A stretch of 64,000 nucleotides of DNA from Psychromonas ingrahamii 37 (lineage in GTDB: Bacteria > Pseudomonadota > Gammaproteobacteria > Enterobacterales > Psychromonadaceae). Where the stretch lies: positions 2,108,001-2,172,000 of the forward strand of contig NC_008709.1 of NCBI RefSeq assembly GCF_000015285.1, given 5' to 3'. Both the position numbers and the translations under genes were made by a program. The notes beneath the pieces are model-generated. The model worked only from the letters and a program-made list of their open reading frames with translations, was not told the DNA's origin and searched no databases. Positions 1 through 64,000 of this stretch are shown piece by piece (within the stretch, counting starts at the first letter, position 1; the number at the start of each line of letters is the position of its first letter).

Positions 1-1
1 A

Positions 2-274
2 TCAGAATCAATAGAATCATACCGAGAGATATTAACTGGCTTATTAGATATTTACATATCGAGTATCAGCAATAAAATGAATGAAACAATGAAATTCCTG
101 ACGGTTTTTGCTTCAATATTCATTCCGTTAACTTTTCTTGCGGGAATTTATGGAATGAACTTTGAATATATGCCCGAGTTAAAGTGGAAATGGGCATACC
201 CGGCTCTTTGGGCTGTTTTTATTATCTTGCCAATAATACTATTGATCTATTTCAGAAGGAAAAAATGGTTATAA
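2..274 (+). CDS. corA: CorA-family Mg2+/Co2+ channel, C-terminal part (runs in from the left)
   Basis: The open frame enters from the window edge and ends at 274. It carries the end of the long cytoplasmic helix, a first membrane helix ending in the family signature YGMNF, a short loop rich in acidic and aromatic residues, a second membrane helix and a basic C-terminus (FRRKKWL). This is the standard CorA/MIT pore end: the GMN loop selects hydrated Mg2+ in the inner membrane pentamer. Only about 90 residues are visible, so subfamily (CorA versus ZntB) cannot be settled, although the GMNF context favours CorA. An internal ATG at 77 is not the start, because the frame is open and CorA-like upstream of it. 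Confidence 0.85.
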   Translation, partial: SESIESYREILTGLLDIYISSISNKMNETMKFLTVFASIFIPLTFLAGIYGMNFEYMPELKWKWAYPALWAVFIILPIILLIYFRRKKWL

Positions 275-550
275 CTCAATTCTGCAGTTTTTTTGTTACG
301 GCTTTAGCATGAAATTTTACTTGCTTGAAATTCAAATAGTGACATGATTTTTAAAAAAAGAGCCTTTTTATCCACAATTTGAACCAATGAAGATATCTTA
401 TTGATATGATAAACCGAAAATTTTCGTGCCATCTTTAAAATTAAAAATTGCGGAATCGAGTATAACTGAGAGATTTAAATGGCCAAAAATCCAGATCAGC
501 TGTCCAGTTATCTTTAATTATAATCGGGGGTAATATTTTCGGTCAGGCTC

Positions 551-3094
551 CTAGGCTCCGTCTTCATTCTCTTGCTCGGCGCTCTCATTTATGTGATATT
601 TTTTGTGTAACTGCTCTAGTTGCCGTTTTTTTGATTCCATTTTTGCTTCGGCTTTAGTGGATCGTCGAATTGCTTGATCGAGTTGCTGGCGGCTCTTGCC
701 TAACTTATTATAGAGCTTGGTTCGTTCTTCTTCGCTACCATGCTGACGCATTTCTAACAAATTATCTTCGATAGCCTGATTGATTGTCTGTACCTCCTCT
801 TCGGTCTGTTTTGCATGCGCCTGTGCTGCGTTCAGCTTATCCTCGGCCTTAGCCAGTATTCCGGCAATACCTTGCTCCGGCTCCGCATCAAGATCAATTT
901 TTTGTGCTGCGATAACCAATGCAACTAACGGCAGTACCGGCAGTAACTTGTCGACAGATAGCCCGGAACAGTCGACAATTTGATCCGCCTTAAGGGTCAG
1001 AGGCAAGAATATCAAGCTTGCATCCTGTGAATATTTTAGGATCGTCGCGCTGCTAAAATCCTCCACAATCACCGCGTCGGCATCGATTCTAATATCTTCC
1101 AGCTCTTGCTGTAAGACTGCTAGTGTGGCCTTATAATCACCACTGTGAACCGAGCTCAGTACGCGCAACTCAGATTCTAGCCAAAAGTCCGAGCGAGTCA
1201 TTAGATGCGCCAGTAGCAACATCAGCGAACCACTGTTTCCTGATATATACCAGATATCAATCCGGCGCTGATCAGGTGCTTGCTGTGCTAGCTTTTGCCA
1301 TTCAGGCTCTTTGGCATCCAGAACGACGAGATTATAACCAAGCCGCAGTGCGGAATGCAGATTTTTGCCAAAGCTTTTCAGCTGCAGGGTAAAAAAATGT
1401 TGCGTGTAGCTATCCAGGTAATTGAGTAGGATAGTGTTGGCTTTTAAGGGGCCAATGCCGAAGGATTGCAGTAATAATGAGCTGCCTATCTCAAGCGACG
1501 GAGCATTGATCACCAGCGGGAAAGCTTGTACGCCACTGGCAGAAATATCCTCATAGAGCTCATTTTCGGCGGATTTTTTCTGTAATGGACTCTTTTCCAG
1601 AATGTGCACTAGTGTGGTCAGGCCACTGCCCGCTTCGAGCCAGGAAGAAAATTTCAGTAGTCGTTCGCGCCTTGTTCTACTGCTGGAAAAAGCGAGGATT
1701 TGTGGCCGCCAGTCGCGCGGATGTTCTAGCTCAAGTGAAATCTGCAGAAGATGCTCCCGGACCTGCTGCAAGTGGTAGGAGCGGCGCCCGTCAGCCCAGC
1801 GGCTTTGCTTGGCGGTGCGCTGCAGATACTGATAAATGGCGAAGATCAAGGTCACCGCAAGCGCTGCCGATTCCCAGTTAATGGCTAACATAGCTAGTAA
1901 ACAAACGCCCGCTCCGGCCAGACTTGCATATTTATGAAACCATTTGAAACGCGGACGGAATGAGGGACTGGCAGAACTGGCTTCAAAGTAGGTGGCGTAA
2001 TTGAGCAGTCCATAGGAAATTAGAAAGAACATTGCAACGACACTGGCGATCAGATTGAGATCACCCAGACCGATTGTGAATATCGCGATAGCACCGGCCA
2101 GTAGCACGCCCCGTTGCGGATTGTTGGACGAGCCAACGCCTGTGGCAAAAGGCGTTAACAGCGGAAAAACCTTATCGGATGCTAAGGATTGTAGAATACG
2201 TGGTGCACCGAGAAAAGAAGCCATCGCGGAAGAAAGGGTGGCGGCAAAGACCCCGGCAATAATTAATACAGGTAGCCAGGCAATTCGGTTCATGGCTGAG
2301 TAATCACTGGCCAATAATTGCTGGGGTAGGCTGCCGGCAAAAAAGAGTGCAGCGGTTAAATAGACTATCAGTGAGATGCCTACCGCCATAAAAGTTCCCT
2401 TGGGTAAACTGCTACCTGGATCGCTCAGATCCCCCGACATGCTTACACCCTGAGTGAAGCCGGTCACCGCAGGGAAAAATACTGCGAACAGTACCCAGAA
2501 AGACGGCGCCTGCGGTGCCGATTGCCAGTTACCCCGCAGCAGTGCGAAGTCCCAATGTAATAAAGCACCCATAAAAAAAGAGATCAGTGCCAGACAGATA
2601 ACTGCCATGACAACATACTGAAAACGGGTAGACCAATCCGCTCCTTGCCAAGCTAAAAAGAACAATCCGGCAATCGCTACAAGCGCAATGATCTGCGCTA
2701 TACCATCGTTCATTGCGAACAGTCCGGCAACTACCTCGCCAAAGCCGATGCAGTAAAAACCGATCGAAACTGACTGCGCCATAAACAGCACTAGCCCTAG
2801 GGCGCCGCCAAATTCAAGCCCAAGTGTTCTGGATATCAGATAATAGTCGCCGCCGCCTCGGACTTTTAAATTGGTGGCGATGGCCGACAGAGAAATGCTG
2901 GTCAGTATGGAGATAGTGTAGGCAATAAAAATAATCAGCAGCGTCTGCTGCAAGCCCCCCGTACCGACTAAATAACCGAGCCGCAGAAAGAGAATCAGTC
3001 CGAGTATCGTTAAAATACTTGGCGTAAAGACACCGGCAAAGGTGCCTAGCTTGTGTTGAGTAGTCTTAGACGAGTTAGTAGGGGGGGTGTGCAT
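551..3094 (-). CDS. SLC12/APC-superfamily permease (cation-chloride cotransporter-like)
   Basis: About 847 residues. The first ~430 hold some twelve hydrophobic helices and begin with an APC-type core (the GVFTPSILTILGLILFLRLG region and RGGGDYYLISRTLG), as in Na-K-Cl/K-Cl cotransporters and bacterial amino-acid permeases. A long soluble C-terminal half follows, comparable to the SLC12 regulatory domain, ending in a charged coiled coil (roughly residues 750-848). The ATG at 3092-3094 lies behind an AAGGA box and is preferred to the TTG one codon upstream. The gene looks clearly GC-richer than its AT-rich neighbours, which may mean later acquisition. Substrate is not deducible: ion-chloride cotransport and amino-acid transport both remain possible. 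No partner gene is adjacent. Confidence 0.82.
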   Translation of the reverse strand: MHTPPTNSSKTTQHKLGTFAGVFTPSILTILGLILFLRLGYLVGTGGLQQTLLIIFIAYTISILTSISLSAIATNLKVRGGGDYYLISRTLGLEFGGALGLVLFMAQSVSIGFYCIGFGEVVAGLFAMNDGIAQIIALVAIAGLFFLAWQGADWSTRFQYVVMAVICLALISFFMGALLHWDFALLRGNWQSAPQAPSFWVLFAVFFPAVTGFTQGVSMSGDLSDPGSSLPKGTFMAVGISLIVYLTAALFFAGSLPQQLLASDYSAMNRIAWLPVLIIAGVFAATLSSAMASFLGAPRILQSLASDKVFPLLTPFATGVGSSNNPQRGVLLAGAIAIFTIGLGDLNLIASVVAMFFLISYGLLNYATYFEASSASPSFRPRFKWFHKYASLAGAGVCLLAMLAINWESAALAVTLIFAIYQYLQRTAKQSRWADGRRSYHLQQVREHLLQISLELEHPRDWRPQILAFSSSRTRRERLLKFSSWLEAGSGLTTLVHILEKSPLQKKSAENELYEDISASGVQAFPLVINAPSLEIGSSLLLQSFGIGPLKANTILLNYLDSYTQHFFTLQLKSFGKNLHSALRLGYNLVVLDAKEPEWQKLAQQAPDQRRIDIWYISGNSGSLMLLLAHLMTRSDFWLESELRVLSSVHSGDYKATLAVLQQELEDIRIDADAVIVEDFSSATILKYSQDASLIFLPLTLKADQIVDCSGLSVDKLLPVLPLVALVIAAQKIDLDAEPEQGIAGILAKAEDKLNAAQAHAKQTEEEVQTINQAIEDNLLEMRQHGSEEERTKLYNKLGKSRQQLDQAIRRSTKAEAKMESKKRQLEQLHKKYHINESAEQENEDGA

Positions 3095-3602
3095 CAATTC
3101 TTTCCTTACAGTCTGAAAACATGAATATTGTTTTCTCGGGACGTCATCACCACTGCTGTTTGTGGACTTATAAAAGCATAGTGCAATATTTTTTTAAATT
3201 TTTTCTATAGTGAACGTGTGAAAAGAGGCGACCAGATAAAAAAATACACTGAATTAAGCTTATCTGTAATATCTTGTAACCAAGCTCTAATTAAAAGGAC
3301 TGACTATCTATAAAAGCTAATCAACAGTGCGGGAAATCGCTTAGATTATCTGCACTGCAGCGTATTTCGCCGTTATTATATTATAGGCGTAAACCAAAAT
3401 GCGACTGTGTTCTGGAAAATAATATTTTAATCTGAATAGGGCTTTACAATAAATAAGCTAAAAAACTGTTTTTCTGATGGTCCTTTTTCTGTTGATAAAA
3501 TGGCGGTGTTAATGCTGCATTTATCAACTACAATTTACCTACATTTAGACCAAAACAGGGTGCTTTTTCTTTTAAAGAACAGGCCATAAATTGAGGAAAT
3601 AT
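3095..3602. other. intergenic, about 500 bp
   Basis: AT-rich divergent intergenic space between the permease and the MscS-like gene. It must hold both promoters, but I see no distinctive operator, hairpin or small gene in it. Confidence 0.5.
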
Positions 3603-4679
3603 ATGCAGTTGTCTGAACAAGTTGTCGATGTTTTTTTTGCGTCCTTACCTTCCTTGAGCATTTTTGTTTTCGCGGTGCTGAGCATAGTGGGATGCCATTG
3701 GTTTTTTCTTGCGCGGCATCCCGAACTGGGTAATGAACGAAAATTTCCCATCCAGATTTTAATCTTGGCTCTGACTATTATCTCGGTGTTGGCCGTTGTT
3801 ATTGCCCTACCTATAAATGAAAGTTCTCGTAATCAGATAATGGGGTTAATTGGCATTCTCCTGTCGGGAATTATTGCGTTTTCATCAACCAATGTTATCT
3901 CAAATTTAATGTCCGGCGTTTTGCTGCGAATAACAAAACCTTTTCAAACCGGTGATTTTATACGCGTCGGTGATTTTTTTGGTCGCGTGGTAGAGCGCGG
4001 TTTATTCGACACGGAAATTCAATCGGAAAACCGGGAATTTGTCGCTTTACCTAATACATATCTTGTTAACAACCCCGTCTCTACCATTCGTAAGTCAGGC
4101 ACTATTGTGTCTGCAACCTTGTCATTAGGATACGATCTGCACCATTTACAGATTGAACCTTTACTGATTAAAGCGGCAGAGAAAAGTGGACTTGATAGCC
4201 CCTTTGTTTATATTCTTGAACTTGGCAATTTTTCCATCACTTACCGAATTTCAGGGTTACTGAATGAGGTCAAAGGACTGCTTACCGCTCGTTCAAATCT
4301 ATTCCGAAGTATTCTGGAAACCTTACACAGTGAAGGGATAGAAATCATGTCTCCTGCTTTTATGAATCAACGTAAAATAGATGATGGTAATAAAATTATT
4401 CCAACCTTTATACACGCGGCAGCAGACAAAAAGATTGTCGATGCGGAAGGGATAGTTTTTGATAAAGCAGAGCAGGCAGCACAGATAGAAGATGAAAAAA
4501 ACGCGTTAATGGACGGCATAAAAGATTTAGAAATTAACCTAAAAAACACTTCGGATACAAACAGACCGCAGCTAATCAAGAGTATAAAAAAGAAACGAGA
4601 ACGGCTTGAGGTTGTTGATCATAGAGAAGTTGAAGAAAATAGAGATAACAGTCCGGGCAGCGCAACGCAGGCTGACTAA
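3603..4679 (+). CDS. small-conductance mechanosensitive channel, MscS family
   Basis: About 358 residues. Three to four hydrophobic segments occupy residues 1-110, followed by an MscS beta domain (GDFIRVGDFFGRVVERGLF, then FVALPNTYLVNNPVSTIRKSG) and an alpha/beta domain. The last ~70 residues are charged and helical (KNALMDGIKDLEINLKN...), an extra tail beyond the classic 286-residue MscS. The start is placed at ATG 3603, with a GAGG box at 3593-3596 six bases away; a TTG four codons upstream overlaps that box and is unlikely. Such channels gate on membrane tension to relieve hypo-osmotic stress. It stands alone on this strand. Confidence 0.85.
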   Translation: MQLSEQVVDVFFASLPSLSIFVFAVLSIVGCHWFFLARHPELGNERKFPIQILILALTIISVLAVVIALPINESSRNQIMGLIGILLSGIIAFSSTNVISNLMSGVLLRITKPFQTGDFIRVGDFFGRVVERGLFDTEIQSENREFVALPNTYLVNNPVSTIRKSGTIVSATLSLGYDLHHLQIEPLLIKAAEKSGLDSPFVYILELGNFSITYRISGLLNEVKGLLTARSNLFRSILETLHSEGIEIMSPAFMNQRKIDDGNKIIPTFIHAAADKKIVDAEGIVFDKAEQAAQIEDEKNALMDGIKDLEINLKNTSDTNRPQLIKSIKKKRERLEVVDHREVEENRDNSPGSATQAD

Positions 4680-4950
4680 CTGCAAAGCCGGTTTTCAAAT
4701 TATCCCTGTTCGGTATAAATATTTTAACCTGTTTAGCCAGACATGCTGCTTAGTCAGCCATGTTTTTGTTGGTTGCAGTGTCTGAAAATAGACAAAATAA
4801 AATAGTCGAATATACTCATTTGTATCGAACTGAGGGCTATTTCCAATACGATTTAACGCCTTGGTTTCTATTGCTACCAACCCATTGATTAAGATAGTCC
4901 TTAGCAGGTTGCTGTTAAGCAATATTTTCAAATTTACTGTTGGAGTCTTT

Positions 4951-5478
4951 ATGCCACGTATTATTATATTCGTTTTGCTCAGTTTATCTGTGTTAGCTTG
5001 CAGCGTAAAACCAGCCACTGATTACGTAATAGGTCATGATTTTTCGCGGTATCAACATTTTGCATTTGTTGCCACCCCCAAAGATGGGGTCGTTAGTATA
5101 GACAGTTCGAGAATAGAGCATGCCCTCATTAGATCACTAAGCCAAAAAGGAATCAGTCAAACAACCAAAGAGCAAGCTGATTTATTGGTGAATTATTATA
5201 TAGAAAGTGCAACTGAACTTGAATCATATGGTAGTCAGATAGGCGTTGGAATTTTCAGCGGTGGAGGTAGTATCGGCATGAGCAGTCCCATTCTTTACCG
5301 AGAACGTTATTACGGTAAGTTATTTATCGAATTCTTGAATCCAACCAGCCACTCAATTGTATGGCGTTCTGTTTCTCAAAGTCGGTTGCTTGAGACAATG
5401 GGAACGGTTAAACGTGCGGAATTTATTACTGCTCAAATTGAATTAATGCTGAGTGATTTTCCTCCAAAAGACAAATAA
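4951..5478 (+). CDS. DUF4136-family lipoprotein
   Basis: 175 residues starting MPRIIIFVLLSLSVLACS, a short lipoprotein signal with lipobox LSVLAC; a TGGAG box at 4941-4945 supports this ATG over an in-frame GTG at 4861. The mature part matches DUF4136 in layout: an N-terminal strand segment (GHDFSRYQHFAFVATP), a middle with DSSRIEHALIRSLSQKGI, the ADLLVNYY strand, a glycine-rich loop (GIFSGGGSIGMSS) and the C-terminal NPTSHSIVWRSVSQSR block. DUF4136 proteins are outer-membrane-anchored lipoproteins of unknown role. No partner is nearby except the following lipoprotein gene on the same strand. Confidence 0.8.
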   Translation: MPRIIIFVLLSLSVLACSVKPATDYVIGHDFSRYQHFAFVATPKDGVVSIDSSRIEHALIRSLSQKGISQTTKEQADLLVNYYIESATELESYGSQIGVGIFSGGGSIGMSSPILYRERYYGKLFIEFLNPTSHSIVWRSVSQSRLLETMGTVKRAEFITAQIELMLSDFPPKDK

Positions 5479-5733
5479 AAGCTCTTTTTACTTTTAAGTC
5501 CATTAAATAAGAGCGTTTGGTATAAGATAGCGATCAGCCCTGCATTTTTGATGAACAGGCAGGTAATGACTGCCATTATTCAATAGGCTCTTTATTGATC
5601 AAATGACGGTTTTAGAATTTTAAAAATTCCAGCACTAACTCGCCGGACAGTTATCAGGAGAGCACTTATTTTTTATTTTAACAAGTTATTCACCCATTAT
5701 ATAAGATGCAGTATTAATTTAGGCCTATTCATA

Positions 5734-6663
5734 ATGTTATCCGGCTGCGCTTCTTTTATGGCACAAAAATCTTCAGTTTCCTCGCGGCCGACAGCAGTCA
5801 CTACCTATTTTGACTATCGGATAGTCTCAGCAAACAATAAGGCCATCACCCTTCAGGATTTGTCGCGTGAGATCAAAAATGCCAACGTGGTGCTGATTGG
5901 CGAGTGGCATACTCACAGTGGTATTCATCGTTTTGAAACGGATCTGTTGCGGGCTCTGTTTGTGCAGAATCCAAATGTAACACTCTCTATGGAGCAATTT
6001 TCGCGCGACAGCCAAGAAATTGTGAATCAATACCTGGCGGGTGAAATAGGTGAAACAACATTGATAAAGCAAGCTAACACATGGCCGAACTACGAAAGTG
6101 ATTATCGTCCTTTAGTTGAATTCGCAAAATTTAATAAACTTGATCTTATTGCCGGCAATGCACCTAATAATATTGTCAGTTGTATCGGTAGAGAGGGGAT
6201 CGAGTATATTAATAGATTACCCGAAAAACAGCGATCCTGGCTAGCCGAGCGTATTTCCACAAAAGACAGTGCATATAAAAATCACTTTCTGGCCTCCATG
6301 CATCATGGTGATGAAATACAAAATAACCAACAATTTGCAGCGCAAATGGCCTGGGATGAGACAATGGCAGAAAGTATCGTACGCTATTTAGATGTACACC
6401 CTGACAAGCAGGTTATGCACATTGCCGGTAACTTCCATGTTGAAAATGGCCTGGGGATTGCGGCTGGCATTCTGCGCAGAGATGCTGATTTAAAGGTAGT
6501 GATAGTGACACCGGTCAGTGCTCAACGGGCGCTGGAGAAAGGCGTTGGCGACTACCGCCTGCAGGTTATACCACCCCCGCAAAAATTCGTAAAAAACGAT
6601 AACAGGATAACTTATTTCAAGTCACTTTCAGTGCGTAATAATAACTTACAATGTATTCAGTAA
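5734..6663 (+). CDS. ChaN/DUF399-family haem-binding-type lipoprotein
   Basis: The body matches the ChaN-like (DUF399, Tiki/EreA superfamily) fold: VVLIGEWHTHSGIHRFE near the N-terminus, SMEQFSRD, DYRPLVEFAK, IAGNAPNN, MHHGD and MHIAGNFHVENGLGIA towards the end. Family members bind haem or resemble TIKI metallopeptidases. The first conventional start, ATG at 5734, gives MLSGCAS, which is a lipobox without a hydrophobic signal in front of it. The frame stays open upstream and reads as a plausible signal back to an ATT at 5668 with AGGAG at 5656-5660, seven bases away, so the true start may be that rare codon (see findings). About 309 residues from the ATG, about 331 from the ATT. Confidence 0.8.
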   Translation: MLSGCASFMAQKSSVSSRPTAVTTYFDYRIVSANNKAITLQDLSREIKNANVVLIGEWHTHSGIHRFETDLLRALFVQNPNVTLSMEQFSRDSQEIVNQYLAGEIGETTLIKQANTWPNYESDYRPLVEFAKFNKLDLIAGNAPNNIVSCIGREGIEYINRLPEKQRSWLAERISTKDSAYKNHFLASMHHGDEIQNNQQFAAQMAWDETMAESIVRYLDVHPDKQVMHIAGNFHVENGLGIAAGILRRDADLKVVIVTPVSAQRALEKGVGDYRLQVIPPPQKFVKNDNRITYFKSLSVRNNNLQCIQ

Positions 6664-6709
6664 GGGCATTATTCGTTGGACTTTATTCAAAAAACAGATT
6701 CTAGAATGA

Positions 6710-7073
6710 TACCAAAAGCATTAAGTTTATGATCACTTTATTAATGCATTTGGGATAAAAACGTTGTTCAATAGATTGAATCAACATGACAAATTAATTA
6801 ATGGAACGGGTCTATGTTATCGGTAGGGTGCGCTTCGCGCACCGCAAGCGGCGGAGATTGGGGCGCTCCCTACGGGCTGTTCTATCGCCAATATATTGCA
6901 CAAGTCAGGCAATTAAATGCGATAATTTAGCCAATTTAGTATTTAAAGATTATGTACATAGAGTTAATTAGGTTAGTCGAGGATGGAATAATGTTAGGCA
7001 TCAGGTAGAAGAGGTAAAAACACTCAGCCAAAGGGAGTGGGCAAATCTGCTCACTTAATTAATGCGTTTGGTA
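6710..7073. repeat. small TIR element(s), IS630/mariner-MITE-like
   Basis: Starts with TACCAAAAGCATTAAGTTTA at 6710; a matching inverted end (TTAATGCATTTGGGATA) lies at 6740-6756, and a better one (TTAATTAATGCGTTTGGTA) at 7055-7073. The same ends bound a 113-bp element at 60081-60193. Termini of the form TA-CCAAA...TTTGG-TA suggest TA target-site duplication as in IS630/Tc1-type MITEs. It could be one 364-bp element or a 47-bp palindromic relic plus a solo right end. The interior has a GC-rich stem-like stretch (6828-6888) and no credible gene. Confidence 0.6.
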
Positions 7074-7228
7074 TGAATGCTATTCACAAGGCAGCCCGTA
7101 AATTTATTAACGAAAATAAAATTTTTATGTTGAAAAGTTAGCGGTGAAAAAATTTTCAATACAGGCTCAGACAAGCACTGAGGACTGCGAATTCATAAAT
7201 GAAAGGTATCTGCCGGCAATGTGCCACA

Positions 7229-7335
7229 GGTGATTATCTCTGAAATATTACAGCTGTTGGGAAAAGGGGGGGAGCCTCTGGAACGATTGGGTTGGCTAGA
7301 GGAGCTGCTTAACAGCGTTATTATTCGCTGAAAGC
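7229..7335 (+). pseudogene. short IS5-type transposase N-terminal relic (tentative)
   Basis: A short open stretch reads VPQVIISEILQLLGKGGEP then LERLGWLEELLNSVIIR before a stop. The pattern (L..LG..G.PLERL..L...I..) resembles the N-terminal segment of IS5-group transposases. Nothing of the DDE core follows, so at most a 30-residue relic remains. The identification rests on this pattern only. Confidence 0.3.
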
Positions 7336-7412
7336 GTGTTGAGGGAGAATCGAGTGAATGATGCTCCTTCAACATTCGCTTATTGATTTAGCGGGAGAGG
7401 AAGTTAACAGTG

Positions 7413-8195
7413 TCATTCATAGATGCGTTTCTTTTTTGTTCTGATAACCGCAATATAGGCATGCCAGCTGGCAAAAGCAAGGACAGGCATAATCACGATA
7501 AAACCTACCGCAGAGGTTAAAAATCCCAGGAATACAAAAATAATCAGGATTAATCCCCATACTAGCATAGCATAAAAGTTATTTATTACTGCTCTGGTTG
7601 ATGTGAAAATTGCGGTCATAATATCAACTTTACGTTCCAGCAATATTTGTGGCGTAAAGGCAGAAAGCACCATAACAGCTGCTAAGATTAATGCGCCTAA
7701 TATAGTACCCAAACTTAAAAAAGCCAATAGTTCTTCAAATGTTGGATTAAGTGAATCAGGATAAAGCGCAAAAACTAGCGATGCAACGCGTAGCCAGGCT
7801 GTCATGATAAGCAGTATAATGACGGCAAATGCCCATGCGCCAACGGGATTGCGAAACATCGACTTAATACTATGAGAAAAAGAGGGCTTATGACCTTTTT
7901 CTAACTCCCAGGAGACATCATACAGCGCTGCGGCAAAGACGGGAGCAATCAAGGTAAAGGTAATGGTCATGCTTATATTGATAAGGTGGTTATCTGTTTC
8001 ACTGTAAAGGTACATAATAGCAACAGGTATTAAACTGAAAATTAGGCCATAAACAAGACTAATTAACGGGGCGGCTATAAAATCTTTTGCACCCAGTGAT
8101 AGCCAATGCAGAGGGGCAAAAATTTCAACTTTATTGCTTTCTATGGTGCGTGCATATTCATGGTTGTGGTCTTTATTAGTTGGACTTAACGGCAT
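7413..8195 (-). CDS. DUF2189 integral membrane protein
   Basis: 260 residues. An N-terminal soluble stretch (VEIFAPLHWLSLGAKDFIAAP) leads into six or so hydrophobic helices ending in a basic tail (RTKKKRIYE). The W-L..G..D...P opening, the YDVSWELEKG motif after the second helix and the regular helix spacing fit DUF2189, annotated elsewhere as predicted integral membrane proteins, sometimes near cytochrome oxidase genes. The ATG at 8195 has a strong AGGAGA box. It is a single gene; function unknown. Confidence 0.75.
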   Translation of the reverse strand: MPLSPTNKDHNHEYARTIESNKVEIFAPLHWLSLGAKDFIAAPLISLVYGLIFSLIPVAIMYLYSETDNHLINISMTITFTLIAPVFAAALYDVSWELEKGHKPSFSHSIKSMFRNPVGAWAFAVIILLIMTAWLRVASLVFALYPDSLNPTFEELLAFLSLGTILGALILAAVMVLSAFTPQILLERKVDIMTAIFTSTRAVINNFYAMLVWGLILIIFVFLGFLTSAVGFIVIMPVLAFASWHAYIAVIRTKKKRIYE

Positions 8196-8644
8196 ACTCT
8201 TCTCCTAGGGACAGCAGGTTGTATTCAGTTATTACTTGTATAGCACTATAATTTATTTTTGTAACGTTACGCATCACACTTTAAGTTTTATCAGGTCTAA
8301 AATTAATTAAAACATAGCTTTAGAAGAATATAGCTTTAGCTTATGCTTCTAAAGCTATGTTTTAAAGTAATACCAAAAATAAAACAGATCATTGTTTCTG
8401 AGTGATCTACTGACGCCTTATTCATTGATTTGTAAAAGAATAGACCAGTATGCTAGAAAGTATAAACAAGATTGGTGATACTGGCTTATTTTTATTCAGA
8501 ATTAATGCTCGCCATCATTAATTTATTTTATTAGCGCTGTGTCGATGCATTCTTTCAATAAAATAAAAAACATCCTGTGGAGTGATGGTTTAATAAACAA
8601 AGCACTTTTTAATAACGTTTTATATTCAAGTAAGGGAGGGCACT
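8196..8644. other. intergenic region between the DUF2189 gene and fumC
   Basis: About 450 bp between divergent genes. Apart from the 20-bp inverted repeat at 8307-8365 (separate entry), I see only AT-rich sequence that should hold the two promoters. Confidence 0.5.
8307..8365. repeat. 20-bp perfect inverted repeat with 19-nt loop
   Basis: TTAAAACATAGCTTTAGAAG (8307-8326) is exactly repeated in inverse at 8346-8365; the loop also contains ATAGCTTTAGC, echoing the stem. It sits between divergent genes, so it is not an obvious terminator. A strong RNA hairpin, a cruciform or a small mobile palindrome are all possible. Confidence 0.8.
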
Positions 8645-10015
8645 ATGAAGAATTTTAGAATCGAAAGCGACAGTCTGGGGGATATTGATGTTCCTGTGGA
8701 CGCTATTTACGGACCACAAACCCAACGAGCAATAAACAACTTCCCGATCAGTGGACTAACCCTCCCCAAACGCTTTATTCAGGCATTGGCTTTACTCAAA
8801 AAATCAGCTGCACAGGCTAATTTAGAATTAGGTTTGCTCGACCAGAAGAGAGCCGAGGGTATTATCCACAGCGCAAACTTGATTGCCTCAGGCAAACATC
8901 TGGATCAGTTTCCTGTTGATGTATTTCAAACGGGCTCGGGTACCAGTACCAATATGAATATGAATGAGGTGATCGCGATGCTTGCGGGCAACACCGTCGA
9001 TGCCAATGATCACGTTAATATGGGACAGAGCAGCAACGATGTTATTCCAAGTACTATCCATATTAGTGCCGCTATTGCTCTCAGTAATCACCTTTTACCT
9101 GCCTTAAAGCACTTGCATAAAACCATATCAAACAAAGCCGTTAGTGTAAGTGAACATATTAAAACCGGGCGTACTCATCTGATGGATGCTATGCCGATTA
9201 GTATGGGTCAGGAACTGTCCGGTTGGGCGGGGCAAATTGAGCAAGGCATAGAAGGACTGGAATCGGTGCGCAATCGCTTACATCGTTTAGCCCTGGGCGG
9301 CACTGCAGTGGGAACCGGCATAAATACTCATTCGGACTTTGCGCAAACTTTTTGCGCTGCGTTAACGAAAGATACTGGGCTTGAATTTGAGCCGAGTGAT
9401 AATTTTTTTGCAAGTTTAGCCGGTCAAGATGTGGCTGTGGCATTGTCCGGGCAATTAAAAGTGGTTGCGGTGAGTTTAATGAAGATAGCCAATGATTTAC
9501 GCTGGATGAACTCGGGCCCGTTAAGCGGCATCGGGGAAATTGAACTTGAAGCATTGCAGCCGGGGTCATCTATTATGCCGGGTAAGGTAAATCCGGTTAT
9601 ACCTGAAGCGGTCGCGATGGTATCTGCACAGGTGATAGGCAATGATGCAACGATAACTATTGCGGGACAATCGGGTAATTTTGAGCTTAACGTCATGTTG
9701 CCTGTGATTGCCTATAATCTTTTGGAAAGTGTAGAAATACTGGCGAATTCAGCGAGCTTGTTGGCTGATAAAGCGATCGCAGATTTTATTATCAAAACTG
9801 ATAAGCTGCAACAGTCGTTGGCCCGCAATCCTATATTAGTGACCGCCCTTAACCCTATTATTGGTTATGCAAAAGCCGCTGAAATTGCCAAAAAGGCTTA
9901 TCATAGTGGCCGAAATATTATTGACGTGGCAGAAGAGGAAACGGATCTCAGTCATGAGCAATTAATTAAAATTTTGGATCCTATTGCGCTAACCACAGGC
10001 GGTATTCGTACATAA
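8645..10015 (+). CDS. fumC: fumarate hydratase, class II
   Basis: 456 residues, near the usual ~460 of FumC. It opens with the family N-terminus (IESDSLGDIDVPVDAIYGPQ), has the GSGTSTNMNMNEV loop, GQSSNDVIPS and the superfamily signature GSSIMPGKVNP at about residue 307. It catalyses reversible hydration of fumarate to L-malate in the cytosol, the iron-free oxygen-stable isoenzyme of the TCA cycle. Aspartase and argininosuccinate lyase share the signature, but the N-terminus and length fit fumarase. GGGAGG ahead of the ATG is a strong ribosome site. The malic enzyme at 14.7 kb is functionally adjacent but not in an operon with it. Confidence 0.92.
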   Translation: MKNFRIESDSLGDIDVPVDAIYGPQTQRAINNFPISGLTLPKRFIQALALLKKSAAQANLELGLLDQKRAEGIIHSANLIASGKHLDQFPVDVFQTGSGTSTNMNMNEVIAMLAGNTVDANDHVNMGQSSNDVIPSTIHISAAIALSNHLLPALKHLHKTISNKAVSVSEHIKTGRTHLMDAMPISMGQELSGWAGQIEQGIEGLESVRNRLHRLALGGTAVGTGINTHSDFAQTFCAALTKDTGLEFEPSDNFFASLAGQDVAVALSGQLKVVAVSLMKIANDLRWMNSGPLSGIGEIELEALQPGSSIMPGKVNPVIPEAVAMVSAQVIGNDATITIAGQSGNFELNVMLPVIAYNLLESVEILANSASLLADKAIADFIIKTDKLQQSLARNPILVTALNPIIGYAKAAEIAKKAYHSGRNIIDVAEEETDLSHEQLIKILDPIALTTGGIRT

Positions 10016-10472
10016 TTGAGTCGTTGCCGCTAAAGGATATGCTTGCTGTGTGACTTAATATTTTTGAGCAAAAAAGTTGTGTATTAAAAGTTCGTATCGC
10101 TTCAATTTCAGGGTTAATTTGTTGACCAGCACAGATTAGCCCGTAACACTTGATTCCCTGTGATAACTGTTGTAATTCTGCGCTTATTTTTTCCGTTTTT
10201 TTTGCGAAAAATGTCTCGTTATAGATAAAGACCACGTCAATATTTTCATTATTCTATTATTCTATTATTCTATTATTCTATTATTCTATTATTCCATTAT
10301 TTTTTTGCACAAAATTAATTGGGTTTAATGCTTGTTCTAGAAATAAAATTTTATCCTGCAGATCTAATCATGATGACATGCATCCAATCTGAAAAAGACT
10401 ATTATTAATGTAAGGTCAGCATAGTATCCACAACTATTGCATTCTCACCTATGGCATCCTGAGGATTCTCAT
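10016..10472. other. intergenic region upstream of the ligase gene
   Basis: About 450 bp after fumC, holding the 8-bp tandem repeat listed next and otherwise nothing that I can assign. The 84-codon minus-strand frame here overlaps the repeat side and has no family features. Confidence 0.45.
10246..10302. repeat. 8-bp tandem repeat (ATTATTCT)n
   Basis: About seven near-perfect copies of ATTATTCT, ending in degenerate ATTATTCC and ATTATTTT. It lies between fumC and the promoter region of the ligase/AstE pair. An 8-bp unit is prone to slippage, so copy number may vary among strains; an effect on expression is speculation. Confidence 0.9.
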
Positions 10473-11960
10473 TTGGGAAAATATATACAGCAAACCCAGT
10501 TTACAGCGCGGGACTTTGAACAATACCGAAAACGCTTGAATGAAAGCCTAAAGGCATTGAAAATGCTCTTAGCACAACCGGAATTTGGGCGAGGTGCTCC
10601 TTCTTTTGGTGCCGAGTTAGAACTTTATATTATCAATGAGCAAGGTGCCGCAAAACCGAACAATGCAGTACTACTTGGTTTGATGAATGATAAACAGCTA
10701 ACATGGGAGCTGAACCGTTTTAATCTTGAATATAATTTTATGCCAGTGATGCAGGATAAAGCCCCCTTCACAAAAATAAAGAAACAGATGACTGATCTGC
10801 TTTCCTGCCTGACAGATTCTGCAAAAAACAGGCAGGCCCGAATATTGCCGATCGGTATTTTACCCACCCTGCAAGCTAAGGATCTCGGTCTTAAAGCATT
10901 AACAGGGTTACCTCGCTACCATATTCTGGCGAAAACCTTGAGATCTAAACGTGGTTCAGATTTTCATCTGCATATTCACGGTGAAGATGTTTTAGATCTT
11001 CATTGGCCGGATATCTCGCCAGAAGGTGCGGCAACCTCTTTTCAGTTCCACTACCGTGTTAATCCTGATGATTTCGCAGCTGCCTATAACGTAGCCCAGC
11101 TAACCATTCCTTTAGTGCTTGCTCTCTCGGCTAATTCCCCCTTTTTTTTAGGCCGAAAACTTTGGCAGGAAACGCGCATTGCATTGTTTAAACAGGCAAC
11201 GGATTATCGTACTCAATACGCTGTAAATAAGCATTTTCCTGCGCGTGTATTTTATGGTCTTGGATGGGTTCGTAAAGATGTTTACGCGCTGTTTGCGGAA
11301 GCTGTTTGCCTGTTTGATCCTATTTTTCCAGTTTGTTCTCAAGAAAATCCCTTTGCACAGCTAAGGGCGGGCGAAGCGCCAGCATTGAGCGAATTAAGAT
11401 TACACGTGGGCAGTATTTGGAATTGGAATCGTCCTATCTATGATCCATTTGATAATGGCCATTTACGCATTGAGTTACGTGCACTTCCTGCCGGACCTAG
11501 CCCCACAAATATGCTTGCAAGTGCTGCGCTGATAAGTGGTTTGATGCGTGGTTTACAAGAGCATGTAATAAAAATATTGCCAGAGTTTCCTTTTCATTAT
11601 GCCGAAAAAAATTTTTATCGCGCAGCAAAATACGGTTTAAACGCTTGTTTATTTTGGCCAAATTTGAGAACTGGAAAGCTGCAGCAACGCCCGGTAATCA
11701 GCATACTCAAGGATCTTCTTCCTTTTGCACAAGATGGCCTATCTCAATTGGGAATAGAGGAAACTGAGATAAGACAGCAAATGGAGATTATTCACGCCGG
11801 AATGGAAAGTCGAATGAATGGGGCACAATGGCAAATTAATGTGTTCGATAAACTAATCCAAAGCGAAGATAGACAAACAGCCTTAGCACAATTAGTTGAG
11901 CTTTATTATAAACAATACCAAACGGGTAAAGCAGTCCATGAATGGAGTCAAAAAATTTGA
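10473..11960 (+). CDS. GCS2-family glutamate-cysteine ligase-like / carboxylate-amine ligase
   Basis: About 495 residues. The FGAELELYII motif is the GCS2 (YbdK/GshA-plant type) metal- and glutamate-binding strand; FHLHIHGED and the later HLRIELRALPAGPSP also fit the ATP-grasp-like GCS2 fold. The family joins an amino group to the gamma-carboxylate of glutamate; the real acceptor is not visible. The start is set at TTG 10473 with GAGGA at 10461-10465; an in-frame TTG at 10437 adds twelve residues but has no ribosome site. Its 3' end overlaps the following AstE-like gene by 19 bp, so the two are translationally coupled and probably act on related metabolites. Confidence 0.75.
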   Translation: MGKYIQQTQFTARDFEQYRKRLNESLKALKMLLAQPEFGRGAPSFGAELELYIINEQGAAKPNNAVLLGLMNDKQLTWELNRFNLEYNFMPVMQDKAPFTKIKKQMTDLLSCLTDSAKNRQARILPIGILPTLQAKDLGLKALTGLPRYHILAKTLRSKRGSDFHLHIHGEDVLDLHWPDISPEGAATSFQFHYRVNPDDFAAAYNVAQLTIPLVLALSANSPFFLGRKLWQETRIALFKQATDYRTQYAVNKHFPARVFYGLGWVRKDVYALFAEAVCLFDPIFPVCSQENPFAQLRAGEAPALSELRLHVGSIWNWNRPIYDPFDNGHLRIELRALPAGPSPTNMLASAALISGLMRGLQEHVIKILPEFPFHYAEKNFYRAAKYGLNACLFWPNLRTGKLQQRPVISILKDLLPFAQDGLSQLGIEETEIRQQMEIIHAGMESRMNGAQWQINVFDKLIQSEDRQTALAQLVELYYKQYQTGKAVHEWSQKI

Positions 11961-12994
11961 GTAACTTATTATCGCAGACTTTATATTTAAATTATTTGGA
12001 GAACCCGAACCCGGATGATTTTGGCGTATCGGTTGAGAGTTTTTTACATTATTTGCAAAAAGCCACGGCCATTTTTCTGACCGGTCAAGACTCAAGTAAA
12101 ACGCGTGCGGTATGCACCTTACTGCATGGTAATGAACCGTCGGGGACACAAGCTGTTTTCGATTATTTGAAAGCTAAAACAACGCCGAGGTTCGATACCT
12201 TATTTATTATTGGATCAGTACAAGCTGCTTCCTCCAAACCCTTTTTTTCTCAGCGGATGCAGGCCGGTAAACGTGATTTAAATCGCTGCTTTAAGGCACC
12301 TTATTATGATCAGCAGGGACAAATAGCGAAAGCCATTTTAGACTTATTAAAAGATGTTAAGCCAGAATGCCTGGTTGATATTCATAATACCTCGGGATCC
12401 GGCCCGTCATTTGGTGTTGCCATTACCGAAGATGCAAACCACATTGCCATCACCTCGTTATTTAGCAATGATCTGATTGTAACTGATTTACGATTAGGTG
12501 CTTTAATGGAACAAAGTGAAGAAAACATGATCACTGTGACCATCGAATGTGGTGGCGCACAGGATAGATCCTCACAGATCATTGCTCATGAAGGATTACA
12601 CCGTTATTTGTCTGCCGAACGGGTAATGGCTGATATTAATGCTCAATACCCAATAAATATTTTTCACAATCCGATTCGATTAGAAACCAAAAACCAGGGT
12701 GAAGTGGCCTATGCTAATGAGCCTTATGATGCTGCCGTGATAACCTTGCCGGAGCAAGCCTATAAATTTAATTATGGCATGCTGACCACCGATGAGTTTA
12801 TCGGTTATTTGAGTCCGAATGGTTTCGCGCAATTGACAGCCATCGATCATTTGGGAAATGAGCGTCTTGATGAGTTTTTTGAGACGCGAGAAGGCAAACT
12901 ATTTTCCCGTCATTCCATTAAAGTCTTTATGATGACAACCAACCCCTTTATCGCCAAAACAGACTGTCTTTTTTACTTTATAGGGCATAGTTGA
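11942..12994 (+). CDS. succinylglutamate desuccinylase/aspartoacylase-family hydrolase (AstE-like)
   Basis: 350 residues of the M14-like AstE/AspA fold. Zinc ligands can be read as H62 and E65 in LLHGNEPSG and H148 in VDIHNTSGSG; KRDLNRCF is the usual substrate-arginine segment and TIECGG carries the catalytic glutamate (E202). Such enzymes release N-acyl groups from amino acids. The arginine-catabolic ast genes are absent; instead it overlaps the end of a GCS2 ligase gene. An N-acyl or gamma-glutamyl type substrate made or consumed with that partner is the natural inference, so calling it true AstE would be unsafe. Confidence 0.78.
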   Translation: MESKNLSNLLSQTLYLNYLENPNPDDFGVSVESFLHYLQKATAIFLTGQDSSKTRAVCTLLHGNEPSGTQAVFDYLKAKTTPRFDTLFIIGSVQAASSKPFFSQRMQAGKRDLNRCFKAPYYDQQGQIAKAILDLLKDVKPECLVDIHNTSGSGPSFGVAITEDANHIAITSLFSNDLIVTDLRLGALMEQSEENMITVTIECGGAQDRSSQIIAHEGLHRYLSAERVMADINAQYPINIFHNPIRLETKNQGEVAYANEPYDAAVITLPEQAYKFNYGMLTTDEFIGYLSPNGFAQLTAIDHLGNERLDEFFETREGKLFSRHSIKVFMMTTNPFIAKTDCLFYFIGHS

Positions 12995-13096
12995 TCGTAT
13001 TTTATAGTGAATAGTTGAGTGTACTTTTTAGCCGGAGATAATCGGCTATGGCTGGCTATATCTGGATTTTTCTACTTGAAAATTTATACCCAGTTG

Positions 13097-13750
13097 TTAT
13101 TTTGCAGGAAATAACATGTCCTCAGGGTGATCTAACCACTGAGGGTATTTTGTCATTATTTTGCTGAAGAGTGAGCTTTGGATATGGGTTTTCAGCCACC
13201 GTCGCAGGTTTGGATAGGGCGCTTGTAAGTACCACTGGCGATTCGTTCGAGAAAATTGGCGAATAAAGGGGAGAATAGCAATATCAGCTAAGCTTGGTTT
13301 TTCGCCCATAATATAAGCATGCTCAGTTAAGCGTTGTTCCAGTTCTGCAATAAATAATTCACATTTTTGGCGGTAGAATTTTTCATCAATATCATGGTAG
13401 CGGGCTGTCACTTTATATTTTTTCAGGTTATTTACAAACTCATTATCGTTTCTGCTTATCAAGTAAAGCATCTCTGATAAAGCCTCAGGCTGGTCGCTGT
13501 ATAATAAGTTATCAGGATCATTTTTACCTAATGCCCAAGTCATAATATCCAAGCTTTCATCAATAACAGATTGATCATCAAATATTAATACCGGCACAGT
13601 TGCTTTTACCGAGGCGCTTAACATCTCAACAGGTTTATTCGTCATCACAATATCACGTAATAAAACAGTTTGTTGTGCGAGTATAATAGCCGTTCTTGCG
13701 CGCATGGCATAAGGACAGCGATGTAAAGAATATAATATTGGATATTGCAT
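13097..13750 (-). CDS. glutathione S-transferase / Grx2-like protein
   Basis: 217 residues. The N-terminal thioredoxin-fold domain opens MQYPILYSLHRCPYAMRAR, with a glutaredoxin-2-like CPYA site, followed by the cis-proline segment ATVPVL and the DESLDIM glutathione-binding motif. A helical C-terminal GST domain has the conserved N-cap region PSLADIAILPFIRQF. The ATG at 13750 follows AGGGAGA directly; ten codons upstream in the same frame is unlikely. Probably a cytosolic glutathione-dependent reductase or transferase; substrate unknown. It is convergent with the AstE-like gene. Confidence 0.82.
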   Translation of the reverse strand: MQYPILYSLHRCPYAMRARTAIILAQQTVLLRDIVMTNKPVEMLSASVKATVPVLIFDDQSVIDESLDIMTWALGKNDPDNLLYSDQPEALSEMLYLISRNDNEFVNNLKKYKVTARYHDIDEKFYRQKCELFIAELEQRLTEHAYIMGEKPSLADIAILPFIRQFSRTNRQWYLQAPYPNLRRWLKTHIQSSLFSKIMTKYPQWLDHPEDMLFPAK

Positions 13751-14038
13751 ATTTCTCCCTTGGGGATGACCTGAGCCCACTTCAAAATAAACTGATCGTC
13801 ATCGTCATCGGTCAATGGGAAAGTGAAGTAAAAAGCCAAGCATAAAATCAAACACAGTGTGGATTATAGTATCATAAGCTAGCGCGCTATTTTTACACTG
13901 ATTTATATACTCTTTTTATGCTTAACTGTATTCTAGGTTACTTTTCTATGCATTTGTTTTTTGTTAGTGATTGTGAGCCACTAAGACGTATAATAACATT
14001 ATTAAAATACAGTCTTTATATCGTTATTAGGAACACCC

Positions 14039-14533
14039 ATGATCAAAGAACAACAGAATAACCCGTTACACGGCCTTAAATTAGAAGTGCTGCTGACAGA
14101 ATTAGTTGAATTTTACGGTTGGGAGATACTGTCTACCGCTTTACGTTTTCATTGTTTTAAAACTAACCCGTCCATTGACGGTAGTCTCAAATTTCTGAGA
14201 AAGACTGAGTGGGCAAGAGTAAAATTAGAAGATTTTTATTTATACCGTTTTAAACGTATGCCTAAACCTGATCCGCAAGAGTATGAGTTAGCGCCTCGTG
14301 AGCGCGGTTTCGCACCGGGTCTTGTAGAACGTGATCCGATGATCTTGACGGTAGAATCAATAGAACTTTCCCAGGCTAAGGCTGCATCTAACTTTAAGGC
14401 TAAAACCGAGCAGCATGCTAAAGATAAAGTGTCTCATAAGCGTGAACACGGAACTGAGCGTAACAGTAACCATAAAGCAAATAAACCTGAGCCTTTATAT
14501 GATCCCAGCAATCCTTGGGGAAAACTAAAATAA
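14039..14533 (+). CDS. VF530 (DUF2132) family protein
   Basis: 164 residues. The first ~75 match the VF530 fold: [20 protein letters not shown], then [20 protein letters not shown] and [14 protein letters not shown]530 is a small helical domain suggested from structure to bind DNA. The remaining ~90 residues are basic and low-complexity with many Lys/His, likely disordered. A TAGGA box precedes the ATG by a few bases. It is a lone gene with no clear neighbour link. Confidence 0.8.
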
Positions 14534-14653
14534 GATCCCTATTTTGGTTTTTGATAATGAGGTTTTACTTAAGTAAGCGATAAATTGCGGGTTGTGAATC
14601 CTCTTTTGATGGTTCAGGAAGTTGAGTTTTGAAGAGATAATCGTTTACCGGTT

Positions 14654-14682
14654 AAAAAAAAGCCCTGTTATTTAACAGGGCT
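14654..14682 (-). terminator. intrinsic terminator of the malic enzyme gene
   Basis: On the minus strand an AGCCCTGTTA/TAACAGGGCT stem (14661-14682) with a two-base loop is followed by a run of seven to eight U. It lies eight bases past the malic enzyme stop codon. Confidence 0.9.
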
Positions 14683-14689
14683 GGTGGTT

Positions 14690-16405
14690 TTAAGCTCTGC
14701 GGTAGGGCAAGTACGCCGGTTCCCACATCCGTAATGCAAGCTCTTTAGTGATATCTTTATCACGCAGATGACACTCAGGATCCGTTTGCTGAATTTGCTC
14801 AAGTATTGCCTTAGCAACATGGAGAGAAACATCTCTCAGCTCACTAATTTTTGGAAATACGCAACCTGCATCAAGATCTTCTTGTGACACATAATCGGCT
14901 AATGCAAAAGAGGCAGTAGTAAACATATCCTTGGTGATTTTTTTCACTTCAGCAGTGATCGCTGCGAGCCCGACACCGGGGAAAATAAAGATGTTATTTC
15001 CCTGTCCGATGCGATAGATATTGTCCTTAAAATGCAGATCAGCAAAAGGACTGCCCGTTGCAACAATAGCTTGGCCATCGGACCACTTATAAATATCTTC
15101 CGGCACCGCTTCACAACAACTGGTTGGGTTAGAAAGCGGGAAGATCATAGGTCGTGCTGTATGATCTAACATTTTCTTAATATGATGCTCTTTAAATGCA
15201 CCACCTACACCACTGCAGCCTAATAAAACGGTAACGGGAACATTATCGAGTAACTCAGTAAGATTGACCTTATTGCTATCTGCCAGTTGCCAATCTTTTG
15301 CTAACTCAACAGGTTTAGCAAAACGTTTTTTGTATTCATCTAAACCTTCTCTATCTGCAAACACCACACCGCGGGAATCAAGGATAAATATTCTATCGCG
15401 CGCCTCTTGGTGGGACAGACCTTCTTTAAGTAAACCCGCAAAAATTTGATCGGCAACACCAACACCACCTGCTCCTGCGCCGTAAACAGCATAAGTCTGA
15501 TCTATTAATGTTTCACCTTTCATTTTTGTGGAGCCAATTATCCCGGCTAATACAACAGCACCCGTGCCTTGTACGTCATCATTAAATGATGGCAACTCAT
15601 CTTCGTAATCAGATAAATTATCAAAGGCGTTAGATTTACTGAAATCTTCCCATTGCAAAACGGCTTTTGGAAAATGTAATTTCACCTGTTCAACAAAGGT
15701 TTTAATAAACGCTTTATAAGGTTCACCTGTTAAACGTTTTTTGGGAATCCCTAAATACATAGGATCAGCAAGTAAATCCTGATTATCTGTCCCTATGTCT
15801 AATGCGATTGGCATGCAATGATCCGGGTGAATACCGGCACCTAAGGTATAAAGTGATAATTTACCAATTGGTATGCCCATTCCTCCAACACCTTGATCGC
15901 CAATGCCAAGAATGCCCTGGCTATCTGTTACAACGATAATTTGGATATCTTTACCTGTAAATTCTCGTGCCATGCTGCCGACATCATGAATATTATCCGT
16001 TGTTAAATAAAGTCCTCTGGCTATTTGAAACCTATGGCTAAATTCTTGACAGGCTTTACCTACCGTCGGGGTATAGATAATAGGCGTCATCTCTTCAATA
16101 TTACGTGAGATAAGGGCATAAAATAATGTTTCATTCCTATCCTGCAAGGCACGTAAATATTGGTATTTTTCAATATCCGTAGAGGAAGCGCTAAATCCCT
16201 GGTAAACCCGTTTCAGTTGATCTTCAAAGGTTTGTACGCGTGGTGGTAAAAGACCATTAAGATCAAAATCTTCACGCTCTTGATAAGTAAATGCCGTACT
16301 CTTATTGAGCGTCCTATTGTTGAGTAATTCGTTTCCAGTAAGGGAAACAGGTCTAAAAACGTTACCCTCAGAATCTTCCCATTTTAAATATTTACCTTTA
16401 CCCAT
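14690..16405 (-). CDS. maeA: NAD(P)-linked malic enzyme, MaeA/SfcA type
   Basis: 571 residues, the usual length of the long bacterial/eukaryotic malic enzyme. It contains YTPTVGKACQEFS (active-site tyrosine), RGLYLT, IVVTDSQGILGIGDQGVGGM, LQWEDFSKSNAF and the Rossmann glycines in AVYGAGAGGVGVADQ. It decarboxylates malate to pyruvate in the cytosol. ATG 16405 has GGAG six bases ahead, formed inside an upstream ATGGAGAGCGTA; an ATG four codons earlier and a hydrophobic in-frame extension to 16537 (unlike any malic enzyme) are not used. NAD preference is inferred from similarity to MaeA. It has its own terminator. Confidence 0.9.
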   Translation of the reverse strand: MGKGKYLKWEDSEGNVFRPVSLTGNELLNNRTLNKSTAFTYQEREDFDLNGLLPPRVQTFEDQLKRVYQGFSASSTDIEKYQYLRALQDRNETLFYALISRNIEEMTPIIYTPTVGKACQEFSHRFQIARGLYLTTDNIHDVGSMAREFTGKDIQIIVVTDSQGILGIGDQGVGGMGIPIGKLSLYTLGAGIHPDHCMPIALDIGTDNQDLLADPMYLGIPKKRLTGEPYKAFIKTFVEQVKLHFPKAVLQWEDFSKSNAFDNLSDYEDELPSFNDDVQGTGAVVLAGIIGSTKMKGETLIDQTYAVYGAGAGGVGVADQIFAGLLKEGLSHQEARDRIFILDSRGVVFADREGLDEYKKRFAKPVELAKDWQLADSNKVNLTELLDNVPVTVLLGCSGVGGAFKEHHIKKMLDHTARPMIFPLSNPTSCCEAVPEDIYKWSDGQAIVATGSPFADLHFKDNIYRIGQGNNIFIFPGVGLAAITAEVKKITKDMFTTASFALADYVSQEDLDAGCVFPKISELRDVSLHVAKAILEQIQQTDPECHLRDKDITKELALRMWEPAYLPYRRA

Positions 16406-17217
16406 TACGCTCTCCATTATTATTATAGTATTCGAATACTGGCAGCTAAGATAAAGCATTCGAATGAACTGAACTATACCCCGTAATATCATTAATAAAA
16501 GTATTAATGAGCACGAGATAATTAAAATTTGTATCATTTACATCAGGAATTATTCGCTGTCATTTTTCACCATCAATAATTCTGCTTTTTTTGGTCAATA
16601 TTTATGCTGTGTGTTAATTGGTCGCGCTTGTTATTTAATACTATATGCCTGTTTTTTGTCATCCAATGCCAATTGGCTTCATTACCTTGTGAGGGTGAAA
16701 GAGAAATATTGCGCGCCAGCAGACGGCAAAAGCGGTTCCGATCAAAAATACGACCTGTGGTGCATGCAGCCATAAAAGACTAAATAGGGCAGAAATGAGA
16801 TGTTTGACAATAAATTAATTAAAGCAGGCTATATCGCTAAGTAAACTAAAGACATCAAAAAAATAGACGATGACTTGCTCTGAAGATAGTCAAATAGCGG
16901 GCATTATAATGATTTCAAATATGTCTTGAAGCACATGAATTATCTTAAGCCCGAATTTAAAAAATTACAGTATACCCATTAACGGGATTTAGAGATCAGA
17001 TTGAATATTTACATATCTGGCCTAAAATAAAGCATTGTTGAATATTTATTTAATAAACAATAGGATAGGGTGATTTGCATGCGTAAAAAAACGCTTAAAA
17101 AGCGTATAATAGTATCAACCAACACATTTGGTGTTCAATAATTCAAGCTCTTTAAGCCCAAATTTTGATGGGATAATAAAGATGCTTGATTAGGTCGGAT
17201 AATGTCAATTTCAGTAA

Positions 17218-17255
17218 AAAGACTGGGAAAATGAATATTCATTTTCCCAGTCTTT
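17218..17255. repeat. 38-bp perfect palindrome, possible bidirectional terminator
   Basis: Two 19-bp arms meet without a spacer at 17236/17237; each arm reads AAAGACTGGGAAAATGAAT from its outer end. Short A- and T-runs flank it. As RNA it would form a long hairpin in either direction, but no gene ends close by on either strand. Confidence 0.85.
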
Positions 17256-17636
17256 AGTGTATTTATACAGTTTTTTTAGCCCTAAATTACTCTTAAATCA
17301 CAATTTTTTTGATATATAAAACGAATCGTAATTCTGATTAAACCACTCATAATTGATACTTTCGTATTGAATATATTAATAAAAGCTAACAGAAAATCCG
17401 CAACTTTATTTGTGACTCCTACCACCTTAGAAAATATAGATATTTTGATTAATCTGAGTAACTTACTCTTGTTTATTGGACTTAAAACTTTCACTTATTT
17501 CTTATTCAACTCAATAATTGTTTTAATACCTTTAGCTAAAATTTCCCCTGATAATTACTTTCATCTTTTTTACACATAACAGTGTATTAGTCTGTATTCA
17601 CACTAATGTGCGGAGAAAAAATATTTATTTAAGATG

Positions 17637-17697
17637 TTTTTTGTTTTTTGTTTTTTGTTTTTTGTTTTTTGTTTTTTGTTTTTGTTTTTGTTTTTTG
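17637..17697. repeat. T6G tandem repeat
   Basis: About eight units of GTTTTTT, two of them shortened to GTTTTT. Such a heptamer homopolymer-rich tract is slippage-prone and strongly A/T-asymmetric. It lies 850 bp upstream of the gas-vesicle activator gene. Confidence 0.9.
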
Positions 17698-17883
17698 ACT
17701 TTTACATGCAGAATTGGTACACATACATTATAGTGTGACTTATAAATGACAAACTCAAATATTTAACTATTTGCTATTAATAAATTAAGGTTTCCAACAT
17801 GTAAATACAGTGATTTGTGAAGGTGGTTGATATGCTAAGTTCTGACTTTTATTGAAAAATTCATATGGGATTATGCTCAAATC

Positions 17884-18125
17884 ACTAGTGCGTAGTGTGA
17901 GAAAATTAAGTTCATATAATTAATTTTTGATGCAATATATTGTTTTAAAATAAGATTATCAATAATAAATAGGTGCATACTTAACGGGGTTTGAATGTAC
18001 TAGTGTCAACAGACCTAAGTTCGCATCATTATTTTCCAACTCAATACTTTGTTTTAAAAGAAAGTTCACAAGAAAAATAAGTGCTTTTATTTAAGCCCTA
18101 AGAAACTAGTGCTTTCAGACTTAAA
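17884..18125. repeat. degenerate ~110-bp direct repeats
   Basis: Three imperfect units each begin ACTAGTG (17884, 17999, 18105) and share downstream blocks such as AGACTTAA/AGACCTAA, TTCGCATCAT/TACGAACATT and (in two units) AATA(T/C)(A/T)TTGTTTTAAAA. Divergence is high, so the units are old. They lie just upstream of the gas-vesicle regulatory genes. Confidence 0.5.
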
Positions 18126-18547
18126 TACGAACATTCATTTTTACGATGAAGTGTGTGAGGTGATTTTTGTAACAAACTTAAAGGTACTAACACAGAGGCG
18201 CTGCGGGCTACACAGAGTAAAGACGCTTATATAAAGTCCGAAGACACTCGCGTTTTCTCACTGAAAAGACTGAGTTAACCTCAATTAAAAATAATGAAAA
18301 TATAATACTTATTAATATCATGTAGTTAAGGTTTTATAGCATACAGTGCTGGTGGTTTTCGTAAAAAGTGGGACATCAGGTGTGCCGAGATAAATAGGTA
18401 AAAGATTAAAGGTTAAATTACTTAGTTCAGTTAAGGTTAGCGAATCCCCGAAACCTAGATTCGGAATGGAATGCTACCTTGTCTGAATGGACTAGAGAAA
18501 GTTTGTAGTTTTGACTCAATTAGGCTATTTCATAAGGGATTTTATAA

Positions 18548-19954
18548 GTGAATGCTGAATTTAAGGGAAATTTCAAAGATGCCCCAACTGTTCTGATTGT
18601 TGACGATGATCCAGATATCTGTTCATTGCTGTCCTATTTGATGAAACGGGAAGGGTATGTTGTACAAATTGTTCATGATGGTATGGCTGCTCTCGACCTA
18701 ACACGTAACCGGGCACCCGATATTATACTAACTGATTTACGAATGCCCCGTATGGATGGCTTCGAGTTACTAAAGCAGGTAAAGCTGATCAAACAGGATC
18801 TACCCGTTGTGATACTCACCGCCTATGCTGGTATTAACGGGGCTGTCGAATCAATCAAGGCGGGGGCTGATGATTACTTACCCAAACCTTTTGATAACAG
18901 TAAAGTGGTGATGCTGGTTCACAGAATCCTTCTTCAGCATCACTGTTATAAAATTGATGAGCAGCCAATTGAGGGGGGTGTTCATGATATTGTTACTGTG
19001 ATGGGACCCAGTGCTATTATTCACACCTTGGCCGCTCAGGTTAAGCTGGTCGCGCAATCCAATTTCAATGTTATTATTCAAGGTGCCACTGGCGTCGGTA
19101 AAGAGGTGGTGGCCCAAGCTATCCATGCTCAGAGTCCATACGCTTCGGGTCCCTTTGTGCCGGTGGATTGTGGCGCGATCCCGGAAATGCTATTGGAGAG
19201 TGAACTTTTTGGCCACGAAAAGGGCGCTTTTACGGGTGCGTACCGAGCAAAGCAAGGCAAGTTCGAAGCTGCTCGAGGTGGCACCTTGTTTCTGGATGAA
19301 ATTGCCAATATGCCACTGACTTCTCAGGCTAAAATTCTGCGAGTTATGCAGGAAAAAATTATTTTTCCGGTAGGGTCAAACCAGCCTATTAAAATTGATG
19401 TGCGCCTTATAGTGGCTAGCCATGAAAATTTAGAAGCTAAGGTGGCTGATGGAACTTTTCGAGAAGACCTCTATTACCGATTCAATGAATTCACTATAAA
19501 AGTACCGCTGTTGTCTGAACGAAAGGAAGATCAGATTTATCTTGCTAAGCGATTTATGAACGAGACTAACCGAGAGCTTGGCAAAAACGTGACTCTTTCG
19601 ATAGGCGCGATTAACAAAATGCAGACCTATGAATGGCGAGGAAATGTGCGCGAATTGCGTGCGGTGATCCGCCGTGCGGTTCTCTTGGCGCAAACCGAAA
19701 TTAGGGAAGAGCATCTTGCCATTATAAATAAAAGCAGCAAGAGGAATGAATCTGGTCAGCTAAATGGTATCAATTTTACAACCGCATCTTCCCCACCTTT
19801 GAAGGAAATAGTTCGTGATTGCAGCGAGAGAGTAGAAAAGAAGACCTTAACGCAGGTACTGAGTCAAACCAATGGTAACAAGGCTGAAGCAGCACGTATC
19901 CTGAAAATAGATTATAAAACGCTACTTAACAAAGTAAAGTATTATGAATTATAA
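18548..19954 (+). CDS. NtrC-type sigma-54-dependent response regulator
   Basis: 468 residues with a receiver domain (VLIVDDDPD; phospho-acceptor D63 in [12 protein letters not shown]; lysine in YLPKPF), an AAA+ sigma-54 activation domain (Walker A GATGVGKE from residue 179, GAFTGA loop at 226-231, GGTLFLDEI Walker B, arginine-finger region [12 protein letters not shown]), and a C-terminal Fis-type helix-turn-helix ([20 protein letters not shown]). It starts at GTG 18548 with AAGGG upstream. It should bind upstream sites and drive sigma-54 RNA polymerase after phosphorylation. The cognate kinase follows, and a -24/-12 promoter precedes gvpA, so gvpA is its likely target. It resembles the gvr regulators of other enterobacterial-type gas-vesicle loci only in general design. 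Confidence 0.9.
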
Positions 19955-19971
19955 ACAGTAAAGATATAAAG

Positions 19972-20148
19972 ATGAAGAAAAAAAATAATTCAAAAAACAG
20001 TGAAATTAACGGCTTAAATGGAGCCTTGCATGAAGTGATGGAAGTCGATGTAGGTTACCTATTTTTAAGCGGCCCATGGCCCTCTATTACTTTTTTCATA
20101 AAGAGAAAACAACTATGGATACGCTACTGGGAGATATTTTATGACTGA
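19972..20148 (+). CDS. small ORF overlapping the start of the sensor kinase (58 aa, unknown)
   Basis: ATG at 19972, 17 bp after the activator stop; TGA at 20146-20148 overlaps the kinase ATG by eight bases (ATGACTGA). The product starts lysine-rich (MKKKNNSKNSEING), has a central hydrophobic VGYLFLSGPWPSITFF and ends basic and aromatic. No family is recognised and the ribosome site is weak. The position filling the only gap in a tight regulatory operon, and the stop/start overlap, argue for translational coupling, either as a real small protein or a leader frame. Confidence 0.4.
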   Translation: MKKKNNSKNSEINGLNGALHEVMEVDVGYLFLSGPWPSITFFIKRKQLWIRYWEIFYD

Positions 20149-21661
20149 TCATGATAATTTAAACCTCCATGCGACCAATGGATCCGTTTTGAAACAGTCT
20201 GTGTCGGAGAAAATGGGAGACAATCTACAATACCAGCAGCTCTACGATATGCTGCTTAATGCCACTCCTTCCTCCGTATTATTGATTGACAGCAATTTCC
20301 GTATTACCTCGGCTAATCGTAATTTCCTCACTCGAAGTCAGCGCACTCTTTCAGCTACAATAGGTTGCCGGCTTAGGGAAGTCTTCCCGATAGTTATTCT
20401 AGAACGAATGGATATCAAGCAACAGATCCAAGAAGTGTTCAATACTCACAAAGCTTCCGTAGGACAACGTATGACCTATCGGGCCCCCGGCGTGCCGTTT
20501 AAAACTTATTATTATCGTATTTTGCCTATAGAATCCAGCGAGCAGTGTGAACAAGTCATGTTGCTGATGGAAGATATTACCGATCAGATCCGCCTCAGTG
20601 AAGATATGCGTCGTGTGGAAAGTCACCTCGGTAGCATTGTGGAAAGCGCTAGCGACTTGATGCTGTCTTTAGATACTGAAGGGCGTATCTTAACTTGGAA
20701 CTCGGCGGCAGAAAAACTCTCAGGATTTACGTTTCTAAAGGTTCAAGGAAAGTTCTTTTTCGAGTTTTTCAAAGCCTCTGAGCATTTAGAAATCAAGACG
20801 TTTTTTATCAATATATGTATTAATGTTTGCTCCCTGAACGCCGAGTGGGAGTTGATCTCTAAGAAAGGTATTGAAATCTCCGTTGCCTGGATTTTCTCGC
20901 CAATGAAAGATGACGATGCCAAAACCGTAGGCATTGTTGCTGTCGGGCGGGATCTGACCGAACAACGCAAGTTAGAGGTCGAGTTGCGGCAGTCACAAAA
21001 ACTAGCCGCACTCGGGGTAATGGCTGGCGGTATCGCCCACGAAATTCGTAACCCCCTTGCAGTTTGTTCCTCGGCGGCGCAATTTCTGATGGAAGAGGGG
21101 CTTCCACTTGAATTCAGAACCGAATGTGCGAAGAAAATCCAAGTCAGTCTTGAGAAGGCTTCCTGCATCATTGAAAATCTGTTGCGCTTTTCCAGACCTT
21201 CCTGTGAGCAAAATATGGTGCCGATGGATCTGGATACTGTGCTATGCGAAACGATTATGTTAATCGCAAACCAAGCCAAGGTATATAAAATTGAAATAGT
21301 CTATCTACCTATTGGAAAATGCAGTTTGGTGTCTGGAATATTTACTCTGCTACAGCAAGTCTTTATGAATTTTTTCCTGAATGCGATTAATGCGATGCCC
21401 GAGGGTGGTGAGCTAGGCATTATCCTGGAACAGCAAGGCGATGAAGCGCTAGTTTGTATCAGGGACACGGGGACAGGGATCTTGGAAGGCGCACTGGATA
21501 ATATCTTCGATCCTTTTCATACTTCCTCCCCGGCAGGAAAAGGAGTTGGACTCGGACTCTCTCTCTGTTATTCGATTGTTAAACAACATAGGGGGAGTAT
21601 TAGCGTGGATAGCATGGTGGGTAAGGGAAGCACTTTCACAGTATTGCTACCAATATTATGA
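20141..21661 (+). CDS. NtrB-like sensor histidine kinase with two PAS domains
   Basis: 506 residues with no membrane segments, so cytosolic. PAS1 spans about 35-150 (NATPSSVLLIDSNFRITSAN ... EDITDQIRL) and PAS2 about 160-275 (IVESASDLMLSLDTEGRIL ... GRDLTEQRK). HisKA has the H-box GGIAHEIRNPLA with His300; the HATPase domain has FFLNAINAMPEGG (N box), IRDTGTGI and GKGVGLGLSLCYSIV. It should autophosphorylate and pass phosphate to the sigma-54 activator upstream and/or the receiver protein downstream, whose ATG overlaps its stop (ATGA at 21658). The PAS ligand is unknown; a soluble signal such as redox, light or metabolite fits flotation control. Confidence 0.9.
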   Translation: MTDHDNLNLHATNGSVLKQSVSEKMGDNLQYQQLYDMLLNATPSSVLLIDSNFRITSANRNFLTRSQRTLSATIGCRLREVFPIVILERMDIKQQIQEVFNTHKASVGQRMTYRAPGVPFKTYYYRILPIESSEQCEQVMLLMEDITDQIRLSEDMRRVESHLGSIVESASDLMLSLDTEGRILTWNSAAEKLSGFTFLKVQGKFFFEFFKASEHLEIKTFFINICINVCSLNAEWELISKKGIEISVAWIFSPMKDDDAKTVGIVAVGRDLTEQRKLEVELRQSQKLAALGVMAGGIAHEIRNPLAVCSSAAQFLMEEGLPLEFRTECAKKIQVSLEKASCIIENLLRFSRPSCEQNMVPMDLDTVLCETIMLIANQAKVYKIEIVYLPIGKCSLVSGIFTLLQQVFMNFFLNAINAMPEGGELGIILEQQGDEALVCIRDTGTGILEGALDNIFDPFHTSSPAGKGVGLGLSLCYSIVKQHRGSISVDSMVGKGSTFTVLLPIL

Positions 21662-22050
21662 AATCGTCATCACGGCTTACCATTGACTGCCTCATTGTAG
21701 ATGATGAGCCCGGCATCGCTTGGGTTATGGAACATATATTGCGGAGTCAGGGTTACACTGTAGTCAGTGTCCAAACTGGCGATGAGGCATTGAATGCAGT
21801 GAAAGAACAGGATTTTAGATTGATTTTTATGGATGCTAAATTACCCGATATCGAAGGTTTAGTGCTGGCGCGTAAGTTGCGAAGTATTAAACTAGAAATG
21901 CCGATTATTATGGTCTCCGGTTATTATTATTCTGACGATCCTGCCATTATTCAGGCGATTGAAAGCAATCTTATTTTAAAGTTCATTGCCAAGCCATTTA
22001 CTAATAGTCATATTATTGCCGCCTTAGAAGGTTTGCCAAATTTCAGATAA
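21658..22050 (+). CDS. single-domain response regulator (CheY-like receiver)
   Basis: 130 residues, one receiver domain: LIVDDEPGIAW (acidic pocket), phospho-acceptor D59 in FMDAKLPDIEG, VSGYYYSDDP and K in IAKPF. There is no output domain. It overlaps the kinase stop by ATGA, so the two are co-translated. It may be a phosphate sink, or a relay that adjusts the NtrC-like activator, or may act on another target by protein contact. Confidence 0.88.
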   Translation: MKSSSRLTIDCLIVDDEPGIAWVMEHILRSQGYTVVSVQTGDEALNAVKEQDFRLIFMDAKLPDIEGLVLARKLRSIKLEMPIIMVSGYYYSDDPAIIQAIESNLILKFIAKPFTNSHIIAALEGLPNFR

Positions 22051-22149
22051 AATAATACGACAGTTATACCCACCAATATACCCAGAAGAATGATTTTAGA
22101 TTCAAGTGATGATCTCATTTCGCATTTGAAGTAGGGTGGAAATTCCAGA

Positions 22150-22169
22150 GTATGGTGTCAACGCCATAC
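22150..22169. promoter_or_regulatory. candidate enhancer site for the NtrC-like activator
   Basis: GTATGGTGTCAACGCCATAC is a 20-bp dyad (GTATGG(T/C)GT...AC(G/A)CCATAC) with two mismatched pairs. It lies about 125 bp upstream of the -24 element, the usual distance for enhancers of sigma-54 activators, in the only long intergenic space between regulators and gvpA. Binding is inferred, not shown. Confidence 0.6.
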
Positions 22170-22275
22170 ATCCCCTCCCTAAACCCGTTGTTACTCATTC
22201 GTACATTTTTTATACTTTTGATAAATTCAGAATTAAAACATTAGCTTGGATTTTATTGTCGATGGTAATCACTGT

Positions 22276-22291
22276 TGGCATAGTTGATGCA
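22276..22291 (+). promoter_or_regulatory. sigma-54 (-24/-12) promoter of gvpA
   Basis: TGGCATAGTTGATGCA matches the sigma-54 consensus TGGCACrNNNNTTGCA at 10 of 12 specified positions, with GG and GC spaced exactly as required. Transcription would start near 22302, leaving a 155-nt leader before gvpA. The sigma-54 activator encoded 2.3-3.7 kb upstream in the same cluster supports it. Confidence 0.75.
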
Positions 22292-22457
22292 TCACAATAA
22301 TAGTTAATGCAAGAGTTAATGTATTAATGAGTAACGGCTACCGAAACAGTCGAAGCGGGTTAATAAAAAGTTTTAAAAATGTGTACGTGTATAGAGAGAA
22401 GGTCACATAATATTTGTGACTGGTTATTTAAAATCATCCAAAAAAAGGAGTATTAAA

Positions 22458-22676
22458 ATGGCTAATGTACAAAAATCAACCGATTCATCAGGCTTAGCAG
22501 AAGTGGTAGATCGTATTCTAGAGAAAGGAATTGTGATCGACGCATTCGTGAAAGTATCTTTAGTAGGTATTGAGCTACTATCAATAGAAGCGCGTGTTGT
22601 TATCGCTTCAGTTGAAACTTATCTGAAATATGCCGAAGCTATTGGTCTAACAGCGAGCGCTGCTACACCCGCATGA
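22458..22676 (+). CDS. gvpA: gas vesicle structural protein GvpA
   Basis: 72 residues. The core [21 protein letters not shown] and [23 protein letters not shown], followed by KYAEAIGLT, is the highly conserved GvpA sequence that forms the ribbed gas-permeable shell. ATG 22458 follows AAGGAG at 22445-22450; upstream in-frame codons to 22416 are leader. The C-terminal tail (TASAATPA) is short. It is the first gene behind the sigma-54 promoter and is followed by a hairpin, which would make it the most abundant transcript, as in other gvp operons. Confidence 0.95.
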
Positions 22677-22746
22677 TAGTAATATCGTGAGCTGCCTTTT
22701 TATCGATTAATCTTTTTTGAAAAGGCTTTATTTTAAGATTCATTTG

Positions 22747-22773
22747 GGGCTGAAGAATTCACTTCAGCCCTTT
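22747..22773 (+). terminator. hairpin after gvpA, probable partial terminator
   Basis: GGGCTGAAG/CTTCAGCCC stem with a six-base loop followed by TTTAT. The short T-run suggests incomplete termination, which would set a high gvpA to downstream gene ratio. A weaker GCCTTTT/AAAAGGC pair (22695-22732) precedes it. Confidence 0.6.
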
Positions 22774-22823
22774 ATGACTATTACGGCTATCATTGACGAG
22801 TCGTGAAAACCGGGAGATGCACG

Positions 22824-24176
22824 ATGAATTTTTTAGAGAAGAGAGATCGCCCCCAAAACGAGTACATAGGTAGATTAGAACCTGAGGTTGCCGCGCTACT
22901 CGGTGACTTTCATCAAATGCGCATGGCAACGGGCAACCACAGTGCAGCCGAGCGAGTAGAGCGGGTCAACACTAACGCTAAAGCAATAAAAAAAATGCTC
23001 AAAGAGTTCAATCAAAGACGAATTAATATCAATCAAAGACGAATCGAGACGGCCAGTCAGGATACACAGCAACGGTTGACTTTTTCGAGCAATATGACAC
23101 AAAAAGTCAGGGATTTGCTGGATCAGTTTTATACCTCGCAGCAGCAGATGGCGGAAATATCGGCTGCCAAACGAGCTGAGCTTATCGACACTAACGCCAA
23201 AGCGATAGAAGAAATGCTTAAAAGCTTCAATCAAAAACGGATTAATGTTAATCAAATACGAATCGAGACGGCCAGTCAGGATACACAGCAACGGTTGACT
23301 TTTGCGAGCAATATGACACAAAAAGTCAGAGATTTGCTGGATCAGTTTTATGCATCCCGGCAGCAGATGGCAGAAATATCGACTGCCAAACGAGCAGAGC
23401 TTGTCAGCGCTAACACGAAAGCGATAGAAGAGATGCTTAAAGAGTTCAATAAAACACGAATTAATATCAATCAAATACGAATTGAGATGGCCAGCCAGGA
23501 TACACAGCAACGGTTGACTTTTGCGAGCGATATGACACAAAAAGTCAGGGATTTGCTGGATCAGTTTTATACATCCCGGCAGCAGATGGCAGAAATATCG
23601 GCTGCCGAACGAGCAGAGCTTGTCAGTGCTAACACTAAAGCGATAAAAAAGATGCTCAAAGAGTTTAAGAAAACACTCATTAATGTCAATCAGACACGAA
23701 TTAAGACGGCCAGTCAGGATACACAGCAACGGTTGATTTTTGCTAACAATATGACACAAAAAGTCAGGGATTTGCTGGATCAGTTTTATACATCTCGGCA
23801 GCATATGGCAGAAATATCGGCTGCCGAACGAGCAGAGCTTGTCAGCGCTAATGCTAAAGCGATAGAAGAGATGCTAAAAGAGTTCAGGCAAACACTCATT
23901 AATAATCAGACCCGAATTGAGATAGCCAGTCAGGATACACAGGAACGGTTGATTTTAGCTGGCAATATGATGGAAGAAGTCGTTGCGCCAAAGATCAAAG
24001 CAGGACTGTTAAAGGCTGAGACGGTAACTTCAGAAACCACAATCGATGATCAAGTAAAAAAGCCAGTGGCTAATAATAATCAGTCAGAAGCTAAAACTAC
24101 CCTAAACAGCAATACTAAAAAGACTAGAAAGGCTAGAAAGAGTAGAAAATATAGTGCCAATGGAGACCATGAATAA
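22824..24176 (+). CDS. gvpC: long repetitive GvpC-like gas-vesicle protein
   Basis: 450 residues from ATG 22824 (GGGAG at 22812-22816; an in-frame GTG 21 bp upstream overlaps this box). Five tandem 73-residue units (219 bp) fill residues ~25-390. Each is a 33-residue half (V.DLLDQFY.SRQQMAE, then ISAAERAELVSANTKA) plus a 40-residue half (IEEMLKEF...RIN.NQ, then .RIE.ASQDTQQRLTFASNMTQK); both halves share the LL..F...R helix pattern. The first unit is divergent at its start and the last has lost one residue. The ~60-residue tail is basic (TKKTRKARKSRK). GvpC proteins are rod-like helical repeats that clamp the outside of GvpA ribs; 33 residues is the repeat length of cyanobacterial GvpC. Position after gvpA and before gvpN supports the call, though sequence identity to known GvpC is low. 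Confidence 0.8.
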   Translation: MNFLEKRDRPQNEYIGRLEPEVAALLGDFHQMRMATGNHSAAERVERVNTNAKAIKKMLKEFNQRRININQRRIETASQDTQQRLTFSSNMTQKVRDLLDQFYTSQQQMAEISAAKRAELIDTNAKAIEEMLKSFNQKRINVNQIRIETASQDTQQRLTFASNMTQKVRDLLDQFYASRQQMAEISTAKRAELVSANTKAIEEMLKEFNKTRININQIRIEMASQDTQQRLTFASDMTQKVRDLLDQFYTSRQQMAEISAAERAELVSANTKAIKKMLKEFKKTLINVNQTRIKTASQDTQQRLIFANNMTQKVRDLLDQFYTSRQHMAEISAAERAELVSANAKAIEEMLKEFRQTLINNQTRIEIASQDTQERLILAGNMMEEVVAPKIKAGLLKAETVTSETTIDDQVKKPVANNNQSEAKTTLNSNTKKTRKARKSRKYSANGDHE

Positions 24177-24245
24177 AGAGTGTTTATCTAGGCAGAGTAA
24201 TGCCTGCTTATAGATTATAAAAATAATAATAGCGAGTATAAAGAT

Positions 24246-25253
24246 ATGAGCATCAACAATCTGAATATATCGACCATTAAAATTGAGCAGCCTGAGAATG
24301 ATAATATTTATCCTGAGGCTAGTGCAGAGTTCGTTCAAACACCTTATATCCAAGAGGTAACGGAACGCGCTCTGCTCTACTTAGATGCGGGGTATCCCGT
24401 CCATTTTGCTGGTCCAGCAGGGACGGGAAAGACCACTCTGGCATTCCATATCGCGGCACTGCGGAAACGGCCGGTTACCTTGATTCATGGCAATCATGAA
24501 TTTGGCAGTTCTGACTTAATCGGTAAGGAGTCTGGTTATCGCAGACATCGATTGGTGGATAATTATGTCCACTCGGTGATGAAAGAGGAGGAAGAATTGA
24601 AGAGCCTATGGGTCGATAACCGTCTGACTACTTGTTGTCGTAACGGTGATACCCTAGTCTATGATGAATTTAACCGTTCGACACCGGAAGCTAATAACGT
24701 ACTGCTGAGTATTCTGGAAGAGGGGATATTGAACCTCCCGAGCTTGCGTAGTATGGGGGATGGCTATCTCGAAGTTCATCCGAGTTTTCGGGCGATTTTC
24801 ACCTCAAATCCGCAAGAGTACGCAGGCACTCATGCCACTCAGGATGCGCTAGTTGATCGCATGATCACTATTATGCTGAATTACCCCGATAGAGACACTG
24901 AAGTGCGCGTTGCTGTGGCAAAATCGGGTATTAGCAATGAAGAGGCCGGATTTATCGTCGATATTGTTAATGAATTTCGTGAGTTAAGTAATCATAAATC
25001 ATTATCGAGTGGCCAGAAATCGATGCCGACGGTTCGTGCATCGATTGCCATTTCTCGCGTTTTGATCCAGAAGGGGGAACATGCCTTTCGCGACAATGTG
25101 TTCTTTCATCGTGTCTGCCATGATGTTCTGTGCATGTATATCCAGAAAATATCTCCTTCTAACCGATCTTTTTTGGATAAACAGCTGGAAGTGCTAATTG
25201 GTAAATTCTGTCCTGCCGCTAAGAGCGCGTTAGTGCCTAAAGTTGTAAAATAA
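24246..25253 (+). CDS. gvpN: gas vesicle protein GvpN, MoxR/CbbQ-like AAA+ ATPase
   Basis: 335 residues. Family hallmarks: FVQTPYIQEVTERALLYLDA at the start of the domain, Walker A GPAGTGKTT (from residue 56), IHGNHEFGSSDLIG, Walker B LVYDEFNRS (137-145), LLSILEEGILNLPS and FTSNPQEYAGTHATQDALVDR. GvpN is needed for full-size vesicles and is thought to remodel or load the shell proteins. It lies 69 bp after the GvpC-like gene, in the conserved A-C-N order. The ribosome site is weak. Confidence 0.93.
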   Translation: MSINNLNISTIKIEQPENDNIYPEASAEFVQTPYIQEVTERALLYLDAGYPVHFAGPAGTGKTTLAFHIAALRKRPVTLIHGNHEFGSSDLIGKESGYRRHRLVDNYVHSVMKEEEELKSLWVDNRLTTCCRNGDTLVYDEFNRSTPEANNVLLSILEEGILNLPSLRSMGDGYLEVHPSFRAIFTSNPQEYAGTHATQDALVDRMITIMLNYPDRDTEVRVAVAKSGISNEEAGFIVDIVNEFRELSNHKSLSSGQKSMPTVRASIAISRVLIQKGEHAFRDNVFFHRVCHDVLCMYIQKISPSNRSFLDKQLEVLIGKFCPAAKSALVPKVVK

Positions 25254-25277
25254 ACACAATAAAAAAGGTGATGTACC

Positions 25278-25598
25278 ATGATTTTTTCGAAGAAAAAAAA
25301 TGCTCTTAGGGGGCTTGCCGATATCCGTACTCTAAGTGGATGTGGTACATCTGGGCAAGAAGCTTATCAGATGTACCTAAAGCGCGGGGTATTGGAGATG
25401 GAAAAACTCCGACGCCAAAAAGAAAAAAATAGTGCGCTTGAACGAGTAAGAAATATTAATTACCGTTTGATGGCTATTGATGCTGACATCGATTTTCTGT
25501 GCCAGAGCCTGAAAGTGATAGAAGAGCGTACAAATAAGGAGAACTCAATTTCCAATGAGTCAGTTACTTATAAGAAAGGATTTAAACTCCGTTATTAA
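25278..25598 (+). CDS. GvpV-like small accessory gas-vesicle protein
   Basis: 106 residues, 24 bp after gvpN. A basic N-terminus and the DIRTLSG element lead into a helical block EAYQMYLKRGVLEMEKLRRQ with heptad-like spacing and a second helix (YRLMAIDADIDFLCQSLKVIEE). The order 'RTLSG - AY..Y.K...LEMEK.R' and position after gvpN fit the small GvpV proteins of Serratia-type clusters. The match is by pattern and context only; it could be an unrelated coiled-coil protein. Confidence 0.6.
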   Translation: MIFSKKKNALRGLADIRTLSGCGTSGQEAYQMYLKRGVLEMEKLRRQKEKNSALERVRNINYRLMAIDADIDFLCQSLKVIEERTNKENSISNESVTYKKGFKLRY

Positions 25599-25726
25599 AG
25601 TAAACTTCATGTTTTTTAAGCAATTTAAGATTTCTGTCTTACACTCTATTCACTGCATATTTATAACGTATTTCTGACTGAGTTGTCGACGGGATTAGAT
25701 AATGCGTTTTGAAAAGGGAGACTAAA

Positions 25727-25984
25727 ATGACAATTAAAATTAACTGCATATCCTGCGGACATCAATTTGATCTAAGCGATTCCTACCAATATTATGAGGG
25801 GCCTGTTAAGTGCTGGGTTTGTGGTGAACTCCTTGATATAAAACTTGAGGACGGGCAGATAAAGCGTGTTCGTTCATTAAAGTTGAAAGAAATAACTGAA
25901 AAACATGAAATCACCATCAAAAGCAAAAATAAAGGCCAAGTGCAGTTGAAGGAACTAACAGAAAAACATGAAATCACTGAATAA
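25727..25984 (+). CDS. small zinc-ribbon protein at the end of the gas-vesicle operon
   Basis: 85 residues from ATG 25727, with AAGGGAG just upstream (an in-frame TTG six codons earlier lies before that box). Two knuckles, CISCGHQF and CWVCGELLD, 24 residues apart, form a typical zinc ribbon. The charged C-terminal part holds a tandem copy LKEITEKHEIT / LKELTEKHEIT separated by a lysine-rich linker. No family is recognised. Same strand, 128 bp after the GvpV-like gene, so possibly an accessory or assembly factor, but a membership in the operon is not proven. Confidence 0.6.
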   Translation: MTIKINCISCGHQFDLSDSYQYYEGPVKCWVCGELLDIKLEDGQIKRVRSLKLKEITEKHEITIKSKNKGQVQLKELTEKHEITE

Positions 25985-26465
25985 CTAAAAAGTACTCAGG
26001 GTAGTATTTTTTCACGAACTGACTAAGATCTTCTGGTTCTATATAAAATCGGGCTATGTTCATGGATTGAAGGGATCTGAACAATAGGAAATTGTTTGGC
26101 AGGAGTATGATCAGAGCCTGTATGTTATCTGAATACATTAGGTGACTTGATCCTTTGATTCAATGTAGGAGCCATATACATTAGTAGTTCATGTACTAAG
26201 TTGTGCTGTAAGCCTATTTTTCGTATTTAATTTTATGATGATTATTGGTTTTATGGAGATTCACCGTAGCATTTCTGGTTTTTATTAAAAATTTTTAATG
26301 GTGTAAATGGGGAAATAATAGGTTGATTTTACAATAGTGATTAATTACTTCGTGATCATTAAAGGCGTTTTTTACGTTTAATGATTATTCAGTTATGATT
26401 GTGGTTGTTTATCAATGTGTACGCAGTATTAATATACTGTATTATTTCCTTAAGGAGACCCCATT
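25985..26465. other. intergenic, about 480 bp
   Basis: AT-rich stretch after the gas-vesicle cluster. No gvpF, gvpG, gvpK or other gvp fragment, no RNA gene and no clear terminator is visible. Confidence 0.5.
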
Positions 26466-27089
26466 ATGACGAGCCGTAAAAGCTGTTTCTATTATGTGCA
26501 TGATCCTATGTGCAGTTGGTGTTGGGCACACCTGCCTGAGTGGCAAAAATTAGAGGCGCATCTCTCGAAGTTATTACCCGTTCAATATGTTTTAGGAGGG
26601 CTGGCAGCCGACAGTAACGTGCCTATGCCCATCGAGCAGCAGCAGGCCATTTGTGGTTATTGGAAGAAAATTAACCATCTCATCGGAACAGAGTTTAACT
26701 TCGATTTTTGGTCGACAAATATTCCCAGACGTTCGACCTATCCTGCTTGCCGCGCCGTATTAGCTGCGAGTTGGCAAAATGCGATGGAGGCGATGAATGT
26801 TGCCTTGCAAAAAGCGTATTATTTAAGGTCAATGAATCCGTCTAATATTGATACACATCTTATTTTAGCGAAAGAACTGGGCTTGAATATTAAGCAGTTC
26901 AGTGATGATTTAAGCTCGGAAAAATTAGAGAGTGAATTTAAGCAACAGTTAGCATTCGCACGAAGTCTACCTATTCAGGGTTTCCCTTCAATGGTTTTGC
27001 TGCACCAAGGTGATTATTATCCCATCGCCCTAGATTATAAGGATCATGCTGGCGCGATAGCGCAAGTCAATGAGATATTGGCAAACTAA
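26466..27089 (+). CDS. DsbA-family thioredoxin-fold protein (FrnE/COG3531-like)
   Basis: 207 residues without a signal peptide. A thioredoxin-fold opening YVHDPMCSWCWAH carries the CSWC redox pair; the helical insertion and the cis-proline region IQGFPSMVLL follow, as in COG3531 'predicted protein-disulfide isomerases' and 2-hydroxychromene isomerase relatives. It probably acts in the cytosol as a thiol oxidoreductase. AAGGAG-like sequence precedes the ATG. Not linked in function to the gas-vesicle genes upstream. Confidence 0.82.
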   Translation: MTSRKSCFYYVHDPMCSWCWAHLPEWQKLEAHLSKLLPVQYVLGGLAADSNVPMPIEQQQAICGYWKKINHLIGTEFNFDFWSTNIPRRSTYPACRAVLAASWQNAMEAMNVALQKAYYLRSMNPSNIDTHLILAKELGLNIKQFSDDLSSEKLESEFKQQLAFARSLPIQGFPSMVLLHQGDYYPIALDYKDHAGAIAQVNEILAN

Positions 27090-27298
27090 ACAAGTTATTT
27101 ACTTATTAGGTGATCTGTTTTTCCAATGCAATTTTAGATCCTTATTACTGATGCGAATTGGTATTAGGATCTTATATGAGTGTCAGTTAGAGAGAGGAGG
27201 ATAATCAGGATCAAAACAAAGGAAAAGGTATCGAGCATTTATGCCTTAGACCTGTCACTTTGTAATCACAGAAGCTTAATTTTTAACAGGAGCGATTA

Positions 27299-27553
27299 TT
27301 ACCCCTCTCTGCGATGATGTGATGTTAATTGCTGATACAATAAATCTTTTAATGTCGCCCTCTCTAGTTTGAGTTGATGCGTATGCTGATCATCTGTTGG
27401 CGTCCCTAACAATTCCAGTTGGCGAATTTTATAATCCAGCTCGTGATATTGCTGTGATTTTTGCTTAAATAACGGATCGTGGTGGGTCAACTGTACAATG
27501 TCTCTTTTTAACTCTGGAAAGTCGATAATCATTGCATGGTTCTCATTTAACAT
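27299..27553 (-). CDS. YdcH-like DUF465 protein
   Basis: 84 residues. MIIDFPELKRDIVQLTHHDPLF, the YHELDYKI block and LKLERATLKDLLYQQL reproduce the DUF465 pattern of a two-helix hairpin with conserved H-D-I-LKD-LY. Function is unknown. AAGGAT is seven bases before the ATG. Separate from the efflux operon further upstream on the same strand. Confidence 0.8.
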   Translation of the reverse strand: MLNENHAMIIDFPELKRDIVQLTHHDPLFKQKSQQYHELDYKIRQLELLGTPTDDQHTHQLKLERATLKDLLYQQLTSHHRREG

Positions 27554-27693
27554 ATTGATTTATCCTTACAAAAAATAATGAATTTAATACAGCATAGCAC
27601 CACCTATCTCAGACTTTCCCGGTTTGCATTGTTTTGTTGATCTGTGTAACAAAATATTTATGCCGGGAAAAACTATTCAAGGTTTTTTATTTA

Positions 27694-28021
27694 CTATTTA
27701 AGGGATTGTTGTTTTTCTTCCATGACTGTTTCTTCCAACTCTTGATGTTTGTGTATTAAACCAAAATCAGTAAGTACCGCATAAGCACTTGGAATAATAA
27801 AGAGTACCAGCAAGGTCGAGGCAAAAATACCAAAGACAATCGAAATTACAATGGGTTTAACAACTTGTGCCTGTAAACTGGTTTCCAGCAATAGGGGTAA
27901 TAAACCTGCGGCGGTTGTCAGAGAGGTTAAAAAGACAGCCCGGAACCGGTCGCGACTGGCTTTCACAACGGATTCATAAATGTTTTCACCGATATCAATA
28001 TGGTGGCGGATATTATTTATG
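27694..28021 (-). pseudogene. duplicated 3' end of the RND efflux gene
   Basis: A near-identical second copy of the last ~105 codons of the adjacent RND gene (NIRHHIDIGENIYESVVKAS onward), differing by a few substitutions and a longer tail (VMEEKQQSLK). It lacks the rest of the gene. The junction is the sequence TTATGCCGGGAAAA(A)CTATTCA, which follows both copies. It is a scar of tandem duplication, not a working gene. Confidence 0.9.
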
Positions 28022-28030
28022 CCGGGAAAA

Positions 28031-31000
28031 CTATTCAGGTTTTTTTATTGTTTCTTCCAACTCTTGATGTTTGTGTACTAAACCAAAATCAGCAAGCACC
28101 GCATAAGCACTTGGAATAATAAAGAGTACCAGCAAGGTCGAGGCAAAAATACCAAAGACAATCGAAATTACAATGGGTTTAACAACTTGTGCCTGTAAAC
28201 TGGTTTCCAGCAATAGGGGTAATAAACCTGCGGCGGTGGTTAGAGAGGTTAAAAAAACAGCCCGGAACCGGTCGCGACTGGCTTTCACAACGGATTCATA
28301 AATGTTTTCACCAATATCAATATGGTGGCGGATATATTGGACCAATAAAATGGAATCGTTAACTACAATACCGGCGAGTGAAACAAACCCTAATATAGAA
28401 GGCATTGAGAGGTTATGCCCGGTTAACCAATGTCCCCAAAAAACGCCAATTAATGCCAATGGAATCGCCAACATGACCACGAAGGGCTCCAGATAGCTTC
28501 TAAATTGAAAGCTTAAAATGGCAAACAAACCAAACAGGCCAATAGAAAAACCTTTTATAAACGAATTCGCCGTTTTAGTCGACTCTTTGCTGGCACCTTC
28601 GAGATTCACACCTAAACCCGGATATTTCAGTTGCAGTTCAGGAATAAAGACACTTTGTACTTTATTCATTATTTCTGAGCCATTGGCTTTGCTATTGTCC
28701 ACGTCGGCCATGACGGTGATTGTTCTCTGGCTGTCAATTCGTTGAATTCTCACAAAGGAACGTTCATAGTCAAAGGTTGCAACTGCGTTAAGGGGTAAAT
28801 ATTTACCGTCTGCAAGCATAATGGGGAAATTACGCAGTGCTTGTATATTTGCTGCCTGGTCTTTATTTAAGCGAACTTGAATTTTAATATTTTCCGAGCC
28901 AGCCTGAATTTCATCTGCTGTTTGCCCAAAATAAGCCGCGCGCAGTTGATCGGCAATTGTTTTACCGTCTAACCCGTAATTTTCAGCTCCATCTTTAAGT
29001 TTAATTAGAATTTCTTCTTTACCCGGACGCATGTCATCCAGAATGTTGTTAACCCCGGAAAATTGATGTAAATAGGTTTGCAGTTCCACCGATGCTGTTT
29101 TAAGTGTCTTTAAATCATTATGTTGCAGCCGTAATTCAATATCACGACCTGCCGGTCCCATGGCAGGTTGTTTAAATACAATGGAGATGGGATCAGCCAG
29201 TTCTGCAGTATTTAAACGCCAGTCTTTAATAAACTCCTCAATTAATGAATGACGAATTTCCGCCGAGAGCAAGTCCAAGCGTACCGTTGCCAGATGTGGG
29301 CCTTTTTCACCCGCATCGGCATTAACATTATATTGTGCGGTGATATCCCGGACTAATGGAGAAGGTTCATTTTTTTCTTGTGTATACTGATTACCGACTA
29401 ATTTTGCGGCACTGATAATATGCTCAACGGTTTGTTGAGTCTGCTCCAGGGTTGAGCCGGGCGGTAAAATAATACGTGCTTCGGCAATATCGCCATCTAA
29501 CGCTGGAAAGGGGACAAATTTTACTATCCCGCCAGCAAGTAAAGCGACCGATATTAGCAACACACCAAAAGTTAACCCTAAGCTTGCGTAGCGCCACTTA
29601 ACAACAAGGGTCACCAGTTTGACCAAAGAGTGAGTGCGAAAGTGTTCGAATTTTTCTAAGAATACCCGCTTAAATTTAAGCGGCGGTTGGTCATTTATAC
29701 TGGCATTAAGGGAATGCCTCAGGTGGTTAGGTAGAATCAAAAAGGCTTCAATCAAACTGATCGTTAAGACAATGATTAGCACCAGAGGGACTGCCGAGAG
29801 TACTTGTCCCATTTGTCCGTCTAACCAAAGCAGACTGCCAAAAATAAAAATAGTGGTTAAAAAGGATGAAATAACACCAGGTGTTACTTTCATAACCCCT
29901 TTGATCACCGCCTGATCGACCGAAAAGCCTCTTTCAACATGGGCCGCCACGGATTCTGCGATTACAATGGCATCATCCATCATAATGCCTATTGCCATTA
30001 ATAAACCGACCAGCGTCATAACATTAATCGAGATGCCAAACAGACTCATAACAAACAGTCCGCCCATAAAAGCGACAGGTAATCCGGCTGAGACCCAAAA
30101 AGAATAACGAAATGAGAAAAATAACCACATTGAAAAGAACACCAGAATAATACCCTGCAAGCCATTTTTTAATAACATGCTAAGGCGATCCTGCAGTAAA
30201 GATGAAAAATCGTTGGTCAGGGTCAGCGTGACACCTTCGGGTGCGATTAATTGTTCATGTTCAACAAAAGCTTGTACTCTTGCTTTAATACGCAGCGCAT
30301 CATCGGCTTTGTTTTTTTGGACCTTAAGCATGGCGGAAGGTTTGCCATTAAAAAGGGTATAAGCCTCTTTAAGTTCAAAAAGATCGGTTATCGTGGCGAC
30401 ATCATTCAGGCGAACAATACTCCCTTCGGTGTTGGCCGAAATAATGATTTTACCGAGTGCTGCCGGTGTTAATTTACGTTCATCAAAACGAAGTAATAAA
30501 TTTTTAGCAGGCAGTTCGAGCGTGCCTACCGGCATCTTAATATTTTGCCGACCGATTTTATTGGCTATTTCTGCAACCGTCAGATTTAAACGGCGCATAT
30601 CCGTTTCGTTCAATTCAACGCGAATTTGGTGGGCTGAGAATCCGGTCAATGTCACCAAGCTGACGTCTGCATCAACTTTCAAGCGATGTTTAACGTTTTC
30701 GGCATACGCTTTTAAGTCGGGCAAACTCAGATCCGCGGAAATGGCAATATCAATAACTGGCTCTGCCCAATCTAATTCTTTAACAGTCGGGGCTTCAATC
30801 TGACTTGGGAAATCTTGAATCGCATTAATTTCAGTTTGAATATCCACCAAACTTCGACCAATATCAATCTCTCCACCCAGTTTAATCCTGAGCGATGCGC
30901 TGCCTTCCTGAGCATCACATATTGTTTCTTCAATATTACTTAAACCGTCAATGGCATCTTCCATACGCAGGCAGATACTTTCTTCAACCTCTGCCGGGGA

Positions 31001-31156
31001 CGCGCCGGGATAAATAACTGTGGCAATAATATAAGGGGGCGTAAATTCAGGAAAGGTTTCACGTTTCAGGGAGTTCAGGCTGCTTAACCCTAATACAAAA
31101 AAACTGAGCATAATAAGATTTGCAAGGGTTGGATGACGCGCGAAAAAACGGATCAC
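28031..31156 (-). CDS. RND-family efflux pump inner-membrane protein (HAE1/AcrB-like)
   Basis: 1041 residues, the usual RND length. It begins MIRFFARHPTLANLIMLSFF, has the periplasmic domain with PGASPAEVEE, the second membrane block containing GIMMDDAIVIAESV (the proton-relay helix TM4 signature with paired Asp), a second periplasmic domain, and a C-terminal membrane block with GIVVNDSILLVQYI. It exports hydrophobic compounds with the periplasmic adaptor encoded upstream; the outer-membrane channel is not here. Its ATG overlaps the adaptor stop by four bases. Its 3' end has been tandemly duplicated. Substrates are not deducible. Confidence 0.92.
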   Translation of the reverse strand: MIRFFARHPTLANLIMLSFFVLGLSSLNSLKRETFPEFTPPYIIATVIYPGASPAEVEESICLRMEDAIDGLSNIEETICDAQEGSASLRIKLGGEIDIGRSLVDIQTEINAIQDFPSQIEAPTVKELDWAEPVIDIAISADLSLPDLKAYAENVKHRLKVDADVSLVTLTGFSAHQIRVELNETDMRRLNLTVAEIANKIGRQNIKMPVGTLELPAKNLLLRFDERKLTPAALGKIIISANTEGSIVRLNDVATITDLFELKEAYTLFNGKPSAMLKVQKNKADDALRIKARVQAFVEHEQLIAPEGVTLTLTNDFSSLLQDRLSMLLKNGLQGIILVFFSMWLFFSFRYSFWVSAGLPVAFMGGLFVMSLFGISINVMTLVGLLMAIGIMMDDAIVIAESVAAHVERGFSVDQAVIKGVMKVTPGVISSFLTTIFIFGSLLWLDGQMGQVLSAVPLVLIIVLTISLIEAFLILPNHLRHSLNASINDQPPLKFKRVFLEKFEHFRTHSLVKLVTLVVKWRYASLGLTFGVLLISVALLAGGIVKFVPFPALDGDIAEARIILPPGSTLEQTQQTVEHIISAAKLVGNQYTQEKNEPSPLVRDITAQYNVNADAGEKGPHLATVRLDLLSAEIRHSLIEEFIKDWRLNTAELADPISIVFKQPAMGPAGRDIELRLQHNDLKTLKTASVELQTYLHQFSGVNNILDDMRPGKEEILIKLKDGAENYGLDGKTIADQLRAAYFGQTADEIQAGSENIKIQVRLNKDQAANIQALRNFPIMLADGKYLPLNAVATFDYERSFVRIQRIDSQRTITVMADVDNSKANGSEIMNKVQSVFIPELQLKYPGLGVNLEGASKESTKTANSFIKGFSIGLFGLFAILSFQFRSYLEPFVVMLAIPLALIGVFWGHWLTGHNLSMPSILGFVSLAGIVVNDSILLVQYIRHHIDIGENIYESVVKASRDRFRAVFLTSLTTAAGLLPLLLETSLQAQVVKPIVISIVFGIFASTLLVLFIIPSAYAVLADFGLVHKHQELEETIKKPE

Positions 31157-32484
31157 TTGACACTCTCTTTTTGTATTCTGGCTGTATTTGAATCAATACT
31201 GTCGGATTCTTTTATTTTTAGACTCATTCCGGCAATAGCCGGAATAAGGTCATTTAAAATTAATTGGTCGAGGGCATTTATTTCACCGGAAATGGCAACA
31301 CCCTGTGCATTCCGAAATAGGATGGTAATCGGTTTTATTTGAAGTTTATTCTGCTTATCCATCAGATAAATATGATCACCATGTAATGCTTTTTCCGGTA
31401 TGACAAAATGCGGTGATGAAAATCCCTGCACTTTAGCAGTGACAAACATACCTTTAGTAAGTGTATTACTTAAATCTAACTGTTTAATATTCTGTTTCAC
31501 TTCTAAATAAAAACCGAGCGTCGCCTGATCTGGATTTATTTTTTCAGCAATACGGGTTAATTTTGCAGGCCAGTGTTGAGTGCTTTCGCCAATCAATAGC
31601 TCTATACTTGCGTTAAAATTTAATTTTGCAATGGAGGCTAACGGATCGTCTAAAGGGGCTGGAATGCTCTTCCGCAGGGTGTTTGCATCCTGCAGTGACA
31701 GTTCAGCTTTGATCTCCATTATACCAGGTTGGTAGGCTTCAAATAATACCGCACCGATCAACACCGCTTGTGCTTGTTCGATATTAACGTCGGCAATTCT
31801 TGCATCAAAAGGTAAGGTGAAATGTGTCTTTTCCAACTGCCGATGGGTATCTGCTAATAAAGCTTGATTGACGCTGATTTGCGCTTTAATAACTTTTTTA
31901 TCGTCGGGTAATAATGCCAGTCTGCTGGTTAATTCCTGCACTAGACTGCGCTGTGCCAATAATAATTTTTGTTCATTTTCCAGATCTGAATTGGAAATTA
32001 GTTTTTTTTGTTTGAGTAATGATTTTCGTTGGTATTCCTGAGCCGTCAAAGTCAGTTTTTGTTGTTCAATATTAAGACTGGCATTGATATTCTGCTCTTC
32101 CTGATCAATCCGGCCTAATTGTACTTTTGATGAATTTAGATTGGCTTCCGCCTGCGCTATTTTTAATTGATATTCCAGAGGATCAATTTTCAGTACTAAG
32201 GTGCCTTTTGGAATAAGACGACCGCTTTCAAGATCTGGATGGCGATAAATTATTTTACCCTTCACTTCTGCAATGCCCTGCCAAGTATGCTTTGGTGCCA
32301 CTCGGCCATAGCCTATAATCTGTGGCGCGCTATTTTTTTTGGATAATACCATGACATCAACTAAACGTGCTTTGTCATAATTTTCTTGTAACTCTGGGGA
32401 CGGTTTTAAGGCGATTGCAGCAAATAACACCACAGCCCCTAAAATGATGCCTGGGAATGCAAAGCGTTTTTTATTGCTGGTCAT
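31153..32484 (-). CDS. RND efflux periplasmic adaptor (MFP/HlyD family)
   Basis: 443 residues. N-terminal membrane anchor (FAFPGIILGAVVLFAAIAL), a lipoyl half (GKIIYRHPDLESGRLIPKG), a long coiled-coil hairpin (about residues 110-210), the second lipoyl half (THFTLPFDARIADVNIEQAQ) and a beta-barrel/MP domain. It bridges the RND pump and an outer-membrane channel. AAGGA precedes the ATG, which overlaps the regulator's 3' end by 14 bp; the stop overlaps the pump's ATG. Confidence 0.9.
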   Translation of the reverse strand: MTSNKKRFAFPGIILGAVVLFAAIALKPSPELQENYDKARLVDVMVLSKKNSAPQIIGYGRVAPKHTWQGIAEVKGKIIYRHPDLESGRLIPKGTLVLKIDPLEYQLKIAQAEANLNSSKVQLGRIDQEEQNINASLNIEQQKLTLTAQEYQRKSLLKQKKLISNSDLENEQKLLLAQRSLVQELTSRLALLPDDKKVIKAQISVNQALLADTHRQLEKTHFTLPFDARIADVNIEQAQAVLIGAVLFEAYQPGIMEIKAELSLQDANTLRKSIPAPLDDPLASIAKLNFNASIELLIGESTQHWPAKLTRIAEKINPDQATLGFYLEVKQNIKQLDLSNTLTKGMFVTAKVQGFSSPHFVIPEKALHGDHIYLMDKQNKLQIKPITILFRNAQGVAISGEINALDQLILNDLIPAIAGMSLKIKESDSIDSNTARIQKESVK

Positions 32485-33133
32485 TTAAATCGTCCTTGTT
32501 GTTGGTTTTTTTGGTAATTATACCCTGGTGTAAAAGTTGGTTATTCTGCTCTGCAAGATGCTCCATAAACTCAGGGGTGATAGAAATATCCATGGCTGAT
32601 TTAAATAAATCGGGAATCAAAAAAGGAAATATCATCATGCTGAAAAAGGATAAATGCGCACACTTAGGATCAACATTGTTCTCTAAAATTCCGTTATCTT
32701 TTAAACGCGAAAACAGATTTAAATTTTTCGGCTGTAAAATATCTTTAAGGATATTCTTTAACTCTTGATTGACGTCTGTCGGCGGCATTGAAGCAATTCG
32801 GTATACTAATTTGGGAAAATCCGGATTTTGGCTCATTATCCGGTAGTAGGTCTGCATGACAATATAGGGGGGGGCATCGTTGAGCTGACTATCAACGGCA
32901 TTAAACTTAGCCAGCAAAGGTGCGGAGGTTTCCTTAAGCATCGCGTTAAACAGGCCTAACTTTGATTTAAAATAATAGCGGATCAGACCGGGATCTAAAT
33001 TTTCCTGCGCGGCAATCGCACGAATTGATACTTTATCATAGTCATTAGCCACAAACAGTTTGCATGCCACTGTCATTAATTTAGCGCGATTATTTGTTTT
33101 AGCGGCAGGTCTACCAACTTGATTTTTCACCAT
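32471..33133 (-). CDS. TetR-family regulator of the efflux operon
   Basis: 220 residues. The N-terminal helix-turn-helix reads ANDYDKVSIRAIAAQENLDPG, then LIRYYFKSKLGLF, classic TetR. The C-terminal ligand domain is unassigned. First gene of a three-gene overlapping operon, so probable autorepression with induction by a pump substrate. The first twelve or so codons and the promoter region are repeated 298 bp upstream. Confidence 0.9.
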   Translation of the reverse strand: MVKNQVGRPAAKTNNRAKLMTVACKLFVANDYDKVSIRAIAAQENLDPGLIRYYFKSKLGLFNAMLKETSAPLLAKFNAVDSQLNDAPPYIVMQTYYRIMSQNPDFPKLVYRIASMPPTDVNQELKNILKDILQPKNLNLFSRLKDNGILENNVDPKCAHLSFFSMMIFPFLIPDLFKSAMDISITPEFMEHLAEQNNQLLHQGIITKKTNNKDDLNDQQ

Positions 33134-33688
33134 CCAATATCGCCTTACTACATTAATTCTTCAATAGAAGAATATAATAAACTGATCAGCCCACAAAAGT
33201 GTAGATAAACAATTCCCCGATTATTCTACATTTGCAGAATTTAAGCTTGGTTTACATTACAATACGTTACCTATACCTAAGTCAGTTCAAGATGCAAATT
33301 CAGCACTTTCCCTGAATGCCAGAAAAAAACGCAATATCTTGCTGAATTTCTGCACCTTGAAGCCGTTTGGATATCAATTCAGTCAGAAAATCTGTTTTAG
33401 CGGCAGGTCTACCGACTTGATTTTTCACCATCCAATATCGCCTTACTACATTAATTCTTCAATAGAAGAATATAATAAACTGATCAGCCCACAAAAGTGT
33501 AGATAAACAATTCCCCGATTATTCTGCATTTGCAGAATTTAAGCTTTGTTTACATTACAATACGTTACCTATACCTAGTCAGTTCAAGATGCAAATTCAG
33601 CACTTTCCCTGAATGCCAGAAAAAAACGCAACATTTTGCTGAATTTCTGCACCTTGAAGCCATTTGGATTTAAGCTTAGTCAGAAAAA
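33096..33688. repeat. 298-bp tandem duplication of the tetR 5' end and promoter
   Basis: Copy 1 runs from about 33096 to 33392, copy 2 from 33394 to 33688, with few mismatches (AGCGGCAGGTCTACC at 33101 and again at 33399). Copy 2 carries a useless fragment of the tetR start. Each copy also contains a ~77-bp hairpin-like unit (33286-33362 and 33593-33659) with ends TTCAAGATGCA...TGCACCTTGAA. Operator dosage upstream of the regulator may therefore be doubled. Confidence 0.9.
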
Positions 33689-33987
33689 CCATCATAAATA
33701 AAAAGATGTTTGCTTTGATTGAAAGTCTCCTCGGTACATTCAGCAAAAGCAATGGCCAATGCATAATTTTCAAGACGAAACTTCTTAGTTTTAGCTATCT
33801 CATACTCATTCATAATGATATTCATTGCTAACTGCGTCCACTCGGGCTCGGTAGGCCCAATGCTGACTTCCGGTGGATCGTAAAATGTAATCATCCAGTC
33901 TTGCAGTTGCTGGGATGATATTTTGCCTTCACCCCAATTGCTCAGTAGGGTAATCAGTTGTGTTTTAGTAATCTCTGGATTGTTCAT
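33676..33987 (-). CDS. hypothetical protein (103 aa)
   Basis: 103 residues with no signal or membrane segment. Helical N-terminal part (EITKTQLITLLSNWGEGKIS, QQLQDWMITFYDPP) and a second helical block; many acidic and aromatic residues, giving the look of a small immunity-like or adaptor protein. I do not recognise the family. Its last codons touch the right border of the 298-bp duplication. Confidence 0.6.
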   Translation of the reverse strand: MNNPEITKTQLITLLSNWGEGKISSQQLQDWMITFYDPPEVSIGPTEPEWTQLAMNIIMNEYEIAKTKKFRLENYALAIAFAECTEETFNQSKHLFIYDGFSD

Positions 33988-34059
33988 AAAACCTGTTCGT
34001 TGGCTGGGTAGATGGGTGATAAGAATAACTAATTTTCGCCATTATGTCAGCAGTTCTGA

Positions 34060-34584
34060 TTATTCAAGGTTCCAGGAACGCAAAATTTGATATTTAACCC
34101 CCTCTATTGTGCTTTGGGAATGAAATAGATGGAGAGTCTTAGGCGTTAATAAAAGCGGTTGAATATCCACTGAGGTTGACATGTTTTCGGGTAAATATTT
34201 GGCTTTTCGTGCCAGTGTAATATGGGGCGTGAAAGGATTTTCATCTTTATACAATTTGAATTGAGTTGATAGTGCTGAGCAGTTTTTAGCGAGTTTTAAT
34301 AAGGCCGGATCATCAATTTGACCCGTCAGGCAGAGTATTTTTGGTTTTGCCCAATGGTCTAATTTATCAAGACTCAGGTTGAACTTGGGCTTATCCATCA
34401 GAGAAATCTGCTCCTCAAGTTGCTGCTGAGTTTTATCGTCGATAAGCCCTAAAAATAGTAAAGTCATGTGTAAATTTGCTGCAGGGACTAATCTGACTGC
34501 TGAATCGAAATTTGCCTGTAGTTTCGATAGCTGCTGAGTCTGTTGTTTGTCTAATGCTATGCCCAGAAAGAGTCTTTTTGTCAT
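34060..34584 (-). CDS. thpR: RNA 2',3'-cyclic phosphodiesterase (ThpR/LigT)
   Basis: 174 residues. The two HxT/S motifs of the 2H phosphoesterase fold are plain: LHMTLLFLG near residue 40 and PHITLARK near 125. It opens TKRLFLGIALDKQ, the usual start of the family. It hydrolyses RNA 2',3'-cyclic ends. ATG 34584 is chosen; an in-frame GTG lies three codons upstream. Confidence 0.88.
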   Translation of the reverse strand: MTKRLFLGIALDKQQTQQLSKLQANFDSAVRLVPAANLHMTLLFLGLIDDKTQQQLEEQISLMDKPKFNLSLDKLDHWAKPKILCLTGQIDDPALLKLAKNCSALSTQFKLYKDENPFTPHITLARKAKYLPENMSTSVDIQPLLLTPKTLHLFHSQSTIEGVKYQILRSWNLE

Positions 34585-35038
34585 TTCACCCACTCAATTA
34601 AATAGTTAGTCTGCTTATTGCTCATTTATTATTTGAATCGAAGTTTTGAATAAGATGATCGAATTCAAGTTAATCATAAGCCCCTTTGAGTTACCACTTA
34701 TACTGCATTTTATATGAATACTAATGCACTATTTTCGCATGCTTTATATTTTAATATATTGAAAATAATAAGTTTTTTTATGGCTTGCATTGTAAATCTC
34801 TCTATAAATGTAAATGCTTCACCTTTTTAATATAAAAAGTTAATTTATATTAAATTATATGTATCATTTGTCTGTTTTTTATGCTTGTGATGGTCTAATC
34901 TTTGGCGATCAAAAAATTTATATCTTTACTAGATAAGAAAGCAGACCTTAAGAGACTGTTATGTTTCTGCGTAATGGGTGGAGCGCTGAAATTAAAGATG
35001 TAATTGCCACTCACATCATATCATTCAGGAGAAGGCAG

Positions 35039-35344
35039 ATGGCTTCAGTATCGAGTTACAGTGTTCTATTTTATGGTGGCCCGGATGGTTATCAAACAAA
35101 CCGAGCTCAGATTCAGTTGAATGATGCAGCAGGGAAAACCGTTGCTTGGGTTCGATTCAACGATCCAGGTATGTTCTTTGAAGCTGATTCGAACTCTGGG
35201 GGAATTATTAAGATGCACCTTCCTTCCTCCATGTTCGAAAATGTTATCGATGTTCTCCGTAACGAGAAACCTATTAACGTCTATTTTGTCCAAGGACGTG
35301 GTTTTTTGGGGACGTCAAGTGAACCTGTTGGGGAAAATGAGTAG
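35039..35344 (+). CDS. hypothetical small protein (101 aa)
   Basis: AGGAG at 35027-35031 places the start at ATG 35039. The product opens with ASVSSYSVLFYGGPDGYQTN and reads as alternating strands (RAQIQLNDAAGKTVAWVRF, GGIIKMHLPSS, INVYFVQGRGF), so a small beta-rich cytosolic domain. I do not recognise it. It shares a duplicated upstream region with the YrhK-like gene that follows, which suggests joint control. Confidence 0.65.
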   Translation: MASVSSYSVLFYGGPDGYQTNRAQIQLNDAAGKTVAWVRFNDPGMFFEADSNSGGIIKMHLPSSMFENVIDVLRNEKPINVYFVQGRGFLGTSSEPVGENE

Positions 35345-35855
35345 AATCTAACAAATAAGGATAGGTCGTGTGAGCAATCGACTTATCCTATTGTTGGTAA
35401 ATGACTTTTTCTGGCCGCATAATCTCAGCGGTTTCTATCTGCCATCTATTCTTTTAACACTGGTTTATACTTTCATCGAGCTGTGCTTGTTGCTCGCTTT
35501 ATTGAAAACGAGCAACTGTGCTGCAATCTAATTTAATCATAGGTCCCCCTTTGAGTTTCCACTTCTATTACACCTTACATGAATACTTGATATTTCAACT
35601 GATTAAAAAATAAAAAGTTGATTTTTTATGGTTTGAAATAATAGAGATCTCTATAAATTAAAGTGCGTTATTTCTCCAATATAAAAAGTAAATTTACAAT
35701 TAGATATGTATGCTATCTAACTGTCTTTTATGCTTGTTATGGTACAATTGTTGCCGATAAATGAAATTTTAAATCTTTATTAGTAAGAATACAGGCTAAT
35801 ACAGTGTTATGTGCGTGTTGAGCAGCTTCCATTAATATAGTTCAAAGGTTTTTCC

Positions 35856-36125
35856 ATGAGCGACAAGTATAGTATCGATAACCCACTTACCCTTACCGTC
35901 GGCAATGAACAGTTAATTATTCGGCGTCGCTATGAAGTAATTAGTATTATTAATGATTTTTTCATAGCGCTCTGGTTCTTGTCGGGGAGTGTGGTTTTTC
36001 TTTATCCGTCGTTGGAAAAAGTAGCTATCTGGCTTTTTATCATTGGCAGCGCTCAGTTTTTGATCCGACCAACAATACGTCTCTTAGCCCACCTTCATAT
36101 ACAACGAGCGCCAGATAGCCGTTGA
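35856..36125 (+). CDS. YrhK-like membrane protein
   Basis: 89 residues. LIIRRRYEVISIINDFFIALWF is the YrhK-domain opening, followed by GSVVFLYPS and a second helix (VAIWLFIIGSAQFLIRPTIRL), giving a two-helix membrane hairpin. Function of the family is unknown. It lies within the repeated modules described above. Confidence 0.78.
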   Translation: MSDKYSIDNPLTLTVGNEQLIIRRRYEVISIINDFFIALWFLSGSVVFLYPSLEKVAIWLFIIGSAQFLIRPTIRLLAHLHIQRAPDSR

Positions 36126-36880
36126 GGACTGTAACAATGAAAGTCACTATTTGAATTTTACATTTGTGTTGCACCTGCATGACATGCCTGGTATTGATCT
36201 CTGCTACTTATCGTAAATATTTAAAATGGGGGAACAAGGAATTTAATCTCGTTGTTGGTGAAAGATTTTTTCCTGGCCGCATAATCGCAGCGGTTTCCAT
36301 CTGCAATTTCTTGTATTAACACTGCTTTATACTTTCATTGAATTTTGCTTGTTACTCGTTTTATTGAAAACAAGCGACTGTGCCGCAATCTAAATTAACC
36401 ATAACCCCCTTTGAATTTCCACTTCTATTGCACTTTATATCAACACTTGATGCTCTATTTTTACATATTTGATATTTCAACTATCAATGACTTTGAGTTG
36501 CTTTGATGCTTGTATTTATTGCTTAAGCAAAAAGTTATTTTCAGATAAAAGACGGAAATAAAAGCTGGAGCAGACAAACCTTTTTACAAATAAACCAAAC
36601 CAATGCGGTTACGAAAATTTCCGACCATTTTTCTTGTCTGAGAAATTACTTTAGCAAAGGAAATCATGGAGCGAATTGAACACCAGTTCATGCTTATGAG
36701 CGCGCTAAGCTCTGCGTGCCCTTAACAATTAACATGGCCACTCAAGATGACTGGTATAAAAAATAGGGGCATCGTTAGCTCATCTAACCTGTAGTGCTTT
36801 CGCTTTTGTCATTGTTTATTGTACCCAAAAAAAAACGCAGCGTAAGCTGCGTTTTTGGGTCGTTAACAGAACGAGTCGGG
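36126..36880. other. intergenic, third repeat module and decayed sequence
   Basis: Holds the third copy of the repeated module (to about 36490) and then ~330 bp of AT-rich sequence with no gene that I can support before the terminator of hpf. Confidence 0.5.
36827..36857 (-). terminator. intrinsic terminator of hpf
   Basis: AACGCAGC/GCTGCGTT stem (36834-36853) with GTAA loop; on the minus strand it is followed by nine U, and a shorter T-run on the plus side makes it possibly bidirectional. It lies about 25 bp past the hpf stop. Confidence 0.9.
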
Positions 36881-37249
36881 TTAATTTAAGTTCATTTCTT
36901 GTTCTTTTTCTTCATCCGTTTCGTAATCCGTTTCAGGTTCAGTCAGGTCGGGCTTTTCATGTAAATCTGCTTTTAATTGACCTTTGCGGTGCTTTAATAC
37001 TGTCTCTAATTTTTTAGCAGCACTTGCAATAGCAGGGTACATGACATAATCGTTACCTTTAGCGGCAATGCTAGTTCCTTCATAATTGGTGCTAATTTCA
37101 ACATCAAACTCACCATGCTCTTTGGAAATGATGATATCTAGCGAGATAAGCGTGGGGAAATGGGTCGCTATTTTAGCGAATTTTTCTTCTAAGTGTTCTT
37201 TGATGCTATCAGTAACATCAACATGGTGACCAGAAATATTTATTTTCAT
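36881..37249 (-). CDS. hpf: ribosome hibernation promoting factor
   Basis: 122 residues. MKINISGHHVDVTDSIKEHL is the conserved N-terminus, followed by the beta-alpha fold (VEISTNYEGTSIAAKGND, YPAIASAAKKLETVLKHRKGQLK) and an acidic tail (ETDYETDEEKEQE). Length and basic helix match short Hpf/YfiA, which binds the 30S decoding centre and promotes 100S dimers in stationary or cold-stressed cells. It has its own terminator and is not next to rpoN. Confidence 0.9.
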   Translation of the reverse strand: MKINISGHHVDVTDSIKEHLEEKFAKIATHFPTLISLDIIISKEHGEFDVEISTNYEGTSIAAKGNDYVMYPAIASAAKKLETVLKHRKGQLKADLHEKPDLTEPETDYETDEEKEQEMNLN

Positions 37250-37424
37250 AGATTGTCCTTAACAAAATTTACTTGCCAAATTTATCGCGTATTACATTTA
37301 TATATTTACATAAATAAACTCGTTGTACAAATGTAAGCTTACATAATTAGACATACAACAAGTGGATTTTTTACCCGTGTTTATGTCAATAATATGTGCA
37401 CTGTCAATATAAATACTTTAAACG

Positions 37425-37700
37425 ATAATAGCTGGACACCTTATAATAGCTGGAGATCCATCTCATTGACTAAATATTAATCCACTTCTCTATTTTATTC
37501 AGGCACTTTTTTGAATGATTAGGATCTCATTATAACGCGATTTCGTGTAACACAACTTTCTCTGGTTGATACGCTTTACTTTATGAATAACATCCTTGTT
37601 ATTCACTTTTTCGAAGCCAGTTGAATCTGTTCAAATTTATTCCCTAAAATTTGTTATTGTATTTCCCGTTGCGTAAGTCGTGCTTCTTATGCTTGTTTTA
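37425..37700 (+). pseudogene. RAYT-type transposase relic, 5' region (copy 1)
   Basis: Shares the sequence CTAAATATTAATCCACTTCT...TTTTGAATGATTAGG...TGTATTTCCCGTTG with 49655-49870 and, inverted, 57130-57370. In the other copies this is followed by the N-terminal coding part of a COG1943/RAYT transposase; here it breaks off after ~10 codons. Confidence 0.65.
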
Positions 37701-37859
37701 CAATGTATTCACTTAAGTGTGTTTTTTGGTATGATAAGTCATTCAAAAGGGCTAAATACGGCTGGCTATTTCGCAGTGTATATTTAGCTTCTTTTAGCCC
37801 ATTATATAAGAGGTGTTCTGTGTTACGAACTCAGATAGAATGCAAAATAAATCCATTTG

Positions 37860-38762
37860 ATGCTTGGTAAAGGCCCATCCTATATGAATGTCGTAAGAAA
37901 AAATTCACCAAAAAACTGGGTAATGAGTACCCTTATTATTATTCTGCTTGGGTTGGGATCCACCAACACCATAGACAGTATTGCAGAAAACAAACTCGAG
38001 GCCTCGTTTAGCAATGCATTAACGACCTTTGCTGTTGTCCGTGGCATTAACGCTGTCATATCAGTTGTTCAGGGAACCGAAGTTGCCATTGAGCCCGGAG
38101 GAGTCGGGGTTATATTGACACCCGGTGAAATATTGGATCCTGCAAACGACTTAATAGAACGATTTTCCTGGATTGTATTGGCGGCAAGTACATCCTTAGG
38201 CGCTCAAATTGTTTTATTAAAAATAGGCACGACTGTGCTGGCCAATTATTTGGTTATTTTATCAGGCAGTATTCTGCTAATCAGTATATGGACCTCTATT
38301 TTAGCCAATAGTAGTTGGAGAAATCTCCTGATTAAGTCCGCTATTTTGGTGATCTTTATAAGATTTTTAATACCTATAGTCACGCTTGCAACTGAGGTTG
38401 TATACAGCTCAATCCTAAGCCCTACTTATATTAACTCACAGGAAGTGCTTGAAAATGTGGAGAATGATGTTCAGGAATTGCAGGCACGAGACAGTTCATC
38501 GGTGTCTGATGAATCTGAAGAAGGGATTTTAAGCTCTATTAGACGTTTTTATGAACGCACAACCAATAGTATGAATATATCCGCCCGATATAAAGAGTAT
38601 GATCAAAAGATAGCGGGTGCGAGTAAACATATTATTAATCTGATCGTTGTGTTTATCTTCCAAACACTGGTGTTTCCTCTGATTTTCCTTTGGCTCGCAA
38701 TTAGACTTTTTAGTCTGCTAATCAATAGCAACTTCTGGCTTCAACCAACATATAACAATTAG
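37860..38762 (+). CDS. hypothetical multi-pass membrane protein
   Basis: About 300 residues. An N-terminal helix (VMSTLIIILLGLGS), a glycine-rich periplasmic segment (VVQGTEVAIEPGGVGVILTPG, ILDPANDLIERFSWIV), three to four central helices, a charged helical region (SQEVLENVENDVQELQ) and a last helix (VVFIFQTLVFPLIFLWLAI). Conserved hypotheticals with this 'QGTEVAIEP.GVGV..TPGE.LDP.NDL.ERFS' element occur in proteobacteria, but I know of no function. ATG 37860 or ATG 37884 could start it; neither has a strong ribosome site. Its 3' end was copied in a tandem duplication. Confidence 0.7.
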   Translation: MLGKGPSYMNVVRKNSPKNWVMSTLIIILLGLGSTNTIDSIAENKLEASFSNALTTFAVVRGINAVISVVQGTEVAIEPGGVGVILTPGEILDPANDLIERFSWIVLAASTSLGAQIVLLKIGTTVLANYLVILSGSILLISIWTSILANSSWRNLLIKSAILVIFIRFLIPIVTLATEVVYSSILSPTYINSQEVLENVENDVQELQARDSSSVSDESEEGILSSIRRFYERTTNSMNISARYKEYDQKIAGASKHIINLIVVFIFQTLVFPLIFLWLAIRLFSLLINSNFWLQPTYNN

Positions 38763-39003
38763 GGACAATGGGCTGCTTCTTATTAATAAGGGTTAACTGT
38801 CTTGGAGTATTTCTAAATTAAGAGCATTGACCTATTTGTAAAATTTCTATGGCTTGTGAACAGATTTTTCATCTGCTAATTAACAGTGATTTCTGGCTTC
38901 AACCTGCATCTAACCATCACAGAGAGGGTTAACGCCGGCCCTTCTAATAAGGGTTGATTTTCTTGGAGTATTTCTAAATGAACAGTATTGATCTATTTGT
39001 AAA
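38698..39003. repeat. ~155-bp tandem duplication spanning a gene boundary
   Basis: 38698-38845 and 38855-39003 are about 80% alike: each has the 3' end of the membrane-protein gene (CTTCTGGCTTCAACC), an intergenic piece with TCTTGGAGTATTTCTAAA, and the first codons of the SUKH gene. In the left copy the ATG has become TTA and the frame stops, so only the right copy is functional. Confidence 0.85.
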
Positions 39004-39427
39004 AAACTGGGGCAGTAAAAGCGTTATGGTGCCAATAAAGGATCATGATATTAAAGAGCTGGAATCAAAACTAAATATTTTTGTACCTGACTCATATAAA
39101 TATTTGATATCTACATATGGTTTAGTTCACACTCCAAATGTACTCACTAAAATTTGCGATTTAAGTTCTGAACTTTCTGAAGTACAAGATTTCTTAAGCC
39201 TGGAAGATATATTTTCTCTATCAAAGCTATATGAGATGACGGGTATGCCAAAGGGGCATATTTTGTTTGCGTCTGATTGTAAGGGCAATATGTTCTGTTT
39301 TAAACTGACGGATTGTGCGCGTCAGAAAACAGATGTACCCGTATGGTTTTTTGACCATGATTTGTGTACCGTTAATAAAGTATCTCAGTCTTTCATTGGA
39401 TGGCTGGAGGAATTTAATGCACTTTAA
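38978..39427 (+). CDS. SMI1/KNR4 (SUKH) family protein
   Basis: 149 residues. The SUKH pattern is visible: helix with I.ELESKLN, then the strand-turn IFVPDSYKYLISTYG, LEDIFSLSKLYEM, the central GHILFASDCKGNMFCF strand pair and W..FDHD towards the end, closing with SFIGWLEEFN. SUKH proteins are often immunity proteins to polymorphic toxins. No toxin gene is adjacent, so an orphan immunity or regulatory role is possible. TGGAG precedes the ATG. Confidence 0.8.
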   Translation: MNSIDLFVKNWGSKSVMVPIKDHDIKELESKLNIFVPDSYKYLISTYGLVHTPNVLTKICDLSSELSEVQDFLSLEDIFSLSKLYEMTGMPKGHILFASDCKGNMFCFKLTDCARQKTDVPVWFFDHDLCTVNKVSQSFIGWLEEFNAL

Positions 39428-39658
39428 AACAGCCAAGAAACCCTTCAAAAGGGAAATATAGCGGGCTTCTCTTGGTGATCTTCGCCATTATTTTTTCGCC
39501 AGTTATTAATGTGTTTAGGCTGTAGAATAATTTTTTTATAAATCCATGAAAACCTGCGCTTTTTGACCTATTGTTTTAAAAGGAAAGAAAACTTCTGGAA
39601 AATATTTTTCTCTTAAATGGAAAAATTCTACAGCCTCGTTATATACACAAGGGTAATC

Positions 39659-39883
39659 ATGGATAACGTGGAAATTACAAAATCTCAAGAGATTCTTCTT
39701 CAAATAACAAAAATTGTTGAAACCGAGTGCGCTCATGATGCAAATGCATTATTAGCAGAAGGATTTGTTTTAATGGGTGTAAGCAATAGCGTTTTTGAAG
39801 ACAGTGAAAATCGTTTTGTTTATTCCGTTGGTTTTCCAAAACCAATTGTGGAACTGAGTCATTGGGCTAGTGCTAATTTTTAA
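39659..39883 (+). CDS. hypothetical small protein (74 aa)
   Basis: Starts at ATG 39659 with AAGGGTA upstream. Helical N-terminus (EITKSQEILLQITKIVETE), then LLAEGFVLMGVSNSVFEDSENRFVYSVGFPK, a strand-turn-strand typical of a short cytosolic domain. No family recognised; it follows the SUKH gene, so a second orphan immunity-type protein is conceivable but unsupported. Confidence 0.5.
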   Translation: MDNVEITKSQEILLQITKIVETECAHDANALLAEGFVLMGVSNSVFEDSENRFVYSVGFPKPIVELSHWASANF

Positions 39884-40061
39884 AAAAAGCTAATTGAGGA
39901 CAGCCAAAACTTTTAATAGAAACCTTTTAATGGCACACCAATTCACACCTGCTTTAAAACCCATTTTGTATGCACATGACTAGCGGCAGGCATGACAAAG
40001 TTACGTTCTTCATTAATTTCACTTGTCGATACTCCCTATTAACAATGCTCTTCCCTTTGTG

Positions 40062-40235
40062 GTCGCCGAGTATGGTCGCCGAGCATTTTTGTATGGTGAC
40101 AGACAAATTTTGCGGATCGCCGTCAATGGATGATTGATCAGCTTAATGGAAAAGCACTGTTACCTGCATGGCATATGTTGATTTAAATCCTGTGTGCGCG
40201 AAAATGACGAACAATAAAAAGATGGGCTGTCCAGC
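40062..40235 (+). pseudogene. RAYT-type transposase relic with internal deletion (copy 2)
   Basis: RRAFLYG, then after a frameshift FADRRQWMIDQL, are N-terminal RAYT motifs; directly behind follow ACMAYVDLNPVCAKM-like residues of the C-terminal domain (TCMAYVDLNPVCAKMTNN at about 40159-40212). The catalytic His-x-His and tyrosine region in between is gone. Confidence 0.7.
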
Positions 40236-40514
40236 TTTCTGTCAACACTTATATCAAATCAACAAGTTACTAAATCGCCATTTATTGTGTTATTTTTTTA
40301 ACTTTAAATTGATTTTTTTAGGCGTTTTATATAAGGAAGGCAGCTGTAATTTTATGAAGAGTGAGTTATTTCCAAACTTTTTGATGGTTAAATACTCAGT
40401 AATTACTATTTTAATGTAAGACTTGTTTTCTATTGTATGCAGGTATATTATTTTAATATGATTGTTTTTTTATATTTTTAAAGCAGATAATCTAGGTAGA
40501 TTAAGTGGGGCCCA

Positions 40515-40799
40515 ATGAACAGATGGTATGACAAACGACCCCGTTTGGGAAAAAGATTGGATGAGTTTAAAGAAATGGATCAGAAAATTAGAGAGCCTAT
40601 TTTAAACGAGATTATCGGTTTGGTGAAAAAAAACAAACCAAAACTTCTTAATTCAGACTTTCGTTTTGACTCTTTTCGATTACGCTGGTATGAGCATGAT
40701 CCTCATCTTTGGTTGGTGTTTAACATCTTACAATTAGCCGACGTCGCTATTTTAGAATTAGTCGAATATTATCTCGAAAACAGACGTCTAGTGAGGTAA
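40515..40799 (+). CDS. hypothetical small protein (94 aa)
   Basis: 94 residues, rich in Arg/Lys/Trp. MNRWYDKRPRLGKRLDEFKEM and FRFDSFRLRWYEHDPHLWLVF are the distinctive segments; the whole looks like a compact helical domain. No family is recalled with confidence. GTGGGG lies a few bases ahead of the ATG. Flanked by a transposase relic and the ABC importer, so possibly accessory. Confidence 0.6.
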   Translation: MNRWYDKRPRLGKRLDEFKEMDQKIREPILNEIIGLVKKNKPKLLNSDFRFDSFRLRWYEHDPHLWLVFNILQLADVAILELVEYYLENRRLVR

Positions 40800-41070
40800 T
40801 TAACTAAGTAAGTTCTTGGAGAAAAACCCTGCCATTATTGGCGACAACTAGTATAAAAAACACTTCAAAGTAGCATTAAAACCTTCTAGTATCCCTACAC
40901 ATTAATTTTTAAAGTTTGCCTATCAGTTGTTTCTTGTGGACGGGATTCAGTTGTCGCGGTTTTTGCTAAAAAAAGGCAGCAAAAACAGCACTAATAACCA
41001 ATGTATTAAAGATGAGATCTTGCATTGCGCAGGAAAATTAACACTAGCAAGCTTGTAAATAATCACGCGG

Positions 41071-42561
41071 TTAATGCAATAATCGCCGAGCGAGATAATC
41101 AACGATGACATTGAGCCCTGCAGTGAAAACCAATAATAATAAGGCTGCGCTAAAGCGAATTTCAGCAAAATTACTGTCAACATAAAATCCTAACGTCATT
41201 ACCCCAATCATGCCCAAAATAGCTGTTTCACGGATAATTACTTCAAAACGATAAAACAATAGGCCCATAAAATGGGGGTATAGGGCAGGAAGAACCAGAT
41301 AACTGTATTGATCAATCCTGGGCTTATAAGTCAGTGGCACTGTCACGCTATCAGCCTGACGCGCCATTAAAAAGACCATAAGGCCACTATTGTGCAATGC
41401 TAAAGCGATAATAGCGGGTAACATGGAAGGCCCTAATAGCATCATAAGCACAAAGGCCAATAAATATTCTGGCAGTGAACGTAATATTAAATTCACGGCC
41501 CGCATGATTAATATGACAACTTTTGGCATCATCAGCCGGGTATTAAAAGGTAATAAAACCAGGGTCAGCAAATAGGTTAATCCTAATGCACAAAAAGCCA
41601 AGACTAAGGTTGCAATCATTCCGGGAAAAACCTGCTGGCTGATTAAGTTATAAGCCCAGTCAAAGACCTTCGGCAAAATATCAGGATTAAACCAGCTTAA
41701 GAAGGGTTGCCCCTGCAGCATAGGTGGTAAAATATCAACACTGATAAAGCGCCAAATAAGTTGACCGTCAATGGCCGGAATAGGCGGTAAAAAATAGACG
41801 GCGAGTGGTAAATACAACCACAAAAAAATCGGTTTAGCCCAAAAGCGTATAGTGCCAATTAACAGCACGAATAGGATTAATAATGCACCACCTTGTTCAT
41901 AATGCCCTTGGCGAAACGCCGATTCTAAATAAAAACCTAAGGTAGGCATACCAATAAAACCGAGCACAGCACTACTGCGCAGCGCACACTCGAAACGGTA
42001 ACGAATATAATCGACAATCTGTGGATACATATGCATCCAGCGGCCATAAATAAATGCCGAAAGTTTATCTGTGCCCTTTGGCAGAGAAAATAATGTGTGT
42101 TTTGGTGCTTGCTGTAAAATATCTGAAAATATTCGGGCAAACGTGGCGGCATAAGGAAGGGCAATAGCTAAAATACCCGTAATGGCCGATAAACCGAATA
42201 TTTGTAAAAATATTAGCGCCCAAAATATCTCATGGATAGCACGAATAAACGCACAGATTGCCGCAATCAAAGGATGCTGATACCACAATGCTAATGGAAA
42301 TCCCAATAGCAATCCGAGCGTTATCCCAAGTAGAGCAAAACTGATGGTTTGCCACAGAGCTTCAAGTAAATACTCTGTCGCGAAAAAATCGGGATGAATA
42401 AAACCCAGTCCCATACGTCCAAGTTCAATCCAAGGTTCGAGCGCAATCACTTCGGTATCAGCAAAAAACCAACATACTGATACCATCAGTAAAAGCAATA
42501 GCGTTATTTTTTGCCAGTGTCCTACAAAAGAGAATCCACTAACGGTGATGATTTTAGGCAT
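41071..42561 (-). CDS. ABC importer permease, PhnE-type double permease fusion
   Basis: 496 residues, about twice the usual ~260 of PhnE, with some twelve membrane helices. Two permease modules in tandem are visible: RSSAVLGFIGMPTLGFYLES in the first half corresponds to RETAILGMIGVMTLGFYVDS in the second, and each has an EAA-type loop (IHEIFWALIFLQIFG; LRSLPEYLLAFVLMMLLG). A single chain would thus supply the whole transmembrane dimer. It is downstream of the substrate-binding and ATPase genes on the same strand, 69 bp after the latter. Confidence 0.85.
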   Translation of the reverse strand: MPKIITVSGFSFVGHWQKITLLLLLMVSVCWFFADTEVIALEPWIELGRMGLGFIHPDFFATEYLLEALWQTISFALLGITLGLLLGFPLALWYQHPLIAAICAFIRAIHEIFWALIFLQIFGLSAITGILAIALPYAATFARIFSDILQQAPKHTLFSLPKGTDKLSAFIYGRWMHMYPQIVDYIRYRFECALRSSAVLGFIGMPTLGFYLESAFRQGHYEQGGALLILFVLLIGTIRFWAKPIFLWLYLPLAVYFLPPIPAIDGQLIWRFISVDILPPMLQGQPFLSWFNPDILPKVFDWAYNLISQQVFPGMIATLVLAFCALGLTYLLTLVLLPFNTRLMMPKVVILIMRAVNLILRSLPEYLLAFVLMMLLGPSMLPAIIALALHNSGLMVFLMARQADSVTVPLTYKPRIDQYSYLVLPALYPHFMGLLFYRFEVIIRETAILGMIGVMTLGFYVDSNFAEIRFSAALLLLVFTAGLNVIVDYLARRLLH

Positions 42562-42630
42562 AATAGAAAGGGTGGTGACTGAATAGGGAAAAGTGGGTTA
42601 TAAAAAAGTTGTTTTTTAGTATTAATATCT

Positions 42631-43308
42631 TCATATCACTGCATTTTTGACAGTATCTGCCAATGTATAATGCTGAGATAAATGAGCCAGCGTTAATTGA
42701 TTGGCTTTCTCATCTAAGGCGACTTTACCATCGCTAATCACAATAATGCGCTCAAAGTGTGCTAACGCTAATTCGGCATCATGCAACACACAAATAACAC
42801 TCGGATGCGCTTGCTTAATTAAATTTAACAGTCGTAAGCCCATTAATGGATCTAGTGCAGAAAAAGGTTCATCGCCCATAAATACTGGCTGCCGCTGAAA
42901 TAACGCTCTGGCGATAGCAACACGCTGACGTTGACCGCCAGACAACTCGCTGACTTTCTGGTGCAATGGCGCAGTTAACTCAAGCTGCTGGCAAATAGCG
43001 CTAATGTGTTGTTGCGGCTTGTTAAACGGCCATAACAAATTAGTCAAATTATACCAGCTAGAATAGCGCGCTAGCCCACCAATAAACACGTTATGATAAA
43101 TCGACAAGTTATCGACCAGTCCTTTGGCTTGAGAACATAAACAGGTTTGTGCGGACAGTTGTTGATATAGGTGATGTAACAGCGTGGTTTTACCCACGCC
43201 GGAAGGACCTAAAATAGCCACATGTTCATTTTTGTTAAATAATAAATTAATTTTAGGTAAAACAATCTGTTGGTTATAACCTAAATCAATATCAACCAAC
43301 GACAACAT
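42631..43308 (-). CDS. ABC importer ATPase, PhnC-type
   Basis: 225 residues. Walker A GPSGVGKTT, Q-loop region, signature LSGGQRQRVAIARAL, Walker B VFMGDEPFSALDP and H-loop VLHDAELAL are all present. It couples ATP to uptake with the fused permease. Its ATG overlaps the stop of the substrate-binding gene (TAATG), showing a coupled operon. Confidence 0.9.
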   Translation of the reverse strand: MLSLVDIDLGYNQQIVLPKINLLFNKNEHVAILGPSGVGKTTLLHHLYQQLSAQTCLCSQAKGLVDNLSIYHNVFIGGLARYSSWYNLTNLLWPFNKPQQHISAICQQLELTAPLHQKVSELSGGQRQRVAIARALFQRQPVFMGDEPFSALDPLMGLRLLNLIKQAHPSVICVLHDAELALAHFERIIVISDGKVALDEKANQLTLAHLSQHYTLADTVKNAVI

Positions 43309-44162
43309 TAATCAATCATTCCAATTTTTTTAGCAACACGCTCAATCGGTTCATAATCGCTATTTTTGGCTGGAACAAAGGATGTACGCGGAAAACTGGC
43401 TAATAAATCCTTATCGGTCATCCCAATTAATGCTTTAGTCAGCTTCTCTTTAAAGCCTGCACCAAAATCACTGTCTACGCCCGAACGTACTGTCCATTGA
43501 TAATCTGGATAGGTAGGGCTTTCCCAAATGACTTTCACCTTGCTGGTATCAACCTCACCTTTTTCAACAGCGGTGTCCCACACTTTATAATTTACCGCGC
43601 CTACTTGATAAACACCTGCTTCAACTTGGCTGATGGTACGGCTATGATCACCAGAGAAACCGATGCGTTTAAAAATTTGATCGACGGGTTTACCTAAATT
43701 TTGCTCAATAAAAAACTGCGGCATCAAACGGCCTGACGTTGAACCCTTAGAGCCAAAGGTAAAAGTATAATTATCAAGTACCGGAAAATCATCAGACAAT
43801 TTTATGTCGACAGAATGATGTGCAATCAAATAACTCTTAAAAGATTGATCCTCAAACCCTTGCGCAATGGCCTCAGAACCGGGTACCAAACCACGCGCTT
43901 GCACACCGGATAAACCACCAAACCAAGCAAGTTGTACCTGGTTATTACGAAACGCCGTGATCGCAGCAGAATAAGATTTTACCGGAATATACTTGACTTC
44001 AACGTCCAATTGCTTAGATAAATAATCGGCTACTTTTTCAAAACGTGTACGAAGATTGCTTTCATCGGCATCGGGAATAGCTGTAAAAGTAAAAGTGGTA
44101 CTTAATGCACAGGTCGAAAATAAACTTAAAAGACCGGCCGATAATAAATGTGTTAGTTTCAT
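43308..44162 (-). CDS. PhnD-family substrate-binding protein, possibly selenate-type
   Basis: 284 residues with a signal peptide (LLSAGLLSLFSTCALS). Mature protein: FTAIPDADESNLRTRFEKVA, YIPVKSYSAAITAFRNNQVQ, LAWFGGLSGVQARGLVPGS and FGSKGSTSGRLMPQFF. These are the hallmarks of PhnD-like phosphonate/phosphite binders; the 'FTAIPD.DE..L..RF.KVADYLS' opening and 'WFGGLSGVQAR..VPGS.AIAQG' are, from memory, those of the clade named putative selenate-binding proteins (TIGR04553). Ligand therefore uncertain: phosphonate, phosphite or selenate. First main gene of the importer operon. Confidence 0.82.
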   Translation of the reverse strand: MKLTHLLSAGLLSLFSTCALSTTFTFTAIPDADESNLRTRFEKVADYLSKQLDVEVKYIPVKSYSAAITAFRNNQVQLAWFGGLSGVQARGLVPGSEAIAQGFEDQSFKSYLIAHHSVDIKLSDDFPVLDNYTFTFGSKGSTSGRLMPQFFIEQNLGKPVDQIFKRIGFSGDHSRTISQVEAGVYQVGAVNYKVWDTAVEKGEVDTSKVKVIWESPTYPDYQWTVRSGVDSDFGAGFKEKLTKALIGMTDKDLLASFPRTSFVPAKNSDYEPIERVAKKIGMID

Positions 44163-44317
44163 CTCAATCCTAGGGGGAGGGTAGTTAATCCGGGCATTTT
44201 AACTTTACCTGATAATCGATGCAACGCTTCATTGTGGTCACTTTGTGGAAACAGCTCTGAATAGCAATAAGGATATCCATTCACAGCTTGCTGATAATGC
44301 TGCATTAATGTAGCCAT
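44159..44317 (-). CDS. small or truncated ORF overlapping the phnD-like start
   Basis: 52 codons from ATG 44317 (or 48 from 44305); the TGA overlaps the next gene's ATG as ATGA. The product (QHYQQAVNGYPYCYSELFPQ, then LHRLSGKVKMPGLTTLPLGLR) looks like the C-terminal end of a real protein. No ribosome site is seen and the frame closes at 44351, so it may be the surviving tail of a lost first operon gene. The start lies on a 17-bp tandem repeat (GGCTACATTAATGCGAT). Confidence 0.35.
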   Translation of the reverse strand: MATLMQHYQQAVNGYPYCYSELFPQSDHNEALHRLSGKVKMPGLTTLPLGLR

Positions 44318-44572
44318 CGCATTAATGTAGCCACTGCATAATAGGTTATCTTATCAAGTGTTATCGTCCCGCAGGTGCTGTTTTAATATTTTAGCGTGTA
44401 TTACCGTGCCGATTCTTTTTCAACTGAAATCGGTTTGATAATTTTCAAGTATATTGGTTATACCAAGTGGGCTATTGCCTTTCCTGGCAATTAAACCCTT
44501 TAATATATTCGCTTATGCGCTAATTTATCCTACAATGGTGCTTGTTTTTTTATTGGGTGTTTTACAGTTATT

Positions 44573-45688
44573 ATGTCAATTAGAATTGCTATTAATGGTT
44601 ATGGACGAATAGGGCGCAGTGTAGTGCGTGCATTATATGAAAATAACCGTCAAGATGAAATGAAAGTCGTGGTCATTAATGAACTTGCTGAGCCGTCAGC
44701 GATCGCACATTTAACCCAGTATGACTCAACCCACGGACGTTTCCCCTTTCCCGTTAATTTACAGAATAACCTTCTAAAAATTAAAAATGATGATATTCAT
44801 TTGGTGCGTTTTTCTGAACTTGCTGATTTACCATGGCATGAACACGATATAGATATAGTCTTAGATTGTACCGGTATTTACGGCTCTAGAGCCGATGCCG
44901 ATGCGCATATAGCTGCCGGGGCTAAAAAAGTGATTTTTTCTCATCCAGCAGATCCAGATGTAGATGCAACGGTTGTTTACGGTATAAACCATCAACAACT
45001 CACCGGTGACGAAACGTTTATTTCGGGTGCTTCCTGTACCACTAACTGCATGGTGCCGGTGATAGATACTCTAGATAAACACTTTGCTATTAAATGTGGG
45101 ACTATTACGACTATTCATTCTGCCATGAATGATCAGCCGGTGATCGATGCCTACCATTCAGATCTGCGACGTACCCGCGCCGCCAGTCAGTCTATTATTC
45201 CCGTTGATACTAAATTAGCCGCAGGAATAGAACGTATTCTGCCTAAATTTGCCAATAAATTTGAGGCGATTGCAGTGCGCGTTCCAACCATTAACGTGAC
45301 CGCAATGGATCTCAGTATTACCGTCAGTAAAGATGTCACTATTCAGGAGATTAACGATTGTCTGCTAAAGGCCTCTGAGACCAACTTAAAAGATATTTTG
45401 GGTTACACCGAAGCGCCGCTGGTTTCAATTGACTTTAATCACGATCCTCGCTCTTGTATTATTGATGGAACCCAAACCCGGGTCAGTGATGGGAATTTAG
45501 TTAAACTATTAGTCTGGTGTGATAACGAATGGGGATTTGCTAATCGTTTGTTAGATACCAGTTTTTATCTTGCTAATTTGGCAGAACAAAAAAGACTACA
45601 ATCTACAGAGACAGTCAAATCACTTGAAGATACAGGCATCAGTAACGAAATAAAGGATGAACTTCAGGATAGAAGGAAAATCATCTAG
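44573..45688 (+). CDS. epd: D-erythrose-4-phosphate dehydrogenase
   Basis: 371 residues of the GAPDH superfamily. Rossmann start [18 protein letters not shown]; catalytic Cys155 in SGASCTTNC; later [12 protein letters not shown] and [13 protein letters not shown]. The segment [23 protein letters not shown] is characteristic of Epd rather than GapA. Epd makes 4-phosphoerythronate for pyridoxal phosphate synthesis. A C-terminal tail of ~30 charged residues beyond the usual end is unusual. pgk/fba, its frequent neighbours, do not follow. Confidence 0.9.
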
Positions 45689-45823
45689 TTATTCCAAATC
45701 AAAAAGTGGTAATACTTGAAAAGGGAATAACCGTTTTCATTATGTGACCCTTGTACCAGTATTCAGGCGCACCGCTGCATCTTCAATCTGTGATCATAAA
45801 CAATATAAGAAGGATGCTTATTA

Positions 45824-47260
45824 ATGACAAAAAACATTTTGGTGGTGGGGGCCTCGGGTTATGTGGGTAGTCAACTCGTCCCGGCGCTTGCGCAGACAGG
45901 TTATAACGTCACAGCGACAGCGCGGGATCCCGCGGTACTTGCAAAACGGAGTTGGAGCCGACTCGATAATATTAAAATAGTGACATTAGATTTAACCCTT
46001 AATACAGATTTATCCCTTATTCTGCAGGATATTGATATTGTTTTTTATCTTGTGCATAGCATGGGCTATGGCCCGAATTTTGTTGATATTGAACTTGATA
46101 ACGCTAAAAATTTCAGTGCACAGTTAAAAGCCAGTGATGTTAAACAGCTTATCTATTTAGGCTCTCTGCAACCTGCTTCCAGCGATTCCAAGCATTTTGT
46201 TTCACGTAAAAAAACCGGTGATATTTTAAGAGAAAGCAATGTTATCGTCACTGAATTAAGAGCTGGCATTATTGTAGGTGCGGGCTCTGCAGTATTTGAA
46301 GTGATGCGTGATGTGGTTTATCACCTGCCTGTTATGATCATGCCAAAGTGCATAAATTCTCACAACTCACCTATTGCCTTACAAAATCTGCTCTATTACC
46401 TGCTGGCGTTACTCAAACTTCCTGCCGTCACGCATAAAATTTTTGATGTTGCAGGCCCGGAGTTAATTACCTATCAAAAACAGCTACAAATAATTGCCAA
46501 TTTGATGGGTAAAAAAGTACATATTATCCCCCTGTCAATGTTAACAACTAAGGTTGCTGCCCTCGGGTTTAAAGTTATCACCTCGGTGCCGACCAATATT
46601 GCCAAAGCATTGGTGGAGGGAATGTGCTATGACTTAACGGCCGACGGATCCGAACTCCAGTCTCTTATTCCACAAGCATTACTTTCTTATGAACAAGCCG
46701 TGGCTGAAAGCTTAGCCAATGAACAAGATATTATTAATAGTGACCTATGGGGATTTGATCCCGATGCGCTTTCTTATTGGCAACCAGGTTATGCTTATTA
46801 TCCAAAGCAAGCGGGTCATTGTTTTAAAACCGATGTCAGTGCTGAATGCCTTTGGCAGCAGATTCAATTAATCGGTACGCAGGAAGGTTATTTTTATGCA
46901 AATTATTTATGGCGAATCAGAGAAGGGATAGATCACCTTGCTGGTGGGAATTCCTTAACGCGTTATCGTAGCCATCCTGATAAAATAGCATTAGGTGATA
47001 GAATTGACTCCTGGAAAGTTATTGGCATTAAAGAGAATAAATTTTTGTCTTTATTAATGGGCATGAAAGCACCAGGATTGGGTCGACTTGAATTTAATAT
47101 TGTGGATAAAGGGGCATATCGGGAGTTAGATATACGTGCCTGGTGGCATCCGGCAGGTTTTTTAGGCTTATTATATTGGTTTGCACTGATGCCCGCACAC
47201 TTATTTATTTTCAAGGGAATGACAAAAGCTATAGTGAAAAAATGCAAAACTAAAATGTAA
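45824..47260 (+). CDS. YbjT-like NAD(P)-binding protein with DUF2867 domain
   Basis: 478 residues, the same size as E. coli YbjT. N-terminal Rossmann domain (ILVVGASGYVGSQLVPAL), FYLVHSMGYG, YLGSLQP and the ELRAGIIVGAGS strand fit an atypical SDR; the C-terminal ~150 residues (GHCFKTDVSAECLWQQIQLIG ... ELDIRAWWHPAGFLGLLYWFA) are DUF2867. The role is unknown. Starts at ATG 45824 with AAGAAGGAT-like box ahead. Confidence 0.85.
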   Translation: MTKNILVVGASGYVGSQLVPALAQTGYNVTATARDPAVLAKRSWSRLDNIKIVTLDLTLNTDLSLILQDIDIVFYLVHSMGYGPNFVDIELDNAKNFSAQLKASDVKQLIYLGSLQPASSDSKHFVSRKKTGDILRESNVIVTELRAGIIVGAGSAVFEVMRDVVYHLPVMIMPKCINSHNSPIALQNLLYYLLALLKLPAVTHKIFDVAGPELITYQKQLQIIANLMGKKVHIIPLSMLTTKVAALGFKVITSVPTNIAKALVEGMCYDLTADGSELQSLIPQALLSYEQAVAESLANEQDIINSDLWGFDPDALSYWQPGYAYYPKQAGHCFKTDVSAECLWQQIQLIGTQEGYFYANYLWRIREGIDHLAGGNSLTRYRSHPDKIALGDRIDSWKVIGIKENKFLSLLMGMKAPGLGRLEFNIVDKGAYRELDIRAWWHPAGFLGLLYWFALMPAHLFIFKGMTKAIVKKCKTKM

Positions 47261-47556
47261 TCTTATTGATAGCAATGGTTTGCTTAAATCACCATTTTAC
47301 GCAAAAAATAAAAGGTTGCCCCTAACCGATAGGATGATGACCTATAATGATTTGTCATCAGCAACCATTTTCCGCGTCAAACAAATTCGTCATTATATTT
47401 TTCGTCGTTCCACTTAAAAATTTTCATTGTATTTTACTGTTTAAAACGATGTTTAAAACGATGCTTTAACAATTTATAACACCTATTTATCGCTATACTC
47501 AAAGGGTGATCCATTAATTTATTGAGGTGGGGAATGTTTTTAAAGAAGCCAACAAT

Positions 47557-47940
47557 ATGATGACGTTGAGTATTAAACGATTAACTATTGCTGTTTTTGC
47601 CATCACTCTTTTCGCTTGTATGCCGGTACTCTCTCGAAGCCGCGACGGGTATAAAGAAGTTGGGAAAGCTTCTTTTTATGCCAATAAGTTTCAAGGCAGA
47701 CTGACCGCTAGCGGTGCTGTTTTTGATCAAAATGCGAAAACAGCAGCGCACAAAAAATTATCTTTTGGGTCAAAAGTGAAAGTAACTAATTTAACAAATG
47801 GCAAAAGTATTATGGTGATCATCAATGACAGAGGCCCTTTTGTAAAAGGGCGTATTATTGACCTGTTACGCTCCGCATTCAGTCTTATTGGTTCTCTCGA
47901 CTCAGGCGTGATTAAAGTGCGAATTGAAGTGGTTCGCTAG
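47557..47940 (+). CDS. RlpA-like double-psi beta-barrel lipoprotein
   Basis: 127 residues. A lipoprotein-type signal ([13 protein letters not shown]) is followed by [41 protein letters not shown] and [20 protein letters not shown], the RlpA DPBB domain with its catalytic-type D and H residues. There is no SPOR domain, so it is a short RlpA relative; septal peptidoglycan binding or trimming is likely. An in-frame GTG ten codons upstream is possible but would put charges ahead of the signal. Confidence 0.82.
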
Positions 47941-47962
47941 TTCTTTCTGTTGGTGATTTGTG

Positions 47963-48439
47963 TTATCTAGATTGATTGCTTAATCCTTGTAAAAGATTTT
48001 CATTTAAGAATCCCTCTTTGCTTAGATTAAAGGCAATAAATCCCTTGGGATCTATTTTTGTTTGCAGTTGGTATTTAATATCATCACCTGAATGTTGACT
48101 TAGAGAGGTTAATAATTTAAACAGATCAAATAGTGAAACAGCTGTTTGTATTTTGATGGGCGTTTCACTGTATCCCTTTAATGTAGGGATTTGACTGGAC
48201 ACACCGGATAAAATCTTTTTATCATTAATATCCAGGCGTAAAATGATGCCTTCAATTTCTAAATCTTGAGGATTCGGATTTAAGACTAATAAGTGCACAT
48301 TAAAACGAGGGGATAACCCCGCCGCCGTTGTTGGCTCTATATTAATTAAACTCACTTCCAGATCTTGTAATTGTTGTATTTGAGTACATCCACTTAATCC
48401 AACAACACATAATATTGCAATAAACTTCCAAAGAGACAT
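47963..48439 (-). CDS. LEA type 2 family lipoprotein
   Basis: 158 residues. Signal with lipobox VVGLSGCTQ, then LEVSLINIEPTTAAGLSPRF, VHLLVLNPNPQDLEIEGI (the LEA-2 N-P motif), and the LKGYSETPIKIQTAVS strand. LEA14-like bacterial lipoproteins have an immunoglobulin-like WHy fold and unknown, stress-related roles. Convergent with the RlpA-like gene. An ATG three codons upstream is also possible. Confidence 0.75.
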   Translation of the reverse strand: MSLWKFIAILCVVGLSGCTQIQQLQDLEVSLINIEPTTAAGLSPRFNVHLLVLNPNPQDLEIEGIILRLDINDKKILSGVSSQIPTLKGYSETPIKIQTAVSLFDLFKLLTSLSQHSGDDIKYQLQTKIDPKGFIAFNLSKEGFLNENLLQGLSNQSR

Positions 48440-49365
48440 ATCAGCCATTCCATTAATAATAAATAATAAATAATAATAGCAAAATAATATAGATTGTATT
48501 TTTTGAAATAAAAATAAGTTCAGAAAATATTAACCAACATTTATGTTTTTTTAAATTCGATTCCAGAACAACAGCCAGAAATCCTTGCCTATGATGATAC
48601 TCTGGTCATTGTTTGTCTACTGTGCAAAGTGTCTAATGCGGATCAGGCAATGCAGCAGGAAGAAGCCTCGGCCATAGAAAGTTCCTTATGTAAGCTGTTA
48701 TCTATTGATATTCATTCCTAAGTACGCAAAGGGGTGCAAAATGCGTTAGCTTTATACTCTTAATGGTCCAGTCAATTTATCTGATTCCGATGACTAAAAA
48801 TTAATATTTTAACTTTATCCTAAATTTTAGGCGTAACAAATCTGCTCCCATTCAGAAAAAAGCGTAACGGAAAGCGCTATCATGCTTCGCCTTAAGTTAA
48901 ATGGCGACCTGAAAGCTAAGTGTAAAACCAAAGCGCATGGCGGATGATTTGTGCAGAGTAACGATAACCGGCGTAAATATTTTAATTTTTCATCAGCAGA
49001 TTATCTGCATAATTTGAAACGGGTCTGTTAAGTTCACAGTACCAGCAGAATATGCAGTGAGCATTCATGATACCAACCAAATCAAGATGTAGCACAACCA
49101 CACGCTATGATTATTTATAGTAGTAAGGTAAAATAAGTTGAGAAAGTGAAAGCCTACTAAAAAGGTCACATACACGTGGTGCTTATGTCTTTTTAAAAAT
49201 ATTTACGGTAATACAGACAATGTATGAGGAAATATTAAGGTTGAGTGCATAACCCGTTTTTTATTTAAGCTCACCGTAGTATCTCAGACGGATTTCTATA
49301 CCGCGCGTTATACCCAAGCCCTCTTTTAGGGCTACTATTTAAACAATATAAGGAACCAACAATAC
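48440..49365. other. gene-poor region
   Basis: About 930 bp. It holds the TerB-like fragment noted next and otherwise AT-rich sequence without a supported gene or RNA. Confidence 0.5.
48560..48721 (+). pseudogene. TerB-like domain fragment (tentative)
   Basis: An open run without a start reads ILAYDDTLVIVCLLCKVSNAD, then QQEEASAIESSLCKLLSID before TAA. The pattern of a hydrophobic helix, A-D turn and E-x-x-x-I helix fits the N-terminal part of TerB/DnaJ-associated domains. Only ~53 codons remain. Confidence 0.35.
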
Positions 49366-49560
49366 ATGTCGGATTTAAAAAACCAAGACGTTAACCCGAA
49401 CAGTGAACAAAACCAGCTTAAAGCCTTACTCGATCAGCCTATTGAAGATTTACCACTAATGTCTCTGTACCGCATCAGATACCTAGCTACTGAGCTTTCT
49501 ATGAAGGATGTAGTAGCACTCGCTCAACAGTTTATTGATAAACGTCAACAAGCAAAGTAA
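49366..49560 (+). CDS. hypothetical small protein (64 aa)
   Basis: 64 residues with AAGGA eleven bases upstream of the ATG. Polar N-terminus (SDLKNQDVNPNSEQNQLKAL), then LLDQPIEDLPLMSLYRIRYLA, helical to the end (DVVALAQQFIDKRQQAK). No family recognised; the strong ribosome site and helical design support a real gene. Confidence 0.6.
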   Translation: MSDLKNQDVNPNSEQNQLKALLDQPIEDLPLMSLYRIRYLATELSMKDVVALAQQFIDKRQQAK

Positions 49561-49654
49561 TGCAATAGCAACAAACTTCCCATGGATAGCGGGGGGATTG
49601 TCAACCTATAGAACTGAATCGATTAAATCCAGTCAAATACCCTTTAATCTAAAT

Positions 49655-50240
49655 TTTAGACGTAACAAGGCAAATAGCTGGGCACCCATCTAATCGATTA
49701 AATATTAATTCGCTTCTATGTTTTATTCAGGCACTGTTTTGAATGATTAGGAGCTCATTAAGATGCAATCTTGTGCAATACAGATATCCTTAATGAGAGT
49801 GTAAAAAGATTGTGGTACGCCTATTATTTATTGTATTTCCCGTTGTGTGCGTTGTGCTTTTTTATGCGGCAAGGATAAGCTCAGCGGACAAAGCTTTGAA
49901 CATTGTAGATAATGAATGGTCGAATCCCGCCCATTCTTAACCTCCATCTTTAACCTTCATTTTTAATATTGATACCTGCGCTTATGCCATTATGTCTAAT
50001 CACTATCATCTAGTTTTGCATATTAATGAATTAGAAAAAAGAGAATTCATCGATAAAGAAGTTTGCCTGCGTTTACCCTCTGGGCTGGTTAAAGCTATTC
50101 TTATTTTTCCCTTAAAATAAGTGGGAGGGCGCTTTAAATCGCAGGCACTATCAGATGAAAATACTTTAATTACCTGCATAGCTTAGGTTGATTTAAACTC
50201 AATACGCGCCAAAATGATCAGGCTCGCAGGTACTAAACCA
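49655..50240 (+). pseudogene. decayed RAYT-type transposase (copy 3)
   Basis: Begins with the shared upstream block, then codes, with frameshifts, for [19 protein letters not shown] (49858 on), the catalytic region TCAYAIMSNHYHLVLHINEL (about 49978-50037, with the HxH motif) and the C-terminal VDLNSIRAKM (about 50186). It is the best-preserved copy, but has several stops. Confidence 0.8.
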
Positions 50241-50535
50241 CAATTACTAAGCCACAATGACTTCATGCATTAGGACTGATATTCATGAGTCTTCACCTTC
50301 AATTATAACCATTGTAATTAATGGATACCCACAATTGGTTTAGGAAAACCGTGCTTCTATGTGCATATCAACAATCCGTATCGAAATGATTGCCTTGAAA
50401 CACACCGTGATTTTTATCGCTGTCATGTAAGCGACATCTATTTGTCATATCAGGCCGATATGATTCGCTCCAGATTATTAATAATTTTATGAGCGCTGTA
50501 TTAGTGTTCTTATTTTTCTTTTGGAGAAATTGCAT

Positions 50536-51573
50536 ATGCTTAAACATTTTGCCTTAACAGCCCTTGGCGCATTCGCTCTGATGTCAGCAACGGTACATGC
50601 CACATCGATTGAGCCTGCTTCGGTATTGAAAGTTGGTTTGTGGGGAGATCAATTCTATAGCGACGATATGGCGCTTAAAGAAAAGAGAGCCAAGCAAACG
50701 GTTGATTCTATGAATGCCCATGATTTGGGTTTCACCCTGTTTACAGGTGATACCAAAAACGGACACTCGAAATGTACAGACGACGCCATTGGTGCAAACA
50801 TTGTAGATACCTTTAATTCATTAAAAGCACCGACACTTTACAGCGTTGGCGATAATGAATGGACAGATTGTCACCGTACAAGCAATGGTGGCTACAATCC
50901 GTTGGAACGTTTGTCTTACCTGCGCAATGTGTTCTTCAAGACAGAGACAACCCAAGGTACACATCCAATTGCGGTTAAAAGACAAGCGGTTGATGGCCAG
51001 CCATATAGCGAAAACAGCCGTTTCACGATGAACAATGTTGAATTTGTCGCGTTGGCTGTACCAGGAAGTAACAATAATCTGATTGGCAAAGAAAAACATT
51101 GCATCAAAAAATCCAAACGTACTGAAGTGGAGTGTAATGCGGCGACAAATGAATACGAAGCCCGTAATGCTAAAAATATTGAATGGCTTAAAGCGTCTTT
51201 CAAAGAAGCGCGTGATCATAAATATGCAGGTATTGCCATCGTTATTCAGGCGGATATCTTTTTCCCATTCGAGCTTTCTGATGGCGGTTATAAAGATGAC
51301 TTCCTGCCAAGCCTGAACGAGAAAAATGGCTTCAGCGATTTTTATCATACATTGCAGGCTGAAACGCACAATTTTGGCGGTCAGGTCTTATTGGTACATG
51401 GCGACTCTCACTACTATAAAGTAGATAAGCCTATGTACGAAGATGACGGACGTCTGACGGCAAACTTCACACGGGTGCAAGTGTTTGGCGCAGAAGACAA
51501 CAGCTGGATTGAAATGACGGTAGATCCAAAAAGCGAAGACGTTTTCTCCTTCGCACCGGTTATTCTCCAATAA
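50536..51573 (+). CDS. secreted calcineurin-like phosphoesterase
   Basis: 345 residues with a clear signal peptide (LTALGAFALMSATVHA). The metallophosphoesterase order is present: GLWGDQFY (D-x-x), FTGDTKNG (GD), SVGDNEWTD (GDNE) and VHGDSHYYK (GDSH). A two-metal phosphatase acting in the periplasm is likely; the ligands in the GLWGDQFY motif differ from the strict D-x-H. GGAG at 50523-50526 leads ATG 50536. The hairpin at 51601-51636 follows without a T-run. Confidence 0.78.
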   Translation: MLKHFALTALGAFALMSATVHATSIEPASVLKVGLWGDQFYSDDMALKEKRAKQTVDSMNAHDLGFTLFTGDTKNGHSKCTDDAIGANIVDTFNSLKAPTLYSVGDNEWTDCHRTSNGGYNPLERLSYLRNVFFKTETTQGTHPIAVKRQAVDGQPYSENSRFTMNNVEFVALAVPGSNNNLIGKEKHCIKKSKRTEVECNAATNEYEARNAKNIEWLKASFKEARDHKYAGIAIVIQADIFFPFELSDGGYKDDFLPSLNEKNGFSDFYHTLQAETHNFGGQVLLVHGDSHYYKVDKPMYEDDGRLTANFTRVQVFGAEDNSWIEMTVDPKSEDVFSFAPVILQ

Positions 51574-51699
51574 CAGTCGATACAAAGTGATACTCAATCA
51601 AGGAACCGTCACAACAATTTTCATGATGGTTCCCTGACAATGCACATATCCCCTCTACTTATTCTCACTATCCGATGCTTTACGCAGCACTAAATCCAG

Positions 51700-51840
51700 C
51701 TATGGCCGACAAGCAGTCTTGTTAAATAAGCAAACAGATATTAGGAACGGTGACGTAATAGCGGGCCTCTTTGCGATTTATATCTGTTCCTATGTCACCT
51801 ATGCCATCATGAGTAATCACTTGCATATTGGGTTATAAAA
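51700..51840 (+). pseudogene. RAYT-type transposase relic (copy 4)
   Basis: A short fragment reading LFAIYICSYVTYAIMSNHLHIGL, interrupted by changes, keeps the SNHxH signature of the RAYT core. Nothing else of the gene remains. It lies between the phosphoesterase and M18 peptidase genes. Confidence 0.55.
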
Positions 51841-51927
51841 AGAGATATCATGATTGTAATTACCTATACTCAACCTTGCCGGTTTGCTATATTAAAAGAT
51901 TTAGTTCCTCTGGTGTTACAGTCGATA

Positions 51928-53187
51928 TTACTTGCTAAATCCTAAAATGATTTTATACAAAGAGTGTGCATCATCACTACCACAAAGCTCACGTATAGAG
52001 TGCATTGCTAAAGTAGGAAGTCCAACATCAAGTGTATCAATCCCAAGTCTTGTCGCAGTTAATGGACCGATAGTTGAACCACATCCCATATCACTTCTTG
52101 TTACAAACTCTTGATACGGCTCATTTACAGCGTTAGCCACATTCATAAATCTTGAAATAGTTGTAGAGTTTGAAGCATATCGCTGGTTTGCATTTATCTT
52201 TATAACAGTGCCTTTATTGATGTGTGGAGCATGATTAGCATCGTGTTTGTATGGAAAGTTTGGATGGATTGCATGTGCGTTATCAGCAGATATTAAAATC
52301 GAACCTCTTATCATCTGCATATAGTCCTCATAATCGTTATACATTCTTCTAAGCGTATTTTCTAAAAAGCTCCCACTTGCACCACTGGTTGACTCACTTC
52401 CAACTTCTTCATGGTCACTGGCAATAAACATCATAGGTTTATCATCATCTACATTGCATATACTTAGCAGTCCAACATAACAGCTAAGAAGGTTGTCTAA
52501 TCTTGCACTCGCTATAAAGTCGTCATTTAAACCTACATATGAAGCATTCGCTGTGTCATAAAAACTAAGTTCATTTGCATAAAGCGCTTTAACATCTTGA
52601 ATCCCCAACTTCTCAAGCTGCAATTTTAAGAACTCATCAAACTCGAAATCATCATTTGTTGTAAGGATAGGTGAGATATCTGTCTGCTTATTTACCGTTC
52701 TCTCTTTATTAGCATTCTCATCCAAATGAATTGCAAGTGATGGGATAATCGCAATAGCCTTTTTAACATTAATCAAAACATGTTGAATAACATTTTTAGA
52801 GTCAAGATAAGAAACACGCCCTGCAAGTGAGAGATCTCTGTCAAACCAAGGATTTAGTAAAAGACCTCCATAAGGCTCAACGCCAAATTTCACAACGCCA
52901 TGCTCTTTAGTAACGGGTTTTGGCTTTAGTTTTATATTGGGTGAATCTGTATGAGCACCCACTATTGTGTAGTTTTTATCTTTAGGATATGTAAAAGCGA
53001 TAACAGAAGAATCGTTGCGCATTACAAAATACTTCTTACCCTCTTTGAGCTTCCATTTTTGGCGTTCATCAAGCTTTATAAATCCAGCATTCTCTAACAT
53101 CATACTCATATTTAAAGTGGCATGAAAAGGTGTAGGAGACGCATCTAAAAATCCTAAAAGCTCTTCGTTAAAATTTTGTTTATTCAT
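51928..53187 (-). CDS. M18-family aminopeptidase
   Basis: 419 residues. M18 motifs: ASPTPFHAT at the N-terminus, VGAHTDSPNIKLKPKP (metal His/Asp), LNPWFDRDLSLAGRV, LDNLLSCY, ASDHEEVGSESTSGASG (catalytic EE) and TRSDMGCGSTIGP/PTLAMHSIRE at the end. It removes N-terminal acidic or neutral residues in the cytosol with zinc or cobalt. The short M18 form and wording are like those of Campylobacterota, hence possible transfer. TTGAAGGATTAAA precedes the ATG. Flanked by transposase relics. Confidence 0.9.
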   Translation of the reverse strand: MNKQNFNEELLGFLDASPTPFHATLNMSMMLENAGFIKLDERQKWKLKEGKKYFVMRNDSSVIAFTYPKDKNYTIVGAHTDSPNIKLKPKPVTKEHGVVKFGVEPYGGLLLNPWFDRDLSLAGRVSYLDSKNVIQHVLINVKKAIAIIPSLAIHLDENANKERTVNKQTDISPILTTNDDFEFDEFLKLQLEKLGIQDVKALYANELSFYDTANASYVGLNDDFIASARLDNLLSCYVGLLSICNVDDDKPMMFIASDHEEVGSESTSGASGSFLENTLRRMYNDYEDYMQMIRGSILISADNAHAIHPNFPYKHDANHAPHINKGTVIKINANQRYASNSTTISRFMNVANAVNEPYQEFVTRSDMGCGSTIGPLTATRLGIDTLDVGLPTLAMHSIRELCGSDDAHSLYKIILGFSK

Positions 53188-54059
53188 ATTTTAATCCTTC
53201 AAAAGTGTAAGTAATAATTTAACGCTACATTCTTTGCGAAGTCAAAGATGACTCCATTTTAAATCAATTTAAGCTTTCGTATGGGCTCACTTTTAGCCTG
53301 ATATTTGGATATTATTTTGCTTATTTACGCCCTAGTCCTTGTTAATAGGGCTTTGGTGCAGGATTTTTTATTCGTAGTTTTTTAAAAAAGGTCATTTCCA
53401 GTCTGCTTATAAAGCCCCTTATCCAGTATTCACCTGAATGTTTATCACTAATTCAGGTGAATTAGCATCTGCTCTAATCCACTACGGCGCGTTTGCGAGT
53501 TATCTTTCTGAGGCGTAAAGGGGCACAACGCGCCCTCAGAGCTTTTACTCTATTTATCTGTTGAGACTACCCCATTTATGCTCACTTCCCCAATAGTGAG
53601 CGTAATGGCAAAAGGCAAAGTCCTGATCCCTAACGCTTCATAAAAAGAATGAAAAAAAGAGGCAAATAAGGAGAATATGAGGTGAGCATATTTTAGATAT
53701 TACAAAAAAGGATGTTTATTCGACTATCCTCTATCTTCTTTTTTATAAGGCAAGTGAATGTTGCTTGAGTATAACGGCCTGTTTATAAAAGCGGCCAATA
53801 AACAACCAATTGCAAGATTTCAGGAGTGGCCAACAATAGTCTTACGAAATTGCAAAGACCCGTAGTTTATTACCTAAACTTATATGGGTGATCCCAAAAA
53901 AGAAGTTATTGAGGGTTGGCTGCATTTTAAAAAATGAGTATCGCAGGCAATTTATGGTGAAGAGGATTAATGATGAAGAGGGTATTATTTTGAACATTGG
54001 TGACCCAAATACTCCCCCACTACGTACATACTACTAACAGATAATTACTAGGAATAGAA
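53188..54059. other. gene-poor region with repeat module and a 12-bp inverted repeat
   Basis: About 870 bp without a supported gene. Contains a hairpin ATTCACCTGAAT/ATTCAGGTGAAT (53428-53462, 11-nt loop) and a repeat module (53489-53740) seen again at 56177-56790, 60845-61120 and in part at 61916-62030. Confidence 0.65.
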
Positions 54060-54455
54060 ATGGCTTATACAATAGATACCCTTGGTGAAACTGAAACCAA
54101 CATAGAACTGTTAAAGGTACTGGTGGAGAATAGTTTCGACTCAATCCTAATCACTGACGCGACAACTGAAGGAGAGGTTATATACGCAAACAACGCGTTT
54201 AAAAAACTTACTGGTTATGAACCATCCGAGGTCATCGGAAAAACCCCCCGAATTCTTCAAGGTGTGGGTACTGATGAAAAAGTTATCGATCGTCTCACCG
54301 CAGCGTTGAAATCCGGTACAGAATTTGAAGGAAAGGCCATCAATTACAAAAAAGATGGAACTCCTTTTATTATGTTTTGGAGAGTGCTGCCAATCAAGGT
54401 CGATAATAAGATCGAAGCCTGGGTTGCTATCCAAAGAGAAAGCTCTTTCATTTAA
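54060..54455 (+). CDS. stand-alone PAS (LOV-like) domain protein
   Basis: 131 residues, a single PAS domain at about 15-125. The segment YANNAFKKLTGYEPSEVIGK, then TPRILQGVGTD and NYKKDGTPFIMFWRVLPIKV, follows LOV/NifL-type PAS closely. The photoactive cysteine of true LOV (NCRFLQ) is replaced by proline (TPRILQ), so a covalent flavin photocycle is not expected; flavin redox sensing remains possible. No output domain and no kinase adjacent. Confidence 0.82.
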   Translation: MAYTIDTLGETETNIELLKVLVENSFDSILITDATTEGEVIYANNAFKKLTGYEPSEVIGKTPRILQGVGTDEKVIDRLTAALKSGTEFEGKAINYKKDGTPFIMFWRVLPIKVDNKIEAWVAIQRESSFI

Positions 54456-55148
54456 CATCTTAATAACTAATTTTAAGGCTCTTATTTATCAAGGGCCTTA
54501 GTACCTTGCTGGCACCTATCATTAGCAATATTGGGCATCTCTGCCACATGTCATCATCTCTAAGTCCGATGCCTTCACCGCTCCTTACTCAGCACTTTGA
54601 CGCGGTTTGCCCGTTAACTATGCTGCACGACATTCTTCCGGGAATAATGTTGTAAACCACTCTTTATTTCCCGGCGGTTCAGTGGCAAAAAATTGCCCTG
54701 ACAGTGACATTAACCGCCTTTTTGAGCATAGTATTTCTATTTTATAAATTCAATTTTGGTAACACCTTGGTTGTGCACTAAAAATAGAAGACTTAAAATT
54801 ATGTATCTGAAACATAAGTTCATTATAAACAAAAGTAATATTCAGAGCTGGTTTGCACAACAGTGGAACGCACTTGCCCTTTACCTAAAATTTTGTGAAA
54901 ACGGGTGAGTATATGAGAGAAATATCTGACTTTCGTCGCTTCATTAAGATGAAAAAGAAGTAAATATGAAGTTATCAACTCAAGTAGATTTTGAATCTAA
55001 TGAAAAATGAGGTTTATTCTACTTATCCTCTATCCTCGAGAGCATTTTGGATAGCGTCATCATCACGTATTCAGCGGCTTGACCCGAAGCACTGCAATTT
55101 TAAGTCGTTGTTAACGAGCATTAATTAAAATTACTGCAGAAGATCATA
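54456..55148. other. intergenic region with repeat copy
   Basis: About 690 bp. The right part (54925-55040) is a diverged copy of 56655-56790. It contains ATCTGACTTTCGTCGCTTCA, which in the 56.6-kb copy is part of the IS110-type relic. No gene is supported in it. Confidence 0.6.
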
Positions 55149-56054
55149 TTGACATGTAAAATGGCAAAACACTCCCTCTATGCAGAAACCAGACCATTGA
55201 AAATCAAACACATTATTGCCAGCGTTAGCCTGTTGTTGTTAAGTGCCTGCAGCTCGACCGGACTTTTCCTGTTGAACTCTGCACTGAGGCTAAATTCCGA
55301 GCATAGCGTCAGCAAGGATGTCGCATTCGGTCAAGACGAGTGGCAGAAGTTAGATATCTACACGCCCAACAGGAGCGCACAACAAGCTAAGCCAGTATTG
55401 GTTTTTTTCTATGGCGGGAGTTGGGATTCCGGCTCAAAAGAAATGTATTTCTTTGTAGCCGATGCCTTTACTCGACTCGGCTATGTGGTCATTATTCCCG
55501 ACTATGCAAAATATCCTGCAGCACGTTTCCCGGCGTTTATGGAAGATGGTGCAGCCGCCATTGCTTGGACCAAACAAAACGTTGCCAACTATGGAGGGGA
55601 TCCACAAAAAATATTTATCGCAGGACATTCTGCCGGTGCGCATCTCGGTGGCCTATTACTGACTGACGAACGTTACCTGAAGAAGCACGGGCTCAGTCCG
55701 CTGGACGTGCAGGGTTTCTCAGGTTTGGCTGGGCCATATAACTTTACCCCTACTCGTCCTAGCCTGATGGAAGTTTTTGGCCCACCTGAGAACTACCCTA
55801 ATATGCAGGTAATGAATTTTGTTAATGGCGATGAGCCACCGATGCTGCTCTTGCATGGCGCCAAAGATGACATAGTTGGTGTTCGTAACCAGGAGCTCTT
55901 GATCGAAAAATTATCCGCCGTGGGCAACCTGTCAACAGGGGTTTTGTATCCTGGACTAACTCATACCAGTATTCTAACCAGCCTGACTTGGCCACTAAAA
56001 AAGAACAGTAGCACCCTCGACGATATGGATAAGTTCTTTAAAAGTTTACTCTGA
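55149..56054 (+). CDS. alpha/beta hydrolase lipoprotein (esterase-like)
   Basis: About 300 residues. A lipoprotein signal ends at LLLLSACSS. The hydrolase part has the oxyanion segment VFFYGGSWDSGS, the nucleophile motif GHSAGAH, LLHGAKDDIV (acid) and the final His in PGLTHTS. Resembles the carboxylesterase/BD-FAE group; substrate unknown. A TTG at 55149 with AGAAG upstream or the ATG at 55161 may start it. Located in the repeat-rich accessory block. Confidence 0.8.
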   Translation: MTCKMAKHSLYAETRPLKIKHIIASVSLLLLSACSSTGLFLLNSALRLNSEHSVSKDVAFGQDEWQKLDIYTPNRSAQQAKPVLVFFYGGSWDSGSKEMYFFVADAFTRLGYVVIIPDYAKYPAARFPAFMEDGAAAIAWTKQNVANYGGDPQKIFIAGHSAGAHLGGLLLTDERYLKKHGLSPLDVQGFSGLAGPYNFTPTRPSLMEVFGPPENYPNMQVMNFVNGDEPPMLLLHGAKDDIVGVRNQELLIEKLSAVGNLSTGVLYPGLTHTSILTSLTWPLKKNSSTLDDMDKFFKSLL

Positions 56055-56176
56055 CTTCTTTTATGCCTTTAGGCATCAGTCAGAGCGGTCGCCTTACTGG
56101 AGAATATACTGGGGCCGAGGGGCAAGTCTTTCATTTTGCAGTTTGTTAATAATTAGTATCTATTCTAGGTCGTAAT

Positions 56177-56790
56177 GGGGGCGTTTGCGACTTAGTTTTC
56201 TATGGCGCTTAGGGGCATATATGGACGCCCCGTTTATTGCAATTTTAATGAAGATTACAGTCTGCTGTCATACATCCGACGTCTCAGTAGGTTATCAATA
56301 ACCTGCGCCATGATGTAATCCGAGTCCTGTCTTCTAATCACAAAGTCGACATTTACATGCCAAGCCCCAAAGCAGGTTTTTACAGGAACGGTTGACCGTT
56401 TTTCATCAAGCATTGCAAACTTAAACTAGGGTGTATATTTTACTTATCTACTTATCTACTTATCTACTTATCTACTTTTTTACTCGTTAATTATGCACTT
56501 TTAAATGCACAACTTGCTTTAAATTCATCGTTTGTAGTAACAATAACCCATGCTATTCGCGTCAATTTATTTGCAAGCGCAACAGTCGCTTTAGTTTTAC
56601 CACTGCGTAGTGCAAGCGCGTTGAACCAGCGACTTAATGCATCTGTTCTTTCTGGTGTATAATCTGACTTTCGTAGCTTCATTAAGATAAAAATAAAGTA
56701 AATATAAATATAAATATATAAAGTAAAGTAGATTTTAGATCTAATGACAAATGACGTTTATTCTACCTATCTTCTATCCTCTATTCTCTC
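56177..56790. repeat. repeat module (copy 2) with 8-bp tandem repeat
   Basis: Opens with GGCGTTTGCGACTTAGTTTT then CTATGGCGCTTAGGGGC, found again at 60847. At 56440-56476 sits a four-unit ACTTATCT tandem. The end (56655-56790) has TAGATTTTAGATCTAATGA...TTATTCTACCTATC, shared with 54990-55040. Confidence 0.7.
56491..56682 (-). pseudogene. IS110-type transposase C-terminal relic
   Basis: 63 codons reading LSRWFNALALRSGKTKATVA, then LANKLTRIAWVIVTTNDEF, the C-terminal end of the IS110/IS116/IS902 transposase family. The DEDD catalytic part is missing. Confidence 0.7.
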
Positions 56791-57054
56791 CTCTTAACCT
56801 TTCTCGCCACCTATTGATAACAGTCTTCACCATCAATAACTCCTCCTCGGTTAACCCTGTTCCCGCTTGCCATCGGCTTATCAATGTTGGCATTGAATAA
56901 AGGCGGCTCCAACGCAGACAAACCTCTTCATCGGTTAACTTACTGTTTTATATATTATTAACATGCAAAACTAGATGCCTTTTATTTTAATTACGGGGAT
57001 TAGACATAAGTGCTAAGCACAGGTGTCGATAGTAAAAGTAGAGGTAAGTATTGG

Positions 57055-57370
57055 AGGCGTTCGACCATCCATTGTCTGCGATGCTCAAAGCTTTGCCCAC
57101 TGAATTTATCCTTGCCGCATAAAAAAGCACGACGTACACAACGGGAAATACAATGACAAATTTTTAGGGAATAAATTTGAACAGCTTCAGCTGGCGTCGA
57201 AGAAGTGAATAACAGGGATGTTATTCATAAAGTAAAGCGTATTAAACAAAGAAATCGGTGTTGCACGAGATTACGTCATAATGAGCGCCTAATCATTCAA
57301 AAACAGTTTCTGAATAAAATATAGAGAGGGTTAATATTTAGTCAATTAAATGGGTGTCCAGCTATTACCG
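57055..57370 (-). pseudogene. RAYT-type transposase relic, inverted (copy 5)
   Basis: On the minus strand, the shared upstream block (ending TTTGTCATTGTATTTCCCGT) leads into [20 protein letters not shown], then RRQWMVERL, the N-terminal RAYT segment, and stops at about 57055. The remainder of the gene is absent. It lies upstream of the ice-binding-like gene. Confidence 0.75.
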
Positions 57371-57716
57371 TTTTAAAAAATAGGTGATTTTATAATGAGT
57401 GCCTTCTGGTATTCTTATTTAGATAAAGTCAATTTTTCAGCTTTAAATTAACTTATACATCAATTAGTTAGCACTCGATTAGCAAAAATTAACATTTATT
57501 TAACAAGATCAACATTTTCTCAAAAAAAACTTGACTACAATGGGAACTAAACTTAATTTAGCGATCCGCTATGATATTTATTTAAAATAGTCTTCGCATA
57601 AAATGCAGATCTATTTCGCCTAAAGACAATATAATAGCTAAGAACACAAACAGATCTTTATTGCGCTCTCATATGCAATGGATTGGCAACGTATTATCAC
57701 TATAAGGAAATAGTAA

Positions 57717-59396
57717 ATGAAAAATAAAACGTTAAAAAAAGGACATGTTTTTTCCGGGGGATTGCTGGCACTTTCTATGCTGGGGTCTATATCGGTCGCA
57801 TCAGCGGCTAATGGATTTGTTGAAGATTTTTCCGGAGGTAATCTTCCGTCTCATCTTGAAGCTGTCGGTGGCGTTGGAACGTGGTATTCACAAGGCACGA
57901 GATGTTGTTCTGGTCAAGTGGGGGGGGCAGTGTTTGAAGATGGTCATGTAAGATTTCAAGGGCGAGACACCCGCGGGGATTATTCGGGTGGTTTACGATC
58001 GTATTTACGCACTATTGAAACGGACTACAGTTCGGTCAGTTTTGTTGCAGAAGTAACAGTCACCATTCCCGAAGTTCCAAGGAGTGGCAGAAACATCGTA
58101 TTCTTTGGACTCGGTCCTGTTTTGCCTGTCGATAAATATGGTGGCCCCGGAACAGAGGCAGGCAGCGGTATCAGTATCGGGACCCTGCCTACTAATTTTG
58201 CACCCCAATTTCAGGTTTGGAATGGGGTAAAGCCAGAGACCAAAGCAGATGTTGCTTGTGGTGGGAATGGCACACACCGTATGCGACTAGAGTGGAATGC
58301 TGAGACGAAAACGGCTGTTACCTCCATAGATCAGGATTATTCTGGTGGCACCTTCAGCGCCGACTGTACGCTTCCCCCAATCACGTCATTCGCCGATCAG
58401 CCTAATGGGAGCGGAAGGATCTTTATCGGAGGAGACTGGGATGCCATCTTCGATGATCTTGAAGTGACAATCGCCCATATATCGCCGTTTAAATCCCATG
58501 CTGCAATAGCTGGTGGTGCGATAAATATCGCCGCAAGCTCCACAGTAAATGGTGATCTCGCTGCACAAGCGGCCGTTGTTATCGGTGCTAATTCTGTAGT
58601 TCACAACATCTATGCTGGTGCTGCTGTGACCACAGGTGCTCTGTCTACCGTTGAAAACATCTTTTCAGGTGCTGCTGCGGGTATAGGGGCTAACGCTGAA
58701 GCCCAAAACATCCATGCTGGAGCCGCCATTACCCTAGGCGCCAGTGGTCAGGTCCAGGCGGTCTATGCTGGCGCAGCCATCACCCTGGGCGCGGGCGCTT
58801 CGACGAATGGCGTTTTAAATGACGATGCTAACGGGGATCAATATGCTGACGCGGAAGATATACATAACTCTGGAAATATGGCAAAAGTGATAGCTGAAAT
58901 AACAAAGACACAGTCCGCTTTATCTGCCCTCAAGCCATCCTCTGCTAATGGACCATTATATACTACCATGGGAACACGCACGTTAGCGCCTGGCGTATGG
59001 GAAGGCAGTGCGGTGAGTATAGCTGCAAGCTCAACCATTACCTTTGATGCGGATGAGTATACTGATAATAAGGACCACGTTTGGGTTATTAACCTAAGTG
59101 AGGCGCTGACGGTTGGTGCTTCGACACATTTTGAGATAATTGGTTTGGGTAACGGCGATACCGCTTCCATCATCTGGAATGTCGGCGCTGCGGTCACTCT
59201 CGGTGCGGGCACCTCTTTTCGTGGTACCGCATTTGTAGGGGGAGCCGTTAACGCGGCGACTTCATCCGTTAGTTGTGGTCACTTGTATGCTACGGGCGCC
59301 ATTAGTATAGGTAGCATTGGTGTCGATAGTGCAGGTAGTCCAATCACTTGCGAAAATTCTGATGCCGTCTTCACTTATCTGGAGACACTTGATTAA
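57717..59396 (+). CDS. secreted ice-binding-like protein (DUF3494 C-terminal domain)
   Basis: 559 residues with a signal peptide (GGLLALSMLGSISVASA). Residues ~30-260 look like a lectin/LamG-type beta-sandwich (FVEDFSGGNLPSHLEAVGGV, RIFIGGDWDAIFDDLEV). A central alanine/glycine part carries ~17-residue repeats (AGAAVTTGALSTVE, AGAAITLGASGQVQ, AGAAITLGAGAST). The last ~170 residues follow DUF3494: GTRTLAPGVWEGSAVSIAA, DHVWVINLSEALTVGA, IIWNVGAAVTLGAGTSFRG and the final HLYATGAIS. DUF3494 beta-helix proteins bind ice in sea-ice organisms. The region upstream is transposase relic; a strong terminator follows. Confidence 0.78.
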   Translation: MKNKTLKKGHVFSGGLLALSMLGSISVASAANGFVEDFSGGNLPSHLEAVGGVGTWYSQGTRCCSGQVGGAVFEDGHVRFQGRDTRGDYSGGLRSYLRTIETDYSSVSFVAEVTVTIPEVPRSGRNIVFFGLGPVLPVDKYGGPGTEAGSGISIGTLPTNFAPQFQVWNGVKPETKADVACGGNGTHRMRLEWNAETKTAVTSIDQDYSGGTFSADCTLPPITSFADQPNGSGRIFIGGDWDAIFDDLEVTIAHISPFKSHAAIAGGAINIAASSTVNGDLAAQAAVVIGANSVVHNIYAGAAVTTGALSTVENIFSGAAAGIGANAEAQNIHAGAAITLGASGQVQAVYAGAAITLGAGASTNGVLNDDANGDQYADAEDIHNSGNMAKVIAEITKTQSALSALKPSSANGPLYTTMGTRTLAPGVWEGSAVSIAASSTITFDADEYTDNKDHVWVINLSEALTVGASTHFEIIGLGNGDTASIIWNVGAAVTLGAGTSFRGTAFVGGAVNAATSSVSCGHLYATGAISIGSIGVDSAGSPITCENSDAVFTYLETLD

Positions 59397-59440
59397 TTAG
59401 CCGTAATTACGCAGTGTAATACGTGCAATTTATCAGGGTA

Positions 59441-59473
59441 AATGGTCGGCTGTTATAGTCCGACCATTTTTTT
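59441..59473 (+). terminator. intrinsic terminator of the ice-binding-like gene
   Basis: AATGGTCGG/CCGACCATT stem (59441-59449 with 59460-59468), ten-base loop and a seven-base T-run. It is 45 bp past the stop codon. Confidence 0.9.
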
Positions 59474-59564
59474 GACCAATAAAAGTAATAAACAATAAAG
59501 CCATTAAATAGTTACTGGCGCGCAGTACCTGAATAGGTTTGTACTTTAGACAATTTAAGACCTG

Positions 59565-60255
59565 TCAGAAATTTTTACACACCCGCAGCAGCTCCATCAC
59601 TACCACTGTGCCCATCAAATTTGCAACAGCTATCCCTGATGTTTCATCATAGAGCCTTAGCAGCCGGCTTCTTCTGCTAATATGATCCAGACCGAGATCT
59701 ATTGAGGAGTCTCCTTCTGTCACTAGAAAACTTAGATTCATACTGGTCACAGCCAAGGCCATACCGTTTTCACTGTGATTGCCCAAGGGCCAAGCATCTG
59801 CAGTAAAATAATAACCATTACGCCTAAATTCCGCAGAGTTGCGAGATTTATATGATGTGGAATCATATAAATCTCTCTCATCCTCGTAAGAAAAATTGGC
59901 GGCTCTATCTCCTGCAAGGTAATAACCACTAAACACCCCTCCAGGAAAAAGAGGACCAGAAAATGTTTCAAGGGTCTTGCCGGGATTGTCAAAAAGGCAG
60001 TAAGAACTTGCGCCGGGATGATATGTCACTGCGCATAGGCGCTAGTCTGGTCTTCCAGTCTATTTATTAATGCCGCATCATACCAAATGCATTAAGTTTA
60101 TGAGCACTTGCTTCAAAGGAAAAATTGACGCCCGCAAAGCCGTCAGGATGAATTTTAATAGTAAATATGATCACTTAATTAATGCGTTTGGTATTAGCTG
60201 TATGTGCAGATAGGATGCTAGCAGTTATAATGGTTGCTTGTAATACTTTTGACAT
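59565..60255 (-). pseudogene. secreted protein gene split by a small TIR element
   Basis: A start with GGAG nearby at 60255 codes for SKVLQATIITASILSAHTA, a signal peptide. The frame then hits the TIR element at 60081-60193. On the other side a 154-codon frame (from GTG 60029) reads TYHPGASSYCLFDNPGKTLE ... NSAEFRRNGYYFTADAWPL and has the look of a secreted domain with paired cysteines. At least one further frameshift is needed to join them. So the gene is broken; family unknown. Confidence 0.6.
60081..60193. mobile_element. 113-bp TIR element (MITE)
   Basis: Ends TACCAAATGCATTAAGTTTA and, inverted, TACCAAACGCATTAATTAAG; interior ~70 bp without coding. The terminal TA on each side suggests TA target duplication as in IS630/Tc1 elements. 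The same ends occur at 6710, 6756 and 7073. Confidence 0.7.
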
Positions 60256-61323
60256 AATTCATTACTCCAATTGAATTAACGTAGCGCGCACCCAATTTGG
60301 CGTTATTGTCTACGGAACCTAGTATTAATAAACCGATGAGTAATGGTTCACTTATCTTTAGCTGTCGCTGTATAGCTGACTGATAAAATCATCAAAAGTA
60401 TTTCAAATGAGTTGACTTTAGGAGTGTAGTAAAGAAAGTTTTTTGTGCTCCGATTTCGATAAAACCTTATCAGAATTTGTTATTTTCCTTCGTAAATCTC
60501 CATATTCTATATCGGCTTCTACCCAATTGGCAGGGTCCGGCCTGCCTTGTCTCTGCCGCTCGTTTCATACAAAAGCATTTATTGTAAAATTGAAAAGTAG
60601 GCAGCAAGTTGAGTACTACTGACCTTTTCCATTAAGGTAAAAAAATATTATCGATAATAACAGGGTATTCAATACTGGAAATTATTTTGACCCTGCCACC
60701 GCGCTGCTTGCAAGTTTTAATGTCAACGTTAAAAACCCGCTTTACTCTTTGATCCCAAGTCCTCGACTGGCGTTTTCCCCAAAAGCGAGCGTCGTGCTTC
60801 CCAAGTGAATTTAGCCACTTATTTTTGTTTTGTAACTCACTTGGGGGTGTTTGCGACTTAGTTTTCTATGGCGCTTCGGGGCGAAAGCGCCTTGGCCGTA
60901 AAATCTATCTAATTAAAAGATGGATAGGTTTTTACGCTCGCTTTATCTCAATAGCGAGCCAAATCAAAGTTCCTTACCAGTAAAGCCGATTTGAATGATG
61001 AAGCACTGCTTGAACTATTTCGCCCTCATAGCGATGAAAAAAGAGGCGAATGTGGAAAACATGAGGTAAGCATATTTTAGATATTACGAAAAAAGATGCT
61101 TATTCTGCCTATACTTCTTACTATCAACACAAATTTAATGCCTACCTGCAAACGCAGCGACGGAGAAGAGGGGCGTTGTTGGGATTTTAAACTAAAGATT
61201 GCCTTTTCAGTAACGATGAATTTAGAAGGCAATTGCGTTTGGGATCCTGACTCGATAGTGTTTATGAAAAGCATGCTTGCTGGTGAAAGTTATTTTAATT
61301 TCAGTAAACTAGAAGGAGCTCTT
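60256..61323. other. gene-poor region with repeat module (copy 3)
   Basis: About 1.07 kb. The hairpin CCCAAGTGA/TCACTTGGG (about 60799-60846), the repeat module (60845-61120: GTTTGCGACTTAGTTTTCTA ... GCATATTTTAGATATTACGA) and several GCTCGCT/AGCGAGC pairs are visible. No gene is supported before the metalloprotease-like gene. Confidence 0.65.
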
Positions 61324-61782
61324 ATGTCAAAATCACTTCTAATTATTTTATTTGTCACGTCTTTCATATCAACAGGTATGGCGATTCAGCCGGCCGCAAC
61401 GGTTGAACTTAAGTACTCGCTGGAATTTATATTGAAGACTATTCTCGATTATAAAAATTTAAATTACCGACCCGAGATTCCGCTGCCGGAGCTAGTGGTC
61501 GCGAGTAAAACCAGTCTGAAACAATTTCAGGATGACGTTGAGCCACAATGGCAGATGCGCCCGGATATCATTATCAACACCTTTGTCGCAAAGCTTAATA
61601 AAATATACTTGCTGGATGAAAAAGCCTATTACGACAATTTCGAGCGCTGCATGGATGACTCTCTGGCGCACGAACTGACCCACTACATTCAGGTGAAATA
61701 CCGAGGGAGCCTTGATAACGAGAGTCTTGAGTGGGACGCTGTTAATACACAGAACTGGTTTCGAGAAAAGTACTGTTTCTAA
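61324..61782 (+). CDS. secreted HExxH putative metallopeptidase
   Basis: 152 residues from ATG 61324 with AAGGAG at 61313-61318; the longer in-frame extension upstream to 61096 is not credible. A signal peptide (LLIILFVTSFISTGMA) precedes a domain with SLAHELTHYIQVKYRG, a zinc-type HExxH motif, and downstream E (SLEWDAVNTQNWF), a possible third ligand. Short for a peptidase; resembles conserved uncharacterised gluzincin-like domains. One cysteine pair (C..C near the motif and C-terminus) may form a disulfide. Confidence 0.7.
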   Translation: MSKSLLIILFVTSFISTGMAIQPAATVELKYSLEFILKTILDYKNLNYRPEIPLPELVVASKTSLKQFQDDVEPQWQMRPDIIINTFVAKLNKIYLLDEKAYYDNFERCMDDSLAHELTHYIQVKYRGSLDNESLEWDAVNTQNWFREKYCF

Positions 61783-62100
61783 TTGATACAATATTTTAGC
61801 CCAGCTGCGTGTCGCCGATAAGTATTGAGAGATGCTCCAAAACAAAGATCGAAGAAAAAAATCTTAACATTCTGCTTTTTTTGTTTTTAATCGAAACTGC
61901 GGTTTTGTTTACTAACTCTCTTGAAGGATAGTTATTTTTCTGAGACGCTTAGAGACACAAAGCGAGATAGAATCTTTACTATATTTCTCTAATCAGACGA
62001 CTTCATTTATGCTTGAGTTCAGAAGCATTTGTGGCATTAAAAGTAGGTGGCGGGCCAAATATCCATTGCAACGACTTGTTAGGCGTCAACTGCCCCACGC
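61783..62100. other. intergenic with repeat fragment and half attC-like site
   Basis: 61916-62030 resembles part of the repeat module at 53500-53590 (TTACT.TATTT.TCT...CATTTATGCT). At 62066-62084 the minus strand reads GCCTAACAAGTCGTTGCAA, like the left end of integron attC sites. Confidence 0.45.
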
Positions 62101-62736
62101 TCAATCGCCAGATTCTGGGGATGCAACCGGCACCAGGATTTCATTGCGACGAAGGAACCAAGGCATGAACGGTGGGTTGTACCGTGCCCAAATCGGTTCG
62201 CCTACCGGAGTCAAGCGACTATTTTCTATCCAATTCTGTAATTTTTCCAAATTGCGAAGGTAATTCTTTTCGCTCCAAAAACCTGAATAACGTACCACAG
62301 CAATGAGACGTGCCGGAACCTCGCGAATAGACACGTTTGGATCCTTCGGCTCAGGAGTCGTTTCCAACTCGAATGACGCTGGCATCATGAAACTGACAAC
62401 CCATTTTTCATCTTGCTTCTGCTGGCCTACCGGCGATGTCATCTCAATTTTCTGGCTCGATGGCTCTTGTCCAACAGGCGATGTCATCGCCACTTTTTGT
62501 TGCTGTGTGTTGTTGCCAGAAATATACTTGAACAGGCGGCCAAATGCTTCGCTACCAGCATCTTCAAACGCTCCATCTACTGTGGTTTCAGCGATAATAT
62601 GGGACTCGTACTCGCGAAGTTCGAACCCGTCTTCTTCGCGAAGTACATTGTATTTTGCTTCCTCAACAGCCATAGCATTTCCCGCCAATAGTAACGTGGT
62701 AATTGTGACCCAACTGATAAGAGCTATCCGCAACAT
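62101..62736 (-). CDS. SOUL-family haem-binding protein
   Basis: 211 residues with a signal peptide (ALISWVTITTLLLAGNAMA), so periplasmic. SOUL-domain order: YNVLREEDGFELREYESHII, FKYISGNNTQQQKVAMTSPV, a second IEMTSPVGQ, VVSFMMPASFELETTPEPKD and VRYSGFWSEKNYLRNLEKLQ. SOUL/HBP proteins bind haem or related tetrapyrroles. ATG 62736 has AAGGA upstream; a longer in-frame start at 62766 adds a charged lead. It shows higher GC than its neighbours. Confidence 0.88.
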   Translation of the reverse strand: MLRIALISWVTITTLLLAGNAMAVEEAKYNVLREEDGFELREYESHIIAETTVDGAFEDAGSEAFGRLFKYISGNNTQQQKVAMTSPVGQEPSSQKIEMTSPVGQQKQDEKWVVSFMMPASFELETTPEPKDPNVSIREVPARLIAVVRYSGFWSEKNYLRNLEKLQNWIENSRLTPVGEPIWARYNPPFMPWFLRRNEILVPVASPESGD

Positions 62737-63065
62737 TATTAAGATTTCCTTTTTAGACTCAGCCATTCTAGACCTAAACCAAAGCTAATCGCCTTTTCCT
62801 GCACTGCAGCCAAATATGAAGGCATCACTTTTCAAGCCCAACAGTGTATTAGTCTGTAGTCTTACTAATACATATTTAATTTTTTTTATTGTTAAAGATT
62901 AGACCAGAACAAGTATAAAATAGGGACTCTGTCTGATTCTAAAATTATTATTCTCAATAATTTTCTCAGGCGGTCTATCGTCAAAGCGACTCAGCGAATA
63001 AAAGTTCCATGCTCGCTTTAATTTAACCACATGCAAGTTTTAGTCAGAGCCGATACACCAAACCG
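62737..63065. other. intergenic, about 330 bp
   Basis: Holds a palindrome-like stretch TATTAGT...ACTAATA (about 62849-62870); its left part, AACAGTGTATTAGTCTGTA, also occurs near 17579. No gene seen. Confidence 0.4.
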
Positions 63066-63173
63066 TCAAAGAATTGCTGACTTTATCAGCATAGCCACAA
63101 TGCCCAGTGCTAAAACCCCAGCAAGCCAAATGCCAACAAACCAGGCTAGTTTTTTACATTTTTTCCAAGCCAT
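63066..63173 (-). CDS. DUF2474/CydX-like small oxidase subunit
   Basis: 35 residues: a basic start (MAWKKCKKLAW) and one membrane helix (FVGIWLAGVLALGIVAML). Its ATG overlaps the oxidase subunit II stop by one base (TAATG). Tiny single-helix proteins of the DUF2474 or CydX type sit exactly here in cytochrome bd operons and stabilise the complex. Too short to be found by length filters. Confidence 0.75.
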   Translation of the reverse strand: MAWKKCKKLAWFVGIWLAGVLALGIVAMLIKSAIL

Positions 63174-64000
63174 TAGTGATAGCCATCCTCAGGTTTTACT
63201 TTGCCGCGGAACACCCAATATGCATAAGCGGTATAGATTAAAATAAGTGGCACTAAAACCATCACCCCCACCAGTGTGAATCTTAAACTTGAATCAGGCG
63301 CTGCTGCTTCAACGATTGTTAGATTTGGCGGTACAATATTAGGGTAAAAACTAACAAGAATACCGATGAAACTGAGGACAAATAGCCCGAGTGAGGCGAG
63401 AAATGGTTGCGCTTCTTTGTCTTGTTTCAATCCCATAAATAGCAACCAAGTACACAGCCCGACTAAAGCTGGAACAAATACACTAAAAATGCTGCCTGGC
63501 AGTGTAAACCAACGTTGGAAATAAGCGGGGTCTTGAAAGGGTGTGAGGATACTGACAACACCTATAAAACCTAGGGTAGCAATGCCTAACCATTTTGCAT
63601 AACCCCGCATTCTAGTTTGTAGTTCACCTTCTGTTTTCATAATTAACCAGGTGGAGCCCAGTAAGCCGTAGCCAATGACAACTGCACAGCCGGTTAATAA
63701 TGAGAACGGGGTTAGCCAATCCCACCAGCCTCCAGCGTAGGCGCGGTTTGCCACTTTAATACCCTGCACCAACGCCCCGAGCGAAATACCTTGAGTAAAG
63801 GCTGCTATAACCGAGCCTGCGAAGAAGGCAAAGTCCCAAACAGGCTTCCAACGAACGGTTCGCCAGCGATATTCAAAAGCAACGCCTCTGAAAATGAGTG
63901 CTAACAGCATCAGTATAATAGGCATGTACAAGGCTGGCATAATAATGGCATAGGCTAGAGGGAAAACGGCCAATAAACCACCGCCTCCCATTACTAGCCA
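63173..64000 (-). CDS. cydB: cytochrome bd-type ubiquinol oxidase subunit II (runs off the right edge)
   Basis: The visible ~275 residues lack the first ~60. LLAVFPLAYAIIMPALYMPI, FRGVAFEYRWR (conserved R-G-V-A-F-E-R/F), WDFAFFAGSVIAAFTQGISLG and GYGLLGSTWLIMKTEG are subunit II hallmarks; the end GKVKPEDGYH is typical of the cyanide-insensitive CioB branch. It forms the membrane oxidase with subunit I, which should lie beyond the edge, and reduces oxygen to water. Confidence 0.92.
   Translation of the reverse strand, partial: WLVMGGGGLLAVFPLAYAIIMPALYMPIILMLLALIFRGVAFEYRWRTVRWKPVWDFAFFAGSVIAAFTQGISLGALVQGIKVANRAYAGGWWDWLTPFSLLTGCAVVIGYGLLGSTWLIMKTEGELQTRMRGYAKWLGIATLGFIGVVSILTPFQDPAYFQRWFTLPGSIFSVFVPALVGLCTWLLFMGLKQDKEAQPFLASLGLFVLSFIGILVSFYPNIVPPNLTIVEAAAPDSSLRFTLVGVMVLVPLILIYTAYAYWVFRGKVKPEDGYH

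Follow-up and report, generated by a model that had tools for sequence, protein, structure and literature searches.

The gas-vesicle genes in the window (the whole 64-kb stretch of DNA analysed here, from the sea-ice bacterium Psychromonas ingrahamii) are a truncated segmental duplicate of the complete cluster of the same genome, which keeps gvrA-gvrB-gvrC together with gvpA-C-N-V. The dyad ahead of gvpA looks, from its sequence, like a degenerate member of a site family conserved before the main vesicle gene of many bacteria that are only distantly related: the palindrome TATGGAA-N4-TTCCATA (the box, scored over 14 positions), which we propose as the enhancer of GvrA. What is new is the dyad as conserved palindrome; the regulatory design itself is already known. 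Taken as a whole, we regard a truncated duplicate carrying a GvrB/GvrA/box/sigma-54 circuit as a probable explanation of the locus. Its features are as follows.

18548..19954, forward strand: gvrA, NtrC-family sigma-54 activator with receiver (PF00072), AAA+ (PF00158) and Fis-type HTH (PF02954) domains (Pfam)
19955..20140, forward strand: deletion scar, the start of gvpH abutting the 3' end of gvpF3 (blastn against the complete cluster, side-by-side sequences)
20141..21661, forward strand: gvrB, soluble two-PAS sensor histidine kinase (Pfam PAS_4, PAS_9, HisKA, HATPase_c)
21658..22050, forward strand: gvrC, receiver domain alone, PF00072 being the sole Pfam family above cut-off
22132..22149, forward strand: second, weaker putative GvrA-box, TAGGGTGGAAATTCCAGA, 19 bp upstream of the first (leave-one-out matrix score 7.0)
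22150..22169 (core 22151-22168), forward strand: GvrA-box dyad GTATGG-N8-CCATAC, putative enhancer
22276..22291, forward strand: predicted sigma-54 -24/-12 promoter, TGGCATAGTTGATGCA (pattern scan, paralogous copy, sites in related loci)
22458..22676, forward strand: gvpA, gas-vesicle shell protein (PF00741; NCBIfam NF006874 at 130.9 bits, cut-off 100)
22803..24176, forward strand: repeat protein in the gvpC position, 4.7 copies of a 219-bp (73-aa) tandem unit
24246..25253, forward strand: gvpN, AAA+ ATPase (TIGR02640 at 337 bits, cut-off 266.8)
25278..25598, forward strand: gvpV homologue, named from its position after gvpN and from paralogy
25709..25984, forward strand: small Cys-x2-Cys zinc-ribbon-like reading frame, with a counterpart after gvpV in the complete cluster (translations compared)

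The order originally predicted, with a sigma-54 activator of NtrC type, a kinase with two PAS domains and an isolated receiver ahead of gvpA, the gvpC-position gene and gvpN, is borne out by Pfam and NCBIfam. GvrA has the GAFTGA motif, GvrB the H, N and G boxes, and both receivers (GvrA and GvrC) the phospho-acceptor Asp signature; a Walker A motif was also found. GvrB lacks a strong hydrophobic segment (its highest 19-residue Kyte-Doolittle mean, 1.71, falls within the C-terminal part), which would fit a cytosolic signal. The genome as a whole gives one match to the sigma-54 DNA-binding domain. For gvpA we take ATG 22458, which is preceded by AAGGAG, as the start in place of GTG 22416. No gas-vesicle family model in Pfam or NCBIfam matched 22803-24176 or 25278-25598, which are called gvpC and gvpV by position and paralogy only, following a gene order that we take to be that of Serratia; gvpV homologues follow gvpN in many related loci among the best 80 of at least 538. 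For the frame at 25709..25984, every zinc-ribbon Pfam score was under cut-off.

The complete cluster (L005; G000:C1:1554001-1574000) lies about 570 kb from the window locus and is homologous to it gene for gene, with the same dyad arms and a -24/-12 element one base apart. Identity between the paralogues is 93.4% for gvrA, 83.5% for gvpV and 48.6%, over 401 aligned residues, for the gvpC-position protein. About 4.18 kb, from gvpH to gvpF3, are missing from the window by blastn and by comparison of the sequences side by side. Beyond the genes of the window locus, L005 contains three gvpF, two minor gvpA-family genes, gvpG, gvpH, gvpK and a gene for a CDC48-type ATPase. Its box scores 13/14 and is separated from gvrC by about 1.2 kb, mostly non-coding, in which a transposase relic may be present. 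All three GvpF/L matches of the genome, its single GvpK match and its two minor GvpA-family matches fall in that cluster, as does GvpG, and the window locus is without gvpF, gvpG (searched by tblastn at the locus), gvpK and minor gvpA genes. A self-sufficient gas-vesicle cluster would require its own gvpF/L, gvpG, gvpK and minor gvpA-family genes, and the window locus is therefore not one. The complete circuit that had been predicted thus stands for the regulation but not for the locus, a truncated duplicate lacking GvpF/L, GvpK and minor GvpA-family genes.

By their sequences the three window regulators are orthologous to GvrA, GvrB and GvrC of Serratia sp. ATCC 39006, with identities of 45%, 57-58% and 43% to the Serratia record (titled Prodigiosinella confusarubida LacA; loci L088 and L150). 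According to excerpts of PMC4982088, gvpA1 expression in that strain drops when GvrA, GvrB or GvrC is missing, and the mapped gvpA1 start is preceded by a sigma-54 site; a passage of PMC11778176, citing a thesis, adds that an rpoN mutant forms no vesicles. In these excerpts, the need for GvrA, GvrB and GvrC, the need for RpoN and the mapped start below a sigma-54 site are shown in Serratia 39006 only. PMC4982088 already remarks on the inverted operon order in P. ingrahamii. The window has three features of a GvrABC regulon of the Serratia type, namely a GvrA orthologue with receiver, GAFTGA-bearing AAA+ and Fis-type HTH domains, GvrB and GvrC orthologues within a gas-vesicle locus, and a sigma-54 -24/-12 site upstream of gvpA. 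In Serratia the gvr operon follows the gvpA1 operon and includes gvpH, Z, F2 and F3, with gvrB and gvrC coming after gvpF2-gvpF3, and the box has diverged, whereas the window genes stand directly upstream of gvpA, have lost gvpH/Z/F2/F3 and form the genome's second gvr set. In the classical NtrB/NtrC system a kinase phosphorylates an activator, which binds tandem palindromic sites and loops to the sigma-54 polymerase. The window system would work in the same way but differs in its extra lone receiver and in its palindrome, and GvrA scores too low for NtrC proper (403 bits to TIGR01818 in NCBIfam, vs an NtrC equivalog cut-off of 558.6). The predicted RbsR site upstream of gvrA described in part of PMC5601083 has another sequence than the palindrome.

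Related loci were collected through GvpN. A single-protein contig scan with GvpN returned no relative; an alignment of six GvpN sequences returned at least 538 confirmed stretches, from which the best 80 were kept, so that these are the most GvpN-like loci and not a random sample. Removal of 11 without a gvpA at the thresholds used and 4 with less than 200 bp upstream left 65 evaluable loci, and a further 30 loci were reduced to 19 by removing 5 of insufficient length and 6 that the first set already contained. Among sampled genomes, GvpN was found in 4 of 369 and in 2 of 398, the own genome being counted each time, and GvrA at E<=1e-100 only in the own genome among 60, the other 59 being relatives (23 of them congeneric).

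The -24/-12 element expected at 22276-22291 is present and is the sole match to TGGCAYN5WTGCA in the window; on its own it is weak, because 0.34 matches are expected and at least one occurs in 28 of 100 shuffles. The paralogous gvpA promoter has TGGCATGGTTGATGCA, one base changed. Scored with matrix weights entered from general knowledge, a sigma-54-like site lies upstream of gvpA (p<=0.05 vs shuffles) in 54 of the 65 evaluable loci from the best 80 of at least 538, and in all 19 further regions. Transcription is predicted to start near 22302. Scans for sigma-70-like promoters (18 vs 10.5 expected) and terminator-like elements (5 vs 3.7) were not used, and IHF-like sites between box and promoter, each with one mismatch, were set aside as weak.

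The 20-bp dyad lies exactly where it had been placed, at 22150-22169 (GTATGGTGTCAACGCCATAC, 8 of 10 base pairs), centred at about -142 relative to the predicted start. In the whole 4.56 Mb of the genome, GTATGG-N8-CCATAC is found at just two places, the two gvpA promoters, and the reversed control pattern does not occur. Only this pattern discriminates the gvpA promoters within the own genome: the cross-phylum consensus with up to two mismatches is found at 16 places, vs 31 for its reversed control, and does not discriminate. Against that consensus the window box has 10/10 in its outer arms and 10/14 in its core, under the threshold of at least 12/14 proposed for a GvrA-box, which its paralogue exceeds. 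A core of 10/14 arises in shuffles of the same 450 bp with p=0.31, and the matrix score of the window box, 7.9, is surpassed at position 1584 of the window (9.6). Its distance to the -24 GG is 118 bp, vs 129 bp in L005, in helical phase with the other loci.

The case for the site family comes from the other loci. Upstream of gvpA, a box of at least 12/14 is found in 40 of the 65 loci, under nine phylum-level names (from the best 80 of at least 538), and in 41 of 72 regions (L102 excluded) where shuffles give 0.2; the 41/72 count is not independent, because the consensus was derived from the same loci that were later counted. Nor is the match of L005 and L007 to the consensus independent, since both appear in the unseeded inverted-repeat listing, which was restricted to regions whose sigma-54 score reached 9.9 or more. 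Alignable upstream regions could in themselves have produced the box; we rejected this, since a box is kept in 33 of 57 regions after similar ones are collapsed. Across 1.41 Mb, 44 of 49 boxes of at least 12/14 fall within 500 bp upstream of a gvpA, and shuffling the 80 loci once gives 2 boxes. No box of this quality is found in 25 of the 65 loci from the best 80 of at least 538, and the further set has one in only 6 of 19. Serratia 39006 and the nearest relative, Shewanella salipaludis, each score 11/14 and Methylobacter 9/14, and the plasmids of Methylocella and Methylosinus reach 8 and 10, respectively.

Distances from box to promoter are periodic, at about 11 bp (n=44, p=0.0005; L056 excluded for its weak sigma-54 score). 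The period persists when only distinct distances are used (n=29, p=0.034; under 200 bp, n=17, p=0.02) and when each upstream cluster contributes a single site (n=34, period 11.1, p=0.003; under 200 bp, n=22, period 11.3, p=0.001). Second boxes are enriched at -19 to -22 across loci, with a mode of -20 (z 6.0). The recognition helix of GvrA is DYKT in 46 of 50 reading frames; two others have DYKS and one DFKT, and in the remaining one (L027) it lies outside the frame.

We infer that the box is bound by GvrA. In the circuit that homology supports well (Serratia genetics, orthology and the site family), and that had been proposed as kinase, activator on the dyad and sigma-54 polymerase at gvpA, the cytosolic PAS kinase GvrB would phosphorylate GvrA, and perhaps also GvrC. 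GvrA would bind at 22132-22168, to a single palindromic box or to two in tandem, about 118 bp ahead of the -24 element, and loop to sigma-54 polymerase at 22276-22291, with transcription beginning near the predicted start. The outcome would be a second set of GvpA, GvpC, GvpN and GvpV, presumably assembled with GvpF/G/K/J from the other cluster, and cross-activation of both promoters may be expected. More speculatively, and in our estimate doubtful, a single enhancer code kept with GvrA across many phyla would be used twice here: two near-identical GvrABC sets (gene conversion) with diverging shell proteins would both act on two gvpA promoters with boxes of 13/14 and 10/14, and a single phospho-signal would give two vesicle types in order, the window copy being late and high-threshold.

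The palindrome could be real and conserved and yet be bound by another protein (a repressor, a nucleoid or an oxygen regulator), with GvrA acting from elsewhere. Excerpts of PMC4982088 do place another regulator, SmaR, at Serratia gvpA1, and the Serratia box is weak (11/14) though the effect of GvrA was shown genetically there. Among the three regulators, however, Pfam finds a DNA-binding domain only in GvrA, and phasing to the sigma-54 site, tandem copies and a near-invariant HTH suit an enhancer-binding activator. Moreover, seven gvpA promoters with no detected GvrA orthologue also have no box (8-9/14; L021, L022, L023, L140, L142, L026 and L028), a limited control in which L140 covers 3.2 kb, L142 (a cyanobacterium) covers 7 kb, and L023, the same place as L139, has a weak GvrA-like match (32%, receiver part). 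We therefore think binding by another protein unlikely.

Nor does a decaying duplicate, with regulators and gvpA as functionless remnants, strike us as any more credible than that, for all that the stretch from gvpH to gvpF3 is gone, the box is degenerate and the locus has no assembly genes. Against decay, the seven retained genes are all open, with pairwise dN/dS of 0.03-0.23 (0.47 for gvpC); the intergenic region is 80.6% identical to that of L005 over 310 aligned bases, with many gaps, and has retained the promoter and the dyad arms; and two kinds of gas vesicle have been seen in this species, according to part of PMC2405808. The original prediction held that this NtrB/NtrC/receiver wiring seems distinct. 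The trio is indeed directly upstream of gvpA, but an orthologous trio was tested genetically in Serratia 39006, gvrC adjoins gvpA upstream in 37 of 65 evaluable loci (from the best 80 of at least 538) and on two alphaproteobacterial plasmids, and gvrB-gvrC-gvpA are contiguous in 31 of the same 65 and on the Methylosinus and Methylocella plasmids. Novelty of the wiring is thus refuted, and a previously unseen arrangement is extremely improbable.

A GvrA enhancer, the reading that we prefer, would explain the window dyad, and the two gvpA promoters offer a natural comparison within one genome. The palindrome would be a concrete footprinting target, a testable address for a switch whose signal is unsettled even in Serratia in the literature excerpts consulted, and might supply a regulatory element for acoustic reporter genes. 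Those excerpts hold no GvrA binding site, and none was seen among the papers listed by literature searches for one, where the only paper to pair 'ttccata' with gas vesicles concerns a haloarchaeal enzyme. With its fixed helical phase, the palindrome may also allow GvrA control of any gvpA, orphan copies included, to be tested from sequence: the orphan gvpA on a Thiodictyon syntrophicum plasmid is preceded by a box scoring 14/14, at 118 bp from a sigma-54 site.

The genes originally predicted at the window locus (gvrA, gvrB, gvrC, gvpA, a gvpC-like gene and gvpN) were borne out, and both the -24/-12 sigma-54 element (22276-22291) and the dyad GTATGG-N8-CCATAC (22150-22169) lie where they had been placed. 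The window spans bases 2108001-2172000 of the 4,559,598-bp genome, which is a single contig.

Genes of the window locus
18548-19954, gvrA, NtrC-type sigma-54 activator
20141-21661, gvrB, two-PAS kinase
21658-22050, gvrC, lone receiver
22458-22676, gvpA
22803-24176, repeat protein in the gvpC position
24246-25253, gvpN
25278-25598, gene in the gvpV position

The gvpC-position gene gave no match to curated gvpC models, and a 219-bp (73-aa) unit is repeated 4.7 times within it, at 22953-23970. A small Cys-x2-Cys ORF (25709-25984) follows gvpV in both gas-vesicle clusters of the genome, and its window copy ends in short repeats. A single match to the sigma-54 DNA-binding domain was found in the whole genome, versus four rpoN copies in the accessible text of the genome paper (PMC2405808).

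The regulatory circuit joining GvrABC, sigma-54 and gvpA is likely right at this locus. In Serratia sp. ATCC 39006, according to the available portion of PMC4982088, the NtrC-type GvrA controls gvpA1, a sigma-54 site precedes the mapped gvpA1 start, and expression is lost without GvrA, GvrB or GvrC; excerpts of PMC11778176 report that an rpoN mutant makes no vesicles and propose GvrA as the opener of the sigma-54 complex. The Serratia record encodes relatives of the window GvrA (45% identity), kinase (57%) and lone receiver (43%), the latter two genes being located 3' of gvpF2 and gvpF3. What did not stand is the suggestion that the arrangement is distinct, since Serratia has the trio and the order recurs widely. 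Among the best 80 of at least 538 related loci, ranked by likeness to GvpN, 65 could be evaluated; although many contigs end early, 37 of these have gvrC no more than 700 bp upstream of gvpA and gvrB-gvrC-gvpA is contiguous in 31, and the same order is present on Methylosinus and Methylocella plasmids. The inverted operon order in P. ingrahamii had itself been pointed out (PMC4982088, same portion). This is a known arrangement, in a locus that is a duplicate.

Two gas-vesicle gene clusters (genes 1248-1262 and 1748-1750) and vesicles of two kinds are described for P. ingrahamii in the accessible text of PMC2405808. The complete cluster, L005 (1554001-1574000), starts about 570 kb from the start of the window cluster, and by blastn the latter is a copy of it from which roughly 4.18 kb has been lost between the gvrA and gvrB genes, with the gvpH start adjoining the gvpF3 end at the deletion point. 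All matches in the genome to GvpF/L (three), GvpK (one) and minor GvpA-family proteins (two) fall inside the L005 cluster, so the window gene set should not make vesicles by itself. Three TerD-domain genes lie 3' of the complete cluster (L005 17949-19941).

The two copies have not diverged evenly. Between 18548-25598 and L005 793-13245, dS is 0.28-0.35 for gvrA/B/C, 0.43 for gvpV and 0.71-0.85 for gvpA/C/N, such that the regulators show about half or less of the gvpA/C/N value (pooled synonymous difference 0.261 for the regulators versus 0.503; chi-square p ~5e-19). We read this as gene conversion, which would have homogenised gvrA/B/C; a separate, later duplication is a possible alternative. 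In L005, gvrC and the regulatory site are separated by some 1.2 kb, largely non-coding (8500-9790), in which one of four open pieces weakly matches an IS66 transposase (17.8 bits, below the cut-off of 23.1). Regulatory site and promoter are intact in L005.

What is valuable here is the dyad. When inverted repeats upstream of related gvpA genes were listed without a seed, one palindrome recurred, TATGGAA-N4-TTCCATA (the proposed GvrA-box). Of 72 upstream regions, 41 match it at 12 or more of the 14 positions, namely L005 and 40 of the 65 loci scanned (shuffles give 0.2); with similar regions collapsed the figure is 33 of 57, the consensus being derived from the same loci as were counted, the most GvpN-like of at least 538. 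A total of 49 matches of this quality occur in 1.41 Mb, 44 of them at most 500 bp upstream of a gvpA, and one shuffle of the best 80 of those at least 538 loci gave 2. By record titles, many of them unverified MAG labels, the matches span nine phylum-level names (Pseudomonadota, Acidobacteria, deltaproteobacterial groups, Nitrospinia, Hydrogenedentes, Planctomycetia, Sumerlaeota, Verrucomicrobia and Calditrichaeota). We found no such palindromic site described in the literature searched, which included few subscription papers. We propose that the box is the binding site for GvrA, the binding protein we infer.

The window dyad has the frame of the box (TATGG-N8-CCATA), with outer arms matching at 10/10 positions and the inner AA/TT altered; it falls below the threshold of at least 12/14 and, taken alone, has p 0.31 by shuffle comparison. 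The L005 box scores 13/14, and that of Serratia 39006, in which the genetics were done, 11/14. The box centre and the -24 GG are 118 bp apart at the window locus and 129 bp apart in L005, a difference of one helical turn. Over 44 sites, box-promoter distances show an 11.0-bp period (R 0.54, p 0.0005). When each upstream cluster contributes a single site, the period is 11.1 bp (n=34, p 0.003), or 11.3 bp for the 22 of these sites under 200 bp (p 0.001); when only distinct distances are counted, the periodicity is weaker (p 0.034 for n=29; p 0.02 for the 17 under 200 bp). A weaker second box (matrix score >2) lies 19-22 bp upstream of the first at 16 of 43 sites, in 10 at exactly -20 (z 6.0); it occupies 22132-22149 in the window and has an equal offset in L005. 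Phased, tandem boxes are the layout of a looping enhancer. The window dyad is probably a partly eroded member of a helically phased enhancer that is conserved.

In further genomes of one gammaproteobacterial order, a sigma-54-like site is present in every one of the 19 new upstream regions and the box in 6 (0.09 expected); 12 of the 13 box-less regions fall in one family (f193), in which some promoters have diverged repeats. Diverged repeats (TAGGG/TAGGT...CCCTA or CCATA forms) lie ~183-224 bp upstream of the -24 in loci L087, L088, L108, L112, L114 and L120, perhaps a variant box paired with a variant GvrA. An orphan gvpA of Candidatus Thiodictyon syntrophicum (L141 12001-12219), located on plasmid pTs485, is preceded by a sigma-54 site and, 118 bp from it, a 14/14 box; no further gas-vesicle genes are annotated within ~12 kb on each side (24 kb, incompletely annotated), and GvrA and GvrC homologues are reported for the strain in the accessible part of PMC5944118. 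The box is absent from seven gvpA promoters for which no GvrA orthologue was detected, controls that include stretches of 3.2 kb (L140) and 7 kb (L142, a cyanobacterium) and one with a weak GvrA-like match (L023). The sigma-54 matrix also scores in such controls (Nostoc, p 0.01; L023/L139, p 0.04 and 0.05), and therefore has false positives. Of 50 GvrA reading frames, 46 have DYKT as the recognition helix, two DYKS and one DFKT; the remaining frame, in L027, stops short of the helix, and a separate small HTH gene is annotated alongside.
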